Of a DNA stretch of 64,000 bases, positions 1-64,000 are shown piece by piece. The DNA comes from Gammaproteobacteria bacterium (GTDB taxonomy: Bacteria > Pseudomonadota > Gammaproteobacteria > Enterobacterales > Permianibacteraceae). The stretch's first letter is position 1. Each line of letters starts with the position of its first letter. The stretch lies in NCBI GenBank assembly GCA_016182845.1, contig JACPFT010000009.1:1-64000 (forward strand), given 5' to 3'. Under the pieces are notes generated by a model, which saw nothing but the letters and a program-made list of their open reading frames with translations, did not search any database and was not told the origin of the DNA. The translations under genes and the position numbers were made by a program.

Positions 1-11
1 ACCCACCAGTT

Positions 12-129
12 TGCCTGGCGACCATAGCGAGCGGGAACCACCTGATCCCATCCCGAACTCAGAAGTGAAACTGCTCAGCGCCGATGATAGTGTGGAACTT
101 CCCATGCGAAAGTAGGTCATCGCCAGGCT
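12..129 (+). rRNA. rrf: 5S ribosomal RNA
   Basis: The sequence has the typical proteobacterial 5S layout: TGCCTGGCGACC at the 5' end, the conserved loop CCCATCCCGAACTCAGAAGTG near 50-68, and a 3' end (GTCATCGCCAGGC) that pairs with the 5' end. It is the last gene of an rRNA operon whose 23S gene lies outside the window. No tRNA follows it. Confidence 0.97.
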
Positions 130-139
130 TTAAATACCA

Positions 140-176
140 AAGCCCCCGGCCGCAAGGTTCGGGGGTTTTGCTTTTT
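140..176 (+). terminator. rho-independent terminator of the rRNA operon
   Basis: CCCCCG at 143-148 pairs with CGGGGG at 160-165, extended by A/G-T pairs, and is followed directly by TTTTGCTTTTT. It starts about 10 nt after the 5S 3' end, so it most likely ends rRNA transcription. Confidence 0.9.
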
Positions 177-230
177 GGGGGCACTAAAAGGGCTTGCTTG
201 GGCCGGTACAGGCTTCTCCCCCGAAGTACA

Positions 231-266
231 CCCTCTCCCTAGCCCCCTCCCATCGAGGGAGAGGGG
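231..266. repeat. C-rich palindromic intergenic repeat (family 1)
   Basis: CCCTCTCCCT and AGGGAGAGGGG flank a short centre and form a strong hairpin without a U tract. Relatives with the same C-rich/G-rich arms occur at 9974, 14172, 20096, 37281 and 37371. Nothing else is visible between the 5S terminator and the leuA control region. Confidence 0.75.
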
Positions 267-301
267 ATAAGAACGCGGCTCTGCGCGGATGTTTTGCTTC
301 C

Positions 302-313
302 GATTAGCTAATC
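302..313. promoter_or_regulatory. perfect 12-bp palindrome upstream of leuA
   Basis: GATTAGCTAATC is a perfect palindrome in an AT-rich patch about 150 nt upstream of leuA. It could be an operator for a dimeric regulator; no regulator can be named from the sequence. Confidence 0.35.
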
Positions 314-371
314 AGTTGATTCAAAAAGAATATCTCATGTGAATCCCGACGAGGTCCGACCGGGGGTGGCT

Positions 372-400
372 TTTATTGTGCACCGCACTCCCGGTATGAT
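372..400 (+). promoter_or_regulatory. probable leuA promoter
   Basis: TTTATT at 372-377, a 17-bp spacer and TATGAT at 395-400 resemble a sigma70 promoter with a weak -35 and a good -10 (5/6). Transcription would start near 407, about 54 nt before the leuA ATG. No leader peptide rich in leucine was seen. Confidence 0.4.
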
Positions 401-460
401 GGCATTAGCTACGCTAGGGCATGCGCCCGGCGGCATTTCGTGGTGACTGGAGCTGAGCAG

Positions 461-2005
461 ATGAGCGGCAAAGACAAGCTGATTATTTTCGATACCACCT
501 TGCGCGATGGCGAGCAGAGTCCCGGCGCGTCCATGACCAAGGACGAGAAGGTTCGCATTGCCAAGCTCCTCGAAAAGATGCGCGTCGATGTCATCGAGGC
601 CGGCTTCGCCATCGCCAGCCCCGGCGATTTCGAGGCGGTGAAAGCCGTCGCCGAGGCGGTGAAGGACTCCACGATCTGTTCGCTGTCCCGTGCCCTGGAC
701 AAGGATATCGATCGGGCCGCCGAGGCCATCAAGCCGGCCAATTCCGGCCGCATCCATACCTTCATCGCCACCTCGCCCATCCACATGAAGTTCAAGCTGC
801 AGATGGAGCCGGAGGCGGTCATCGAGCAGGCCGTGCGCGCTGTGACCAGGGCGCGCGGCTATACCGATAATGTGGAGTTTTCTTGCGAGGACGCCGGGCG
901 TTCCGAACTGGATTTCCTTTGCCGCATCATCGAGCGCGTCATCGATGCCGGTGCGCGCACCATCAATATTCCGGACACGGTCGGTTATGCCATGCCCGAG
1001 CAGTATGCAGAAGTGTTTCGGCAACTGATTGCGCGCATTCCTAACTCCGACAAGGCGATTTTCTCCACGCACTGTCATAACGATCTGGGACTGGCGGTTG
1101 CCAATTCCCTGGCCGGTGTGATGGGCGGGGCCCGCCAGGTGGAATGCACCATCAATGGCCTGGGCGAGCGCGCCGGCAATGCCTCCCTGGAAGAAATCGT
1201 CATGGCGGTGAAAACCCGCAAGGATTACTTTCCGGTCGAGGTGGGCATCGACACGGTGCACATCGTGCCCGCGTCCAAGATGGTGTCCAGCGTCACCGGT
1301 TTCGCGGTACAGCCCAACAAGGCCATCGTCGGTAGCAATGCCTTCGCCCACGAGTCGGGCATACACCAGGACGGCGTGCTCAAGCATCGTGAAACCTACG
1401 AGATCATGCGTGCCGAAGACGTGGGCTGGAGCACCAACCGCATGGTCCTGGGCAAGCATTCCGGGCGCAGCGCCTTCCGCGCCCACCTGAAGGATCTGGG
1501 CGTGGAGTTCGACAGCGAAGTTGCGCTCAACATGGCCTTCCAGCGCTTCAAGGAGCTGGCCGACAAGAAGCATGAGATCTTCGATGACGACCTGCTGGCC
1601 CTGGTCAAGGATTCTCAGCAGATCGTGGACAGCGATTTCGTCAAGCTGGTGTCCCTGAAGGTGCACTCGGAAACCGGCGAAACGCCGCAGGCCAACCTGG
1701 TCCTGGATGTTGAGGGCAAGGAAACCCCGGCGCAGGCCAGCGGCGCCGGCCCGGTTGCGGCGGCTTTCGCTGCCCTGGAGTCGGTGTTGAAGAGCGGCGC
1801 CCATTTGCAGGAATACGCCGTCAATGCGGTGACCGAAGGCATCGATTCCCAGGCCGAGGTCAATGTGCGTCTCGAGCATGAAGGCCATGTGGTCACCGGC
1901 CACGCCGCGGATCTGGATATCGTCGCGGCTTCCGTGAAGGCCTATCTGCATGCGCTCAATACCATGCGGGCCTTGGAAGAGCGCCTGCATCCGGAACACG
2001 GATGA
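461..2005 (+). CDS. leuA: 2-isopropylmalate synthase
   Basis: It condenses acetyl-CoA with 2-oxoisovalerate in the first committed step of leucine synthesis, in the cytoplasm. The 514-residue product matches the family length (about 520). The HMGL-like TIM barrel opens with [12 protein letters not shown] (residues 11-22), whose Arg and Asp serve the metal site. HCHNDLG near residue 204 supplies metal-binding histidines, and [11 protein letters not shown] near 234 is typical of LeuA. The last 150 residues form the allosteric LeuA dimer domain where leucine binds. An in-frame GTG lies at 440, but the ATG at 461 has GGAG 8 nt upstream and is preferred. The stop overlaps the holD start (ATGA), so the genes may be co-translated. 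Confidence 0.96.
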
Positions 2006-2424
2006 GCCCAGGCATCTCCACTGCCTATCTTTCCGCCATGGGTATCACGCGCTGGCGGCGGCTATCGCCGCCTCCGGTCGCGCCTCGGCTGCCGGATACG
2101 GTCGACGCTGGCTCATGGCGGATGCTGCAGGTCGCAGCGTCGCCGCGTTGCGCCTTCCTGCTCGGTGAGAGTCCCGATGCGCAGGCCGAGCAGTTGATGC
2201 GCAAGATCGCTCGTGCCATGGCTCTTGCGGAGCACGAGCTTGCCGTGTGGTACGGCTCGGGGCCTGTGCCCGAAGCGGCACGGAGCCTGCCCCTGGTCGT
2301 CTTCGGCGGGGATGGCGGCGAGGCGGCGGTCAGCGCGCCTAGCCTGCGCCAGCTGGCTACCGAACCGGAGGCCAAGGCCGCGCTTTGGCGCGAGCTACAG
2401 GCCAGGATCCTGCCCCATTTGTGA
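2002..2424 (+). CDS. holD: DNA polymerase III psi subunit
   Basis: Psi is a small clamp-loader accessory protein that joins the chi subunit (holC, present at 13736-14161) to the gamma/tau complex. This 140-residue protein resembles E. coli HolD at both ends: [10 protein letters not shown] near the N-terminus against LQQLGITQW, and [17 protein letters not shown] near the C-terminus against PALTDLRANPTARAALW (recalled E. coli sequence). The middle is poorly conserved, as is usual for psi. The gene order holD-rimI-prfC agrees with E. coli (holD-rimI-yjjG-prfC), which strengthens the call. It overlaps leuA by ATGA and rimI by GTGA. Confidence 0.85.
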
Positions 2425-2894
2425 GTGAGCTTCTTCAAGCGCCTAGCCCCGAAGCCTTGCGCCCCATGCGCGCGGCGGATCTGCCGCGTGTCATGGTCAA
2501 TGAACTGCAAGCCTATGAATTCCCTTGGGATGAGGCGGTGTTCTACGATTGTCTAGCGGGGCGCTACGAAGCCTGGGTGCTGGAGGCTGCCCAGGGGCAT
2601 GAGCTGCTTGGGCATTACGTGGTCCAGCATATTCTCGACGAAGTACATCTGCTGAATCTCTGCGTGGCGCCGGCCATGCAGAGCCGGGGCTTGGGCCGCT
2701 GGTTGCTGGATGCGCTGATCGTCCAGGCACGCGAAGCCCATGCGCAAATCATTTACCTGGAGGTCCGCACCGGCAATGGGCGGGCCCAGGCCTTGTACCG
2801 GCATGCGGGCTTTCAGGAAATCGGCCGGCGCAAGGCCTACTACCCCGCGAAGATGGGCCGAGAAGACGGTTTGGTGTTTACGCTCGGGCTTTAG
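2421..2894 (+). CDS. rimI: ribosomal protein S18 alanine N-acetyltransferase
   Basis: GNAT-fold enzyme that acetylates the N-terminal alanine of ribosomal protein S18 using acetyl-CoA. The acetyl-CoA pyrophosphate loop is visible as QSRGLGRWLL near residues 87-96, followed by LEVRTGNGRAQALYRHAGF, typical of RimI. The reading frame is open from 2385, but the GTG at 2421 overlaps the holD stop (GTGA) and gives 157 residues, close to the family's 148-160. An internal ATG at 2466 would remove part of the first strand. It is probably translationally coupled to holD. Confidence 0.92.
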   Translation: MSELLQAPSPEALRPMRAADLPRVMVNELQAYEFPWDEAVFYDCLAGRYEAWVLEAAQGHELLGHYVVQHILDEVHLLNLCVAPAMQSRGLGRWLLDALIVQAREAHAQIIYLEVRTGNGRAQALYRHAGFQEIGRRKAYYPAKMGREDGLVFTLGL

Positions 2895-2908
2895 CGCGCC
2901 TGCGCTGG

Positions 2909-2914
2909 TATAAT
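2909..2914 (+). promoter_or_regulatory. -10 element of a possible prfC promoter
   Basis: A perfect TATAAT lies in the 52-nt gap between rimI and prfC, 33 nt before the prfC ATG. The -35 region (around 2885-2891, GGGCTT) is poor, so activity is uncertain. Confidence 0.4.
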
Positions 2915-2946
2915 TAGACGTTATATCAACGCATTGTCATTACGCC

Positions 2947-4542
2947 ATGAGCCAAGCCCCCGTTTCCCGACACGCCCAGGAAGTGGCCAAGCGCCGCACT
3001 TTCGCCATCATCTCCCACCCGGACGCCGGCAAGACCACCATGACCGAGAAGCTGCTGCTCTGGGGCGGCGCCATCCAGGTCGCGGGAACGGTCAAGGGCC
3101 GCAAGGCCGATCGCCATGCCACCTCGGACTGGATGGAACTGGAGAAGCAGCGCGGGATCTCGGTGACCACCTCGGTCATGCAGTTTCCCTACCGCGACAG
3201 CGTGATCAACCTCCTGGACACTCCCGGCCACGAGGATTTTTCGGAAGACACCTACCGCACGCTCACCGCCGTGGATTCGGCCCTCATGGTCATCGACGGC
3301 GCCAAGGGTGTGGAGTCGCGCACCATCAAGCTGATGGAGGTTTGCCGGCTGCGCGATACGCCGATTCTCACATTCATCAACAAGATGGACCGCGAGATCC
3401 GCGATCCCATCGACGTCATGGACGAGGTGGAATCGGTTCTGAAAATCCAGTGCGCACCCATTACCTGGCCTATCGGCATGGGCAAGGCCTTCAAGGGCAT
3501 TTATCACCTGGCCGAGGACCGCATCTACCTGTACCAGAGCGGTAAAGGGCACACCATCGCCGATACGCGGATTATCGACGGCATCGATAATCCGGCTCTG
3601 GACGCCGAAATCGGCACCATGGCCGCCGAGCTGCGCATGGAGCTGGAGCTGGTGCGCGGCGCCAGTCATGCGTTCGACGAGGCGGCGTTTCTGGCCGGGA
3701 AATTGACGCCGGTTTATTTCGGCACGGCCCTGGGGAATTTCGGCGTGCGCCAGCTGCTAGACGGTTTCGTCGATTGGGCGCCGGCGCCGGCGCATCGCGC
3801 CACCGAGAGCCGCGAAGTCGAGGCCGGCGAGGAGAAATTCTCCGGATTCGTATTCAAGATCCAGGCGAACATGGATCCGGCGCACCGCGACCGCATCGCC
3901 TTCATGCGCGTCTGTTCCGGGCATTACGCCAAGGGCATGAAGGCGCGGCATGTGCGCATCGGTCGCGAGGTGATGATCCCGACCGCGCTGACCTTCATGG
4001 CTGGCGAGCGCGAGCATGCCGAGGAAGCCTGGCCGGGCGATATCATCGGCTTGCACAATCACGGCACGATCCAGATCGGCGACACCTTCACCGAAGGCGA
4101 GGAGCTGAAATTCACCGGGATTCCGCACTTCGCGCCGGAGATGTTCCGCCGCGTGCGCTTGCGAGATCCGCTGAAGAGCAAGCAGTTGCAGAAAGGTTTG
4201 ATCCAACTGTCCGAAGAGGGCGCGACCCAGGTTTTCCGCCCCATGAACAGCAATGATTTGATCCTGGGCGCGGTGGGCGTCCTGCAGTTCGACGTGGTGG
4301 CTTACCGCCTGAAAGCCGAGTATGGCGTGGACGCCGTGTATGACAATATCACGGTAAATACCGCGCGCTGGGTAAGCTGCGAGGATTCGAAGAAGCTGGA
4401 AGAATTCAAAACCAAGTGCTTTGATAATCTGGCACTGGACGGCGCCGACAACCTGACCTATCTGGCGCCGACCATGGTGAATTTGAATCTGACCAAGGAA
4501 CGCTGGCCGCAGGTGAAGTTCCACGAGACCCGCGAGCATTGA
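2947..4542 (+). CDS. prfC: peptide chain release factor 3 (GTPase)
   Basis: RF3 is a translational GTPase that recycles RF1 and RF2 from the ribosome after termination. The 531-residue length matches E. coli RF3 (529). The G1 P-loop SHPDAGKTT is at residues 23-31, G3 is DTPGHEDF, and G4 is NKMDRE. EF-G-like domain II and the RF3 C-terminal domain follow. It is the third gene of the holD-rimI-prfC arrangement but may have its own promoter in the preceding gap. Confidence 0.97.
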
Positions 4543-4584
4543 TAACCCGTTTCGGTCTAGTATGTTGGCTCGCCGAGGGATGAG

Positions 4585-5361
4585 ATGTACGAGCTGATCG
4601 ATTCGCATTGCCATATCGACTTCCCGGTCTTCGAACCGGACCGGGAAGCGATTATCGCTCAGGCCAAGCTAGCCGGGCTCAGGGGCATGGTGGTTCCGGG
4701 CACGGTGGCTTCGGGCTGGCCGACTTTGGTGCGGCTGGCCATGACCCATCGGGAGCTGTGGCCGGCGCTGGGCCTGCACCCCATGTTCATGGCCGAGCAC
4801 AAGGAAGCGCATCTGCACGAACTGGAGAAGGTTCTGGGCTTCTCCAAACCGGTCGCCATCGGCGAGATCGGCCTGGACAAGCAGGTCGAACACGGCGATT
4901 ACCATCACCAAGAGCATTTTTTCAAGGCGCAGCTGGCCATCGCCAAGCTCGTGCGCCTGCCGGTCCTCCTGCATGTGCGCAAGACTCACGACGAAGTGCT
5001 GCATCATCTGCGTTTCGCCAAGCATGAAACCGGCGGCATCGTGCATGCCTTCAATGGCAGCGAGCAGCAGGCGCAGCAGTATATCGACCTGGGTTTCAAG
5101 CTGGGTTTCGGCGGCGCCATCACCTTTCCCCGCGCGCTGAAGTTGCAGCGCCTGGCGGGGGTTCTGCCCGCCTCGGCCCTCGTCCTGGAAACGGATGCGC
5201 CGGACATGAAACCGGAATTCGAGACCAGCGAGCGGAATACGCCCCTGAACTTGCCGCGCATCCTGGAATTTATCGCGCATCTGCGCCAGGACGAGCCGGC
5301 GGCATTGGCCAAGCAAACCACCCAGAATGTGCGGGACGTCCTGCATCTGACCGCAGCCTAG
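4585..5361 (+). CDS. TatD family metal-dependent hydrolase (YjjV-like)
   Basis: A 258-residue TIM-barrel hydrolase of the TatD/YcfH/YjjV family, whose members act as Mg-dependent DNases or phosphodiesterases. Metal ligands are visible as SHCHID (residues 7-12), GEIGLD near residue 93, LLHVRKTH near 132, a His in GIVHAFNGS, and ETDAPD near residue 204. E. coli yjjV also lies near prfC, which suggests this subgroup. It is 42 nt after prfC and 13 nt before the next gene, so it is probably in an operon. Its exact substrate is not known. Confidence 0.9.
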   Translation: MYELIDSHCHIDFPVFEPDREAIIAQAKLAGLRGMVVPGTVASGWPTLVRLAMTHRELWPALGLHPMFMAEHKEAHLHELEKVLGFSKPVAIGEIGLDKQVEHGDYHHQEHFFKAQLAIAKLVRLPVLLHVRKTHDEVLHHLRFAKHETGGIVHAFNGSEQQAQQYIDLGFKLGFGGAITFPRALKLQRLAGVLPASALVLETDAPDMKPEFETSERNTPLNLPRILEFIAHLRQDEPAALAKQTTQNVRDVLHLTAA

Positions 5362-5374
5362 GACAGAATAGCGC

Positions 5375-7140
<1,766 letters not shown>

Positions 7141-7144
<4 letters not shown>

Positions 7145-9405
7145 GCGCCGAGCGGTAGCGCGTTCTCCGACGTCGGGTTCCGCACGGCGCGCATCAGAAG
7201 TAGCGCTATCAGCCCGAGGCCAAGGCTGCCGCCGCCACCCCCGCCGCCACCGGACGCCGGCGGTGTTCCGCCGCCCGTGCCCGGCGGGGTCGCGGCATTG
7301 ACGGTGATCGCGACCGGCGCGGAGTCGGTGCTGGCTCCGCTGTTGTCGATGGCCCGGGCACGCAGGCTGTAGCTGCCGGCCGGGACTTGGCTCCAGCTAA
7401 AGCCGTAGGGCGCACTCGTGTCCTCGCCTAACTTGCTATCCCCTTGATAAAACTCCACGCGTAGCACGTGGCCGTCGCTGTCGGCTGCAACGGCGGCGAG
7501 GCTGAGTGTACTGCCCGCCGAAAAGCTGGCATTGGCGCTCGGGCTGCTCAGGCTGACGGTCGGCGCTAGATTGGCGGGCGGCGGAGGGGCGTCGGCGAGT
7601 GCTCCCATCGCCCAGGCGAAGCCGCTGGCGTTCTTGAACCACCAGTTGTATTTGCGGTGGGGATTGACTCGGTAGGCATCGTAGCCATCGCCGACATCGA
7701 TCGAGCCGGGACGGGTCCAGTAGGTGATGGCATGGCTGAAGCTCAGGTAGAACTCGTCGGCGCAGGCAGCTAGGCGGGTCGACTCGGCGTTATCGCCGGC
7801 CAGGGCCGCGAAATAGGCACCCCAGGCCACGGTGGCGCCGACCTCGTGGGCATGCTCGAAATCGCTATAGGGATTGAATTCGCTGTCCCAGCCCAGGCCG
7901 TTCGTCGTGGCCAGATAATGGGGAAAGCGCAGGTGCGCGCCGCCGCTTTGATCGGACAGGCCGTTTTCGCCATTGCGGATACTGGTCATATAGGAGCCCA
8001 GGCCGCATTCGTGGCTGGCGAGCCCGGTCAGGAGGCGCGCGGCTTCGGCGTGCTCGCTCACCAGGTAGAGACGGGCGGCCGCGTCGGCCAGGAGCGCGCT
8101 CATCCAGGGCGAGGTGATCAGGGCATCGGAATCGTCGCCCTCGTGGCCGCGTATGGCATGCCAGAGCCCGCCATCCTGGGGCGCTCCGGTCGGCGGGGCG
8201 TCCTGGCCGGCCCGGAAGTCCGCGAGGCTTACGAGCATGGCCTCCCGGTACTCGGACTTGCCGGTCAACTCGTAGGCCACGACCTGGGCCAGGAGTTTGA
8301 AGCCCGAATGGCGTTCGGTGAAGTTGGTGGGATTGGGCCGGGTCGGCGTGTCGCCGTAGGCGCGCACCACGTCCTCGACGTTGGCGAGTGCGCGCTCGTC
8401 GCCGGTCAGCCAGTAGCTCATGGCCAGGGATTCGTTATAGGAATATTTGGCGTCGTGCCAGGAGGCCTGGGCATCCGGGTTCTTCAGGCGGAAGCTGCCG
8501 ACGCAGGGGCCGTTGCCGCAATCGGCGGCGGTCCACAGCTGACGCCGGTAGTATTCGGTGTTGCGCACGGCCTCGCGCAGGAAGCGGAAACCGCCACTGC
8601 GCAGATAGCCGACGTAGTAGGCCATGGGCCGGTCGTAGAGCCAGGGCTCGGCCTCGCCGCGAGCGAAGAAATTGGTATTGCTCTCGGTCTCGGCCCGGTT
8701 GGGGTCGTCGTCGTTGAGCGTCGAGAAGAGGAAGTTCACCTGGGCCTGATCGGCTTCCCGGTAGCCGGGAAAGCTGGCCGGCACCGTGGCGGGATTCAGC
8801 CGTTCCAGGCTGGTGCTGGCATCCATGGCCGCCATGGGGTTCTTGAGGCCGGCCGTGGCCAACCATTCCCGGGGCAGGACGGTGTAGACATCCGGTTCGC
8901 TGACCTGGTGTTCGGGTCCGAAGGTAGGGCCGCCGTTGGCGGTTCGGCCTTCCAGGACCGGGTGCCAGGCGCTACGCGGGTCCTGGGGCGCCGCATGTTG
9001 GCTGCGCGCCGTGCCGCCCCATTCCACGCGCACCGTCTCATAGTTTGGGAAGCGCGCGCTGAAGCCCTTGCGGAACTGGATGCGCAGCACGCGCACCGAT
9101 TGGCCGTCCTTCGCCGCGTCCAGGGCATGGCGCCAGGGCGTCAGCTGCTGCACATGGGCCGGCAGCTCCTGGCCGTTGGCCAGCACGCGCACCGTGCCCA
9201 GCTGATCCGGGCGCAGCGAGCCGAGCGGCAGGGGCAGGCCGAAGCTCACCAGGCGCGGCGCGTCGGTGGTTACCACTTCGGTCGGATGCAGCCGTACTTC
9301 CAGGCTGCCCAGGCTCTGTGCCGGCGCATGGAAGGGCGGCGGGGCGGCATGGGCTGCCGACAGGGGGAGTAGGGACAGGACCAGGAGCAGGACGGGGTAG
9401 TGCAT
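7141..9405 (-). CDS. large exported protein with bacterial Ig domain and GlyGly-CTERM tail
   Basis: A 754-residue secreted protein of unknown activity. A signal peptide opens it (MHYPVLLLVLSLLPLSAAHA). Residues of about 20-140 form a beta-rich region (RLVSFGLPLPLGSL), and a long helical, Trp/Tyr-rich region follows that looks like an alpha/alpha-toroid of the kind seen in glycan-active enzymes; this is only a resemblance. A bacterial Ig-like domain follows (PTVSLSSPSANASF to APVAITV). The end has a Gly-rich linker (SGGGGGGGGSLG), a hydrophobic helix and a short basic stretch, which is the GlyGly-CTERM sorting pattern processed by rhombosortase. GGAGG 8 nt upstream supports the ATG at 9405 rather than 9438. 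Confidence 0.75.
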
Positions 9406-9554
9406 GGTGTAGCCTCCAAAGCTGGGGCGGATGCACACGATTGTGGCGAAAAAATGTACGCCGTTCTTCCGAGCGCGTCACGGCCTGATGCGCCCGTCCT
9501 AGGGCTGCGCGGCGAACTGCGGGGCGTTTCGCAGTTCGCCGGTGAGGGCTTAAG

Positions 9555-9890
9555 TTACTGCGGCTTGGACCAATAGCTCAGGGTGACCGCCTTGTCGCCG
9601 GTGTTCTTCCACATCAGGCAATAGGTCTGGGCGATGGGGGCGCTGAACTCACCATTCTCGATGGCGGCCTTGGCGCTGGGTTCGATGGGGAATTTGACCG
9701 CCTCGCCCTCGTGGTAGTGCACATTGAACTCCAGATCGGAACCGGCCTTGAAGCCGAAGCTGACCTTGTCCCCGGCCTTGAGCTTGAAACATTCCTCGGC
9801 GATCTTCTTGGGGAGGATTTCGGTCTGCGTTTCCTCCGCCGAGGCGGCGAGGGGCAGGAGCAGGGCGATGCTGAGCAGTAGCGGGCGCAT
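9555..9890 (-). CDS. small periplasmic protein of unknown function
   Basis: A 111-residue protein with a clear signal peptide (MRPLLLSIALLLPLAASAEE, cleavage after ASA). The mature part is beta-rich (GDKVSFGFKAGSDLEFNVHY) and carries two cysteines, in EECFKLK and YCLMWKN, that could form a disulfide. The pattern recalls small beta-sandwich periplasmic proteins, but no family is recognised. The start at 9890 has GAGGAAG just upstream; the longer frame to 9974 lacks a good ribosome site. It stands alone between the GlyGly-CTERM gene and valS. Confidence 0.7.
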   Translation of the reverse strand: MRPLLLSIALLLPLAASAEETQTEILPKKIAEECFKLKAGDKVSFGFKAGSDLEFNVHYHEGEAVKFPIEPSAKAAIENGEFSAPIAQTYCLMWKNTGDKAVTLSYWSKPQ

Positions 9891-9973
9891 GGGTCTTCCT
9901 CGTGGTTGTTGTGGACTATCGGGGAGAATGCACAAGAGTGGTGAATAGAGGAAGGGGGATCGGGGGGCTTGCA

Positions 9974-10011
9974 CCCTCTCCCCCGCCCTCCCCCATCAAG
10001 GGGGAGGGAGG
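9974..10011. repeat. C-rich palindromic intergenic repeat (family 1)
   Basis: CCCTCTCCCCCGCCCTCCCC pairs across ATCAA with a G-rich arm ending GGGGGAGGGAGG. It lies just beyond the valS stop and could act as its transcript end, although no U tract follows. Confidence 0.75.
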
Positions 10012-10023
10012 AAGAGTGTCGAC

Positions 10024-12924
10024 TTACAGGCCGGCTATGCGCTCGCGCTGCTGTTCCAGCTTGGCGAGAGCGTCCGCCAGCTCGGCGATGCGCTCCCGGT
10101 CCTTGGCGACGACCTCGGCCGGGGCCTTCTCCGCATAGGCGGGGTTGGCCAGCTTGGTCTCGACCCGCTCCCGGTCTTTCTTGAGCTTGTCGATTTCCTT
10201 GGAAAGACGGGCCAGCTCCGCGTCCTTGTCGATGAGACCGGCCATGGGAATGAGGATTTCCATGGCGCCGGCCAAGGACGTGGCCGAGACCGGGCCTTCG
10301 TCGCCGGCTTCCAGCCAGGTGATGGATTCCAGGCGGGCGAGGGCGGTGAGGAAGCCGCGGTTCTCGTTCAAGCGGTGCAGGTCTTCCGCGCCGCCGTTCT
10401 TGAAGAACACCGGCAAGAGCTTGCCCGGGGCGATGTTCATCTCGCCGCGGATGGTGCGCACGCCCAGGATCACCGACTTGACCCATTCCAGGTCGGCGAC
10501 CACGGCCTCGGATTGCAGGCTGTCGTCGGCCTCCGGATAGGCCTCGAGCATGATGCTCTTGCCGGTCTTGCCGCTCAGGTCCTTGAGGTTCTGCCAGATC
10601 TCCTCGGTGATGAAGGGCATCAGCGGGTGGATCAGGCGCAAGACGGTTTCCAGGACCTGGACCAGGGTGTGGCGGGTGCCGCGCTTCTCGGCTTCGGAGG
10701 CGTCGCCGTTCAGCACCGGCTTGGACAGCTCCAGATACCAGTCGCAGTACTCGTTCCAGACGAATTCGTAGATGGACTGGGTGGCCAGGTCGAAGCGGTA
10801 GCCGTCCAGATGGGCGCGGGTGTCGCGGATGCAGGCCTGCAGGCGGGCACGGATCCAGCGGTCGGCCAGGGACAGCTGGAGTTCGCCGCCGCTCAGACCG
10901 CAGTCCTGGCCCTCGGCATGGCGCGCCGCCATCCCTGGCGTCGCCCCTTCGGGCGCACTTCGTGCGTCGTGTTTCGCTCCCGGCGAAACGCTCATGCGCA
11001 CATAGCGCGCCGCATTCCAGATCTTATTGCAGAAATTGCGGTAGCCCTCGACGCGGCCCATGTCGAACTTGATGTCGCGGCCGGTGGAGGCGAGCGAAGC
11101 GAAGGTGAAGCGCAGGGCGTCGCAGCCGTAGGCGTTGATGCCCTCGGGGAATTCCTTGCGGGTACGCTTCTCGATCTTCTCGGCCATCTGGGGCTGCATC
11201 AGGCCGGTAGTGCGCTTTTGCACCAGGGTGTCGATATCGATGCCGTCGATGATGTCCAGGGGATCCAGGACATTGCCCTTGGACTTGGACATCTTCTGGC
11301 CTTCGGAGTCGCGCACCAGGCCGTGCACGTACACGGTCTTGAACGGCACCTGCGGGCTGCCGTCCGGATTCTTCACGAAGTGCAGGGTCATCATGATCAT
11401 GCGCGCGACCCAGAAGAAGATGATGTCGAAGCCGGTGACCAGGACGTCCGTGGAGTGGAAGGTGCGCAGAGCCTCGGTGTCTTCCGGCCAGCCCAGGGTG
11501 GAGAAGGTCCACAGGGCGGAGGAGAACCAGGTGTCGAGCACGTCGTCGTCCTGGCGCAGCGAAACGTCGCCGCCCAGGCTGTACTTGGCGCGCACTTCCG
11601 CCTCGTCGCGGCCCACATAGACATTGCCGTTGGCGTCGTACCAGGCGGGGATGCGGTGGCCCCACCAGAGCTGGCGGCTGATGCACCAGTCCTGGATGTC
11701 GCGCATCCAGGCGTAGTACATGTTCTCGTACTGCTTGGGCACGAACTGGATCTGGCCCTGTTCCACCACCTCGATGGCCGGCTTGGCCAGGGTCGAGGCC
11801 TTCACATACCACTGGTCGGTGAGCCAGGGTTCGATGATCACGCCGGAGCGGTCGCCGCGCGGCACCTTCAGGCCGTGGGGTTCGATCTTGTCCAGCAGCC
11901 CCAGGGTCTCGAATTCGGCGACAATCTTCTTGCGCGCCTCGAAGCGGTCCAGGCCGGCATAGGCTGCCGGGGCCTTCTCGCCGTGGCTGGCCTCGTAGTT
12001 CGCGAAGGTGAGCACGGTGAACTCGGCGAGGATCTTGGCGTCCCGATCCAGGACATTGATCAGCGGCAGGTTATGACGCTTGCCGAGCTCATAGTCGTTG
12101 AAGTCATGGGCGGGGGTGATCTTGACGCAGCCGGTGCCGAAGTCCTTGTCCACATAGTCGTCGGCGACTATGGGGATCAGGCGGCCGGTGATGGGCAGGC
12201 GGATTTCCTTGCCGATCAGGTGCTTGTAGCGCTCGTCCTCGGGGTGCACGGCCACGGCGGTGTCGCCCAGCATGGTCTCCGGGCGGGTGGTGGCGACGGT
12301 CAGATGCCCCGAGCCGTCTGCCAGCGGGTAGTGGAAGTGCCAGAGCGAGCCCTTCTCTTCCTCGTTGAGGACTTCCAGATCGGAGATGGCGGTGTGCAGC
12401 TTGGGATCCCAGTTGACCAGGCGCTTGCCACGGTAGATCAGGCCCTCGTCGTAGAGGCGCACGAAGGCTTCCTGCACGGCCTTGGACAGGCCCTCGTCCA
12501 TGGTGAAACGCTCGCGGCTCCAGTCCACGGAGGAACCCAGGCGGCGGATCTGGCGGGTGATGGTGCCGCCGGACTCGGCCTTCCACTCCCAGACCTTGTC
12601 GAGAAACTTGTCGCGGCCCAGATCCAGGCGGTTCTGGCCCTCGGCGGCCAGGCGGCGTTCGACGACCATTTGGGTGGCGATGCCGGCGTGGTCCGTGCCC
12701 ACCTGCCAGAGGGTGTTGTGGCCCTTCATGCGTTGGTAGCGCACCAGGCCGTCCATGATGGTGTTGTTGAAGCCATGACCCATATGCAGGGAGCCGGTGA
12801 CATTGGGCGGCGGGATCATGATGGAGTAGGGCGTGCCCTGACCCGAGGGCGCGAAATAGCCGGCATCCTCCCAGGTCTCGTACCAGCGTTGTTCGATCTC
12901 GGCGGGGTTATAGGCTTTATCCAT
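10024..12924 (-). CDS. valS: valyl-tRNA synthetase
   Basis: Class I aminoacyl-tRNA synthetase that charges tRNA-Val and edits mischarged Thr. The HIGH signature is HMGH (residues 47-50) after PPPNVTGSL, and KMSKS appears as QKMSKSKGN near 543. The CP1 editing domain lies between them, then the anticodon-binding domain (LADRWIRA onward) and a C-terminal coiled coil ([20 protein letters not shown]). Length is 966 against about 951 in E. coli. The extra residues are largely an insertion near 643-668, between ARYVRM and EGQDCG, encoded by palindromic DNA (see 10917-10992). The gene order valS - unknown - holC - pepA is a variant of the common valS-holC-pepA block. Confidence 0.97.
10917..10992 (-). 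repeat. in-frame palindromic insertion inside valS
   Basis: This stretch encodes about 25 residues ([20 protein letters not shown] and a few more) absent from E. coli ValS as I recall it (MNTEGQDCG against MSVS...EGQDCG). It holds three tandem hairpins: CGCCC/GGGCG (10940-10953), CGCAC/GTGCG (10952-10964) and GTTTCGC/GCGAAAC (10969-10987). Its length keeps the frame. It looks like a coding palindromic element inserted in a surface loop. Confidence 0.65.
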
Positions 12925-12960
12925 GGTGGCAATGCTTCAAGTATATGAAATGAAAAGGAT

Positions 12961-13728
12961 TCAACGAGCCGCTTCTTGGCTCATCAGGCGGATCAGCTGC
13001 TGCGGCTCTTGTTCGCTCAGGCGTTCGCAGAGCTTGGTGCTGAACTGGAAATACATCTCCGCGAAGCTGTCGTAGACCGCCGGCGGGAACTGGCTGGAGA
13101 GCTGTTCGTCCAGGCGTTCCATGAGCTGGGCGGTGACGGTCTGGGCCAGTTCGAAGGGGTCCAGGTTGTCGGGAAGGGCGGCTTCGGGCTGGCATTCGAC
13201 CTCTGCGCACTGGCTTGGCACGTCCTGGACCTGCTCTTCATGAACCGGCTCGGCTTCCGCCTCGGCCAGGCTTTCCGAGAGCACGGCCACGGCGGCCGCC
13301 GGGGCGGGGGCGACCGGTTCGGCGGTGGGCAGTGTCTCCACGCTGGCGTCGTCGGCCGGCGGGACTTGGGCTTCCGGCTGGAGCGCTTCGGGTAGCGGTG
13401 GGGCGGCGGGCTCGTCGCGAGCCGGTGCCTCCGCCTCGACGGGTAGGACCCAGTCCGGGAGAGACTCGTAGGCGGCCCGCTCGGCGCGGCAGTCCAGGCC
13501 CTGGGCCATGTCGTGTAGACGTTCCAGCACCAGGGCCGCGCTCAGGGGCAGGGCATCGGCCAGCAGATCGGCTTCCGGGCGGGGCTGACCCAAGCCGGGG
13601 AGACCGCTCCCGGGCAGCAGGCCGTCGTAGCGCACCTGGTCCAGCAGGTCCTCCAGCTCGGCGCGCAGGCTCATGCGCTGCGCAGCGCTGAGCGGCGTTT
13701 GGACATCCATGTTCAGGGCGTGATTCAT
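12961..13728 (-). CDS. hypothetical acidic protein between holC and valS
   Basis: A 255-residue protein that I do not recognise. It has no signal peptide or membrane helix. The N-terminal 100 residues look helical (MSLRAELEDLLDQVRYDGLL); the centre is a Pro/Ala/Glu-rich linker; the C-terminal 75 residues are again helical (PFELAQTVTAQLMERLDEQL and AVYDSFAEMYFQFSTKLCER). The start at 13728 lies 8 nt after the holC stop, so the two genes are probably cotranscribed. A second ATG at 13710 (MDVQTPLS) is possible. Function is unknown; the position in a replication/translation block says little. Confidence 0.65.
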   Translation of the reverse strand: MNHALNMDVQTPLSAAQRMSLRAELEDLLDQVRYDGLLPGSGLPGLGQPRPEADLLADALPLSAALVLERLHDMAQGLDCRAERAAYESLPDWVLPVEAEAPARDEPAAPPLPEALQPEAQVPPADDASVETLPTAEPVAPAPAAAVAVLSESLAEAEAEPVHEEQVQDVPSQCAEVECQPEAALPDNLDPFELAQTVTAQLMERLDEQLSSQFPPAVYDSFAEMYFQFSTKLCERLSEQEPQQLIRLMSQEAAR

Positions 13729-13735
13729 CGGTTTC

Positions 13736-14161
13736 TTAGTTCTGGACCGTGGGGGCATATCCCTGGTCTCGGTAATAGCGGTAGCGTTCGCGGGCCTGGG
13801 CCTTGCGTTCCTCTTCCGCCGGGACGAATTCGGCGATCTGGTCGAAACGGCTCAGGGGCCAGGGCGGCAGCGCATCGCTGAGATTGATGAGCAGGCCGGT
13901 GTTGCGCGCCTCCGCCTCGCCCCAGCCGAGCTGGATGGGCGGCGGCGGGTAGGGGCCCTCGCCGACGCAATTATGCGGCAGGAAGCTGACCGGATCATAG
14001 CTCCACAGCCGCTCGTCCAGGGCATGGGCCAGGGCTTCGCTCGCGGCATGCACGTGCACGCGCCGGCCGGCGCCGTAGGCGGCTTCGATCAAGCGGCAGA
14101 CCCGCTCGAACTGGGCGGCTTCGCCGGGCTCGGTGAGGGTGTGGAATTCGACCTGGGGCAT
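13736..14161 (-). CDS. holC: DNA polymerase III chi subunit
   Basis: Chi binds single-strand-binding protein and, through psi (holD at 2002), links it to the clamp loader. The 141-residue protein shows the family pattern QVEFHTL at the N-terminus, LDERLWSYDPVSFLPHN near residues 50-66 and FDQIAEFVPAEEE near 107. Position upstream of valS and downstream of pepA is the widespread arrangement. The start at 14161 (MPQVEFHT) is chosen over 14200 because the upstream codons run through the C-rich repeat. Confidence 0.92.
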   Translation of the reverse strand: MPQVEFHTLTEPGEAAQFERVCRLIEAAYGAGRRVHVHAASEALAHALDERLWSYDPVSFLPHNCVGEGPYPPPPIQLGWGEAEARNTGLLINLSDALPPWPLSRFDQIAEFVPAEEERKAQARERYRYYRDQGYAPTVQN

Positions 14162-14171
14162 GGTGAGCGTT

Positions 14172-14216
14172 CCCCCTCTCCCCCGACCCCTCCCCCGCAA
14201 TGGGGGGGAGGGGAGG
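14172..14216. repeat. C-rich palindromic intergenic repeat (family 1)
   Basis: The CCCCCTCTCCCCCGACCCC arm pairs with TGGGGGGGAGGGG. It fills the gap between pepA (stop at 14224) and holC (start at 14161), so it would be transcribed inside the operon. Confidence 0.75.
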
Positions 14217-14223
14217 AAGAGGT

Positions 14224-15726
14224 TTAGTGTTTACCCTGGCTGCGGTCCAGGAGGTACTGGGTCAATAGGGGCACGGGGCGGCCGGTGGCGCCTTTCTGCT
14301 TACCGCCGGAGCGCCAGGCCGTGCCGGCGATGTCCATGTGCGCCCAGTGGTATTTCTTGGTGAAACGGCCCAGGAAGCAGGCGGCGGTGATCGATCCGGC
14401 CGCGCGGCCGCCGATATTGGCCATGTCGGCGAAGGGCGATTCCAGCTGTTCCTGGTAGTCGTCCCACATCGGCATGCGCCAGGCGCGGTCGCAGGCGGCC
14501 TCGCCGGCGTTGAGCAGGTCGTGGGCCAGGGGATTGTGGTTGGCGTACAGGGCCGAGGCATGGGCGCCCAGGGCGATGACGCAGGCGCCGGTCAGGGTGG
14601 CCAGATCGATGACCACATCCGGCTCGAAGCGCTCCACATAGGTGAGCACGTCGCAGAGCACCAAGCGGCCCTCGGCATCGGTGTTGAGCACTTCGATGGT
14701 CTGGCCGGACATGGAGGTGAGGATGTCGCCGGGCCGGTAGGCATTGCCGCCGGGCATGTTCTCGGTGGCGCCGATGGCGGCGATGACATTGAGGGGCAGC
14801 TTGAGCTCGGCCAGGGCCTTCATGGTGCCGAACACGCCGGCGGCGCCGCCCATGTCGTACTTCATCTCGTCCATGCCCTCGCCGGGCTTGATGGAGATCC
14901 CGCCGGAGTCGAAGGTCAGGCCCTTGCCCACCAGGACGATGGGCTTCTCATCGGGCTTGCCGCCCTTGTATTCCATGAGGATCAGCTTGGCCGGCTGTTC
15001 CGAGCCGCGCGCCACGGCCAGGAAGGAGCCCATGGACAGGGCATCCATGTCGGCTTCCTCGTAGACCGTGGTCTTCACCGATTCGTAAGCCTGGCTTAAG
15101 CGGTGGGCTTCGTCGGCGAGATAGGAGGGGTGGCAGACATTGGGCGGAAGATTGCCCAAGTCCTTGGCCAGCTTGACGCCGGTGGCCACGGCCAAGCCCT
15201 CGGCGATGGCGGTCTCGCCCACGGACAGCTCGCGGCGGGTCGGCACGTTGAACACCAGCTTGCGCAGGGGCCGGCGCGCGGCATCCTTCTTGGTCTTGAA
15301 CTGGTCGAAGACGTACAGGGTTTCCTGGGCGGCTTCCACGGCCTGGCGCACTTTCCAGTGGGTGTCGCGGCCCTTGACGTGTAGCTCGGGCAGGAAGCAC
15401 ACGGCTTCCATGGACCCGGTGTCGTTCAGGGTGGTGATGGTCTTGGCGATGATCTTGCGGTATTGGGCATCGCCGAGATCCCGTTCCTTGCCGCAGCCCA
15501 CCAGGAGCACGCGGTCGCAGAGCGTGTTGGGCACGTTGTGCAGCATCAGCACTTGCTCGGGTTTACCCTCCAGATCACCCCTACGCAGGATATTGCTGAT
15601 ATAGCCGTCGCTGACCTTGTCCAGCTGCTCGGCGACGGGGGAGAGCTTGCGCGGCTCGAAGACGCCGACGACGATGCAGGCACTGCGCTGTTTCTCGGGG
15701 CTGCCGCTCTTGACGCTAAATTCCAT
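14224..15726 (-). CDS. pepA: leucyl aminopeptidase (M17)
   Basis: Hexameric two-metal exopeptidase that removes N-terminal residues; PepA is also a DNA-binding architectural protein in E. coli. The 500-residue length matches the family. The C-terminal catalytic domain has [15 protein letters not shown], with metal-binding Lys and Asp, and the signature NTDAEGRL near residue 345. The start at 15726 (MEFSVKSG) is placed by homology; the frame is open 42 codons further upstream but lacks family similarity. It is divergent from lptF across a 234-nt gap, as in many Gammaproteobacteria. Confidence 0.96.
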
Positions 15727-15960
15727 GGGAACTCCTGGCCTTACGGATGTATCATGGCGGGCGCCGCGTCGGGGACTCTTCGGGGGGCGTAAACCTGACG
15801 GCTCACGGTGCGGAAGCGGCCCCGAGCCTCTGGCCCGACCGGAAAACTTCACAAAATCGAAGTCTAGCGAAAATTCCGCTCAAAACGAACCGAAATAGAA
15901 ATTTTTGTCCGTGTTGGCCGATGCGGTATGTAAGCGGTCCGACACCGGGAGGCATGCTCC

Positions 15961-17070
15961 TTGATCGTCGCCAACTACTTGCGCCGCGAGGCGGCGCTCG
16001 GCTTCGCCGCCGTCTTGGCCGTGCTGCTGGTGATCTTCACCAGCCAACAGTTCGTGCACTTCCTGGGTAATGCCCTGGACGGCAGCATCGGCCAGGACAT
16101 GGTCTTGGCCATGCTGGGCCTGCAGGTCCCCGTCATGCTGCCCATGCTCCTGCCCTTGGCCCTGTTCCTGGGCGTGCTGCTGGCCGTGGGACGGCTCTAT
16201 GTGGATTCGGAGATGGTCGTTCTGCGCGCCGGCGGCTATTCCGAATGGCAGATCCTGGCCTGGCTCTACCCCCTGAACCTGCTGCTCGCCCTGGGCGCGG
16301 CGGGCGTGTCCCTCTGGTTGGGGCCCTGGGCCGATGCCCGACAACATCATCTGGCCGAGAGCTTCGAGTCGCGGGGGGATACGGCCCTCTTGGCGCCCGG
16401 GCGTTTCCAGGAGCTGGCCGGAGGCCAGCGGGTGATCTACCTGGAAGCCTATGATCAGGAGCGCAAGATGCGCCGGGTGTTCATCGCCGATCAGATGGCC
16501 AAGCCCGGCCAGGATGGGAAGCCCGGCGCCGTGCGCCTGGTGTCGGCCAAGGGCGGACGCATCGTCACCGACGCCGCCGGCAACGAATACCTGGAGTTGC
16601 AGGACGGCCAGCGTTACGAGGGGCCGCCCGGCGGACGCGAGTTCACCGTGACCGGGTTTGAGCGCTACCAGACCCTGCTCAAGGCCAGTACCCGTTCCTG
16701 GGCACGCAGCCTCAAGACCTACGATCTGGACGAGTTGCTGGCCTTGCCGCCGGGCCGCGAGCGCAGCGCCGAGCTTGCCTGGCGCTGGTCGCTTCCGGTG
16801 GCCACCCTGTTGCTTCCGGCCCTGGCCCTGTCCCTGGCGCGCACCAATCCGCGCCAGGGCCGTTACGCCGGGGTGATGCCGGGCATAGGCCTGTACTTGT
16901 TGTACATGCTGCTGCTCATGGGCGGGCGCAATGCCCTCGACGCCGGGCGCATGCCGGAAGCTCTGGGCCTGTGGCCGGTGCATGGCGCCTTGCTGTTGTT
17001 GAGCGTCGTGCTTCTGGCGCGCGGCAGCGGCTGGCCCTGGCGGCGAGCCCGCCTGGAGGCGAGCGCATGA
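15961..17070 (+). CDS. lptF: LPS export permease LptF
   Basis: Inner-membrane subunit of the LptB2FG ABC transporter that extracts lipopolysaccharide for transport to the outer membrane. The 369-residue protein has three N-terminal membrane helices (VLAVLLVIFTSQQFVHFL; PVMLPMLLPLALFLGVLLAV; WLYPLNLLLALGAAGVSLW), a periplasmic beta-jellyroll region (about residues 130-250) and three C-terminal helices. The start is TTG at 15961, with GGGAGG at 15946-15951; the nearby ATG at 15954 is out of frame. It overlaps lptG by ATGA. Confidence 0.95.
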   Translation: MIVANYLRREAALGFAAVLAVLLVIFTSQQFVHFLGNALDGSIGQDMVLAMLGLQVPVMLPMLLPLALFLGVLLAVGRLYVDSEMVVLRAGGYSEWQILAWLYPLNLLLALGAAGVSLWLGPWADARQHHLAESFESRGDTALLAPGRFQELAGGQRVIYLEAYDQERKMRRVFIADQMAKPGQDGKPGAVRLVSAKGGRIVTDAAGNEYLELQDGQRYEGPPGGREFTVTGFERYQTLLKASTRSWARSLKTYDLDELLALPPGRERSAELAWRWSLPVATLLLPALALSLARTNPRQGRYAGVMPGIGLYLLYMLLLMGGRNALDAGRMPEALGLWPVHGALLLLSVVLLARGSGWPWRRARLEASA

Positions 17071-18137
17071 GCCGTCTGCAATGGTATCTGGCCCGCACTA
17101 TCCTCGCGGCGACCCTCGCCACCCTGGCCCTCCTGGTTGGCATTTGGGGTCTGTTCGAGCTGCTGGATCAGTTGGGCGACACCGGGCGCGGCAGCTATGA
17201 CAGCATCGACGCCCTGCGCTACACCCTGTTGTCCCTGGCGCCCCAGGCCTACCGTTTCTTGCCCCTGGCGGGCCTCTTGGGGGCACTGACCGGCCTCGGC
17301 ATGCTGGCCAGCCATAGCGAGCTGACCGTGATGCGCGCGGCGGGCGTGTCCACGGGCCAACTGGCCGGAATGGTCCTGCGCACCGCTCTGGTGCTGGCTC
17401 TGGGGGCGGCGCTGCTGGGCGAGGGCTGGGCACCGGAGGCTAAGCGCCAGGCCGAGGAGCTGCGCCAGCGCGCCATCCACGGCGACAAGGGCTACTTGGG
17501 GTCCGAGCACGGACTCTGGGCGCGCGACGGCCATGACTTCGTGCATATCGGCCAGCTGACGCCGGGCGGGCGCCTGCTGACACTGATTCGCTACCGCCTG
17601 GACGAGGCGGGCGTGCTGCAGTCCTTGAGCCGCGCCGAGTCGGCGGATTACCTGGGCGAGGGGACGTGGCGGCTGAATCGCGTGCAGACCAGCCTGCTAC
17701 AGGCCGACGGCGTGGGCAGCACCCAGGCCGGGAGCGAGGCCTGGCATACTACGCTGAGCCCCGACACCCTGGGCGTCGTGGTCGTGGCCCCGGACGATAT
17801 GGGTCTCCTGGCCCTGGCCGAGTACCGCCAATACCTGCGCGACAATAACCTGGCCTCGGGCCCTTACGATCTGGCCTATTGGCGCAAGCTGCTACAACCG
17901 CTGGCCACGGCCCTGATGATGTTCGTGGGCATGTCCTTCGTGTTCGGACCCATGCGCTCGGTGAGCATGGGCGCGCGCATCCTGGTGGGGATCGCCACCG
18001 GCTTCGGCTTCTACCTGGCCAATGCCGTGTTCGGGCCCTTGAGCCTGGTCTATGGCCTGTCGCCGGTCCTGGCGGCGGCGCTGCCCTTGGCGGTCTTCGC
18101 GGCCCTGGGCAGCTGGCTGTTGAAGCGGGCGGGTTAG
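17067..18137 (+). CDS. lptG: LPS export permease LptG
   Basis: Partner permease of LptF in the LptB2FG transporter. The 356-residue protein has the same topology: helices at the N-terminus (TILAATLATLALLVGIWGLF; FLPLAGLLGALTGLGML), a periplasmic domain (about 120-260) and C-terminal helices, with LGAALLGEGWAPEAKRQAEE close to the family pattern. ATG at 17067 overlaps the lptF stop; the longer frame from 16971 lies inside lptF and is not used. Confidence 0.95.
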   Translation: MSRLQWYLARTILAATLATLALLVGIWGLFELLDQLGDTGRGSYDSIDALRYTLLSLAPQAYRFLPLAGLLGALTGLGMLASHSELTVMRAAGVSTGQLAGMVLRTALVLALGAALLGEGWAPEAKRQAEELRQRAIHGDKGYLGSEHGLWARDGHDFVHIGQLTPGGRLLTLIRYRLDEAGVLQSLSRAESADYLGEGTWRLNRVQTSLLQADGVGSTQAGSEAWHTTLSPDTLGVVVVAPDDMGLLALAEYRQYLRDNNLASGPYDLAYWRKLLQPLATALMMFVGMSFVFGPMRSVSMGARILVGIATGFGFYLANAVFGPLSLVYGLSPVLAAALPLAVFAALGSWLLKRAG

Positions 18138-18149
18138 GTCGGAGCTCTT

Positions 18150-18203
18150 GTAAGTCCCGCTTCAGCGGGACTGCGGGTTGTCCCGCTGAAGCGGGACCTA
18201 CGG
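18150..18203. repeat. paired palindromic repeat (family 2, TCCCGCTTCAGCGGGA)
   Basis: TCCCGCTTCAGCGGGA (18155-18170) and TCCCGCTGAAGCGGGA (18181-18196) are each palindromic and also pair with each other, so alternative hairpins or one long cruciform can form. The unit ends in CCTACGG, like the copy at 26717-26797. It lies between the convergent lptG and RDD genes and may serve as a bidirectional transcript end. Confidence 0.75.
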
Positions 18204-18212
18204 GGCGTAGGC

Positions 18213-18668
18213 TCAAAGCGCTTTCTTCTTCGGCAGCACCACCACTTCCGTCAGCGACAGCTTGTCGTGCAGGGCCAGGCCGCCGCTATCCAGCAAGAGG
18301 CTCAGGCTGGACAGGCCTAGCAGGCCGGTGGCGAAGCGCAGTGCCGCGGCCTTCCAGCTCATCAGGCCGCCATCCAGACGCTGAGCCTTGAGACGCCAGG
18401 GGCGCATGCCCACGGTCTGGCCGGCCTTGACCATGGACAGGCCGTAGTAGCCGAACCACCAGGCCAGGAGGTAGAGCTGGTGCAGGGGATGGCCGGACAG
18501 CCGGCCCTGGGCGCCGGAGTCGGTGACGCCCAGGACCAGGGCCTCGAAGGCCGTGCTCAGGACGGTGGCGAAGAACAAGAGCCCGGTAAGGACCAGGGCG
18601 TCGTAGCTGAGGGCTGCCAGGCGGCGCGGCAGGCCGGCGCGCGGAAAATCGGGGGCGGTGTGTGTCAT
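18213..18668 (-). CDS. RDD family membrane protein
   Basis: A 151-residue inner-membrane protein. The RDD pattern is visible as RRLAALSYDALVLTGLLFF (residues 15-33), where Arg and Asp of the first helix are conserved in the family. A second helix follows (LYLLAWWFGYYGLSMVKAGQ) with TVGMRPWRLK, and a third near residues 110-127. Function is unknown; transport roles have been proposed for some members. RDD genes commonly sit near lptG in proteobacteria. Confidence 0.88.
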   Translation of the reverse strand: MTHTAPDFPRAGLPRRLAALSYDALVLTGLLFFATVLSTAFEALVLGVTDSGAQGRLSGHPLHQLYLLAWWFGYYGLSMVKAGQTVGMRPWRLKAQRLDGGLMSWKAAALRFATGLLGLSSLSLLLDSGGLALHDKLSLTEVVVLPKKKAL

Positions 18669-18804
18669 CGTGGGCTCCTGAACGCCGCCGGAGTCTAGGG
18701 GCTGGCGCGGTGAACTGCAACGCAGGTCGATAGAGCCGGGCGGCTATCTCGGGTATGCTATGCGCCCAGTCATTACGTCATACCGCAGTCAGGGAGGACT
18801 TCTC

Positions 18805-20091
<1,287 letters not shown>

Positions 20092-20095
20092 GCGT

Positions 20096-20154
20096 TCCCC
20101 CTCTCCCCAACCAGCCCCCTCGCTTCGCTCTCCCCCGCGAGGGGGGGGAGGGGC
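20096..20154. repeat. C-rich palindromic intergenic repeat (family 1)
   Basis: CCCCCTCTCCCCAACC, an inner CGCTTCGCTCTCCCCCGCG and a GGGGGGGGAGGGG arm form a hairpin between the dehydrogenase and epimerase genes, which are cotranscribed in the same direction. Confidence 0.75.
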
Positions 20155-20176
20155 TCAAGATCTGGATACCGCAGGT

Positions 20177-21184
20177 ATGAAAATTCTCGTCACCGGCGCC
20201 GCCGGCTTCATCGGCTCCCATCTGTCCCAGCGCTTCCTGGCGCGGGGCGACACGGTGGTGGGCCTGGACAATCTCAACGACTATTACGAAGTCAGCCTGA
20301 AGGAGGCGCGCCTGGCGCGCTTGACGCCCCAGGCCGGCTTCCGCTTCGTCAAGCTGGACGTGGCCGACCGGGAGGGCATGGCCGCGCTGTTCGCTGACGA
20401 GAAATTCGACAAGGTCGTGCACCTGGCCGCCCAGGCCGGCGTGCGTTACTCCCTGGTCAATCCCCAGGCCTACATCGACGCCAACCTGGTGGGCTTCACC
20501 AATGTCCTGGAAGGCTGCCGCCACAACGCCGTGCAGCACCTGGTCTATGCCTCGTCCAGCTCGGTCTACGGCGCCAACGTCGTGCAGCCCTTCTCCGAGC
20601 ACCACAGCGTCGATCACCCGGTGTCCCTGTACGCGGCCACTAAGAAGGCCAACGAGCTGATGGCCCATACTTATAGCCATCTGTTCGGCCTGCCCACCAC
20701 CGGCCTGCGTTTCTTCACGGTCTACGGCCCCTGGGGCCGTCCGGACATGGCCTTGTTCCTGTTCACCAAGGCCATCATCGAGGGCCGCCCCATCGACATC
20801 TACAACCACGGCAAGATGATCCGCGACTTCACCTACGTGGACGACATCGTCGAGGGGGTCGTGCGCGTCACCGACGCGACGCCGGTGGCCAACCCGGTCT
20901 ATGACCGGGTGGCTTCCGATCCGGCGACCAGCTACGCGCCCTACCGGGTGTTCAACATCGGCAATTCCAGCCCGGTCCAGCTCATGGAGTTCGTCGAGGC
21001 CATCGAGGCCGCCGTGGGCAAGACCGCCATCAATAACTTCATGGACATCCAGCCGGGCGACGTGCCGGCTACCCATGCCGACGTGTCCGCCCTGGAGCAG
21101 GCCGTGGGCTTCAAGCCGGCGACGGCGGTGCGCGACGGCGTGGCGCGTTTCGTGGCCTGGTACCGGGACTATTACCGGGTGTAA
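20177..21184 (+). CDS. NAD-dependent nucleotide-sugar epimerase (CapI / UDP-glucuronate 4-epimerase type)
   Basis: SDR-family epimerase, 335 residues. [10 protein letters not shown] (residues 7-16) binds NAD; the catalytic set is Ser in YASSSSVYG plus Tyr and Lys in [29 protein letters not shown] is typical of UDP-glucuronate 4-epimerases such as CapI/LpsL. With the dehydrogenase upstream the likely product is an epimerised UDP-uronic acid. No glycosyltransferases or polymerase are nearby. The start at 20177 is chosen because the upstream frame runs through the C-rich repeat. Confidence 0.88.
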
Positions 21185-21288
21185 GGCCAGGTCCGTACTA
21201 GCAAGGCCGCCTCCGGGCGGCCTTGTGCTTTGTTGGGGAGGATCCTAGGGGCTATGCTTGTTGCAGGGTCCCGTTCTGGCCGCGCCGA

Positions 21289-23370
21289 ATGAAACTGACC
21301 GCCAAAATCAGCCTCTTGCTGGCCCTGACCTCGGTCTTGCTACTGGGGGTTCTGGCCATCGGCATCGAGCAGGTCATCCTGCCGCGCTTCGCGGCCCTGG
21401 AAGAGCAGATGCTGCGTCAGGATCAGGAGCGCCTGGCCCAGACCCTGGACAGCGAGTTTCAGCAGCTCTCCCGCCTCGCCCGGGACTGGGGAGCCTGGGA
21501 CGATACCTACCGCTACCTGCAAGCGCCCTATCCGGAATACGAGTCCGGCAATATCACCCCTGCCACCTACGACAATATCCAGATCGACGGCCTTCTGCTC
21601 TTCGACGCCCAGGCCCGCTTATTCCGGGATTTCAGCTATTCCCGGGCATCGCGTCGCTTCGAGACGCAAAGTCCCGGCTTCATTGCCCTGCTTTCCGCGC
21701 AACTGCGCCAGCGCCAGAGCGAGGCCAAACGCTACGGCATCATCGAGGATCGGGGCCGGGTCATGCAGCTGGCCCTGAGCCCCATCCAGGACAGCAACGG
21801 CGAAGGCGCGCCGCGCGGCACCCTGGTCATGGTGCGCGTCCTCAACGACAGCTTGGTGGACGCACTGGCCAAGCGGCTGCAGGTTCGCTTAAGTTTTCAC
21901 CGGCTGAGCGAGGAGGATGCCAGTCCGGATGTCGCCCTGGCGGCCAAGTCCCTGGATCGGCAACCCCTGGTAGTGCAAGCGGTGTCGGACGAGACCATCA
22001 TCGCCTACTCCCAGCTCCTGGACATCAACGGCTATCCGGCCCTGCTAATGCGTGTGGAGCGGCCCCGGGACATCTGGCGCCAGGGGCAGGCCGCGACGCG
22101 CTATTTGTTCTGGTTCAGCGCGGCTGGGGTCCTGGCGGTGGGTCTGGTCTTCCTGTGGATGCTGGAGCGCGGCGTGTTGCACCGCCTCAAGCGCCTGAGC
22201 CATGCCCTGCTGGAACTGGGGGACTTGGGTCGTCTGGAGGAGCGGGTGGAAGTCTCGGGCGATGACGAGATCGCGCTATTGGCCCAGGCGGCCAATACCA
22301 TGCTGGCCGATTTGCAGGAGGCGACCCATGCCCAGCAGCGCGCGGCGGAGCGTCAGCGCGAGCAGAATGCGACCCTGGTGCACCTGGCCACCCATCCCGC
22401 CTTCGGCGCCGGCGACGACGAGGCCATGCGCCGCATCATCGTCGCCGCCATCGCGCGCGGCGCGTTTGCCAATCGCATCAGCTTCTGGCAGCGCAGCCCC
22501 GGAGAGAGCGAGCTTTCCTGCCGAGCCGCGCAATGGGTGGGCGGCCAGCCGGTCGAGCCGGAGCTTTGGCCTCTGGTGTCCGAAGACTGGCTGCGGGAGG
22601 CCTTGGAGGCCGGCGAGGAGGGCATCTGGCGCCAGGCCGGTATCGAACAGACTCACCGCTCGGCCCTGCTCATGGGTTATGCCGTGGAGGATTGGGCCGG
22701 GGTCATGTGCATCGAGTCCCTGGGCCAGGCCTACCGCTGGCACCCGGACGAGGTCACCTATCTGATGAGCGTGAACAGCCTGGGCCAGCAGTACCTGCGC
22801 GGCCAGGTGGAACGCTCCCGCAGCCTGGCACTGCGCGCCCAGGCGGAACAGGACCCGCTGACCGGACTCGCCAACCGCACTGGCTTCGAACGCAAGCTGG
22901 CGGCGGCGGTCGCCGAGGGCGAGGCGCAGGGCGGGGGCTTCGCCCTGGCCTTCCTGGACCTGGACGAGTTCAAGCCCATCAACGACCGCCACGGTCACGC
23001 GGTGGGCGATTGGTTACTCAAAGAAGTGGCGAAGCGCCTGAAGCTGTGCCTGCGCACCGGCGACATCCTGGCGCGCCTGGGCGGCGATGAGTTCACCGTG
23101 ATCCTGGCGGGCACCCACGACGCGGAGGCCGTGCGGCGTATCGGCCAGAAGATCGTCGAGGCGGTGGCCGAACCCTATGGGCACGCGCTGGGCAACCTGC
23201 GGGTCGGCGCCAGCCTGGGCCTGGCCCTGTTCCCTGAACACGGCGCCAGCGCCGAGGCCCTGGCCCATGCCGCCGACATGGCCATGTACGCGGTCAAGAA
23301 GGCCGGGCGCGGCGCCTGCCGGATCTACGAGCCTGGGGATGGGGAGGCGGCGCGGGGGGATGCGGCGTGA
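21289..23370 (+). CDS. diguanylate cyclase with CHASE4-like sensor, HAMP and GGDEF
   Basis: Membrane-bound enzyme that makes cyclic di-GMP from two GTP; 693 residues. A first helix (ISLLLALTSVLLLGVLAIGI) is followed by a periplasmic CHASE4-like sensor (residues about 30-260; WGAWDDTYRYL is typical), a second helix (YLFWFSAAGVLAVGLVFLWM), a HAMP domain, a GAF-like region and the GGDEF domain. The active site is intact (RLGGDEF), and RTGD five residues upstream is an inhibitory I-site (RxxD). The start is the ATG at 21289. It stands alone; its signal is unknown. Confidence 0.92.
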   Translation: MKLTAKISLLLALTSVLLLGVLAIGIEQVILPRFAALEEQMLRQDQERLAQTLDSEFQQLSRLARDWGAWDDTYRYLQAPYPEYESGNITPATYDNIQIDGLLLFDAQARLFRDFSYSRASRRFETQSPGFIALLSAQLRQRQSEAKRYGIIEDRGRVMQLALSPIQDSNGEGAPRGTLVMVRVLNDSLVDALAKRLQVRLSFHRLSEEDASPDVALAAKSLDRQPLVVQAVSDETIIAYSQLLDINGYPALLMRVERPRDIWRQGQAATRYLFWFSAAGVLAVGLVFLWMLERGVLHRLKRLSHALLELGDLGRLEERVEVSGDDEIALLAQAANTMLADLQEATHAQQRAAERQREQNATLVHLATHPAFGAGDDEAMRRIIVAAIARGAFANRISFWQRSPGESELSCRAAQWVGGQPVEPELWPLVSEDWLREALEAGEEGIWRQAGIEQTHRSALLMGYAVEDWAGVMCIESLGQAYRWHPDEVTYLMSVNSLGQQYLRGQVERSRSLALRAQAEQDPLTGLANRTGFERKLAAAVAEGEAQGGGFALAFLDLDEFKPINDRHGHAVGDWLLKEVAKRLKLCLRTGDILARLGGDEFTVILAGTHDAEAVRRIGQKIVEAVAEPYGHALGNLRVGASLGLALFPEHGASAEALAHAADMAMYAVKKAGRGACRIYEPGDGEAARGDAA

Positions 23371-23399
23371 GCTGCGCTGCTCTCACCATGGGAGAATCC

Positions 23400-25238
<1,839 letters not shown>

Positions 25239-25293
25239 GGGCGGCGATTGTGCCCATCGTCAAGCCGGCGGGCAAGCGCATTCGAACGCGGGC

Positions 25294-25299
25294 TATAAT
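25294..25299 (+). promoter_or_regulatory. -10 element upstream of the EamA gene
   Basis: A perfect TATAAT lies 45 nt before the EamA ATG in the 105-nt recQ/eamA divergent gap. No clear -35 is seen. A hairpin GGCGCC-GTCC-GGCGCC (25313-25328) lies in the leader. Confidence 0.4.
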
Positions 25300-25343
25300 G
25301 CCGGCCTTTCGGGCGCCGTCCGGCGCCGATCACGAGGTCGAAC

Positions 25344-26276
25344 ATGCACACCGTTTCCGGCCGTTGGCGCTTAGGGCTATTGCTGTCCCTAGGCACGACC
25401 CTGCTCTGGGGCGTGCTGCCCATCGCCCAGAAGGTCCTGCTGCAGAGCATGAGTCCGCTGACCCTGACCTGGTTCCGCTTCCTCATGGCGGGGCTAGTCC
25501 TGGGTCTGTGGCTGGCCGCGCGCGGCGGGATGCCGGCCTTCGGCCTGATCCGGGGGCGTACGGCGGGGCTGATGGCCGTGGCCGTCCTGGGTCTGCTCGG
25601 CAACTATGTCTTCTATCTCCTGGGCCTGGCCTATGTCTCGCCGGGCACGACCCAGGTGGTCATCCAGCTGGCGCCGGTCTTCCTGGTCCTGGGCAGCATG
25701 GCCCTGTTCCACGAACGCTTCAGCGCCGGTCAGTGGCTGGGTTATGGCGTGCTCTGCGCCGGTCTCCTGCTGTTCTTCAACCAGCGCCTGGTGGAGCTGT
25801 TCGGTTCCTTGGGCGAGTACAGCCTGGGCGTGGGCCTGGTGCTCGTGTCTGGCGTGAGCTGGGCCGGCTATGCCCTGGCGCAGAAGCAGCTGCTCAAGGC
25901 CTTTCCCTCCTCGGCGATCATGCTGTGCATCTATATCGCCGGCGTCGTCCTGCTCGGGCCCTTTGCCGAGCCGGAGCAAGCGCTGGCTTTGAATGGCCGG
26001 GATTTGATCCTGCTCGCCTTCTGCGGCCTCAATACCCTGATAGCCTATGGCTGTTTCGCCGAGGCCTTGGCCCATTGGGAGGCCTCGCGGGTCTCGGCGG
26101 TCCTGGCACTGGGGCCGCTGATGACGCTGCTGGCCATGGAGCTGGTCGGCGTCTTCGTGCCCGACTGGCTGGCGCCGGAGAGTCTGTCTGCCTTGAGTCT
26201 GGCCGGTGCCGCCCTGGTGGTGTCCGGCTCCATGTTGAGTGCCCTGTTGGGGGCGAAAGGGGGAGCAAGACGATGA
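25344..26276 (+). CDS. EamA/DMT family transporter
   Basis: A 310-residue inner-membrane protein with ten predicted helices in two EamA repeats (residues about 10-145 and 155-295), as in the drug/metabolite transporter superfamily. Members export amino acids or metabolites; the substrate here cannot be read from sequence. It overlaps the OsmC gene by ATGA, suggesting co-translation. Confidence 0.9.
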   Translation: MHTVSGRWRLGLLLSLGTTLLWGVLPIAQKVLLQSMSPLTLTWFRFLMAGLVLGLWLAARGGMPAFGLIRGRTAGLMAVAVLGLLGNYVFYLLGLAYVSPGTTQVVIQLAPVFLVLGSMALFHERFSAGQWLGYGVLCAGLLLFFNQRLVELFGSLGEYSLGVGLVLVSGVSWAGYALAQKQLLKAFPSSAIMLCIYIAGVVLLGPFAEPEQALALNGRDLILLAFCGLNTLIAYGCFAEALAHWEASRVSAVLALGPLMTLLAMELVGVFVPDWLAPESLSALSLAGAALVVSGSMLSALLGAKGGARR

Positions 26277-26719
26277 GCGAATTCCGCGTTTCTATCGATT
26301 GGGAGCATGCCGGTGGGGAGTTTGCCCCCGAGCTCTACGACCGCAGCCACAGAATCCGCTTCGGCGGCGGCCAGGAAATCCACGGCTCCGCCGCGCCCGA
26401 GTATTTCGGCAAGGCCGAGTACGCCAACCCCGAGGAGACCCTGGCGGCCTCGGTATCCGCCTGCCATATGCTGACCTTCCTGGCGCTCTGCGCCAAGAAG
26501 CGCCTGCCGGTGGCGAGCTACCGCGATGAGGCGGTGGCCGAGCTGGGCAAGAACGCCGCCGGGAAACTCTGCGTGACGCGCATCGTCCTGCATCCGGAAG
26601 TGCGCTTCGCCGGCGAGGCGCCCGGTCCCGAGGCCCTGGCACAGCTGCACGAGCGGGCCCATGGCGCTTGTTTCATCGCCAATTCCATCAGCGCCGAGGT
26701 AGCGATAGTGTCGGTGTAG
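26273..26719 (+). CDS. OsmC family peroxide-reductase-like protein
   Basis: A 148-residue OsmC/Ohr superfamily protein. The two redox cysteines of the family are present: SACHMLTFL near residue 64 and HGACFIANS near 132. These proteins reduce hydroperoxides with dihydrolipoamide or a similar thiol donor. The HMLTF context resembles the YhfA/OsmC-like branch more than Ohr. The start is the ATG overlapping the EamA stop. Confidence 0.9.
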   Translation: MSEFRVSIDWEHAGGEFAPELYDRSHRIRFGGGQEIHGSAAPEYFGKAEYANPEETLAASVSACHMLTFLALCAKKRLPVASYRDEAVAELGKNAAGKLCVTRIVLHPEVRFAGEAPGPEALAQLHERAHGACFIANSISAEVAIVSV

Positions 26720-26797
26720 GCCCCGTGTAGGTCCCGTGTAGGTCCGACTTCAGTCGGACAAGGAGCCTTGGTTGTCCCACTGAAGTGGGACCTACGG
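26717..26797. repeat. paired palindromic repeat (family 2)
   Basis: GTCCGACTTCAGTCGGAC (26742-26759) and GTCCCACTGAAGTGGGAC (26774-26791) are two palindromes followed by CTACGG, preceded by two direct GTGTAGG units. Same family as 18150-18203. Confidence 0.7.
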
Positions 26798-26912
26798 CGG
26801 ACGGCGGGCAAGAAATTGGTTCGAGCCGGTGTTTTCTTGATCTAACGCAGTCTTCCCGCCCTCCAAAACCCGGAAAATTTGTCCAAAGTCGATAACCCCC
26901 CTGGAGTCTGCC

Positions 26913-28121
26913 GTGACCGTCCTGAATATCGAGATGCCGGCGAAATCGTCCAAGATCCCGCCGCTCTTCCGCCAGGCCTTCCGGCCCTTCTTCTGGTTCG
27001 GCGCCGCCTTCGGCACGCTGGCGCTCGCGCTGTGGCTGGCCCAGTTCCTGGGTTGGCTGAGCATTCCCGTCTACGGCTACGGCCTGTGGTGGCATGGCCA
27101 CGAGATGCTGTTCGGCTTCACCGGCGCCGTCATCGCCGGTTTCCTGCTCACCGCCGTGCAAAACTGGACCAATATTCCCGGCCCGCGCGGCTGGCCGCTG
27201 GCCGGCTTGTTCGGCCTGTGGGCGGCGGCGCGGCTGCTCCTGCTCTTCCCGGTTCTGCCCGCGCCCCTGATCTCCGTCCTGGATCTGGCCTTCTTCCCGG
27301 CCGTGGCCTATGTCCTGGGCCGGCCCATCGTCCGCGTCCGCCAATGGCGCAACCTGGTGTTCCTGCCCATCCTCGTCGCCCTGACCGCCGCCAATGCCAT
27401 GAGCCATGCCGCCCTGTGGCTAGCGGATCCGCGCTGGCTAGCCCGTGGTCTCCACGGCGCCCTGTTCCTGGTCGTCCTGCTGATTACAGTCGTCGGCGGC
27501 CGGGTCATTCCCTTCTTCACCGCGCGCGGCACGGAAACCGAGGCCATCGCGCCCCTGCCGCTCTTGGAAAAACTCTGCTTCGTCAGCACAGCCGGCATGG
27601 TGCTGGTGGCCTGGACCGATGCCTGGTTCTGGCTGTCCGGCTGGCCCGCCGCCATCCTGGCGCTCGTGGCCGCCGCCGGCCATGCCCTTCGCCAGGCCGG
27701 CTGGCGCCCCCTGTCCACCGGCCGCGTGCCCCTGCTCTGGTCCCTGCACGGCGCTTACGCCTTCATCGCCCCGGGCTTTCTGCTGGCGGCGGTTTACGCC
27801 CTGCGCCTGGTCGCCAGCCCCAGCCTGATGGTGCACTGCTTCACCGTGGGTGTGCTGTCGGGTTTGATGCTGGGCATGATGGCGCGCGTGTCCCTGGGCC
27901 ATTCCGGCCGGCCCCTGGCCGTGGGCTGGAGCATGACGCTGGCCTTCGCGGCGGTCCTCCTGGCGACTTTCCTGCGCGTCCTACCCGGCATGTTCCAGTA
28001 TTGGAACCACTGGCTGAGCTATGTGGCCAGCGGCGCGCTCTGGTGCCTGGGCTTCGGCCTGTTCGCGGCGCGCTACCTGCCTGTGTTGTGGAAGGCCCGC
28101 GCCGATGGGCGCATGGGCTGA
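26913..28121 (+). CDS. nnrS: NnrS family heme-copper membrane protein
   Basis: A 402-residue integral membrane protein with about twelve helices. The family pattern is visible in FRPFFWFGA, WHGHEMLFGFTGAVIAGFLLT (about residues 66-86, with His ligands) and TVVGGRVIPFFTARG. NnrS proteins occur in denitrifiers, contain heme and copper, and protect against nitrosative stress by limiting iron-nitrosyl complexes. GTG at 26913 has GGAG 6 nt upstream; an ATG at 26934 is an alternative. It is followed at 9 nt by mobA. Confidence 0.93.
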   Translation: MTVLNIEMPAKSSKIPPLFRQAFRPFFWFGAAFGTLALALWLAQFLGWLSIPVYGYGLWWHGHEMLFGFTGAVIAGFLLTAVQNWTNIPGPRGWPLAGLFGLWAAARLLLLFPVLPAPLISVLDLAFFPAVAYVLGRPIVRVRQWRNLVFLPILVALTAANAMSHAALWLADPRWLARGLHGALFLVVLLITVVGGRVIPFFTARGTETEAIAPLPLLEKLCFVSTAGMVLVAWTDAWFWLSGWPAAILALVAAAGHALRQAGWRPLSTGRVPLLWSLHGAYAFIAPGFLLAAVYALRLVASPSLMVHCFTVGVLSGLMLGMMARVSLGHSGRPLAVGWSMTLAFAAVLLATFLRVLPGMFQYWNHWLSYVASGALWCLGFGLFAARYLPVLWKARADGRMG

Positions 28122-28130
28122 GGAGGGGGC

Positions 28131-28694
28131 ATGAGCATGCTGGGTGTGGTGCTGATCGGCGGTCGCTCGACCCGCATGGGACGCGACAAGGCGCTTATGC
28201 CCTACGCCGGGCGTCCCGCCCATGAAATCCTCGCCGCCCGCCTGAGCGAAGCCGGCTGTGGGCGGGTGCTGCTCGCCGGCCGGCTCGATGGCTTGGATGG
28301 AATCCCCGACGAAGCGGATTTAGCCGGCCCCCTTGCAGGCATCGCCGCCGCCGCGCGCGCGGCCTTGCCCGGCGAAACCCATGTGCTCATTGTTCCCGTC
28401 GATATGCCTGCGCTGGGGGTAGCGCCATTGAAGGCACTTTGCGACAAACCGCCGGCGAGCGCGGCCTGTTACGGTGAGTATTTTCTGCCGGCCGTGCTCC
28501 GCCTGGGTCCCGAGCTGGACGCGGCGCTGGCGGCGGCGAAACTACCGGATGCGCCGCGCTCGGTGCGGAATTTACTGAAGGTCTTGGGCGCGGAATACCT
28601 CGACGCCTCGGCTTGGCCGGAAAGCGGCTTTGGCAATGCCAATACGCCGGAGGAGTGGGGGCGCTTGGAGCAGGTCTTACGCGGGGTGGAGTGA
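28131..28694 (+). CDS. mobA: molybdenum cofactor guanylyltransferase
   Basis: Transfers GMP from GTP to Mo-molybdopterin to make the bis-MGD cofactor that nitrate reductase NarG needs. The 187-residue protein starts with the nucleotidyltransferase signature GGRSTRMGRDKAL (residues 10-22) and has VPVDMPAL, carrying the metal-binding Asp, near residue 90. AGGAGGGGG lies directly upstream of the ATG. The link to nnrS and the nar operon fits its role. Confidence 0.93.
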   Translation: MSMLGVVLIGGRSTRMGRDKALMPYAGRPAHEILAARLSEAGCGRVLLAGRLDGLDGIPDEADLAGPLAGIAAAARAALPGETHVLIVPVDMPALGVAPLKALCDKPPASAACYGEYFLPAVLRLGPELDAALAAAKLPDAPRSVRNLLKVLGAEYLDASAWPESGFGNANTPEEWGRLEQVLRGVE

Positions 28695-28764
28695 AGCTTT
28701 CCGATAGAGTCAACGTACGTGGTGTAATTCCAGCAAGGACGGCAGCTCTACTACTACGTTTCCT

Positions 28765-29214
28765 TCACTCCAAGGCCTCATTCAGCCTGTCCGCCATCCT
28801 CAAGATCACCCCTTCCACCGCATCTCCCAGCTTCTGGTCGGCCAGGGGATAAAGGCCGGTCTCTTCGACCCGGTGGTGCGTCTCCAGCTCCGCCACCAAT
28901 ACCTTCCGGATCTTCAGCATATCGATCAGGTTTTCGTTGTAGGCATAGTCCTTGAGCGACTGGATCAGCGAGCGGATGGCGTTGTGCTGATCGCGGATGG
29001 TTTGAAAGAGGGGGAGGGGACCGGTGTAGTGTTCGAGGGCGGGCAGGAGGAAACATTCCTCGACGTCAAGGTGGGCTTCCTGGCGGCGGGCGAAAGCGGT
29101 GAGCTGGGTGTCGCATTCATCCCAGTCGGCGCGGGTGGCGGCCTGGATGGTCTCCGCCAGATACTGATCGATCTGGCGGTGGTCTTCGGCGAGGAAGTCG
29201 GCGACGCGGTTCAT
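28765..29214 (-). CDS. hemerythrin-like non-heme di-iron protein
   Basis: A 149-residue four-helix protein with the hemerythrin ligand pattern: H12, H48 with E52 (HLDVE), H77 (RDQHNAIR) and H113/H114 followed by E117/E118 (THHRVEETGLYP). Such proteins bind O2, NO or iron. It is 12 nt downstream of the PPIase gene at the 3' end of the nar operon, so an NO- or O2-sensing/storage role in denitrification is plausible but unproven. It converges with mobA. Confidence 0.9.
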   Translation of the reverse strand: MNRVADFLAEDHRQIDQYLAETIQAATRADWDECDTQLTAFARRQEAHLDVEECFLLPALEHYTGPLPLFQTIRDQHNAIRSLIQSLKDYAYNENLIDMLKIRKVLVAELETHHRVEETGLYPLADQKLGDAVEGVILRMADRLNEALE

Positions 29215-29226
29215 GGACAGCTGTCC

Positions 29227-29997
29227 CTACTGGGTTAGCGGTGTCTCCGGTAGCTCCAGCTCGATGCCGCTGATCTCGGATTCCGCCAGTATTCTTTGAA
29301 TATAGTGCCGAATCGCCGCCCTGTGGGCTTTTTGGGAGAGGTAGTCGGCGATGCGCGGGCGTGCCTGGTCGAATTCCAGGGATTTTCCGGCGATATAGCG
29401 TTCGACGAATACTACGTGGTAGCCATAGCGGGATTCGAGGGGGTAGGGGCAGAGGCCTTCCGGCAGGCGTAAGAGCTGTTTCTCGAATTCCGGGACGGTG
29501 CTGCCTTTGCTGAGCTGGCCGAGATTGCCGTCCTGGCTCTTCGAGGGGCAGTCGGAATGCAGCTGGGCCAGTTCGCCGAAGCGGCCCGGGGCCAGGCGCA
29601 GATTGTCGATGAGGACTTCCGCCTGGGCACGGCGCTCGCGCCGACCGTCCTCGTCGTCCCGGGCGATGCCCAGGAGAATATGGCGAGCCTCGATGATGGG
29701 GGGGCCGGCGAATTTCTCCGGGTTATGTTCGAAATAGCGCCGGCATTCGGCCTCCGACGCGGCCGGAACCGGCACGTCCGCCGCGAGCAGCTGGCGGATT
29801 TTCGCTTCTTCCTCGCTTTCGCCGTCTTCGGCTCGGGCGAGGATGCCGCGTGTCGTGGCCGCGTCCAACAAGGCCTGGCGGATCACGAGGGCGGTGGTGG
29901 CGTTATGGGCGGCCTCGGCCATGTCCGTGGCCGGGTGGTATTGCAACTCGCGGGCGATGGCTTCTTCGGTGATGGTCGTGCCGTTTACGCTGATCAT
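29227..29997 (-). CDS. parvulin-type peptidyl-prolyl cis-trans isomerase (NifM/PpiC-like)
   Basis: A 256-residue protein without a signal peptide, so cytoplasmic. An N-terminal helical region (1-95) precedes the parvulin domain (about 100-215): ARHILLGIA, FGELAQLHSDCPSKSQDGNLG, and RYGYHVVFVERY. The resemblance is to NifM and to the PPIases that follow narI in several nitrate reducers, where they are thought to help nitrate reductase folding. It is the next gene after narI. Confidence 0.9.
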   Translation of the reverse strand: MISVNGTTITEEAIARELQYHPATDMAEAAHNATTALVIRQALLDAATTRGILARAEDGESEEEAKIRQLLAADVPVPAASEAECRRYFEHNPEKFAGPPIIEARHILLGIARDDEDGRRERRAQAEVLIDNLRLAPGRFGELAQLHSDCPSKSQDGNLGQLSKGSTVPEFEKQLLRLPEGLCPYPLESRYGYHVVFVERYIAGKSLEFDQARPRIADYLSQKAHRAAIRHYIQRILAESEISGIELELPETPLTQ

Positions 29998-30043
29998 GGG
30001 GACCTCACAAAGCGGTCGGAATTTGATTTCGGTTGGCGCGGAA

Positions 30044-30080
30044 CCCCGCTCGTCCTTCGACAGGTTCAGGACGAACGGGG
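30044..30080. repeat. palindromic repeat (family 3, TTCGTCCTGA type) between narI and the PPIase gene
   Basis: CCCCGCTCGTCCT and AGGACGAACGGGG pair over 13 bp with one wobble around TCGACAGGTTC. It lies between two nar-operon genes and would form an mRNA hairpin. Confidence 0.7.
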
Positions 30081-30090
30081 TGCTTAGCCC

Positions 30091-30771
30091 TCACGCCCGC
30101 TGGCGGACGATCTGGTAGCTGCGGCTGATGTATTTGACCGGCACGCTCCAGACATGGACCAGGCGGGTGAAGGGGAAGACCAGGAAGGTGGTCACGCCCA
30201 GGAAAATGTGCAGCTTGTAGATCCAGTGCACATGCTCCACGTGCGCCGCGGCGCCGGCCTTGAAGGTGACGATGCTCTGGGCGTAGTCGGCCAGCAGCAA
30301 CATCACCGAGCCGTCCATGTGGCCGGCCGACACCGGGATGGTGGCGAGACCCAGGAGCAACTGCACATAGACCAGCAGAAGGATGAACACGTCGTTCTTA
30401 CTGGTGGTGGCCTTGACGCGCGGGTTGAACAGGCGGCGATGTACGAGAATAGTCATGCCGATGAAGGCCAGGGTGCCGAAGATGCCGCCGGCGGTCATGG
30501 CCAGGGCCTGTTTGGTGCTGGGGGTCAGGCCCAGGTAGGGATACCAGCTATGGGGCATGAGCAGCCCGATGAGATGGCCGAAGAACAAGCAGATAACGCC
30601 CACATGGAACAGGTTGAGACCCAGGAGGAAGTGCTTTCCGCCCAGGATTTGGCTGGAGCTGGTTTTCCAGGTGTATTGCTCGCGGTCGTAACGCACCAGG
30701 CAGCCGATCAGGAAGATCGTGCCGGCGATATAGGGATAAATCCCGAACAGGAATTCATTGAGGAAGGTCAT
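30091..30771 (-). CDS. narI: respiratory nitrate reductase gamma subunit (cytochrome b)
   Basis: Membrane diheme subunit that oxidises quinol and passes electrons to NarH. The 226-residue protein has five helices, with heme-ligating histidines in NLFHVGVICLFFGHLIG near residues 54-70 and HIFLGVTTFLVFPFTRLVH near 188-206. Length equals E. coli NarI (225). It follows narJ after a repeat-bearing gap and precedes the PPIase gene. Confidence 0.96.
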   Translation of the reverse strand: MTFLNEFLFGIYPYIAGTIFLIGCLVRYDREQYTWKTSSSQILGGKHFLLGLNLFHVGVICLFFGHLIGLLMPHSWYPYLGLTPSTKQALAMTAGGIFGTLAFIGMTILVHRRLFNPRVKATTSKNDVFILLLVYVQLLLGLATIPVSAGHMDGSVMLLLADYAQSIVTFKAGAAAHVEHVHWIYKLHIFLGVTTFLVFPFTRLVHVWSVPVKYISRSYQIVRQRA

Positions 30772-30826
30772 GATGGCTCCTTGAGGTCAGCGGGGCGTTA
30801 ACGCACCGATACCGATCAGTTTTCAG

Positions 30827-30930
30827 TCCCGTCATACCCGCCCCTCGACCTGGCTCAGGACAGGCTTCGGCGGGTATCCAGTCAGCAACAATTGCCACCG
30901 GCTGGATCCCCGCCTGCGCGGGGACGACGG
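30827..30930. repeat. palindromic repeat pair (family 4, CCCGCGCAGGCGGG type) between narJ and narI
   Basis: Two units in inverted orientation: GTCATACCCGCC...GGCGGGTATCCAGTC and CTGGATCCCCGCCTGCGCGGGGACGAC. Related units flank the GIY-YIG gene at 62647-63083. Confidence 0.75.
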
Positions 30931-30945
30931 CATTGCGTAAGCGGT

Positions 30946-31686
30946 TCACACCCGCGCCTGCCCGGCGCCAGCGGCTGCCTTGGGATCGGGCATGAACTGC
31001 AGCGGGAAATCCGCCGAGCGGTCCTGGGCCGGGCTGGGTTTCATGGTCGTCGGACAACCGCCCGAGACCTGGCCGTCGCCGCCGAAGCGCACGGCCTCTT
31101 CTTCCCAGACCTTGTCCATGGCCGCCGGCGTGTCGTCGCGCTTCTCGCCTTGTAATTCCTTGCGGATGGCATCGCGGTCCACTTCGTTTTCGGTGAAGGC
31201 GAGCAAGGCCTCGAAGAGCAGGGCGTAAGTGTTTTCACGCTGATTCAGGCGTTCGGCCAGACGGGCGAGGATATGCTCCACCTCGCTCAGCCAGTCGTGG
31301 GCCTCGGAGGCCGGGCGTTCCGACAGGTATTCCAGGAACAGGGGTAGATAATCCGGCAGTTCCCGGGCGTCCAGCTCGAAGCCGTTTTCCCGATAGACAT
31401 TCATCAGGTCCACCATGGCCTGGCCCCGGTCGCGGGATTCGCCGTGCACGTGCTCGAAGAGGAGCAGGGACATGGCGCGGCCGCGGTCGAAGGTGCTCAC
31501 ATAGTCTTCCTGGACCTCGAACAGGTCGCGTTGGCTCAGCTGTTCGATAAAGGCCAGCAGTTCCTGGCGGCGCGGCTCGGGCAGAAAGGCGTCGGCCCCT
31601 AGGGCCTCCGCCAATTCCGCCGTGTGGGCCAAGAGCTCGGGCTGCGGATAGTCCAGCAGCCGGGCGATGACTTTCAGGGCTTGCAT
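30946..31686 (-). CDS. narJ: nitrate reductase molybdenum cofactor assembly chaperone
   Basis: NarJ binds NarG and assists bis-MGD and FS0 insertion before membrane attachment. The 246-residue protein shows RLLDYPQPELL near the N-terminus, YVSTFDRGRAMSLLLFEHVHG (about residues 62-82, the family's core signature) and LPDYLPLFLEYL. The C-terminal tail is Pro/Gly-rich and poorly conserved. It lies 10 nt after narH. Confidence 0.96.
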   Translation of the reverse strand: MQALKVIARLLDYPQPELLAHTAELAEALGADAFLPEPRRQELLAFIEQLSQRDLFEVQEDYVSTFDRGRAMSLLLFEHVHGESRDRGQAMVDLMNVYRENGFELDARELPDYLPLFLEYLSERPASEAHDWLSEVEHILARLAERLNQRENTYALLFEALLAFTENEVDRDAIRKELQGEKRDDTPAAMDKVWEEEAVRFGGDGQVSGGCPTTMKPSPAQDRSADFPLQFMPDPKAAAGAGQARV

Positions 31687-31696
31687 ATCCGCCTCC

Positions 31697-33232
31697 TCAT
31701 TCGACGCGGGTGACCGGGATCACCTTGCGTTGGGTGTGCTTGCGGGCGCCGAAGAGATTCGTGCCGCTAGAACTGCCATCGGAGCAGCCATTACCGAAGG
31801 AGAAGCCGCAGCCGCCGCGCAGGTTGAAGGCATCGGTGGCATATTCCCGGTGGGTGGTCGGGATCACGAAGCGGTCTTCATAATTGGCGATGGCCATATA
31901 GCGGTACATGTCCTCGACCTGGGCTTCGGTGATGCCGACCTGCTTGAGCACGGCCAGATCCTTTTCGCCGTCCACATGCTTGGAGCGCTGATAGGCGCGC
32001 ATGGCCAGCATGCGGTCCAGGGCTTTCACAACCGGCTTCTCGTCGCCGGCGGTGAGCAAATTGGCCAGATATTTCACCGGGATGCGCAGGGACTTCACGT
32101 CCGGAATGATGCCGTCCATACCGATATGGCCGGCGGTTGCCGCGCTTTGGATCGGCGACAGCGGCGGGATGTACCAGACCATGGGCAAGGTGCGGTATTC
32201 CGGGTGCAGGGGCAGCGCCACCTTCCACTCCATGGCCATCTTGTAGACCGGGGAGTTCTGCGCGGCCTTGAGCCAGGCTTCCGGAATATTCTCGGCGCGG
32301 GCGGCGGCCAGAACGGCCGGATCGTTCGGATCCAGGAAGATGGACAACTGCTGGGTGTACAGGTCGTGCTCGTGGGGTGTGGAGGCCGCCTCCTGGATCT
32401 TGTCGGCGTCATAGAGCAACACGCCGAGGTAGCGGATGCGGCCCACGCAGGTTTCCGAGCACACGGTCGGCTGACCGGCTTCGATGCGCGGATAGCAGAA
32501 GATGCACTTCTCGGACTTGCCGGTCTTCCAGTTGTAGTAAATCTTCTTGTAGGGACAGGCGGAAACGCACATGCGCCAGCCGCGGCACTTGTCCTGGTCG
32601 ATGAGCACGATGCCGTCTTCTTCGCGCTTGTAGATCGCGCCGGACGGGCAGGAGGCGACGCAGGCCGGGTTGAGGCAGTGCTCGCACAAACGCGGCAGAT
32701 ACATCATGAAGGTATTTTCGAACTGGCCGTAAATATCCTTCTGGATGTTGTCGAAATTCTTGTCCTTTGCGCGTTTGGCGAATTCCGTGCCGAGAATTTC
32801 TTCCCAGTTCGGACCCCATTCGATCTTCTCCATGCGCTGACCGGACACCAGGGAGCGGGGGCGGGCCACCGGCTGGTGGGCCGATTCCGGCGCAGTGTGC
32901 AGATGTTGGTAATCGAAATCGAAGGGCTCGTAATAGTCGTCGATTTCCGGCAGGTTGGGGTTGGCGAAAATATCGGCCAGGATACGGAAGCGGCCGCCGA
33001 TCCGGGGCTGGATGGAACCGTCGTTTTTGCGCTTCCAGCCGCCTTTCCACTTGTCCTGGTTTTCCCATTCCTTGGGGTAGCCGATGCCCGGCTTGGTTTC
33101 CACGTTGTTGAACCAGGCGTATTCCACGCCTTCGCGGCTGGTCCAGACGTTCTTGCAGGTAACGGAACAGGTATGGCAACCGATGCATTTGTCGAGGTTG
33201 AGCACCATACCGATTTGGGCGCGAACTTTCAT
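31697..33232 (-). CDS. narH: respiratory nitrate reductase beta subunit
   Basis: Iron-sulfur electron-transfer subunit between NarI and NarG; 511 residues (E. coli 512). Four cysteine groups are visible: CIGCHTCSVTCKNVW (residues 16-30), CEHCLNPACVASCP near 184-197, CRGWRMCVSACP near 216-227 and CIFC...CSETC near 244-268. The Trp in CRGWRMC replaces a Cys, which marks the [3Fe-4S] cluster as in E. coli NarH. Confidence 0.97.
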   Translation of the reverse strand: MKVRAQIGMVLNLDKCIGCHTCSVTCKNVWTSREGVEYAWFNNVETKPGIGYPKEWENQDKWKGGWKRKNDGSIQPRIGGRFRILADIFANPNLPEIDDYYEPFDFDYQHLHTAPESAHQPVARPRSLVSGQRMEKIEWGPNWEEILGTEFAKRAKDKNFDNIQKDIYGQFENTFMMYLPRLCEHCLNPACVASCPSGAIYKREEDGIVLIDQDKCRGWRMCVSACPYKKIYYNWKTGKSEKCIFCYPRIEAGQPTVCSETCVGRIRYLGVLLYDADKIQEAASTPHEHDLYTQQLSIFLDPNDPAVLAAARAENIPEAWLKAAQNSPVYKMAMEWKVALPLHPEYRTLPMVWYIPPLSPIQSAATAGHIGMDGIIPDVKSLRIPVKYLANLLTAGDEKPVVKALDRMLAMRAYQRSKHVDGEKDLAVLKQVGITEAQVEDMYRYMAIANYEDRFVIPTTHREYATDAFNLRGGCGFSFGNGCSDGSSSGTNLFGARKHTQRKVIPVTRVE

Positions 33233-33269
33233 TGGGTATCTCCTAGGTATTCACTCGCTGTTTTGGGTG

Positions 33270-33371
33270 CCGTTCGCCCTGAGTAGCCTGCTGTGCAGGC
33301 GTATCGAAGGGCTCTGAATGAGCTGTCCTTCGATACGCCGGGCCTTATGCCCGGCTACTCAGGACGAACGG
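33270..33371. repeat. long inverted palindromic repeat (family 3) between narG and narH
   Basis: CCGTTCGCCCTGAGTAGCC at the left pairs with GGCTACTCAGGACGAACGG at the right; inner arms GCGTATCGAAGG and CCTTCGATACGC also pair. Related copies lie at 44152, 50687 (half), 54827 and 60402. Confidence 0.8.
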
Positions 33372-33381
33372 ATATCGAAAC

Positions 33382-36300
33382 TCAAGCGTGTGAATTACCC
33401 TCAGTTGCCTGGGATTCATCGTCCAGCCAATCGACCTTGGCCATCTTGCGCACGATGACGAATTCGTCGCGGTTGGCGCCCACGGTTCCGTAGTAGTTGA
33501 AACCGTAGGAGTACTGCGCGTAGCCGCCGATCATGTGCGTGGGCTTGGTCACGGTACGGGTCACCGAGTTGTGGATACCGCCACGGGTTCCGGTGATTTC
33601 CGAGCCGGGCACGTTCACGATCTTTTCCTGGGCGTGGTACATCATCACCATGCCCGAGGGCACGCGCTGGGAGACGATGGCGCGGGCGGCGATGGCGCCG
33701 TTCAAGTTGAACACCTCGATCCAGTCGTTGTCCTCGATGCCATTGGCCTTGGCGTCGGTTTCCGACAACCAGATGCAGGGCCCGCCGCGCGACAGGGTCA
33801 ACATGATCAAATTGTCGGTATAGGTGGAGTGAATGCCCCATTTCTGGTGCGGGGTGATCCAGTTCGCCAGGTATTCCTTGTTGCCGTTCGGCTTCTTGTT
33901 GTGCATCGGCTTGACGGTCTTCATATCGACCGGCGGCTTGTAGCACACGAAGCCTTCGCCGAAGCCCAGCATCCACTGGTGATCCTGGTAGAACTGCTGA
34001 CGGCCGGTGAGGGTGCGCCAGGGGATCAACTCGTGGACATTGGTATAGCCGGCGTTGTAGCTGACGTGTTCGTCTTCCAGACCCGACCAGGTGGGCGAGG
34101 AGATGATCTTGCGCGGCTGGGCCTGGATATCCCGGTAGCGGATCTTCTCGTGTTCCTTGGGAATCGCGAGATGGGTGTGATCGCGGCCGGTGATCTGGCC
34201 AAGGGCGTCCCAGGATTTCACGGCCACATGGCCATTGGTTTCCGGGGCCAGCATCAGGATGACTTCGGCCGCGTCGATATCGGACTCGATGCGCGGCAGG
34301 CCCTTGCTGACGCCTTCTTCCTGCACCAGGTAGTTCAGTTCGCCGAGGGCATGGACCTCGTCCTCGGTGTTCCAGCTGATGCCCTTACCGCCGTTGCCGA
34401 CCTTGCTCAGCAGCGGACCGAGCGAGGTGAATTTCTTGTAGGTGTTCGGGTAGTCGCGTTCCACCACGGTCATGATGGGCGCGGTCTTGCCTGGGATGAG
34501 CTCGCACTCGCCCTTCTTCCACTCCTTCGGTTTCGGACCCTGGGCCAGTTCCGCCGGCGTGTCATGCTGCATGGGCAGGGTGACCAGATCCTTCTCCACG
34601 CCCAGGTGGCCGACGCAAAGCTCGGAGAACTTCTTGGCGATGGCCTTGTAGATCTCCCAGTCGCTGCGCGCCTCCCAAGCCGGATCGACGGCGGCGGACA
34701 GCGGGTGGATGAAGGGATGCATGTCCGAAGTATTCATGTCGTTCTTTTCGTACCAGGTGGCGGTCGGCAGAACGATGTCGGAATACAGGCAGGTGGTGGA
34801 CATGCGGAAGTCGAGGGTGACCAGCAGATCCAGCTTACCCTCGTGGGCCTTGTCGACCCAGACCACTTCCTGGGGCTTTTCCTCCCCGGTCTGGCCCAGA
34901 TCCTTGCCCTGCACGCCGTGCTTGGTGCCTAGCAGGTATTTCAGGAAATACTCGTGGCCCTTGCCGGAGGAGCCCAAGAGGTTGGAGCGCCAGACGAACA
35001 AATTGCGCGGGAAGTTCACCGGATTTTCCGGTTCCTCGCAGGAGAAATGCACGGCGCCGGATTTCAGTTTCTCGACCAGATAAGGTACCGGCTCCTGGCC
35101 GGCTTTGGCGGCGTCCTTGGTGACCTGGAGCGGGTTGATCGAGAGCTGGGGCGCGGAGGGCAGCCAGCCCATGCGTTCGGCGCGCACGTTGTAGTCGATG
35201 AAGCTGCCCGGGAATTCCTTCTCATCGGCGAGCGGCGAGAGGATTTCCTTGACCGACAGTTTCTCGTGGCGGTACTGGCCGGTGTGGGCATAGAAGAAGG
35301 AGGTGCCGTTCATGTGGCGCGGCGGGCGGTGCCAATCGGTGGCGAAGGCCAGGGGCACCCAACCGGTCTGCGGGCGCAGCTTTTCCTGGCCCACGTAATG
35401 CGCCCAGCCGCCGCCGGTCTGGCCGATACAACCGCACATGATCAACATATTGATCAGGGCACGGTAGTTCATGTCCATGTGATACCAGTGGTTCATGGCG
35501 GCGCCGACGATGATCATGGAGCGGCCATGGGTCTTGTCGGCGTTCTCGGCGAATTCGCGGGCGACCTGGATGATCTGGGCACGGGGCACGCCGCAGATCT
35601 TCTCGGCCCAGGCCGGGGTGTAGGGCGCGTCCTCGTCGTAGCTTTTGGCGGTCTGGGCATCGCCGAAGCCGCGATCCACGCCGTAATGGGCGATCATCAG
35701 ATCGAAGACGGTGGCGGCATGAACTTCGCTGCCATCGGCCAGGGTCAGTTTCCTGGCCGGGATCTTGTGCACGCGCAAGTCGTCGTGCTGGCAGTTGACG
35801 AAGGCCTCGTGGGCGCGGTTGCCGAAATAGGGGAAGGACACGTCGACGAAGCCGTCGTTGAAACCGGCCAGGCTCAGTTTCAGCTGGGTGTCCGTGCCCT
35901 TGGCCTCCTTGGTTTCCAGATTCCACTTACGGCTCTTGTCCCAGCGGAAGCCGATGGAGCCATTGGGCACCACCAGGGCGTTATCGGCTTTTTCGTCGTA
36001 GGCGACGGTCTTCCAGTCCGGATTCTGATCCTGTTCCAGGTTTCCGGAGAAGTCCGAGGCGCGCAGGAAGCGGCCAGTCTTGAAGCTGCCGTCCGTGTGC
36101 TTTTCCAAGAGCACCAGGTTGGGCATGTCGGTGTATTTACGGCAGTAGTCGGTGAAATACTCGCTCTGCTTGTCGACGTGGAATTCCTTGAGGATCACGT
36201 GGCCGAAGGCCATGCCCAGCGCCGAGTCCGTGCCCTGCTTCGGGTGCAGCCAGTTGTCGGTGAGCTTGGCGACTTCCGAGTAGTCCGGGGTGATGGACAC

Positions 36301-37134
36301 GGTCTTGGTGCCCTTGTAGCGGACTTCGGTGAAGAAGTGGGCATCGGGCGTGCGCGTCTGCGGGACGTTGGAGCCCCAGGCGATGATGTAATTGGAGTTG
36401 TACCAGTCGGCCGATTCCGGCACGTCGGTTTGCTCGCCCCAGATCTGCGGGCTGGCCGGCGGCAAGTCGCAATACCAGTCGTAGAAGCTCAGGCAGGCGC
36501 CGCCGATGAGCGACAGGTAGCGGGAGCCGGCGGCGTAGGACACCATGGACATGGCCGGGATCGGCGAGAAGCCGAGCACGCGGTCGGGCCCGTAGGTCTT
36601 GGCGGTGTAGACGTTGGCGGCGGAAATCAGCTCGTTGGCTTCTTCCCAGGTGGTGCGCACGAAGCCGCCCAGGCCGCGCTTGCTCTTGTATTCGGCGGTC
36701 TTGGCCGGATCCTCGACGATGGAGGCCCAGGCATCGACCGGGTCCTTGCGCATGACGCGGGCTTCGCGCCAGAGCTTCATCAAGCGGCTGCGCATCATCG
36801 GGTATTTGACGCGGTTGGCGCTGTACAGATACCAGGAATAGCTGGCGCCGCGCTGGCAGCCGCGCGGCTCGTGATTGGGCAGGTCCGGGCGGGTGCGCGG
36901 ATAGTCGGTCTGCTGGGTTTCCCAGGTCACGATGCCGTTCTTGACATAGATCTTCCAGCTGCAGGAGCCGGTGCAGTTGGTACCGTGGGTGGAGCGCACG
37001 ATCTTGTCGTGCTGCCAGCGCAGACGGTAGCCGTCTTCCCAGGCGCGGCTTTCGTTACGGGTCTCCCCGTGTCCATTGGCGAAGGGTTCTTTGACGCGCT
37101 TGAAAAATTGCAAACGGTCGAGGAAATGGCTCAT
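33382..37134 (-). CDS. narG: respiratory nitrate reductase alpha subunit
   Basis: Catalytic bis-MGD molybdenum subunit that reduces nitrate to nitrite on the cytoplasmic side. The 1250-residue length matches E. coli NarG (1247). HGTNCTGSCSWKIYVKNG near residue 50 carries the His/Cys ligands of FS0. YNSNYIIAWGSNVPQTRTPDAHF near residues 240-260 carries the Mo-coordinating Asp region, and SYSWYLYSANRVKYP is typical of the family. AGGAG lies 8 nt before the ATG. narG is separated from narK by 266 nt of palindromic repeats. Confidence 0.98.
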   Translation of the reverse strand: MSHFLDRLQFFKRVKEPFANGHGETRNESRAWEDGYRLRWQHDKIVRSTHGTNCTGSCSWKIYVKNGIVTWETQQTDYPRTRPDLPNHEPRGCQRGASYSWYLYSANRVKYPMMRSRLMKLWREARVMRKDPVDAWASIVEDPAKTAEYKSKRGLGGFVRTTWEEANELISAANVYTAKTYGPDRVLGFSPIPAMSMVSYAAGSRYLSLIGGACLSFYDWYCDLPPASPQIWGEQTDVPESADWYNSNYIIAWGSNVPQTRTPDAHFFTEVRYKGTKTVSITPDYSEVAKLTDNWLHPKQGTDSALGMAFGHVILKEFHVDKQSEYFTDYCRKYTDMPNLVLLEKHTDGSFKTGRFLRASDFSGNLEQDQNPDWKTVAYDEKADNALVVPNGSIGFRWDKSRKWNLETKEAKGTDTQLKLSLAGFNDGFVDVSFPYFGNRAHEAFVNCQHDDLRVHKIPARKLTLADGSEVHAATVFDLMIAHYGVDRGFGDAQTAKSYDEDAPYTPAWAEKICGVPRAQIIQVAREFAENADKTHGRSMIIVGAAMNHWYHMDMNYRALINMLIMCGCIGQTGGGWAHYVGQEKLRPQTGWVPLAFATDWHRPPRHMNGTSFFYAHTGQYRHEKLSVKEILSPLADEKEFPGSFIDYNVRAERMGWLPSAPQLSINPLQVTKDAAKAGQEPVPYLVEKLKSGAVHFSCEEPENPVNFPRNLFVWRSNLLGSSGKGHEYFLKYLLGTKHGVQGKDLGQTGEEKPQEVVWVDKAHEGKLDLLVTLDFRMSTTCLYSDIVLPTATWYEKNDMNTSDMHPFIHPLSAAVDPAWEARSDWEIYKAIAKKFSELCVGHLGVEKDLVTLPMQHDTPAELAQGPKPKEWKKGECELIPGKTAPIMTVVERDYPNTYKKFTSLGPLLSKVGNGGKGISWNTEDEVHALGELNYLVQEEGVSKGLPRIESDIDAAEVILMLAPETNGHVAVKSWDALGQITGRDHTHLAIPKEHEKIRYRDIQAQPRKIISSPTWSGLEDEHVSYNAGYTNVHELIPWRTLTGRQQFYQDHQWMLGFGEGFVCYKPPVDMKTVKPMHNKKPNGNKEYLANWITPHQKWGIHSTYTDNLIMLTLSRGGPCIWLSETDAKANGIEDNDWIEVFNLNGAIAARAIVSQRVPSGMVMMYHAQEKIVNVPGSEITGTRGGIHNSVTRTVTKPTHMIGGYAQYSYGFNYYGTVGANRDEFVIVRKMAKVDWLDDESQATEGNSHA

Positions 37135-37280
37135 GGTTTTACTCCTGTCACGGCCGCGATCGGCTCGCGGCCCGTTGAGGGAAATGCTGCGCCTGTGGGC
37201 TTCAAGCGAGTTTGCGTTTGATCAACTGCCGTCCGGCGGGGATGGAGGCATTCGGGATACCTCGAAGGAGGTAGGGGGCT

Positions 37281-37397
37281 TCCCCCCCCCCTCCCCAGCC
37301 CTCGCCCGCGAGGGGGGAGGGGGCGGGAGGATGGAGTTGCGTGCTAACAGTTTGCGGGAATGCCTCTTACTCCCTCTCCCCTCGCGGGAGAGGGGGA
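37281..37397. repeat. two C-rich palindromic repeats (family 1) between narK and narG
   Basis: CCCCCCCCCTCCCCAGCCC...GCGAGGGGGGAGGGGG (37281-37324) and TCCCTCTCCCCTCGCGGGAGAGGGGGA (37371-37397) lie in the 266-nt narK-narG gap. The remaining DNA there holds no gene and no good FNR site. Confidence 0.75.
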
Positions 37398-37400
37398 GCC

Positions 37401-38810
37401 TCAGCACGGTGTTTCCGCGCCCTTGCGGGAATACCACCACCAGGTCACGACCAAACAGGTGACGTAGAAGCCGATGAAGCCGTACAGGGCCGCCTCCGGG
37501 CCGCCGGTCATGGCGACGGAGGTGCCGAAGGATTTCGGGATGAAGAAGCCGCCATAGGCAGCGACCGCACTGGAGAAGCCCAGAACCGCGGCGGATTCCT
37601 TGTTGGCATGACGGATGGCGATAGCGGTGGCTTCGTGGCCGTGATGGGCCGCCAGGCGATCGTGCAGGCTGCGGAAGATCACCGGGATCATGCGGAAGGT
37701 GGAGCCGTTGCCGACGCCGGTGGTGACGAACAGGACCATGAACATGGCGAAAAAGCCGAAGAAGTTGCCGCCCTGGCCGTTGACCGGCATGAAGTACAGC
37801 ACGCCGAACACGGCGGCGATCATGATGATGAAGTTCCAGAAGGTGACGGCGGCGCCGCCCACCTTGTCGGACAGCCAGCCGCCCACGGGGCGGATCAGGG
37901 CGCCCACCAGGGGACCCAGGAAGGCGAACTGCAAGGGGTCGACGCCCGGGAACTGGGACTTGATCAGCAGGGGGAAGCCGGCGGAGTAACCGATGAAAGA
38001 GCCGAAGGTGCCGAGGTAGAGCCAGCTCATCAGGCCGGTATGTTTGCGCCGGAAGATCACCGCTTGTTCACGGAAGGAGGCCTTGGCGCTGGCCAGGTCG
38101 TTCATGCCAAACCAGGCGGCGAGCGTCGCCATGACGATAAGCGGAACCCAGATGAAGCCCGCGTTCTGCAGCCAGAGCCGCTGACCATTGCCGAGCTGCT
38201 GCGCTTCGCCGCCCAGGGCGCCGAAGACGCCGGCGGAGATCACCACGGGCACCAGGAACTGCATGGTGGACACGCCCAGATTGCCGAGGCCGGCGTTGAG
38301 ACCTAGCGCTGTGCCCTGCAGCTTCTTCGGGAAGAAGAAGGAAATGTTGGACATGGACGAGGAGAAGTTGCCGCCGCCGAAGCCGCAGAGCAGGGCGATG
38401 ATGACGAAGGTCGAATACGGCGTGGCGGGGTCCTGCACGGCATAACCCATGGCAATCGCCGGGAACAGCAGGGATGCCGTGGAAATGGCGGTCCAGCGGC
38501 GTCCGCCGAAGACCGGCACCATGAAGGAATAGAAGATGCGCATGGTCGCGCCGGTCAGGGCCGGTAGGGCCGTGAGCCAGAACAGCTGGTCTGTGCTGAA
38601 GTTGAAACCGATGCTGTTGAGGCGCACGGTGACGGCGCTCCACACCATCCACACCGCGAAGGCGAGCAGCAGGGCCGGAATGGAAATCCACAGGTTGCGT
38701 GTGGCCACGCGCTTGCCGGTTTCCTGCCAGAAACGCTCGTCCTCCGGGCGCCAATCGTGAATGACATGACCGGTCCGCTGACCGGATTTGACTTGGGATA
38801 CTGTACCCAT
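37401..38810 (-). CDS. narK: nitrate/nitrite transporter, NarK2 (antiporter-like) type
   Basis: Major facilitator protein of the NNP family, 469 residues, twelve helices. It closely follows E. coli NarK: DWRPEDERFWQETGKR near residue 19, RNLWISIPALLLAFAVWM, SFMVPVFGGRRWTA, and the family signature GFGGGNFSSSMSNISFFFPK (about 160-179), with GLNAGLGNLGVS next. GGAG 8 nt upstream supports the ATG at 38810. It lies downstream of a second narK-type gene and ahead of narG, so the two transporters probably share the operon. Confidence 0.94.
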   Translation of the reverse strand: MGTVSQVKSGQRTGHVIHDWRPEDERFWQETGKRVATRNLWISIPALLLAFAVWMVWSAVTVRLNSIGFNFSTDQLFWLTALPALTGATMRIFYSFMVPVFGGRRWTAISTASLLFPAIAMGYAVQDPATPYSTFVIIALLCGFGGGNFSSSMSNISFFFPKKLQGTALGLNAGLGNLGVSTMQFLVPVVISAGVFGALGGEAQQLGNGQRLWLQNAGFIWVPLIVMATLAAWFGMNDLASAKASFREQAVIFRRKHTGLMSWLYLGTFGSFIGYSAGFPLLIKSQFPGVDPLQFAFLGPLVGALIRPVGGWLSDKVGGAAVTFWNFIIMIAAVFGVLYFMPVNGQGGNFFGFFAMFMVLFVTTGVGNGSTFRMIPVIFRSLHDRLAAHHGHEATAIAIRHANKESAAVLGFSSAVAAYGGFFIPKSFGTSVAMTGGPEAALYGFIGFYVTCLVVTWWWYSRKGAETPC

Positions 38811-38870
38811 AATGCAACTCCGTAGTGTGAGAGGCCGGCTGCTGCCGCTGCCGGCCAAGGGAAACGAGGG

Positions 38871-40136
38871 TTATTCCACGTCGCTGGCCAGCAGCTCGCC
38901 CTGGTGCTTGCCCATGACGCGGCCGTGGCGGATTTCGCTGTAATACATCCACACCAGGGACACCCAGGTGACGGCGTAGAGCAGCATGAAGGCGCTGGAG
39001 CGCACGCCGGTGAGGTCGACCAGGGCGCCGAACATGATGGGCAGGACGAAGCCGCCCAGGCCGCCGGCGAGGCCGACCACGCCCGAGATCACGCCGACGT
39101 TTTGCGGGTATTCGTCGGAGATGTACTTGAAGACCGAGGCCTTGCCGAAGGCCATGGCAATGCCCACCAGGAAGAGCAGGACGGTGAAGCCGACGGGGCC
39201 GAGACCCACATGAAAGACCTTGGGGCCGTCGATGGTGAGCACGGTCAGATCGGTCTGGGGATAGGACAGCAGGAACAAACAGATCCAGCACACCCACATG
39301 ACCCACCAGGTCACCGACTGGGCTCCGTATTTATCCGAGAGCCAGCCGCCGATGGCGCGCAGCACGCCGCCGGGCAGGGAGAAGCAGGCGGCCAGCAGGG
39401 CGGCGATCTTCAGATCGAAACCGTATTCGGCCACGTAGTACTTGGTCATCCACAGAGCCAGGGCCACATAGCCGCCGAAGACGATGGAGTAGTACTGGCA
39501 ATAGCGCCAGACATGGGGATCCTTGAGGGCTTTGAGCTGGTCGGCGATGCTCACCGCGCTGGACACGCGATGGGATTTGTCGTCGAAGCTGAAAAACCAG
39601 AACAGCAGGGCGGTTACCAGCATGATCCCGGCGTAGACCTTGGGCACCATCTGCCAGCCGGCGGCGACGACGATGGCCGGGGCGATGAACTTGGTCAGAG
39701 CCGAACCGGCGTTACCGGCGCCGAACACGCCCATGGCGAAGCCCTGGTTCTTTTTCTCGAACCAGCGCGCCACATAGGCGATGCCCACCGAGAAGGAACC
39801 GCCGGCAACGCCGACGAACAGACCCAGCACCAGGAAATGCCAGAATTCCGTGGCATAACCGATCATATAAATCGGCACCACGCAGGCCAGCATCAAGAGG
39901 AAGAACACGATGCGCCCGCCGAGTTTATCGGTGAGCATGCCCAAGGGCAGGCGAATCAAGGAGCCGGTGAGTACCGGCGTCGCGGCCAGGAGGCCGAACT
40001 GAGTTTCGTTGAGGGATAGAGCCGTTTTGATCGGAATACCGATCACCGCGAACATCATCCAGATCATGAAGCAGACGGTGAAGGCGACGGTGCTTGAGAT
40101 AAGCACCGACATCGACTGGGCTTTTTTTGTGGCCAT
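38871..40136 (-). CDS. nitrate/nitrite transporter, NarK1 (symporter-like) type
   Basis: A 421-residue major facilitator protein of the nitrate/nitrite porter family. MIWMMFAVIGIPIKTALSLN is at the start, and VGVAGGSFSVGIAYVARWFE (about 106-125) and GVFGAGNAGSALTKF are the two NNP signature motifs. This shorter type usually imports nitrate by proton symport, complementing the NarK2 antiporter next to it. The ATG at 40136 has a weak ribosome site; a GTG at 40172 is an alternative. The FNR-type site at 40199 lies 63 nt upstream. Confidence 0.93.
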   Translation of the reverse strand: MATKKAQSMSVLISSTVAFTVCFMIWMMFAVIGIPIKTALSLNETQFGLLAATPVLTGSLIRLPLGMLTDKLGGRIVFFLLMLACVVPIYMIGYATEFWHFLVLGLFVGVAGGSFSVGIAYVARWFEKKNQGFAMGVFGAGNAGSALTKFIAPAIVVAAGWQMVPKVYAGIMLVTALLFWFFSFDDKSHRVSSAVSIADQLKALKDPHVWRYCQYYSIVFGGYVALALWMTKYYVAEYGFDLKIAALLAACFSLPGGVLRAIGGWLSDKYGAQSVTWWVMWVCWICLFLLSYPQTDLTVLTIDGPKVFHVGLGPVGFTVLLFLVGIAMAFGKASVFKYISDEYPQNVGVISGVVGLAGGLGGFVLPIMFGALVDLTGVRSSAFMLLYAVTWVSLVWMYYSEIRHGRVMGKHQGELLASDVE

Positions 40137-40198
40137 GATGGGAGTCTCTTGCAGACAAGGGAACGGCTCCACGGTAGGCAGGGGAGGCTCCAGAGCCC

Positions 40199-40212
40199 TT
40201 GATCTGCATCAA
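40199..40212. promoter_or_regulatory. FNR/Dnr-type site between narK1 and narX
   Basis: TTGATCTGCATCAA is a perfect palindromic FNR box. For leftward transcription a weak hexamer TACCGT lies 22 nt away (40176-40171); rightward, TAGGCT lies 22 nt away (40235-40240). The box may therefore activate narK1, narXL or both. Confidence 0.8.
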
Positions 40213-40250
40213 GACCCCCGGGGGCGCCGGGGACTAGGCTAAGCTTCAAC

Positions 40251-40266
40251 TACCACCTTTGAGGTA
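40251..40266. promoter_or_regulatory. NarL 7-2-7 heptamer pair
   Basis: TACCACC-TT-TGAGGTA fits the NarL/NarP arrangement of two inverted heptamers (TACYYMT) 2 nt apart, with mismatches in each half. It is centred 53 bp from the FNR box, on the far side from narK1, so near -94 of the predicted narK1 start, comparable to the upstream NarL sites of E. coli narK. Confidence 0.6.
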
Positions 40267-40367
40267 GTGGGGCTCAAGCATGATTGTTAATAAAAACAAA
40301 ATGTTAGAAATCTGCAGCCCTAGCCTGACCGGTGCGCGGACTGGCCAGGGAAACAAATAGGTAGCCT

Positions 40368-42176
40368 ATGCTGGCGCTTTTCAAACGCTCCTTGCTGTTC
40401 CGCGCGGGCCTCGCGGTGACCGCCATCGCGTCCCTGGCCCTGGTGAGCATGTTCGGCTCCACCCTAGTGGCCTGGCAGGGGGAGGGTGATGCCGCCGCCA
40501 TCAACCTCGCTGGCTCCCTACGCATGAACGCCTATCGCATCGCCTGGCATCTGCAACAGGGTGATCTGGACCTGGCGCGGCGCCGCGATGCCCGGGAACT
40601 GAGCGAGCGCCTGAGCCGGGAGGCGCTGACCCGGGTGATGCCCGCCGATCCGGAGGATCCCATCGCCGAGGCCTATGCCGGTCTCCAGTCCCATTGGAAC
40701 CGGCACCTGCTGCCCGCGCTGGACGGCTCCCACCCGCTGGAAAATTATTCCCGGGGCGTGGATGGTTTCGTCGCCGAGGTCGATGCCTTCGTGCACAAGC
40801 TGCAAATCCGCAGCGAGGATCGCCTGGCGCGGCTGCGGGTGACCCAAGGCGCCGTGCTCTTCCTGACCGTGTTGATCCTCTTCGCCGGCATGTTCGATCT
40901 GCTGACCAAGGTGCTCTCACCCCTGAAGGACCTTATGACGGCCACCGAGCGTTGGCGTCAGGGCGATAGGGGTGCGCGAGTCGGTTACGACGGCGAGGAC
41001 GAGCTGGGCCTCTTGGCCCATAATTTCGACGCCATGGCCGATACCATCGCCGAGGCTCAGGGCCAGCTGGAGGCCCGGGTGGCGACGAAGACCAAGCATC
41101 TGGAGCAGCGCAATCGCGCCCTGCAACTGCTCTATTCCATCAGCAAGCGCATCACCGAGGATGCCTCCGCCTTGAGCAATCTGCGCGAGATCCTCAACAT
41201 CCTGCAGGAAGCCTTGAATTCCGGGCAGGTCATGCTGTGCTTCTTTCGCGAGCACGGCGCCGGCGCCTACCAGATTCTGCGCAGCGGTTGCGAGTCGGGC
41301 AAGGAGCATTGCGATACCAGCGATTGCTCGGCCTGCCTGGATCAATTCGCCGGCCTCAACCAGGGCGCCTGCAGTTTTTCGATCCGTGACGGCGAGCGTG
41401 TCATCGGCCAGCTGGCGGTGAGCTATGGCAGCGCGGCCCGTATCGAGTCCTGGGAACTGGAATTGATCCAGGCGGTGGCCGAGCAGATCGGCCTGGCCGC
41501 CGGCCTGCGCCGACGGCGCGAGCAGGAACAGCTCCTGGCCCTGATGGACGAGCGCACGGTGATCGCCCGCGAGCTGCACGATTCCCTGGCCCAGGCCCTG
41601 TCCTATCTGAAATTGCAGGTGGGGCGGCTGCAGCTCCTGCAAAGCCGGGGCGCGGACAGCGCCACCCTGGATGAAGTGACGCAGCATATCCAGGACGGCC
41701 TGAATAATGCCTACCGCCAGCTGCGGGAACTCTTGACCACCTTCCGGCTGAAGACTTCGGCTAATGGTCTGCGCGCCGCGCTGGCCGCTGCCGCGGCCGA
41801 GTTTTCCGAGCGCGGCGGCCTGCCCATCCGCTTCGAGGACCAGCTAGGCGACTGCCCCTTGAGCGCCCACGAGGAAATCCATTGCCTGCAAATCGCCCGC
41901 GAGGCCCTGTCCAACGTGGTGCGTCATGCCAAGGCCCACTCGGTCAGCGTCAGTCTGAAGCATGGCGCCGATGGCGCGGTGACTCTGGTCATCGATGACG
42001 ACGGCGTGGGTCTGAAGAGTGGCCACGATCCCTTGCAACACCATGGCATGACCATCATGCGCGAGCGTGCCGCCAGCGTGGCGGGCAAGCTCCGGGTCGA
42101 AAACCGCGAGCCGGGCGGGACGCGGGTGCTGCTGACATTTCGGCCGACGTTTTTGTCGGCCTCCGAGGAGGTTTAA
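40368..42176 (+). CDS. narX: nitrate/nitrite sensor histidine kinase
   Basis: Membrane HPK7-type kinase that senses nitrate and phosphorylates NarL; 602 residues. Helix 1 spans about residues 12-35. The periplasmic P-box, which binds nitrate in NarX, is visible as AGSLRMNAYRIAW (48-60). Helix 2 is near 162-182 and is followed by a HAMP domain, a GAF-like central module with a cysteine cluster (CESGKEHCDTSDCSACLDQ), and the HisKA_3 domain with H404 in ARELHDSLAQALSYLK. The ATPase domain ends the protein (DDDGVG). narL follows after 2 nt. Confidence 0.95.
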   Translation: MLALFKRSLLFRAGLAVTAIASLALVSMFGSTLVAWQGEGDAAAINLAGSLRMNAYRIAWHLQQGDLDLARRRDARELSERLSREALTRVMPADPEDPIAEAYAGLQSHWNRHLLPALDGSHPLENYSRGVDGFVAEVDAFVHKLQIRSEDRLARLRVTQGAVLFLTVLILFAGMFDLLTKVLSPLKDLMTATERWRQGDRGARVGYDGEDELGLLAHNFDAMADTIAEAQGQLEARVATKTKHLEQRNRALQLLYSISKRITEDASALSNLREILNILQEALNSGQVMLCFFREHGAGAYQILRSGCESGKEHCDTSDCSACLDQFAGLNQGACSFSIRDGERVIGQLAVSYGSAARIESWELELIQAVAEQIGLAAGLRRRREQEQLLALMDERTVIARELHDSLAQALSYLKLQVGRLQLLQSRGADSATLDEVTQHIQDGLNNAYRQLRELLTTFRLKTSANGLRAALAAAAAEFSERGGLPIRFEDQLGDCPLSAHEEIHCLQIAREALSNVVRHAKAHSVSVSLKHGADGAVTLVIDDDGVGLKSGHDPLQHHGMTIMRERAASVAGKLRVENREPGGTRVLLTFRPTFLSASEEV

Positions 42177-42178
42177 TC

Positions 42179-42856
42179 ATGACTCACAAGGCTCCAGCCG
42201 GCGCGGACGAATGCCGCATCCTGCTGGTGGACGACCACCCCCTGCTGCGCCAGGGAGTGGCCCAGCTCCTGGCCCTGGAACCGGGCTTCTCCGTCGTGGC
42301 GGAGACGGCCAACGGCGCCGAGGCGGTGCAGCTGGCGGTGCGCCATCATCCGGATCTCATCCTCCTGGACTGGCATATGCACGGCTTGAATGGCCTGGAC
42401 ACGCTCAAGGCCTTGCGCGCCGCCGAGATCGACGCGCGCATCGTGATCTATACCGTGTCCGATTCCCAGGACGACGTGGTGGCGGCCTTCCGCGCCGGCG
42501 CCGACGGTTATCTGCTCAAGGACATGGAGCCGGCCGCCTTCCTGGACAAGCTGCGCGAAGCCGTGTGCTACGGTCATACCGTGGTCAGCGAACAGCTCTC
42601 GGCCGTATTGGCCACGGCCCTGCGCAAGCCCCATAAACCGGCGCCCGACAGCCTGGACACCTTGTCCGAGCGGGAAGGGCAGATCCTGCGTCTGGTGGCC
42701 ACCGGCCAGAGCAACAAACTCATCGCCCGGGAGCTGGAGATCACCGAGGGCACGGTGAAAGTGCACGTGAAGAATCTGCTGAAAAAGCTGCACCTACGTT
42801 CGCGGGTCGAGGCGGCGGTGTTCGCCGTGCAGAATGGCCTGGGCCGGGGCCTGTAA
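42179..42856 (+). CDS. narL: nitrate/nitrite response regulator
   Basis: A 225-residue REC-LuxR response regulator. Acidic pocket residues DD lie at 18-19, the phosphoacceptor is D64 (ILLDWHMHG) and the switch Lys is in GYLLKDMEP. The C-terminal HTH has LSEREGQILRLVATGQSNK and EGTVKVHVKNLLKKL. It binds TACYYMT heptamers; candidates are at 40251-40266 and 42900-42906. It forms a bicistron with narX. Confidence 0.95.
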   Translation: MTHKAPAGADECRILLVDDHPLLRQGVAQLLALEPGFSVVAETANGAEAVQLAVRHHPDLILLDWHMHGLNGLDTLKALRAAEIDARIVIYTVSDSQDDVVAAFRAGADGYLLKDMEPAAFLDKLREAVCYGHTVVSEQLSAVLATALRKPHKPAPDSLDTLSEREGQILRLVATGQSNKLIARELEITEGTVKVHVKNLLKKLHLRSRVEAAVFAVQNGLGRGL

Positions 42857-42899
42857 CGGCAGCGGGGTTTTGATAGTCTAAGCGGAGGGATATATCGAA

Positions 42900-42979
42900 A
42901 GAGGTATGCCCAATGCCTCGCCCCTAGCCGATCGCGACTTGATCGCCGTCAAGTCCGCGCGGCGCGGGAAAACTAGGAT
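42900..42979 (+). promoter_or_regulatory. FNR-type promoter (and NarL heptamer) upstream of moaA
   Basis: TTGATCGCCGTCAA (42939-42952) is an FNR/Dnr-type box. TAGGAT (42974-42979) lies exactly 21 nt downstream, the spacing of a class II FNR promoter, and would start transcription near 42986. AGAGGTA at 42900-42906 is a perfect NarL heptamer on the minus strand. The leader (about 170 nt) has small hairpins (GGAAAC/GTTTCC at 43113-43127). Confidence 0.7.
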
Positions 42980-43154
42980 AGAGTCAAGCATTCGTACCAC
43001 GCGACCCGCCCATGGCGAGCCGCACAATGCTCCGAGCCGGACGACCTAAGACCGAATGGTTATGGTTTCCCGGCCGCAACCCGAGGTGTTTTTCGGGCTG
43101 CCCGGAGGCGCTGGAAACGGCGTTTCCGCCCGTGTTTGGAAAGGAGACGGTTTT

Positions 43155-44141
43155 ATGACAGCCCGCTTACGCGACGGTTTCGGCCGCCGCTTCGAATACT
43201 TACGCCTGTCCCTGACGGAAGTGTGCAATTTCCGTTGCCAGTACTGTCTGCCGGATGGCTACCACTGCGACAAGGACGATAAGCCCCAGGAGCTGTCTCT
43301 CCCCGAGCTGCGCCGGCTCATCGCCGGCTTCGCCGCCCTGGGCGTGTGGAAGCTGCGCCTCACCGGCGGCGAACCCAGCGTGCGCCGGGATTTCGCCGAA
43401 GTCCTGGCCATGGCCGCGCGCGTGCCGGGCATCCGCCGGGTCGCCATGACCACCAACGGCTACCGTTTGGCCGAGCGCATTGTCGACTGGCACGCTCGCG
43501 GCCTCGGCGCCCTCAATGTCAGTGTCGACAGCCTGGATCCGCGCCGCTTCGCCGATATCACCGGCCAGGACCGCCTGCCGGAAATCCTCAGGGGCATCGA
43601 CCTCGCCCTAGGCTTAAGCATGCCGGTCAAGGTCAATTCCGTCCTGCTCAAGGCTCTCACCGATCAGGAACTCGGCCGCTTCTTAACCTGGATCAAAGAC
43701 ACTCCGCTGTCCCTGCGCTTTATTGAGCTGATGCAGACCGGCGACAACGGCGAGTTTTTCCGCGAACATCATTTGCCGGCCTCCTGGATCGAAAACCAGC
43801 TGCTGGCTGCCGGATTTTCCGAGCGGCCACGAGAACCGGGCGCCGGGCCGGCGCGGGAGTTTTCCCACCCGGATTATGCCGGACGCATCGGTCTCATCGC
43901 GCCCTACGCGAAAGACTTTTGCGCGAGCTGCAATCGCCTGCGCGTGTCCAGTGAAGGCCAGCTGCGCCTCTGCCTATTCGGCGACGGCGGCTACGACCTG
44001 CGGCCCTGGCTGCGGGACGACGAACAGGGCGAGGCCTTGCAGGAACAGATCCTCGGCCAACTGGGCTACAAGGCCGCCGGTCATCGGTTGCACGAAGGCT
44101 ATTCGGGCAGTACGCGGCACTTGGCCAGTATCGGTGGCTAA
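43155..44141 (+). CDS. moaA: GTP 3',8-cyclase (radical SAM)
   Basis: Starts molybdenum cofactor synthesis by converting GTP to 3',8-cyclo-GTP. The 328-residue protein has the radical SAM triad C24-C28-C31 (CNFRCQYC), the second [4Fe-4S] site CASCNRLRVSSEGQLRLCLFG, TNGYRLAERI, and a C-terminal Gly-Gly as in MoaA. AAGGAG 8 nt upstream fixes the ATG at 43155. No other moa gene is adjacent, so this may be an anaerobic copy. It is probably FNR-controlled, which fits supply of cofactor to NarG. Confidence 0.92.
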   Translation: MTARLRDGFGRRFEYLRLSLTEVCNFRCQYCLPDGYHCDKDDKPQELSLPELRRLIAGFAALGVWKLRLTGGEPSVRRDFAEVLAMAARVPGIRRVAMTTNGYRLAERIVDWHARGLGALNVSVDSLDPRRFADITGQDRLPEILRGIDLALGLSMPVKVNSVLLKALTDQELGRFLTWIKDTPLSLRFIELMQTGDNGEFFREHHLPASWIENQLLAAGFSERPREPGAGPAREFSHPDYAGRIGLIAPYAKDFCASCNRLRVSSEGQLRLCLFGDGGYDLRPWLRDDEQGEALQEQILGQLGYKAAGHRLHEGYSGSTRHLASIGG

Positions 44142-44151
44142 TCAACTGGTT

Positions 44152-44260
44152 CCGTTCGCCCTGAGTAGCCGCCGAAGGCGGCGTATCGAAGGGCCTGGGC
44201 GAGTCGCGTTACCTGCCCGTGCTTCGATACGCCGCTGACGCGACTATTCAGCACGAACGA
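44152..44260. repeat. long inverted palindromic repeat (family 3)
   Basis: CCGTTCGCCCTGAGTAGCCG and CGACTATTCAGCACGAACG form the outer arms; GGCGGCGTATCGAAG and CTTCGATACGCCG the inner arms. It separates moaA from the AroQ-DGC gene and could make a large cruciform or mRNA hairpin. Confidence 0.8.
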
Positions 44261-44287
44261 ATGCTATGAGTTTTTGGGGGCAGAGCC

Positions 44288-45004
44288 ATGAGCGCAACCA
44301 CTTCCGATGAGACCTCCGAGTCCCTGGCCGATATCCGCGAGCGCATCGACGCTATCGACAATGCCATTCTGGACTTGCTGGCCGAGCGTCAGCATTGCGT
44401 CGAGGCCATGGGCGCCTACAAGCCCGATGCCCAGGCCGTGATCGCCGAGCCGCGCCGCCAGGAGGTCCTCAACTCGCGCCGCCACTGGGGCGAGGCGCGG
44501 GGTCTGGACGGGCAGTTCGTGCATGGCCTGTATCGCATGCTCACCGATTATTTCATCTCCCTGCAGCTGCGCACTCTCGACCGGCGCGAACCCGCCGAGT
44601 CCGCGCCGACTAAGCCGGTATCGACGCCCGCCGAAAATCAGCCGCTGATTTACTCCTGCTCCGGCTGCTCCAGCGCCGCCCAGCTGGCCAATCACCTGGC
44701 TCTGCGCGCCGATCGCGAGGGGCTGGCGGAAATGTCTTGTATCGCCGGGGTCGGCGGCGATGTGCCGGCTCTGTTGAAAACCGCCTGCTCAGGCCGACCC
44801 ACGATCGCCGTGGACGGCTGCCGGCTGCATTGCGCGAAGCGCAGCCTGGAACGCCACGGCGTCAAGCCGGCGTTGTCTGTCTCTCTCAACGACTGGGGCG
44901 TGAAGAAGCGCCTGCACGCGGATTTCGACGCCGACGAGGCCGAGCGCGTGTATCGCGGCCTGCTAACGGAAATCACCCGCCATTTCTCCGCCGCAACCGC
45001 TTGA
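44288..45004 (+). CDS. AroQ (PchB/chorismate-mutase-like) domain fused to a DGC zinc-binding domain
   Basis: A 238-residue two-domain protein. Residues 12-101 form an AroQ helical domain: LADIRERIDAID, LLAERQ, a Lys in GAYKPDAQ, and GLDGQFVHGLYR with a late Gln (ISLQLRT). Compared with recalled sequences it is nearer to isochorismate-pyruvate lyase PchB (LADIREAIDRID; GLDAPFVEGLF; EQIK) than to E. coli chorismate mutase, and E52 of the latter is Arg here. Residues 119-225 match the DGC family: YSCSGCSSA, a Cys in MSCIAGVGG and VDGCRLHCAKR. A linker rich in Pro and Ala joins them. It precedes ubiT by 66 nt. Activity is unknown; a chorismate or isochorismate reaction is inferred. Confidence 0.75.
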   Translation: MSATTSDETSESLADIRERIDAIDNAILDLLAERQHCVEAMGAYKPDAQAVIAEPRRQEVLNSRRHWGEARGLDGQFVHGLYRMLTDYFISLQLRTLDRREPAESAPTKPVSTPAENQPLIYSCSGCSSAAQLANHLALRADREGLAEMSCIAGVGGDVPALLKTACSGRPTIAVDGCRLHCAKRSLERHGVKPALSVSLNDWGVKKRLHADFDADEAERVYRGLLTEITRHFSAATA

Positions 45005-45041
45005 CCGCCATCAAGGCGGCGGGGCTGCCGGCGCGGATAAT
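45001..45041 (+). promoter_or_regulatory. FNR-type promoter of ubiT
   Basis: TTGACCGCCATCAA (45001-45014) overlaps the stop codon of the preceding gene. GATAAT (45036-45041, 5/6) lies exactly 21 nt downstream, giving a predicted start near 45048 and a box centre near -41, the class II FNR position. ubiT begins at 45071. Confidence 0.75.
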
Positions 45042-45070
45042 GGCCTGACACTCCCCCCGAAGAGCCTGCC

Positions 45071-45544
45071 ATGCGCACCGCGTTTTTGAATTCCAACACC
45101 GTCCCCATGGCCAAGGCCCTGCATGGCCTGCGCTACGTCCCCGCCTGGCTGCAACGGCGCGGCCTGGACTTCACCTTGTCCCGGATCCTGGCCGACAAAC
45201 GCGCCAGCGGCGAACTGGATTTCCTACAAGGCCGCTGGGTCGCCATCCAGGTTCGCGACCTGGGTTATGACTGGCGCATCAGCCTGCAGGGCCCGCGGAT
45301 CCGCGTCGAAGGCCCCTGGCAGGCCGCCGAGGCCCTGGTGCGCGCCGATGCCCGGGATTTTCTCGACATGCTGGCCCAGCGCGTCGACCCGGACACCTTG
45401 TTCTTCCAGCGCCGCCTGGAAATGGAAGGCGATACCGAGCTTAGTCTGGCGGTGAAAAACCTGCTCGACAGCGTGGACCCGGAAAAATTACCGGAACCGG
45501 TGCGCAAGGGCATCCAGCAGGCGGCGGATTGGTTGGCTGTCTGA
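45071..45544 (+). CDS. ubiT: O2-independent ubiquinone biosynthesis accessory factor UbiT (SCP2 domain)
   Basis: UbiT is an SCP2-domain lipid-binding protein needed, with UbiU and UbiV, for ubiquinone synthesis without oxygen. The 157-residue protein has an N-terminal helix (YVPAWLQRRGLDFTLSRIL) and the SCP2 fold with GELDFLQGRWVAIQVRDL, the DARDFLDMLAQRVDPDTLFFQRRLEMEGDTEL stretch (about 95-126) and VKNLLDSVD, all typical of YhbT/UbiT. ubiV and ubiU follow on the opposite strand. An FNR-type promoter overlaps the end of the previous gene. Confidence 0.9.
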   Translation: MRTAFLNSNTVPMAKALHGLRYVPAWLQRRGLDFTLSRILADKRASGELDFLQGRWVAIQVRDLGYDWRISLQGPRIRVEGPWQAAEALVRADARDFLDMLAQRVDPDTLFFQRRLEMEGDTELSLAVKNLLDSVDPEKLPEPVRKGIQQAADWLAV

Positions 45545-45640
45545 GCTTCTGGACCTTGGGCGGTGTCGCGCCTAGCGCATCCCGCCTTTGATCCCCTCTG
45601 CGCCTCCACCGCGGCGAACCGACCCGGGAGCGGGGAGCCC

Positions 45641-46519
45641 TCACTCCATCCCCGGCCGCCCATGCCAGTAACCGCTGCAGGCCTTGCCGCCGCGCAGGGC
45701 TTCGTCGATGCGGGCCTCTCCGCCCTGGCGGATTTCGTCCAGGCATTGCAATACCGCGTCGGTGTGCTGGCGCTCTGGGCTGACGCGGAAATGGCTGATC
45801 CCGGTGGATTCCAGTTCCGCCCAATCCGGGCTCAGGTCGTAGACCAGGGCTGCTAGCGTCTGGATGCCGTTGATGACCAGGAAGTCCGTGCCGTCCTGGC
45901 TCGCCACCTTCAGGCCTTCTGGGTAATCCCCGCAGATGAAGCCGCACTGGTCCTTGGGCTTGTTGTGATGACGGGCGGTGAAGCAGCGTGCCGACCAGGC
46001 GAGCGGCAGGCGGCCGAAGCCGAAGATCTCCACCTCGGGCGTCGTTCCGGCCAGTGCCTGGCATTCGCTCAAGATCTCGGCGATGGCGGTCTTGGACAAT
46101 TCCACCGGAACCACCCAGCGTTGCAGCCCAAGCCCGAGCATTTTCGCCAGGCTGCGGCCGTTGTAGAGATTGACCGACAGCCCGGCGACGAAGGGGATTT
46201 TCCTCTCGCTGAGCATTTGCACGGCGGCGATATCATTGGCTTCCACCAGGAATTCGCCGTTGTCGCAGAGCCGGCGCAGCGCCGACAATTCCGATTGGGC
46301 TTCCAGCAGGGCCAGGCTGGACAGGACGACCTCCTTGCCGCTGGCCTTGAGGCTGCGCGCCAGCTCGGTCCACTCCCCCAGACGCAGGGCGTGACGCTTG
46401 GAGCACACGGCCTCACCCAGGTAGATACATTCCACGGGGCTCATGGCCATGCTCTCGTAAAACGACAGCAGGGTTTCGCGCGGCCAGTAATAGAGCACGC
46501 TGCCGAGTGTGATCTTCAT
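45641..46519 (-). CDS. ubiV: O2-independent ubiquinone hydroxylation protein UbiV (U32 family)
   Basis: UbiV forms a heterodimer with UbiU; both carry [4Fe-4S] clusters and are required for the hydroxylation steps of ubiquinone synthesis without O2. The 292-residue protein starts MKITLGSVLYYWPRE, as in YhbV. Candidate cluster ligands are C39 (EAVCSKRH), C179, C192 and C196 (CF...CGFIC), within one residue of the recalled E. coli positions (39, 180, 193, 197). It is 10 nt after ubiU. Although annotated as peptidase U32 in many genomes, no protease role is supported. Confidence 0.93.
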   Translation of the reverse strand: MKITLGSVLYYWPRETLLSFYESMAMSPVECIYLGEAVCSKRHALRLGEWTELARSLKASGKEVVLSSLALLEAQSELSALRRLCDNGEFLVEANDIAAVQMLSERKIPFVAGLSVNLYNGRSLAKMLGLGLQRWVVPVELSKTAIAEILSECQALAGTTPEVEIFGFGRLPLAWSARCFTARHHNKPKDQCGFICGDYPEGLKVASQDGTDFLVINGIQTLAALVYDLSPDWAELESTGISHFRVSPERQHTDAVLQCLDEIRQGGEARIDEALRGGKACSGYWHGRPGME

Positions 46520-46529
46520 GTTCTACTCC

Positions 46530-47522
46530 TCACTGCCAGGGCCGGTGGTAGGCGCCCAGGGTGGTCTGCGTGCCTTCGGATACGGAGGCGAGGGCCTGGT
46601 GCCAGGCGGGCTCGGCGCGGAATTCGCCGTCCTGGTTCACTCGGTCGATGGCGGCGCGCCAGACCTTGGCCACGGTGGTGACATAGGCCGGCGAGCGCTG
46701 GCGCCCCTCGATCTTGATGGCCTTGATCCCGGCTGCCTTCAGGTCCGGCAGCAAATCCAGGGTATTCAGGCTGGTGGGCTCCTCGAAGGCATGGTAGGTG
46801 GCCCCGCCGACCTCGAAGCGGCCCTTGCACAGGGTCGGGTAGCCGGCGGTTTCCAGGGGCGCGAAGCGGTCGATGAGCACGCCGTTGAGCCGCGACTCTA
46901 GGTTTTTTCCCACGTTCTGCCAGCGCACGGACTTGGCCGGCGAGCAGGCGCCGCAGCTATTGGGCGACTCGCCGGTCACGTAGGAGGACAGCTGGCAGCG
47001 GCCTTCCACCATGACGCAGAGCGAACCGAAGCCGAAGACCTCCAGCTCCACTGGCGTCTGTTCCGCGACCATCTTAACCTGCTTGAGGGACAGGACTCGC
47101 GGCAATACTGCGCGGCTGATGCCGAACTGCTGCTGATAGAAACTCAAGGCCTCCTGGCTGGTGGCCGAGCCCTGCACGGACAAATGCCTAGGTACTTCCG
47201 GATAGGTCTGGGCGCAATAATCCAGGACGCCCATGTCGGCGACAATGAGGGCGCTCACGCCCATGTCCACGGCCCTGTCCACGGCTTGTTTCCAGCGTTC
47301 GAAGCCGCTGGGCTGGGGATAGGTGTTGAGGGCGAGGAAGACCCGCTTGCCGGCTCGGCGCGCATGGGCGATACCCTCGCGCATGGCCTCCTCGGTGAAA
47401 TTGAGGCCGGTGAAATGCCGGGCATTGGTGTCGTCGCGAAACCCCAGGTAAACCGCATCGGCGCCGTGGGCGATGGCGGATTTCAGGGCCGGCAGATTGC
47501 CGGCCGGGCAGACTAGCTCCAT
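46530..47522 (-). CDS. ubiU: O2-independent ubiquinone hydroxylation protein UbiU (U32 family)
   Basis: Partner of UbiV. The 330-residue protein starts MELVCPAGNLPALKSAI. C169, C176, C193 and C232 (SLCVMVEGRC, GACSP, LCKG) coincide with the recalled cluster ligands of E. coli UbiU. The U32 signature EVFGFGSLCVMVEGRCQLSS is at 161-180. The start overlaps the stop of yhcC by 10 nt, so yhcC-ubiU-ubiV form one operon, probably driven by the FNR-type promoter at 48471-48511. Longer upstream reading is inside yhcC and is not used. Confidence 0.94.
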   Translation of the reverse strand: MELVCPAGNLPALKSAIAHGADAVYLGFRDDTNARHFTGLNFTEEAMREGIAHARRAGKRVFLALNTYPQPSGFERWKQAVDRAVDMGVSALIVADMGVLDYCAQTYPEVPRHLSVQGSATSQEALSFYQQQFGISRAVLPRVLSLKQVKMVAEQTPVELEVFGFGSLCVMVEGRCQLSSYVTGESPNSCGACSPAKSVRWQNVGKNLESRLNGVLIDRFAPLETAGYPTLCKGRFEVGGATYHAFEEPTSLNTLDLLPDLKAAGIKAIKIEGRQRSPAYVTTVAKVWRAAIDRVNQDGEFRAEPAWHQALASVSEGTQTTLGAYHRPWQ

Positions 47523-48442
47523 GATCTTTCTCCCAATGCGCTGCCCTGGCCGCCCAGGCGCTGCAAGTTCTCGCCGATGGCGTTCAACACCGGCCATTTG
47601 TGCGCGCACCAAGCGGGCGCCAGCAATAAATCGTCCTGAGCGGTTCCGGTCAGGCGGTGGTAGACGACCTCGGCCGGGGTGCGGCGCACGCATTCCGCCG
47701 CCACCGCCACATAATCGTCCTGGCCTAGGGGCTGGTACTCGCCGCGCCGCCATTGCCAGGCGAGGTAGGTATTTTTCACCACATGCAGGGGATGTAGCTT
47801 GAGGCCGTCCACGCCCAGTTCCAGTACGCGCTCCAGGCTGTCCAGGGTTTGTTCCGGCGCCTCGCCGGGCAGGCCGACGATGAGGTGAGTGCAGAGCTTG
47901 ATGCCGCGCGCCCGGGTTCGGCGCACGGCGTCGGCGTATTCGGCGAAGCCGTGGCCCCGGTTGACGCGCGCCAGGCTGTCGTCGAAGGCCGATTGCAGGC
48001 CCAGCTCCAGCCAGACCTCGTAGCCCTCGTCCTGATAGCCCTGCAATAAGTCCAGTACCGGATTCGGTACGCAATCCGGGCGCGTGCCCACCGACAGGCC
48101 GATCACGGCCTGTTCCGCTAGGGCGGCGCGGTACAGCCGATCCAGGGTTTCGACTTCCTCGTAGGTATTGGTATAGGCCTGGAAATAGGCCAGGTATTTC
48201 TTCGTGCCGAAGCGGCGTTCCACATGGGCACGGCCCCGCGCCAGCTGGGCGCTTAAGTCCTCGCGGGTTTTCTCATTGGGCGAAAACGAGGCGTTGTTGC
48301 AGAAGGTGCAGCCGCCATGGCCCTTGGCGCCGTCCCGGTTCGGGCAGGTGAAGCCGGCCTCCAGGGACAGCTTGTGCACGCGCTCGCCATGGCGCTGGCG
48401 CAGGTAATCGCCGAGGCTGTGCACATAGCGGTTGAGCTGCAT
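47513..48442 (-). CDS. radical SAM protein of the YhcC (TIGR01212) family
   Basis: A 309-residue radical SAM protein of unknown substrate. The family has an unusual cysteine spacing, seen here as CPNRDGAKGHGGCTFC (residues 33-48), followed by NNASFSPNEKTREDL. YFQAYTNTYEEVETL and IGLSVGTRPDCVP are typical of YhcC. It is the first gene of the yhcC-ubiU-ubiV operon, which suggests it may assist anaerobic ubiquinone or Fe-S chemistry; this is inference. No strong Shine-Dalgarno is seen before the ATG. Confidence 0.88.
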   Translation of the reverse strand: MQLNRYVHSLGDYLRQRHGERVHKLSLEAGFTCPNRDGAKGHGGCTFCNNASFSPNEKTREDLSAQLARGRAHVERRFGTKKYLAYFQAYTNTYEEVETLDRLYRAALAEQAVIGLSVGTRPDCVPNPVLDLLQGYQDEGYEVWLELGLQSAFDDSLARVNRGHGFAEYADAVRRTRARGIKLCTHLIVGLPGEAPEQTLDSLERVLELGVDGLKLHPLHVVKNTYLAWQWRRGEYQPLGQDDYVAVAAECVRRTPAEVVYHRLTGTAQDDLLLAPAWCAHKWPVLNAIGENLQRLGGQGSALGERSWS

Positions 48443-48470
48443 GAATGACTACCGGAAGGGACTGGCATGC

Positions 48471-48511
48471 AGTGTAGAGGGGAGGGCGGGTCAGGCCTTG
48501 ACCTGAGTCAA
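48471..48511 (-). promoter_or_regulatory. FNR-type promoter of yhcC-ubiU-ubiV
   Basis: TTGACTCAGGTCAA on the minus strand (48511-48498) is followed after exactly 21 nt by TACACT (48476-48471, 4/6). The predicted start is near 48464, about 22 nt before the yhcC ATG. A second FNR-type box 53 bp away serves the divergent nrdD gene. Confidence 0.75.
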
Positions 48512-48550
48512 GGGGCATGAACAGGGCGCGAAACACGACCCGCCAAAAGC

Positions 48551-48593
48551 TTGATCCCGGTCAAGGGTATAACAGCATCTTGTGTTTCATTAT
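48551..48593 (+). promoter_or_regulatory. FNR-type promoter of nrdD
   Basis: TTGATCCCGGTCAA (48551-48564) is followed after 23 nt by CATTAT (48588-48593, 4/6). The predicted start is near 48600 and the nrdD ATG at 48636 has GAGGAAGG upstream. Control by FNR fits an enzyme active only without O2. Confidence 0.75.
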
Positions 48594-48635
48594 CACTGTC
48601 ACCACACGATATTGATAAACCGGCGAGGAAGGGCC

Positions 48636-50681
48636 ATGGAACAGCAAGTACAAATGCAACAGATGAAAGCGCTTGGCCAGTCGGCCCCGGGCCATGTGAT
48701 CAAGCGCGACGGCCGCCTGGTCAGCTTCGAGTCGCAGAAGATCGAACGGGCCATCGCCAAGGCCGGCCGCGCCACCGGCGAATTCGATGCCGACGAGGCC
48801 AAGCGCATCGCCGACTCGGTGCTGCGCCTGGTGGATTATCGCTTCGGCGGAGCCAAGGCGCCGCGCATCGAGCAGATCCAGGACATGGTGGAACAGGCCT
48901 TGGTGTCGGCCAATTATTTCGACACGGCCCGTTCCTATATCGTCTACCGCGAGCAGCATGCCCGCCTGCGCGCCGACAAGCGCACCCTGGTCGACGTGGA
49001 ATCCTCGGTCAACGAATACCTGAGCCGGGCCGATTGGCGCGTCAATGCCAATGCCAATCAGGGCTATTCCCTGGGTGGCCTGATTCTGAACGCTTCCGGG
49101 AAGATGATCGCCAATTACTGGCTGTCCCATGTCTACGCGCCGGAGGCCGGCCAGGCCCACCGCGAGGGCGACATCCATATCCACGATCTGGACATGCTCT
49201 CCGGCTATTGCGCGGGCTGGTCCCTGCGCCAGCTGCTGCACGAGGGCCTGAACGGTGTGCCGGGCAAGGTCGAGGCAGCGCCGCCCAAGCACATGTCCAG
49301 CGCCGTGGGCCAGATTGTCAATTTCCTCGGCACTCTGCAAAACGAGTGGGCCGGCGCCCAGGCGTTCTCGTCCTTCGATACCTATATGGCGCCCTTTATC
49401 CGCCGCGACGGCATGAGCTTTCGCGAGGTGAAGCAATGCATCCAGGAGCTGATCTACAACCTCAACGTGCCCTCGCGCTGGGGCACGCAGACGCCGTTCA
49501 CCAACCTGACCTTCGACTGGGTCTGCCCCGAGGATTTGCGCGAGTCCGTGCCCTATATCGCCGGCGAGGAAATGCCCTTCACCTACGGCGATCTGCAGGT
49601 GGAAATGGACATGATCAACCGCGCCTACATCGAGGTTATGATGCAGGGCGATGCCAAGGGCCGGGTGTTCACTTTCCCGATCCCGACCTATAACATCACC
49701 AGCGATTTCAACTGGGACAGCGAGAATGCCGGCCTGCTGTTCGACATGACGGCGAAATATGGCCTGCCGTATTTCCAGAATTTCCTCAATTCCGAATTGA
49801 AGCCGAACATGATCCGCTCCATGTGCTGCCGATTGCAGCTGGATCTGCGCGAGCTCTTGAAGCGCGGCAACGGCCTGTTCGGCTCGGCGGAGCAGACCGG
49901 CTCGGTGGGCGTGGTGACCGTCAATTGCGCGCGCCTGGGCTACCGCTTCGCCGGCGACGAAGCAGGGCTGTTGCACGAGCTGGATCGCCTGATCTATATC
50001 GCCAAGGACAGCCTGGAAGTGAAGCGCAAGCTGATCCAGCATCTGATGGACAGCGGGCTCTATCCCTATACCAAGCGCTACTTGGGCACGCTGCGCAATC
50101 ATTTCTCCACCATCGGCGTCAACGGCATCAACGAGGCGATCCGTAATTTCACTGGAGACCAGGAAAACGTAGCCACGCCGACCGGCCATGCCCTGGCCTG
50201 CCGGATGCTGGACCACATTCGCGCGCGCATGGTGGAATTCCAGGAGGAAACCGGCAATCTCTACAACCTGGAGGCCACGCCGGCGGAGGGCACGACCTAC
50301 CGCTTCGCCAAGGAAGATCAGAAACGCTATCCGGCGATTTTGCAGGCCGGTACGCGTGACAAGCCCTATTACACCAATTCCTCGCAACTTCCGGTTGGCT
50401 ATACCGATGACGCCTTCGAGGCCCTGGAAATGCAGGACGAGCTGCAGTGCAAGTACACCGGCGGCACGGTCCTGCACCTCTATATGAACGAAAAAATTTC
50501 CAGTGCCGAGGCCTGCAAAAAACTGGTGCAGCGCGTACTGACCCGCTTCCGCCTGCCCTATATCACCGTGACGCCGACCTTCTCGATCTGCCCGAAACAC
50601 GGGTATTTGAACGGCGAGCACGAGTTCTGCCCGCGCTGCGACGAGGAGAGCCTGGCGAAGAAGACCTGTGGTAGTTGTTAA
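48636..50681 (+). CDS. nrdD: anaerobic (class III) ribonucleotide reductase, catalytic body lacking the glycyl-radical tail
   Basis: Reduces ribonucleoside triphosphates to deoxy forms under anaerobiosis. The 681-residue protein has an ATP-cone (about 19-112: GHVIKRDGRLVSFESQKIER), the ten-stranded barrel region (NLTFDWVCPEDL; the cysteine in MIRSMCCRLQLDLREL), and a C-terminal zinc-ribbon-like segment (CPKHGYLNGEHEFCPRC) ending KKTCGSC. The usual NrdD C-terminus with RVxGY and the radical glycine is missing; it is found on the separate ORF at 50756. The two ORFs are in different frames and 74 nt apart. Confidence 0.93.
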   Translation: MEQQVQMQQMKALGQSAPGHVIKRDGRLVSFESQKIERAIAKAGRATGEFDADEAKRIADSVLRLVDYRFGGAKAPRIEQIQDMVEQALVSANYFDTARSYIVYREQHARLRADKRTLVDVESSVNEYLSRADWRVNANANQGYSLGGLILNASGKMIANYWLSHVYAPEAGQAHREGDIHIHDLDMLSGYCAGWSLRQLLHEGLNGVPGKVEAAPPKHMSSAVGQIVNFLGTLQNEWAGAQAFSSFDTYMAPFIRRDGMSFREVKQCIQELIYNLNVPSRWGTQTPFTNLTFDWVCPEDLRESVPYIAGEEMPFTYGDLQVEMDMINRAYIEVMMQGDAKGRVFTFPIPTYNITSDFNWDSENAGLLFDMTAKYGLPYFQNFLNSELKPNMIRSMCCRLQLDLRELLKRGNGLFGSAEQTGSVGVVTVNCARLGYRFAGDEAGLLHELDRLIYIAKDSLEVKRKLIQHLMDSGLYPYTKRYLGTLRNHFSTIGVNGINEAIRNFTGDQENVATPTGHALACRMLDHIRARMVEFQEETGNLYNLEATPAEGTTYRFAKEDQKRYPAILQAGTRDKPYYTNSSQLPVGYTDDAFEALEMQDELQCKYTGGTVLHLYMNEKISSAEACKKLVQRVLTRFRLPYITVTPTFSICPKHGYLNGEHEFCPRCDEESLAKKTCGSC

Positions 50682-50686
50682 ATCGA

Positions 50687-50729
50687 CCGTTCGTCCTGAG
50701 TAGCCGCGCAGCGGCGTATCGAAGGACTC
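50687..50729. repeat. half palindromic repeat (family 3) between nrdD and the glycyl-radical ORF
   Basis: CCGTTCGTCCTGAGTAGCCG, an inner GCCGC-GCA-GCGGC hairpin and GTATCGAAGGACT match the left arm of family 3. Only one arm is present. It sits exactly where the nrdD reading frame is split. Confidence 0.7.
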
Positions 50730-50755
50730 TTGAAGACTTAAAAAAGGAGAACACC

Positions 50756-50932
50756 ATGAATGCGAAAGTCGAACTGAAAACCGAAGAACGCACCCGCTGC
50801 GAAGTCTGGACCCGCGTGATGGGTTACCACCGTCCCGTGTCGGAATTCAATGCCGGAAAGCAGTCCGAGCACGCCGAGCGCCGGCATTTCACCGAAACCC
50901 GCTCCTGCGCCCCGCAACGAGCGGCGGCCTGA
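50756..50932 (+). CDS. separate glycyl-radical domain of class III ribonucleotide reductase
   Basis: A 58-residue protein with the NrdD C-terminal radical motif: RVMGYHRPVSEFNAGKQSEH (residues 22-41), comparable to RVCGYLGSP...FNAGKQ in E. coli NrdD, where the Gly of RVxG(Y) carries the radical. AAAAGGAG ends 8 nt upstream of the ATG, so it has its own translation start. It lies between nrdD and nrdG. I recall similar short ORFs beside nrdD in pseudomonads, so this may be a lineage trait and not a mutation. It would have to join the 681-residue body after translation. Confidence 0.88.
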   Translation: MNAKVELKTEERTRCEVWTRVMGYHRPVSEFNAGKQSEHAERRHFTETRSCAPQRAAA

Positions 50933-50936
50933 AGCC

Positions 50937-51692
50937 ATGGGCGATAGCGGCTGCGCAACGGTCGTGCCGCTCTGCGACCGAAACGAGCACACCGCCGATG
51001 CCTTGCGCATCGGCGGCTTCGTGCCCCTGAGTTCGGTGGATTATCCGGGCATGCTCGCCGCCGTGGTGTTCTGCCAGGGCTGTCCCTGGGCCTGCCGCTA
51101 TTGCCACAATCCTCACTTGATTCCGGCCCAGGGCGAGAGCGCCCTGAGCTTCGACGAACTGTGCGAATTCCTCCGCCGTCGCCAAGGCCTGCTGGACGCC
51201 GTGGTGTTCAGCGGCGGCGAGGCGACTTTCCAGAAAAGCCTGATTCCGGCGCTCAAGGCCGTGCGCGCCTTAGGTTTTCGCACGGCCCTGCACACCGGCG
51301 GCGCCTACCCCGAATTGCTCAAGCAGCTCCTGCCCCTGGTCGACTGGGTGGGTTTCGACGTCAAGGCCCTGGTGGCCGATTATCCGGCGCTGACCGGCGT
51401 ACCCCGTTCCGGCATTCGCAATTGGCAGAGCCTGATGACCCTGCTCGCAAGCGGCCTGCCCTTCGAGGCACGCACTTCCTGGCATACGGAGCTGATGAGC
51501 ATGGCGCAGCTGCGCGTCCTGGCGACCCAGCTCGCGGTGGCGGGTGTGAAGCACTACAGCGTGCAGGTGGTGCGCGGCGGCGCGCTCAAGGACGAAACCC
51601 TGGGGGCATCGCCCTGGAGCATCGACCATCGGGAGTTCGTGCATCGGGAAATCGCGCCGCTTTTCCAAGTCTTCAGTCTGCGCGAGGACTGA
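50937..51692 (+). CDS. nrdG: anaerobic ribonucleotide reductase activating protein (radical SAM)
   Basis: Uses S-adenosylmethionine to make the glycyl radical on NrdD. The 251-residue protein has the radical SAM triad C49-C53-C56 (CPWACRYC) with an extra C46, and VVFSGGEATFQ, the SAM-binding GGE motif. It is longer than E. coli NrdG (154) and resembles the larger PflA-like NrdG of pseudomonads. ATG at 50937 lies 4 nt after the glycyl-radical ORF. Confidence 0.92.
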   Translation: MGDSGCATVVPLCDRNEHTADALRIGGFVPLSSVDYPGMLAAVVFCQGCPWACRYCHNPHLIPAQGESALSFDELCEFLRRRQGLLDAVVFSGGEATFQKSLIPALKAVRALGFRTALHTGGAYPELLKQLLPLVDWVGFDVKALVADYPALTGVPRSGIRNWQSLMTLLASGLPFEARTSWHTELMSMAQLRVLATQLAVAGVKHYSVQVVRGGALKDETLGASPWSIDHREFVHREIAPLFQVFSLRED

Positions 51693-52056
51693 ACGGGATG
51701 CGGGCTGGCTTCGCCATTCTTTCCGATATCCTGTCGGTCTGGGTTGACCAAAGAAAGCGGGCACATGGAGTTGCCAGCACAAGTCAGCCAGATTTCAGCC
51801 GAGTGTCCGCCAGCTTAGCCCTGACCCTTTTTCGCGCCACTTCGGCGGCAAGCCGCTCGAGGTTCTGCTCGTTGGCGACCGCCACGAACTCGGCGATGCG
51901 CTGGTAGTGCTCCGCCGTGTCGAAAGTATGACACCAGCTCACGTCCGTGGCGCCGCCTCTGGGCTGTAGTTCGATGGTCAAATGAAAATGATGGCCGGAG
52001 AAATGAACCGCCCCGGCTTTCGCGGAGGCTCCACCTTTTGAGAGAATGGAGCCACT

Positions 52057-52368
52057 ATGAGCAAGCCCCCCAAATTTTCCCCTGAAGTCCGTGACCGCGC
52101 CATCCGCATGGTCTACGAGGTCCGTGAGTCCCACGAGTCCCAGTGGGCCGCCATTGAGGCCGTGGCCAGCAAGATCGGCTGCACCGCCCAGACCCTGAGC
52201 AACTGGATCCGCAAGGCGAGTACACCTGCCGCCCCCGCCACCCCGGCCGCCGATGCCCGCATCAAGGAATTGGAACGCGAGGTCCGCGAGTTGAAGCGGG
52301 CCAACGAGATCCTCAAGCTAGCCAGCGCTTTTTTCGCCCAGGCGGAGCTCGACCGCCGTTTGAAGTGA
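52057..52368 (+). CDS. IS3-family transposase OrfA
   Basis: A 103-residue DNA-binding protein: HTH_Tnp_1 region (KFSPEVRDRAIRMVYEVRES, then GCTAQTLSNWIRKA) followed by a leucine-zipper-like helix (IKELEREVRELKRANEILKL). T-TTT-TTC at 52329-52335, in phase with its codons (GCT TTT TTC), allows a -1 shift into orfB; that frame is open from there to 53270, so an OrfAB fusion transposase is likely. Confidence 0.95.
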   Translation: MSKPPKFSPEVRDRAIRMVYEVRESHESQWAAIEAVASKIGCTAQTLSNWIRKASTPAAPATPAADARIKELEREVRELKRANEILKLASAFFAQAELDRRLK

Positions 52369-53270
52369 GCTGGACGTTCATCGACGACCATCGGGAACAG
52401 TTCGGGGTCGAGCCCCTCTGCAAGACGTTGCAGGTGGCCCCGTCAGCCTATCGCCGCCATGCCGCCCGGTTGCGTAATCCCGAGTTGCGGTCCGAGCGCG
52501 CCAAGCGGGACGAAGCCCACTGCGCTGACATCCGCCGGGTCTGGACAGCCAACCGGGCGGTTTATGGCGCCGCCAAGGTCTGGCGGCAGATGCACCGCGA
52601 GAACCTGCCTGTGGCCCGCTGCACCGTAGAGCGGCTGATGCAAGGCATGGGGCTCCAGGGCGTAGTCAGGGGCAAAAAGGTCCGCACCACGCTCCCAGAC
52701 CCGGCGGCCGCCAGTCCTCGTGACCTGGTCAACCGCGAGTTCAAGGCCGACCGGCCAAACCAGCTGTGGGTGGCCGATTTCACCTTCGTCTCGACTTGGC
52801 AGGGTTTCGCCTATGTCGCCTTCATCATCGACGTCTACTCACGCTTCATCGTCGGCTGGCGGGTCAGCCGGCACATGCGCACGGACTTTGTTCTGGATGC
52901 GCTGGAGCAGGCCTTGCACGCGCGGCAACCGGTGCCGCACCGGCTGGTTCATCACAGCGACCGGGGCTCGCAGTACCTGTCCATCCGCTACGGCGAACGG
53001 CTCGGCGAGGCCGGCATCGAGCCTTCGGTCGGCAGTGTGGGCGACAGTTACGACAATGCCCTGGCCGAAACCATCAACGGTTTGTACAAGGCCGAACTGG
53101 TCCACAAACAGGGGCCTTGGAAAACCGTCGAGGCCCTGGAATGGGAAACCCTGAATTGGGTGGCCTGGTTCAACCAACAGCGCCTTCTTGAGCCCATCGG
53201 CAATATTCCGCCAGCGGAATTTGAGGCACTATACGCGCAGGGTCAGGCGGAAATCCGAAAAGCCGCCTGA
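52365..53270 (+). CDS. IS3-family transposase OrfB (DDE integrase core)
   Basis: A 301-residue catalytic part. The DDE triad is visible as WVADFTF (first Asp), HHSDRGSQY (second Asp) and DNALAETINGLYKAEL (Glu), in the rve fold. The GTG at 52365 overlaps the orfA stop, and the protein is normally made by -1 frameshifting as OrfAB. All key residues are present, so the element may be active. Confidence 0.95.
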   Translation: MSWTFIDDHREQFGVEPLCKTLQVAPSAYRRHAARLRNPELRSERAKRDEAHCADIRRVWTANRAVYGAAKVWRQMHRENLPVARCTVERLMQGMGLQGVVRGKKVRTTLPDPAAASPRDLVNREFKADRPNQLWVADFTFVSTWQGFAYVAFIIDVYSRFIVGWRVSRHMRTDFVLDALEQALHARQPVPHRLVHHSDRGSQYLSIRYGERLGEAGIEPSVGSVGDSYDNALAETINGLYKAELVHKQGPWKTVEALEWETLNWVAWFNQQRLLEPIGNIPPAEFEALYAQGQAEIRKAA

Positions 53271-53609
53271 CTCAAACTAAACAGCCTCCGCGAAACCCGG
53301 GGCGGTTCAAAATGTTCGATGGCGAAGACCTTATCGGCTTCGATACGGGTGAAACGGCTCTCGTTCGGATAGTCCTTGCCGTCAGGCCCGTGCATGGTTA
53401 ACAGCCAGGTCCCGCCGGGATGGAATTCGAAGCGATGTATCGAGTTGCGAAACCCTGCCGGCCCCCACCACCGGGCGAGCCGGTCCGGGTCGCTCATCGC
53501 GGCGAAGACTTCGGAAGGACTGGCGGTCAGGCGCTTGCTTCGTATATCCGAGCGATTCGTAATCGGGTCCATGGCATGACTCCGGTGGGGGCTTAGGCGG
53601 CCTGTTGTT

Positions 53610-54089
53610 CTACCGCTTTGCGAGTGCTTCGGCAAGGAAGCCTTTAAGCCGTGCTTGGTTTAGAAGACTCGTAAGCTGCAAGATCTCGCCGCTCAACTCC
53701 CCCAGTTCTGATGTGGTCGGTAAGGGCTGCCATTCGTTTTGGCTACCTCGGCGCGCTGGTTCGCCGTCAAGTTCCTGTGCCCAAACGCTATGAACGAGTT
53801 CATTACGCTTATCGGTTGCACGCTTGCATCGTTCAAGTAACGCTTGCAGTTTGAGGAGAGCCCCGCCTTCGCCTAGCCGCTGTCGCGCCAATTTCCGAAT
53901 GCGCTCACGAAGCTGAGATGAACCGTCGTATGTGGTTGCGTCCAGTGCTTCGCCTACCTCTAGGCGTGCGAGTGTCTTGATGGTCATGCGGAGAATGTGG
54001 TTGAGGTGCTCGTGACGAAGAGCGAGTTCTCCGAATGCGGCTAGAAGCTCCTGGTCTTGCGGTACATGGAACATTATCATTTTTGTCAT
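53610..54089 (-). CDS. HEPN-like all-helical protein, probable integron cassette gene
   Basis: A 159-residue helical protein with no signal peptide. ATDKRNELVHSVWA contains Rx4H (R95, H100), the motif of HEPN ribonuclease and nucleotide-binding domains; the helices on both sides (LALRHEHLNHILRMTIKTL; LLKLQALLERCKR) fit that fold. AAGGAG 6 nt before the ATG supports the start. It begins 35 nt after an attC site on the same strand, so it looks like a captured cassette. No partner nucleotidyltransferase is beside it. Its base composition is more AT-rich than the neighbours. Confidence 0.7.
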   Translation of the reverse strand: MTKMIMFHVPQDQELLAAFGELALRHEHLNHILRMTIKTLARLEVGEALDATTYDGSSQLRERIRKLARQRLGEGGALLKLQALLERCKRATDKRNELVHSVWAQELDGEPARRGSQNEWQPLPTTSELGELSGEILQLTSLLNQARLKGFLAEALAKR

Positions 54090-54123
54090 GCGTGCTCCTT
54101 CGTTTTCCTGCACACTGCCTGCC

Positions 54124-54214
54124 GCCTAACACATGAATTAAGCCGCCGCCAGTCGGGAGCGGTTACTAATATACCAGTCCGACCCCGGCGGTCGGCTTGA
54201 ATGAATCGTTAGGC
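54124..54214 (-). other. integron attC recombination site
   Basis: A 91-bp imperfect palindrome bounded by GCCTAAC (54124-54130) and GTTAGGC (54208-54214), the R boxes RYYYAAC and GTTRRRY. After 5-nt spacers come L-type boxes AATTAAGCCG and CGGCTTGAAT, whose pairing leaves an extrahelical base. The centre has further pairing (CCGCCAGTCGGG with CCGACCCCGGCGG). It separates two minus-strand genes, as expected for cassettes. No intI gene is in the window. Confidence 0.85.
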
Positions 54215-54262
54215 GACAACTCGATATTGACGCCAAGCCGGAAACAATTTGCAAGCGAAGTA

Positions 54263-54538
54263 TTAATTACAGTAGGCCATCACTGCTAATACAGCCATCT
54301 CATAATCGCCTTGGGCGTTCTTTACGCGATGAAATTCCGTGCTGCAGTCATCGAAAAAATCTTCCGATTCAGCGCATATCTGAAGTCGCCTGGCGTAGTT
54401 GGCTAAATCAGATGCGGCGGATCCGGCTTGTTCTTTTGCATTCTCACACTCTTCCGCTGCGCCGTCATATTGTGCCGATGCGTTGGTGAATAAAAGTAGG
54501 GCTGTCAATGCAGATAGACGCAATATGAGTGATCGCAT
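54263..54538 (-). CDS. small secreted protein, probable integron cassette gene
   Basis: A 91-residue protein with a signal peptide (MRSLILRLSALTALLLFTNA, cleavage after ASA) and a helical mature part with five cysteines (EECENAKEQ, LQICAESEDF, DDCSTEF, YCN). AAGGAGACGGAC upstream supports the ATG at 54538. Its stop lies 48 nt before the attC site, the usual gene-attC order of a cassette. Function is unknown. The longer frame to 54808 is not used. Confidence 0.75.
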   Translation of the reverse strand: MRSLILRLSALTALLLFTNASAQYDGAAEECENAKEQAGSAASDLANYARRLQICAESEDFFDDCSTEFHRVKNAQGDYEMAVLAVMAYCN

Positions 54539-55141
54539 GTCCGTCTCCTTTGTTGCATAACTCTTATTACATTGCAGCGCCTGATTCGGCGGCACCGTCG
54601 GACCCAGAGAAGATACCAAGTTTTCTTTCCCCATCAAAGAGTTAGTAAGACTGCTTGGATGTCTGGGCCCGTTGTTACCTGGCAATACCGGGTGTATGGG
54701 CGGCTTCGGTGCGTCAATCCGGTATCTTCTTAGTCTTGATTTCGGCTGGAATTTAGGAATTTCAATGGCATGCGCGACAAGGTGCGGGGTATGCCAGGGC
54801 CTGACCATACTTTTCTGAACAACGCCAAAGAGCCCTTCGACTTGGCCAGTCCTGAGCTTGCCGAAGGGCCCGCCAAAGCGGCCTACTCAGGGCGAACGGT
54901 GAAAAAAATAACCGTTCGTGCTGAGTAGCGCCCGATGGGGCGCGTATCGAAGCACTCTTCCCGCCAACAGATGGCAAAGTATGCTCCGGCCCTGCGGGGC
55001 ATGCGTACGGGGTTGCCAGACCGGGCTGCGCTTCAAAGGCTGCGCCCGGGCCGGGTTTTGGCTGCTAGGTCGAGTGGCCTGGCGGCGGATTGTCGGGACG
55101 CACTGCGCTATGCCGCATATAAGCTGCGGAAAAGCGGGGGC
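54539..55141. other. 603-nt stretch without a recognisable gene
   Basis: It holds the upstream part of the small cassette gene, an inverted repeat AGAAGATACC (54608-54617) / GGTATCTTCT (54721-54730) with 103 nt between, and a family 3 repeat (54827-54950). 54960-55135 is GC-rich with many short ORFs and no family similarity. No intact attC, intI or tRNA is seen. Confidence 0.6.
54827..54950. repeat. palindromic repeat cluster (family 3)
   Basis: CTACTCAGGGCGAACGGT (54883-54900) pairs with ACCGTTCGTGCTGAGTAG (54911-54928), 16 of 18 positions. GCCCTTCGAC and GCCGAAGGGC form another hairpin just upstream. It lies between the cassettes and sirB2. Confidence 0.8.
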
Positions 55142-55522
55142 TTATAAGAAATATGCCCAGGCGCTCTTCAGCGTCGCCGCGCCGGCGATGTACAGCCAGC
55201 TGAGCACGGCGCCCGCGAAGGCGAGGGCGCGGATCTTCATGTCCTTGCCAAAGCGCAGGGCCAGATTGGCGAGGCCGATATAGGCGACGAGGGCCGCCAG
55301 CTTGGCCATCAGCCAGGGCGTGTCGAAGAGGGGGAGGGCTAGCACGTACCAGAGGAAAAAACCGCTCAGGAGCACGCCGGCGTCCAGGGCCAGGGGGAAG
55401 CGGGTCAGCCAGGGGCTGCCGCCCATGCCACCCTTGAGAAACAGGCGATAGCCGCGGAACAGCAGCAGGGCGAAGCTGAGGTAGACGAAGGTGATATGCA
55501 GGTGTTTGAGCAGGAAATACAT
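55142..55522 (-). CDS. SirB2 family membrane protein
   Basis: A 126-residue inner-membrane protein with four helices. MYFLLKHLHITFVYLSFALL, WLTRFPLALDAGVLLSGFFL, WLMAKLAALVAYIGLANLAL and FAGAVLSWLYIAGAA follow the SirB2 pattern, including HLHIT and the LR...KD(M)KIR loop. The family was named for invasion gene regulation in Salmonella, but its biochemical role is not known. It lies 85 nt after the porin gene on the same strand. Confidence 0.85.
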   Translation of the reverse strand: MYFLLKHLHITFVYLSFALLLFRGYRLFLKGGMGGSPWLTRFPLALDAGVLLSGFFLWYVLALPLFDTPWLMAKLAALVAYIGLANLALRFGKDMKIRALAFAGAVLSWLYIAGAATLKSAWAYFL

Positions 55523-55607
55523 GGCGCCTCCGACAGATCAGCAAGGGTCTGCAGCTGCAGACCCTTGCCATGACAGCACAGGCCGTTCTGGTCCGATTTG
55601 ATCCGGA

Positions 55608-56843
55608 TCAGTAGGCCGCGCTGGCCATGAGCCAGATCTTTCGGGTGTCGGTGAAGGCCTCCGTCAGGTCCTCGGCCTCGTAATCGGCGTACTTGAACAT
55701 CAGCTCATAGGTCTTGCCGAATTTCTTGACCACCGAGAGATTCCATTCCGACCCCAGGTCCAGGCCGCCCACGTCCGAGCGGTAGTCGTGGTAGATAAGG
55801 CTGGTGTTGAGGCCCAGGACCGGCACGCCGCCGCTGACATAGCGATCGTCGATACCCTCCTTGGGCGTGGTGATGAATTTGTCGGCCCAGCCCTGGAATT
55901 TGTGCCCGGTGGCGAGGGGGGTCTGGAAGGCGCCGCCGGATTTGCCGCCGTCGGAGCCGAGGATTTCCTGGCCGATACCAACGCTATACCCCTCGGCGGT
56001 CTTCAGGCCGACTTCTAGGAGGCGGTAATCGGCGTCGTAATCCACCGAGTTGTCGCCGACATCGTGCTGGCGGGCCACATCGACGGCATAGCTCAGGTTC
56101 AGGCCCTTGGCGATGGCGGTCTTGCCGTCGAGGCGGGCGCCGAAGGTATTGCTGGACGAGCCGGCGGCGTTGTCAAAATCGAGCCGGTAATCGTAGACGG
56201 AGAGTGCGCCGAAGCCGAAGCCCTCGTACTTGCCATTGACGACATGGCTGCTGCCCTCGAATTCCTCGGTGGGCGAGCCGCTGTCGGGGCCGAAGATGCG
56301 CTGGACCTTATCGATATAGGCGTAGGTCAGGGTGGTGTCGGGCAGGGACTTGTTCTCGACGCTGAAGCTGTCGAAGGTCTGCTCGTTCTGGCGCCAGCCC
56401 ACGGGGCCGATGAAGCGTTCGTTGTCCAGCTTGATGCGCTGGCGGCCGTAACGCAGCAGGGTCTTGTCGAAGCCGGAGAATTCCAGATAGGCCTGGTTCA
56501 GGTCGGTGCCGTCGGGATCGGCCACGGTGGCGAAATGGGTCTCGCCGTTGCGCGTGTCGTTGAAATCGTCGCCGCCCAGCACGCTGATGTTGTCGAACTC
56601 GGCGAACAGGGCGAAGCCGCCCAGGGTGCCGGTCTTGTAATTGAGGCGGGTGCGCAGCGTGGTGGCCTTGGCGGTGTCCAGGGGTCCGTCCTGATCGACA
56701 TTCTCATGGCGGAGGCGGAATTCCAGACCGGCCTTTCCGCCCTTGACGGCGTCGGCGACGCTGTCGGCGGCGGACAGGCCGGGCATCAGGCCGGCGAATA
56801 CGAGAGTCGTGGTGAGCAGGCTGAGGCGATGCGTTTTCTTCAT
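55608..56843 (-). CDS. outer-membrane beta-barrel protein, alginate-export (AlgE-like) family
   Basis: A 411-residue outer-membrane protein. The signal peptide is MKKTHRLSLLTTTLVFAGLM and cleavage is after LSAA or LSA. The barrel has alternating strands such as GLEFRLRHENVDQDGPL, AYLEFSGFDKTLLRYGRQRI and GFGFGALSVYDYRLDFDNA and ends KIWLMASAAY. RYGRQRIKLDNERFIGPVGWRQNEQTFD is the conserved part of the alginate-export porin family. The substrate is unknown; many members carry small solutes and not alginate. An FNR-type box lies 91 nt upstream but the better -10 faces the other way. Confidence 0.85.
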   Translation of the reverse strand: MKKTHRLSLLTTTLVFAGLMPGLSAADSVADAVKGGKAGLEFRLRHENVDQDGPLDTAKATTLRTRLNYKTGTLGGFALFAEFDNISVLGGDDFNDTRNGETHFATVADPDGTDLNQAYLEFSGFDKTLLRYGRQRIKLDNERFIGPVGWRQNEQTFDSFSVENKSLPDTTLTYAYIDKVQRIFGPDSGSPTEEFEGSSHVVNGKYEGFGFGALSVYDYRLDFDNAAGSSSNTFGARLDGKTAIAKGLNLSYAVDVARQHDVGDNSVDYDADYRLLEVGLKTAEGYSVGIGQEILGSDGGKSGGAFQTPLATGHKFQGWADKFITTPKEGIDDRYVSGGVPVLGLNTSLIYHDYRSDVGGLDLGSEWNLSVVKKFGKTYELMFKYADYEAEDLTEAFTDTRKIWLMASAAY

Positions 56844-56933
56844 GATGCTTCCCGTTCAAGCGAGTGAGTGAAGCCGCCGGGCCGGGGGCCGCTGGGCTTG
56901 GAGCCAAGGCTACGCCCCAGCCTCTCCCCGGGT

Positions 56934-56974
56934 TTGACCGAAGTCAAAGGGGTCGGGCTGTCAGGCCGTATCAT
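56934..56974 (+). promoter_or_regulatory. FNR-type promoter of the PLP decarboxylase gene
   Basis: TTGACCGAAGTCAA (56934-56947) is followed after exactly 21 nt by TATCAT (56969-56974, 5/6). Predicted start is near 56981, 38 nt before the ATG at 57019. It lies in the porin/decarboxylase divergent gap. Confidence 0.75.
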
Positions 56975-57018
56975 TCTGGGTAGGCATTACTGCATCGCTA
57001 CCGCTTTAGGTATAGACC

Positions 57019-58998
57019 ATGGATCGTGAATTCTTGAGCCCCTTGTTCCTGGGGGCTTATGGCGAAAACGACGAGGTGCTGGAAAAGCTGGTCGTCGAGT
57101 TCCTGCGCGATCATGTGTATTGGCGGCGGAATTTCCATCCCGACGACATCCCGCGCGTGTCGACGGCGAGCCAGTATTCGCCGCAGTACCTGGATTTCGT
57201 GGCGCGCATGAAACAGGAGCTGCACGGCCTCTCCGCCAAGCTTAAACGCTCAGTGCCCTTCTTCCACCCGCGCTACCTGGGGCATATGGCCTCGGACTTG
57301 TTGCTGCCCGGCTTGATCGCGCAACTGGTGACCACGCTCTACAACCCCAACAACATCTCCTACGAGGCCGCGCCGGTCACCGTGGACATGGAGCTGTCGG
57401 TGGGCTTGCAGCTGGCGCGCATGCTGGGCTTCTCCGCCGAGGAGACCGACCCGGAGGGCGCCTTCGGACATCTGACCTCGGGCGGCACCGTCGCCAACTA
57501 CGAGAGCCTGTGGGTGGCACGCAGCTTGCGCTTCTACCCCCTGGCCCTGAAGGCCGCCTCCGAGCGTACCGGCTTCGCCTTCGAGGGCGTGGGTCCGGAG
57601 GGCAAGGCCATCGCCGAGTACAGCGACTGGGAGCTGTTCAACCTGTCCGCCGACGAGATCGTCGCCCTGCGCCAGAACTGCCTGGCCCAGCTCAAGAACG
57701 GTCTGACGGCCGAGGGCGCCGACGCCGTGCGCATCGCCATCGCCGGCGAGCGGGTCGAGGCCCTGGGGCTGGCCGAGTTCTTCCACAAGCGCCCGGGCCT
57801 GCACAGCCCCGTGGTCATGGTGCCGGTCACCGCCCATTACTCCTGGGAAAAGGCCATGAAGCTCCTGGGCCTGGGTTCGCACCAGCTGATCGCGATTCCC
57901 TGCAAGGACATGCGCCTGGACCCGGACGCCCTGGATGCCCAGATCCGCCATTGCGCACACCATGGCATTCCCATCCTCGCCGTGGTCGGCGTCCTGGGGT
58001 CCACTGAATTCGGCACCCTGGATCCCCTGCACCAGATCATCGCCATCCGGGAGCGTTGGGCCGCCGAGGGTGTGCACTTCCAAGTGCATGTGGACGCCGC
58101 CTGGGGCGGCTACCTGGTCAGCGCCTTCCGTGAGCCGGACGGCAGCCTGGCGCCGCGCCAGGCGGTGGCCGAGGGCCATCGCTATTTCCCCTCGGAGCGG
58201 GTGCATGCCACCATGGCGGCGCTGGCCCAGGTCGATTCGGTGACCATCGATCCGCACAAGCTGGGCTATCTGCCCTACGGCGCTGGTGCTTACGTCTGCC
58301 GTGACCGGCGCTGGATGGACTTCGTCAGCCAGACCGCGGCCTATGTCTTCGATCCGACGCGCTACAGCGCCAAGAGCTTCCGCGACAAGTTCAAGGGCCT
58401 GGGCCAGTTCATCCTGGAGGGCTCCAAGGCTGGCGCGGCGGCGGCGGCGGCCTACGTCACCCACCGGGTCATCCCCCTGGACCGTAGCGGCTTCGGGCGC
58501 ATCGTCGACGAGACCGTGGTGGCCACGGAGCGCCTGCACGACGCGGTCGCCGGCCTGCAGAAACGCCTGGCCGGCAAGGCGAGGGTTGCGATTCCCTTCG
58601 AGCCGGACTGCAATCTCATCTGCCTCGCCATCAACCCGGTGGGCAATTTCTCGGCGGTGCGCGCCAACCGCTTCATGCGCGCCGTCTTCGAGCACTTGGC
58701 CGTGGACACCAATCGGCCGGTGCAGAGCAAGGAGTTCTTCGGTTCCTACACCTCGGTGCCCCGCGCCATCCTGTCCGACGCCGAAGCGACGCGCCTCTGC
58801 ACCGAACTGGGCCTGGCCTCGGAGACCTGGGCCCTGAGTCCCCGGGATCCCCTGGTGCAGGCCGATGCCCTGTTCATCCTGCGCCACACCCTGATGAACC
58901 CCTGGCTCGCCGAGGGCGATGTGGCCGAGGCCTATCTGGATTACCTGGCCAAGTGCGTCCTGGCGGAACTGGAGGACTCGGAGGAGTTTCAGTACTGA
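57019..58998 (+). CDS. group II pyridoxal-phosphate-dependent decarboxylase
   Basis: A 659-residue enzyme of the group II decarboxylase family (Glu/Tyr/aromatic amino acid decarboxylases). The PLP lysine is K414 in [24 protein letters not shown] near 358 carries the Asp that holds the pyridine ring; [13 protein letters not shown] (about 153-165) binds phosphate. [18 protein letters not shown] near residue 87 is typical. The length resembles bacterial tyrosine decarboxylases (about 620) more than PanP (about 550). The substrate cannot be read. The FNR-type promoter suggests use under low oxygen, for example in acid or amine metabolism. Confidence 0.85.
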
Positions 58999-59046
58999 GG
59001 AATACAGCCAGTGCCGTCATGGCACTGGCTTTTCCGCCTTCCCGGC

Positions 59047-59079
59047 ATAACCAAATAGCCATTCCTTCTTTTTGGTTAT
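59047..59079 (+). promoter_or_regulatory. CysB-like inverted repeat upstream of sat
   Basis: ATAACCAAA (59047-59055) and TTTGGTTAT (59071-59079) form a perfect 9-bp inverted repeat with a 15-nt spacer, followed by ATCTCCC. The ATAAC/GTTAT arms resemble sites bound by the LysR-type regulator CysB. A shorter related pattern is upstream of cysH. The regulator assignment is inferred. Confidence 0.5.
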
Positions 59080-59159
59080 ATCTCCCTGCACCTAACCTAG
59101 CCTCGACGCATTCCCTGCGCCGGCCGACCCGACCGCGCGCACCGACTCTCGAGGTAGCC

Positions 59160-60374
59160 ATGAGCCATCCCATCGCCCCCCATGGCAGCGCCCAGCTGCG
59201 CCCCTTGCTGGTTCCGGCCGAGGAGCGCATCGCCGCGCTCGCCCACGCCGCGACCCTGCCGCGCCTGACCGTCAGCTCCCGCGAGGCCGGCGACATCATC
59301 ATGCTGGGCATCGGCGGTTTCACGCCGCTCTCCGGCTTCATGGGCCATGCGGACTGGCACGGCGTCGTCACCGAGATGAAGCTGGCGAGCGGCCTGTTCT
59401 GGCCCATTCCCATCACCTTGTCCACCAGCGCCGAACAGGCGGAAGGCCTGGCCTTGGGGCAGGAGCTCGCCTTGGCCGATGCCGCCGGCAACCTGCTGGC
59501 CATCCTGACCCTGGAAGAGAAATACCGCATCGACAAGGCCCTGGAGGCCCGCGAGGTGTTTCGCACCGAGGATCCGGCCCACCCGGGCGTCGCGGCGCTC
59601 TATGCCCAGGGCGAGGTGAACCTGGGCGGCTCCCTGCGCGTGCTCTCCGAAGGCGATTTCCCCGAGCGTTTTCCCGGCGTCTACCTCACGCCGGCGCAGA
59701 CTCGCGGGCTTATCGCCGAGCGCGGCTGGAAGACCGTGGCGGCCTTCCAGACCCGCAACCCCATGCACCGCTCCCACGAATACCTGGCCAAGATCGCCCT
59801 GGAAGTCTGCGACGGCGTCTTGATCCATTCGCTCCTGGGCAATCTCAAGGCCGGCGACATTCCCTCCGAGGTGCGGGTGCAGGCCATCGACGCCCTGACT
59901 GGGAAGTATTTCGTCGAGGACTCGGTGATCAGCGCCGGCTATCCCCTGGACATGCGCTATGCCGGTCCGCGCGAGGCCTTGCTGCATGCCCTGTTCCGCC
60001 AGAATTACGGCTGCACCCACCTCATCGTCGGTCGCGATCATGCCGGCGTCGGCGATTACTACGGCCCTTTCGACGCCCAGCGCGTGTTCGACGAGCTGCC
60101 GGCCGGTTCGCTGCTCACCCAGCCCCTGAAAATCGACTGGACCTTCTGGTGCGAGGCTTGCGCCAGCATGGCCTCCACCAAGACCTGTCCCCACGACGCC
60201 AGCCAGCGCCTGCTGCTCTCCGGTTCCAAGCTGCGCAAGCTGCTGTCCGAGGGCGGCGAGGTGCCCGCGCAATTCAGCCGCCCGGAAGTCCTGGACATCC
60301 TGCGCGCGTATTACGCGGGCCTGGAGGCGCATGAGCGCGTGGAAGTGACATTGGTGGGCGCGTCGGCGAAGTAG
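59160..60374 (+). CDS. sat: sulfate adenylyltransferase (ATP sulfurylase, homo-oligomeric type)
   Basis: Makes adenosine 5'-phosphosulfate from sulfate and ATP. The 404-residue protein shows [13 protein letters not shown] near residue 197-209 (the HxxH nucleotidyl-transfer motif), [17 protein letters not shown] near 289-305, and a cysteine-rich stretch ([16 protein letters not shown]) near 330-345. This single-chain form differs from CysDN and is typical of sulfur-oxidising and some assimilating bacteria. The start at 59160 has GAGG 6 nt upstream; the longer frame to 58953 overlaps the decarboxylase gene. With sir and cysH it covers sulfate to sulfide. Confidence 0.95.
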
Positions 60375-60401
60375 GCATCGAGATTTTTTGCCCAGACCAA
60401 C

Positions 60402-60491
60402 CCGTTCGCCCTGAGTCGCCGGCGTATCGAAGGGCCCGGATCGAGAGTGCTTCGATACGCAGGTCGTCGACCTGCTACTCAGCACGAACGG
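60402..60491. repeat. long inverted palindromic repeat (family 3) between sat and sir
   Basis: CCGTTCGCCCTGAGTCGCCG pairs with GCTACTCAGCACGAACGG, and CGTATCGAAGGGC with GCTTCGATACGC. It fills the sat-sir gap, and the sir start is 26 nt beyond it. Confidence 0.8.
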
Positions 60492-60516
60492 ATGTTTGAG
60501 CGAGTGAGGCATAGTC

Positions 60517-62178
60517 ATGTATCAATACAACGCCATCGACCAGGCCATCGTCGATCAGCGCGTGGCCCAGTTCCGCGATCAGACCCGGCGTTTCCTCGCC
60601 GGCGAGATCTCGGACGACGAATTCAAGCAACTGCGCCTGCGCAATGGCCTGTATATCCAGCGCCATGCGCCCATGCTGCGCGTGGCCATTCCCTATGGCC
60701 TCCTGTCCGCCACCCAGTTGCGCAAGCTGGCCCATATCGCCCGCGAGTACGACAAGGGCTATGGCCATTTCACCACGCGCCAGAATATCCAGTACAACTG
60801 GCCGGCGCTGGAGCGCGTGCCGGATATTCTCGCCGAGCTGGCCACGGTGCAGATGCACGCCATCCAGACCAGCGGAAATTGCATCCGTAACACCACCTGC
60901 GACCACTTGGCCGGCGTCGCCGCCGAGGAATTGGCCGATCCGCGCGCCTATTGCGAGCTCATCCGCCAGTGGTCGACCCTGCATCCGGAATTCAATTACC
61001 TGCCGCGCAAGTTCAAGATCGCCGTGACCGGCAGCCCGCGCGATCGCGCCGCTTCGCAAGTGCACGACATCGGCCTGCATCTGGTCCGCGACGCGGCCGG
61101 TGAACTGGGCTACGAGGTCTTCGTCGGTGGCGGTCTGGGGCGCACGCCCATCATCGGCGCGAAGATCCGCGAATTCCTGCCGGAAGCCGAGCTCCTGTCC
61201 TATCTCGAAGCCATTCTGCGTGTCTACAACCTCTTGGGCCGGCGCGACAATCTCTACAAGGCGCGCATCAAGATCCTGGTCAAGGAGCTGGGCATCGAGG
61301 CCTTCCGCGACAAAGTGGAGGCCGAGTGGCAGGTCTTGCGCCAGGATCCGCGTCTGCGCCTGGACGCGGAAAAAATCGCCGCCGTCAAAGCCTGTTTCGC
61401 GCCGCCGGCCTATGAAGCCTGGGATTTGTACGACAACGGTTTCCTGGAGAAGCAGAAAACCGATCGGGCATTTTCCCGCTGGGTGCGCCAGAACACCGTG
61501 CCCCATAAAATCGCCGGCTACCGGGCCGTGTTCCTGTCCCTGAAGGCGCCGGGCATCGCTCCCGGCGATATCACGGCGGAACAGATGGAGCTGGTCGCGG
61601 AGCTCGCCGATGCCTATAGCTTCGGGGAGATCCGCTCCACCCACGATCAGAACCTGCTGCTGGCCGATGTGCGCCAGGCGGAGCTGCATGCCCTGTGGCT
61701 GCGCCTGAAGGCCGCCGATTTGGCCACGGCGAATATCGGCACGCTCACCGACATGATCTGTTGCCCGGGCCTGGATTTCTGCGCCCTGGCCAATGCCAGT
61801 TCCATCGATGTTTCTCAGCAGATCCAGGCCCGCTTCGAGGATCTGGACTACCTCTACGACCTGGGCGACATCCAGCTCAACATGTCCGGCTGCATGAATG
61901 CCTGCGGCCATCACCACGTGGGCAATATCGGAATCCTCGGCGTCGACAAGAACGGCGAGCAGTTCTACCAGCTCACCCTGGGCGGCTCCAGCACGGAGGA
62001 TGCGTCCTTGGGCACCATCATTGGTCCCTCGGTCGCCAAATCGGAGGTGGCCGACACCCTGGCGCGCATCCTGGAGCATTACGTGGAGAACCGCGACGAG
62101 GGCGAGAGCTTTCTGCAGTTCGTGCGGCGCGTCGGCGCCAAGTCCTTCAAAGAGGTGGCCTATGCCGCAGCACATTGA
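60517..62178 (+). CDS. siroheme-[4Fe-4S] sulfite reductase (nitrite/sulfite reductase family, CysI-like)
   Basis: Reduces sulfite to sulfide with six electrons. The 553-residue protein has two ferredoxin-like half-domains (HFTTRQNIQYNW near residue 86-97 is typical), NCIRNTTCDHLAG, and the siroheme-cluster ligands CCPGLDFC near 414-421 and CMNACGHHHVGNIG near 458-471. The next gene is a DUF934 protein, the usual partner of this CysI type, and the gene set points to assimilatory sulfite reduction. A nitrite-reducing role cannot be ruled out from sequence alone. Confidence 0.93.
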   Translation: MYQYNAIDQAIVDQRVAQFRDQTRRFLAGEISDDEFKQLRLRNGLYIQRHAPMLRVAIPYGLLSATQLRKLAHIAREYDKGYGHFTTRQNIQYNWPALERVPDILAELATVQMHAIQTSGNCIRNTTCDHLAGVAAEELADPRAYCELIRQWSTLHPEFNYLPRKFKIAVTGSPRDRAASQVHDIGLHLVRDAAGELGYEVFVGGGLGRTPIIGAKIREFLPEAELLSYLEAILRVYNLLGRRDNLYKARIKILVKELGIEAFRDKVEAEWQVLRQDPRLRLDAEKIAAVKACFAPPAYEAWDLYDNGFLEKQKTDRAFSRWVRQNTVPHKIAGYRAVFLSLKAPGIAPGDITAEQMELVAELADAYSFGEIRSTHDQNLLLADVRQAELHALWLRLKAADLATANIGTLTDMICCPGLDFCALANASSIDVSQQIQARFEDLDYLYDLGDIQLNMSGCMNACGHHHVGNIGILGVDKNGEQFYQLTLGGSSTEDASLGTIIGPSVAKSEVADTLARILEHYVENRDEGESFLQFVRRVGAKSFKEVAYAAAH

Positions 62179-62638
62179 TACGCAAGGCCGCTTGCATTCG
62201 CCTTATACCTTGTTGGATGACGAGCAGGGCGTGCCCGACGGCAAGCAGGTCCTGCTCATTTCCTGCGCGCGCTTCCTGGCCGAACCGGCGCCCTGGCTGG
62301 CGCGGGGCGGCGGCTTCGGCGTCCTGGTGAAGAACACCGAATCGCCCCTGGCGCTGGAGACTTATCTGCCCAATCTGCCGCTCATCGCCCTGGAATTCCC
62401 GGCCTTTACCGATGGTCGGGCCTACAGCCAGGCGCGCCTGCTGCGCCGCCTGGGTTACGCCGGTCAGCTGCATGCCAGGGGAACCCTGGCCATCGACCAG
62501 GTGCGCGAGCTGTTCTCCTGCGGCTTCGACTCCCTGGAGATCCCGGACCACTGGCCCGGCGAACTGGTCTTGACCCTGCGCGGGCAGATCTCGGTGAGCT
62601 ATCAGGACTGGTGCCGGGATCTTGCAGTGACCGCATAG
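62162..62638 (+). CDS. DUF934 protein, sulfite reductase partner
   Basis: A 158-residue cytoplasmic protein of the DUF934 family. DUF934 genes typically follow CysI-type reductases in Proteobacteria and are thought to assist the reductase or electron delivery. GRAYSQARLLRRLGYAGQLHA and LFSCGFDSLEI near the centre are the family core. ATG at 62162 overlaps the sir stop by 17 nt, so the two are translationally coupled. Confidence 0.9.
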   Translation: MPQHIDTQGRLHSPYTLLDDEQGVPDGKQVLLISCARFLAEPAPWLARGGGFGVLVKNTESPLALETYLPNLPLIALEFPAFTDGRAYSQARLLRRLGYAGQLHARGTLAIDQVRELFSCGFDSLEIPDHWPGELVLTLRGQISVSYQDWCRDLAVTA

Positions 62639-62646
62639 CAGGAAGC

Positions 62647-62677
62647 CCGTCATGCCCGCGCAGGCGGGCATCCAGTC
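62647..62677. repeat. palindromic repeat (family 4), left flank of the GIY-YIG gene
   Basis: GTCAT-GCCCGC-GCAG-GCGGGC-ATCCAGTC forms a 6-bp hairpin. The GIY-YIG stop codon and its last nine or so residues (LTGCPPARA) are encoded inside this unit. Orientation is opposite to the copy at 62985. Confidence 0.8.
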
Positions 62678-62961
62678 AGGTCAGCATAAAGATCGCGCCA
62701 TTTCGGGTTGTGTTCTTCGATCAGCCGGAGTTTCCAATCCCGGTTCCAGTGCTTCAGGGTTTTCTCTCGGGCGATGGCTTCACGAATGTCGCTGAAGGTC
62801 TCGAAGTAGACGAGCGTGTGGATGGCATACTGCTGCGTAAATCCTTCGACCGCGTCTTCGCGGTGTTGCCACACGCGACGGATTAAGTCTGCTGTCACGC
62901 CGATATACAGCGTTCCGTTTTTGGTGCTGGCGAGAATGTAGACGTAGCTGCGCTTGTCCAT
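62650..62961 (-). CDS. GIY-YIG nuclease family protein (small, repeat-associated)
   Basis: A 103-residue single-domain protein. YVYILAS and GTLYIGVT supply the GIY-YIG pair (residues 6-21); RRVWQHREDAVEGFTQQY and REAIAREKTLKHWNR carry the conserved Arg, His, Tyr and Glu of the UPF0213/YhbQ-like branch. Its ends abut palindromic family 4 repeats in inverted orientation, and the C-terminal codons lie within one of them. It separates DUF934 from cysH on the opposite strand, so it interrupts the sulfur cluster. Role is unknown; nuclease activity on the flanking repeats is a hypothesis. Confidence 0.88.
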   Translation of the reverse strand: MDKRSYVYILASTKNGTLYIGVTADLIRRVWQHREDAVEGFTQQYAIHTLVYFETFSDIREAIAREKTLKHWNRDWKLRLIEEHNPKWRDLYADLTGCPPARA

Positions 62962-62984
62962 AAGCCTTGCGCTCCGTAGCCACT

Positions 62985-63083
62985 GACTGGGTCCCCGCCT
63001 GCGCGGGGACGACGGCCGTCAGTTTGAGCGGGGAGGCTAGGCACCTCAAGCCCCGTCATTCCCGCGCAGGCGGGAATCCAGTC
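62985..63083. repeat. two palindromic repeats (family 4), right flank of the GIY-YIG gene
   Basis: GACTGG-GTCCCCGC-CTGC-GCGGGGAC-GAC (62985-63013) is an inverted copy relative to 62647. GTCAT-TCCCGC-GCAG-GCGGGA-ATCCAGTC (63055-63083) has the same direction as 62647. Stems are 6-8 bp with a GCAG/CTGC loop. Confidence 0.8.
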
Positions 63084-63171
63084 GGCAGTCAGAGGCGGTA
63101 AACGCTTGTTATCGCGTCACTTATACGTCGCAAACAGGCTGCGTCCTGGCCATTTCTTACAGGCGGAGGCT

Positions 63172-63206
63172 CTTATTCCCTTCCGCGCTATAAGCATATC
63201 TCCCGT
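63172..63206 (+). promoter_or_regulatory. possible cysH operator/promoter
   Basis: CTTAT (63172-63176) and ATAAG (63190-63194) are inverted with a 13-nt spacer, followed by CATATCTCCC. The sat upstream region has GGTTATATCTCCC in a similar place, so a shared regulator such as CysB is possible. Confidence 0.35.
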
Positions 63207-63275
63207 GATTCTTTCGGTTGGACGCTTTCTGTCATTACTCTCACCGTATCTAATTCGCCAGTATCCGAGGACATC

Positions 63276-63977
63276 ATGTCGGTTATCAGCCAAGCCCTAG
63301 AGAACAAAATCGCCCAGGTTCACGGCCTCTTGAGCAAAGTGGCTCAGGACTATCCCAAGCTGGTGTTCGCCAACAGCCTGGGCGCCGAGGACATGGTGTT
63401 GACCGATCTGATCCATCGTAGCGGCCTCCCTATCGGCGTGTTCGTCCTGGACACGGGGCGGCTGCACGACGAGACCTACCAACTCTTGGCCAAGGTCCAG
63501 GAGCGCTACGGCAAGGCCATCCAGATCTATTATCCGAATGGCGAGGCCACCCAGGCCTACGTGCAGCAGAACGGCATCAACGCCTTCTACGACTCGGTGG
63601 AACAGCGCAAGTCCTGCTGCTATGTGCGCAAGGTCGAGCCGCTCAAGCGCGCCCTCAAGGGTCAGGATGCCTGGATCACCGGCCTGCGCCGGGCTCAGGC
63701 GGTGACCCGTTCCGAGCTACCGGAGATCGAGTGGGACGAGGGCAATGCCCTGCACAAGATCAATCCCCTGGCCAGCTGGAGCGAGACCGAGGTCTGGGAC
63801 TACCTGCGCGCGTTCGCCGTGCCCTATAACGCCCTGCACGACCGCCATTTTCCCAGCATCGGCTGCGCGCCCTGCACCCGAGCCATCGCGGTTGGCGAGG
63901 ACGTGCGGGCCGGGCGCTGGTGGTGGGAAAACCCGGAGAGCAAGGAATGCGGCCTGCACATCAAGGCACCCGCGTGA
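63276..63977 (+). CDS. cysH: adenylylsulfate (APS) reductase, [4Fe-4S] type
   Basis: Reduces adenylylsulfate to sulfite with thioredoxin. The 233-residue protein has the cluster ligands C114-C115 (KSCCYVRKVEP) and C197-C200 (GCAPC), which mark APS reductases and are lacking in PAPS-specific enzymes, and the catalytic C225 in ECGLH near the C-terminus. The nucleotide loop is SLGAEDMVL (residues 34-42). It completes the Sat-CysH-Sir path from sulfate to sulfide without an APS kinase. Only 23 nt of sequence follow. Confidence 0.95.
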   Translation: MSVISQALENKIAQVHGLLSKVAQDYPKLVFANSLGAEDMVLTDLIHRSGLPIGVFVLDTGRLHDETYQLLAKVQERYGKAIQIYYPNGEATQAYVQQNGINAFYDSVEQRKSCCYVRKVEPLKRALKGQDAWITGLRRAQAVTRSELPEIEWDEGNALHKINPLASWSETEVWDYLRAFAVPYNALHDRHFPSIGCAPCTRAIAVGEDVRAGRWWWENPESKECGLHIKAPA

Positions 63978-64000
63978 CCACTTTCCCTCTCCCGGCGCTG

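Follow-up and report, generated by a model that had tools for sequence, protein, structure and literature searches.

A class III ribonucleotide reductase with its glycyl-radical loop encoded on a separate small ORF that also occurs alone on plasmids and in viruses

The first 64,000 nucleotides of contig JACPFT010000009.1 (assembly GCA_016182845.1) from a gammaproteobacterium, hereafter called the window, encode an anaerobic (class III) ribonucleotide reductase whose large chain NrdD lacks the glycyl-radical motif, which is found on a separate small ORF between nrdD and nrdG (Table 1). We propose that this system is a two-chain enzyme with a replaceable radical subunit that phages and plasmids also supply, a reading we hold to be probable. 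Gene structure, conservation, selection on the peptide, one unlinked case and free copies on phages and plasmids are directly observed, while assembly, radical transfer, repair and use by phages are inferred.

Table 1. Coordinates of the nrdD locus features in the window
Feature	Position	Strand	Basis
nrdD large chain, 681 aa	48636..50681	+	ATP-cone, NrdD core and zinc-type CPKH...CPRC tail, without glycyl-radical motif
Small glycyl-radical subunit, 58 aa, RVMGYHRPVSEFNAGKQSEH	50756..50932	+	PF13597 532-562, alignment, purifying selection
Small-ORF ribosome-binding site, AAAAAAGGAG	50740..50749	+	sequence
Codon for G23 in the small chain, presumably the radical glycine	50822..50824	+	sequence; invariance in alignments
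nrdG, radical-SAM activase (NrdG2 type)	50937..51692	+	TIGR02495, 188.9 bits
Palindromic repeat in the nrdD/small-ORF junction	50690..50726	.	dispersed repeat
FNR/ANR/DNR-like box TTGACCTGAGTCAA, upstream of nrdD	48498..48511	.	pattern match
FNR/ANR/DNR-like box TTGATCCCGGTCAA, upstream of nrdD	48551..48564	.	pattern match

The nrdD reading frame extends from an ATG at 48636 to a TAA at 50679-50681; an alternative in-frame GTG at 48582 would lengthen the product to 699 amino acids. Based on its core and ATP-cone profiles, the large chain is a class III NrdD: profile searches gave matches to PF03477 (ATP-cone, residues 20-109, 86.1 bits), PF13597 (profile positions 2-531 of 562, 590.5 bits) and NF006126 (1143.4 bits). 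The adjoining radical-SAM activase NrdG typical of this class is also present (TIGR02495), its start at 50937 lying 4 nt past the TGA of the small ORF. The one class feature not met is a C-terminal glycyl-radical motif on the same chain, since the large chain stops at PF13597 position 531. Exactly this missing end, positions 532-562, is matched by the small ORF (E 1.4e-8), which carries the motif RVMGYHRP in a reading frame different from that of nrdD. An earlier sequence-only reading had placed the radical motif on an independent ORF in another frame, with its own ribosome-binding site and nrdG 4 nt behind it, and all three statements hold. In an alignment of 50 homologues, the small chain shows 15 invariant columns, and the presumed radical glycine is unchanged in all 50 rows. 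Like GrcA/YfiD, it is encoded as a small protein of its own that bears a glycyl-radical loop; none of the Gly_radical/GrcA models of the pyruvate formate-lyase type matched it (Pfam E ≤ 0.001, NCBIfam E ≤ 0.01), only NrdD models did, and both libraries presumably include GrcA models. A profile search of the source genome revealed no second NrdD, and the full-length copy elsewhere that would have refuted the earlier reading is thereby missing.

We examined the best 80 of 480 related loci for the same arrangement. The glycyl-radical motif is absent from the large chain in all 80, and 78 of them carry a separate small ORF with an ATG start; in the remaining two, the small ORF begins with GTG (L017) or the contig ends 128 nt past nrdD (L048). 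Large and small parts are fused in none of the 78 loci, and nrdG follows within 200 nt of the small ORF in 69. Because the arrangement recurs across 80 loci, it is due neither to chance nor to sequencing error, and the frame-restoring error named beforehand as a possible refutation fails as well. A pseudogene or an error confined to the source genome, for which the palindromic repeat filling the junction could be taken as a sign, is barely conceivable given that relatives share the arrangement and that the peptide is under purifying selection. One could also imagine that stop-codon readthrough or frameshifting joins both ORFs during expression, and in 24 of the 78 loci the small ORF indeed starts in frame with nrdD. 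However, the other 54 are distributed over the two remaining frames (23 and 31), all three stop codons occur (50 TGA, 16 TAA, 12 TAG), and the distance from nrdD to the small ORF ranges from -32 to +413 nt. A ribosome-binding-site-like match precedes the small ORF in 77 of the 78 loci, compared with 11.0 expected at random ATGs (61 versus 1.5 under a stricter rule). Taken together, frames, stop types, gaps and ribosome-binding-site-like matches exclude recoding as a general explanation. In one genome (G312), moreover, the peptide gene adjoins nrdG about 9 kb away from nrdD, and joint expression by readthrough or frameshifting remains very improbable.

The ratio of nonsynonymous to synonymous substitution, estimated by the Nei-Gojobori method with synonymous sites often close to saturation, has a median of 0.19 for the host peptides (33 disjoint pairs) and 0.26 for the viral ones described below (22 pairs). 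On this comparison of coding sequences, the small peptide is under purifying selection. Together with the conservation in relatives, this supports the earlier suspicion that the split is ancient and functional. No second full-length NrdD accompanies the split in two overlapping sets of genomes (0/15 and 0/28), a check that the same reading had called for. Among plasmids, the NrdD of Sulfuricurvum (Campylobacterota) is likewise split, and pHG1 of Cupriavidus necator carries the split pair only, its small ORF, H16_RS32675, being named 'nrdD' in RefSeq. The nrdDG genes of pHG1 are the subject of a 1999 paper, which may mention the small ORF. NrdDG of pHG1 is reported to be essential for complete denitrification (PMC2864759). 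The requirement published there concerns nrdDG as a whole and not the small ORF alone.

The split is not without exceptions. Acidiphilium and plasmids of Actinomyces possess one-chain NrdD proteins closely related to the split ones, and such an enzyme therefore does not depend on being split. In a tree of 63 rows (56 split and 7 fused, G363 omitted), one large group takes in most split rows, and at least four changes between the two states are needed, two of them forced by starred branches. The one-chain forms of Acidiphilium and Actinomyces are placed within the split group and are possibly re-fusions; support is moderate and the branches are long. The single large group and the viability of the one-chain form would both agree with a neutral fission, in which an ancestral nrdD broke and the two chains still bind each other without any benefit from repair or exchange. 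We consider this unlikely, though not to be dismissed: two species of one genus show a split at the same place in a different NrdD subfamily, and a neutral break does not predict that plasmids and many phage contigs keep the peptide on its own.

Such free-standing copies are found on the Allochromatium plasmids pALVIN01 and pAt1, both searched whole without finding an NrdD core. In genome G651, an orphan peptide lies in a prophage-like region beside a RecT-like gene, SSB and an RNR large chain, and a split operon is present on another contig. We found 193 viral stretches with the peptide and read the best 80, of which 79 contain no NrdD or NrdG ORF. Fifty of these 80 loci, mostly on longer contigs and still mostly fragments, were searched over the whole contig: 49 lack an NrdD core and all 50 lack a class I/II RNR large chain. 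The terminase family phrog_2 is present in 16 of the 50; one orphan (L138) sits between terminase and portal, others sit among further virion and replication genes, and no PHROG match was obtained for the neighbours tested in L145 or L158. The same viral collection contains an NrdD core of the window's family at 5 loci versus 193 for the peptide, a rough comparison of different search patterns and a much larger core. Based on these numbers and on the 49 contigs without core, host contamination as the source of the matches was judged unlikely. The NrdD of Geoalkalibacter, used as a query in the viral scan, gave no match. A tblastn search of GenBank phage records with three peptides returned virus ANMV-1 and one faecal phage record, and the phage copies thus come almost wholly from uncultured viruses. 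All 50 members of the small-chain alignment match phrog_4132 (E ≤ 0.01), listed as of unknown function, which suggests, from similarity alone, the role of a small radical subunit for this family. The sequence-only reading had missed this wider part, namely that plasmids and phages also carry the peptide by itself.

The viral copies might instead be decoys or inhibitors that block the docking site or NrdG and thereby shut down either the host or competing phages; phages are known to encode mimics of host components, and an enzyme core of their own is missing from nearly all contigs searched whole. Nevertheless, the presumed radical glycine and its neighbours are intact in all 74 viral copies compared. 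For the glycine this is partly a result of selection by the search, since it lies within the peptide search patterns, but N32, K35, E38 and R42 (74/74) and G34 (73/74) lie outside them. The viral peptide is also under purifying selection, and phages require dNTPs to replicate, which makes decoys a rather doubtful explanation. Most likely, the phage and plasmid peptides supply a fresh radical subunit to the host NrdD, an inference made with the hosts unknown except in the one prophage-like case.

In the two-chain enzyme that we favor, the large chain would provide ATP-cone, barrel, active-site cysteines and the zinc-type tail, and a separate protein of about 60 amino acids would bear the glycyl-radical loop. 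The small chain would receive its radical from NrdG, probably while docked to the large chain, and the loop would then lie next to the active-site cysteine as in a one-chain NrdD. Oxygen cuts glycyl-radical proteins at the glycine; here, therefore, only the cheap small chain would be lost and a fresh one could replace it. This would be the replacement logic of GrcA/YfiD for pyruvate formate-lyase, turned into a built-in normal subunit. Two-chain assembly and detachability, as well as translation of the peptide, its binding, radical formation and NTP reduction, are inferred without protein-level data. For a relative translated through the stop (741 aa), an AlphaFold2 model built from 77 rows (pLDDT 82.4, pTM 0.78) gives residues 691-730, which lie in the small chain, a pLDDT of 83-91. 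Residues 115-733 of the model align with residues 94-735 of chain B in the P. copri NrdD structure 8p2s (Z 34.4, rmsd 2.7 over 544). An earlier model from only 35 rows was poor (pLDDT 68.7, 32-51 for residues 701-740). Because both parts are joined in the model and the stop is read as a residue, nothing follows from it on whether two separate chains dock.

The junction does contain the palindrome previously pointed out, but the genome has four copies of it within three mismatches, which marks it as a dispersed repeat that hardly contributes to the mechanism. As the origin of the split it is ruled out by these copies and by the far greater age of the split. Of the CPRC...CGSC tail described for the large chain, the zinc-type motif is conserved as CPxH...CPxC, whereas the tails beyond it vary among relatives, ruling out the terminal CGSC as a conserved redox tail. 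A zinc site shared by both chains through the invariant small-chain cysteine (CEVWTR) is not supported, because this cysteine is absent from the relatives with a fused protein (G378, G607 and Geoalkalibacter). The window contains six sites resembling the FNR/ANR/DNR consensus, compared with 0.07 expected.

The common domain order, zinc-type tail, radical motif and activase, together with the superposition of the model, link the system to the one-chain NrdD/NrdG of T4, T. maritima and P. copri, in which the radical part belongs to the same chain. GrcA/YfiD of E. coli and Y06I of phage T4 are likewise small free-standing proteins with a glycyl-radical loop that serve a large enzyme, and Y06I is encoded by a phage (PMC8683613). 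However, they mend a full-length, cleaved pyruvate formate-lyase, whereas the large chain here never has the loop, and the model matches point to NrdD as the partner. In the split class II enzyme NrdJa+NrdJb of Pseudomonas aeruginosa, the C-terminal part also has its own gene, but NrdJb is a cysteine-rich reduction domain and no radical carrier. T4-like and lactococcal phages such as phiAS4 and 949 also distribute nrdD over more than one coding region; these splits are sporadic, partly caused by introns, inteins and homing-endonuclease genes, and no conserved separate radical peptide is described in the available portion of PMC3653736. A further viral case is the 'nrdD' of the putative archaeal virus ANMV-1 (KP703175), a free-standing 144-aa C-terminal NrdD piece with the radical loop and its own zinc-type motif, in a record that contains no NrdD core when searched whole. 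It was published as an oxygen-sensitive ribonucleotide reductase (PMC4372165). In the literature within reach of our search, which left out most subscription papers, neither a conserved separate NrdD radical subunit nor phage copies of it are described.

Spare parts for other glycyl-radical enzymes were called a possible, tempting speculation in 2021, and such proteins had been shown only for pyruvate formate-lyase (PMC8683613). Here, an essential enzyme of anaerobic metabolism seems to have the radical part as its regular subunit, and the gene for this part also seems to be common among phages. A two-component system would make radical installation, radical transfer and repair after oxygen damage separately accessible to study, and the small peptide would represent a very small auxiliary gene through which phages may control the dNTP supply.

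In the window, the NRDD profile (PF13597, 562 positions) matches the large chain, an NrdD without the glycyl-radical motif, only up to position 531, and a separate small ORF supplies by itself positions 532-562 (E 1.4e-8). No second NRDD match is present in the 3.8-Mb genome, an assembly of 26 contigs with a listed completeness of 100%; a single class I/II large chain is encoded there. In the upstream region of nrdD, there are two FNR/ANR-like boxes. Six such palindromes (TTGAYNNNNRTCAA) occur in the window versus 0.07 expected and probably represent an anaerobic regulon cluster.

Features of the nrdD locus in the window and of NrdD-related ORFs on viral contigs
Feature	Sequence	Position (strand)	Remarks
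nrdD large chain	window	48636-50681	681 aa; ATP-cone and NRDD profile
Small ORF	window	50756-50932	58 aa; own ribosome-binding site; frame differs from nrdD
nrdG	window	50937-51692	
FNR/ANR-like palindromes	window	40199, 42939, 45001, 48498, 48551, 56934	
U32-peptidase/UbiU-like ORF and radical-SAM protein	window	46530-48442 (-)	upstream of nrdD; first ORF by eye; PF04055, PF16199 in the second
IS3-like transposase pair	window	52057-53270	directly downstream of nrdG; family by eye
Split NrdD large chain	L221	2962-5415	818 aa; ~136-aa insert between two NRDD matches
NrdD core with intein	L223	1723-5316	PF14890, LAGLIDADG
C-terminal NrdD piece	L224 (ANMV-1)	2686-3120	144 aa; zinc-type motif and radical part

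The sequence-only reading had suggested that this division of NrdD may be ancient and functional; among the relatives, it is conserved. A genome-contig scan with the large chain as query yielded 480 relatives, of which the best 80, and hence the closest ones, were analyzed; they are spread over gamma-, beta-, and alphaproteobacteria. In all 80 loci, the large chain stops short of the radical motif. A separate peptide starts with ATG in 78 of them and with GTG in one (L017), while in L048 the contig stops 128 nt past nrdD. Among the 78 loci, none is fused, the large chain ends with TGA (50), TAA (16), or TAG (12), and the small ORF is in frame with it in 24 cases and in the other two frames in 23 and 31. 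The gap between nrdD and the peptide ranges from -32 to +413 nt (median 31.5), and nrdG lies no more than 200 nt away in 69 loci. A ribosome-binding-site-like match precedes 77 small ORFs, versus 11.0 expected from random ATGs of the same loci; with a stricter rule, the numbers are 61 and 1.5. Fifteen columns are invariant across 50 aligned peptides, and the conserved core shows a median dN/dS of 0.19 over 33 disjoint pairs (Nei-Gojobori; synonymous sites are often near saturation). A rival explanation of such a two-piece gene is neutral fission, which we consider unlikely.

NRDD matches were found in 57 of 398 Pseudomonadota genomes, 15 of them with a split that was confirmed in sequence or as separate ORFs in each case. 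An overlapping survey of the window's class gave matches in 38 of 369 genomes: 28 two-piece, seven one-chain (by table), and three partial or weak. The split was verified in sequence for seven two-piece genomes (G000, G003, G023, G050, G544, G651, and G735); for the remaining 21 it rests on the match table only. A full-length NrdD beside the split one was absent from all 15 and all 28 genomes of these overlapping sets.

The two pieces need not be neighbors. In genome G312, the peptide and the nrdG behind it are about 9 kb away from nrdD, and opposite-strand genes lie in between; this nrdD-nrdG interval contains U32/UbiU-like ORFs (by eye) similar to the one upstream of nrdD in the window. Two genomes of one genus, G295 and G363, have an NrdD from a different subfamily (NRDD scores of 619-620 bits; G363 scores 117 bits against the profile for the window's family). 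Here, the gene is cut by a TAG past the zinc-type motif; AAAGGG and an ATG come next, and the 59-aa ORF of G363 corresponds to NRDD positions 533-562. Because another subfamily is cut at the same place, the cut seems to have occurred at least twice, as far as can be judged from sequences without a tree of that subfamily. One-chain NrdDs about 74% identical to that of the window are found on plasmids of Acidiphilium (L129) and Actinomyces (L130) and fall within the split group on the tree; they are possible re-fusions.

For structure prediction, we chose relative L021, whose two ORFs share a frame, and translated it through the stop (small chain from residue 681). Thirty-five alignment rows gave a poor radical part; 77 rows, including free host and phage peptides, gave a mean pLDDT of 82.4 and a pTM of 0.78, with block means of 83-91 for residues 691-730, all of the small chain. 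VIA-align, judged here by the ends of the aligned ranges and not by residue pairs, placed model residues 115-733 on 94-735 of NrdD from Prevotella copri (chain B of 8p2s; Z score 34.4, rmsd 2.7 over 544), whose glycyl-radical domain is given as 676-739 with Gly711 in the accessible part of PMC11226230. With dATP-bound 8p27_A and 8p28_A, the alignment reaches only model residues 642 and 641; the same source describes this domain as not seen in dATP-bound forms. Based on the superposition on 8p2s, the peptide sequence is predicted to fit the canonical position of the radical domain, in cis only; there are no data for docking in trans.

The peptide also occurs without an NrdD core nearby. It is present on the Allochromatium plasmids pALVIN01 and pAt1, which lack the core throughout, and in G651 an orphan copy next to a RecT-like protein, SSB, and a ribonucleotide reductase large chain lies on a different contig than the split operon. 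A scan of viral contigs returned 193 stretches with the peptide, 80 of which were kept, and 79 of these 80 fetched stretches contain no NrdD or NrdG ORF. Fifty of the 80, mostly the longer contigs, were searched whole: the NrdD core is absent from 49, the sole exception (L188) carrying a split NrdD, none encodes a class I/II large chain, and 16 contain a phrog_2 terminase. The peptide is flanked by the terminase large subunit and portal genes in L138 and by DNA polymerase and clamp loader in L157, and is close to major head and neck genes (L154), tail-fibre and virion proteins (L204), tail fibre and helicase (L165), or tail and virion proteins (L187 and L190); tested neighbors in L145 and L158 gave no PHROG match. 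It is conceivable that the phage copies act as an inhibitory decoy, but we regard this as improbable. In L143, L147, L148, L152, L175, L186, and L196, the phage peptide bears a Cys-rich N-terminal extension (about C...C..GR..P.DC..C; starts not settled) that was not seen in host copies.

NrdD cores of the window's family were found at five loci of the same viral collection: one-chain in L220, split in L221 (on the contig of L188) and L222, directly followed by the contig end in L219, and interrupted by an intein and apparently further inserts in L223, where no glycyl-radical piece was found in the 314-kb contig. At E <= 0.001, the L221 insert has no Pfam hit. The record of the putative archaeal virus ANMV-1, searched whole, contains no NrdD core; its C-terminal piece is described in PMC4372165 as a ribonucleotide reductase sensitive to oxygen.

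A working example may be megaplasmid pHG1 of Cupriavidus necator H16, which encodes a 676-aa NrdD, a 66-aa peptide (also named nrdD in RefSeq), and NrdG, and no other NrdD on the whole plasmid. As nrdDG of pHG1 was reported essential for complete denitrification, this case lends support to the split form being functional in vivo, even though the small ORF was not singled out in the available part of that publication (PMC2864759).

A literature search, which did not cover the 1999 pHG1 paper, found no earlier description of this variant, which fails the one-chain feature of class III reductases. The peptide is inferred to work like a GrcA-type spare part, but it is not a member of the GrcA sequence family and matches NrdD models only. 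Oxygen cuts glycyl-radical enzymes at the glycine. In pyruvate formate-lyase, the lost part is replaced by YfiD and phage T4 Y06I, and the authors called spare parts for other glycyl-radical enzymes possible (PMC8683613, accessible part). Since its radical part is always separate, oxygen damage to a split NrdD would cost only about 60 residues, and phages with the peptide but without a reductase would gain by keeping the host enzyme running.
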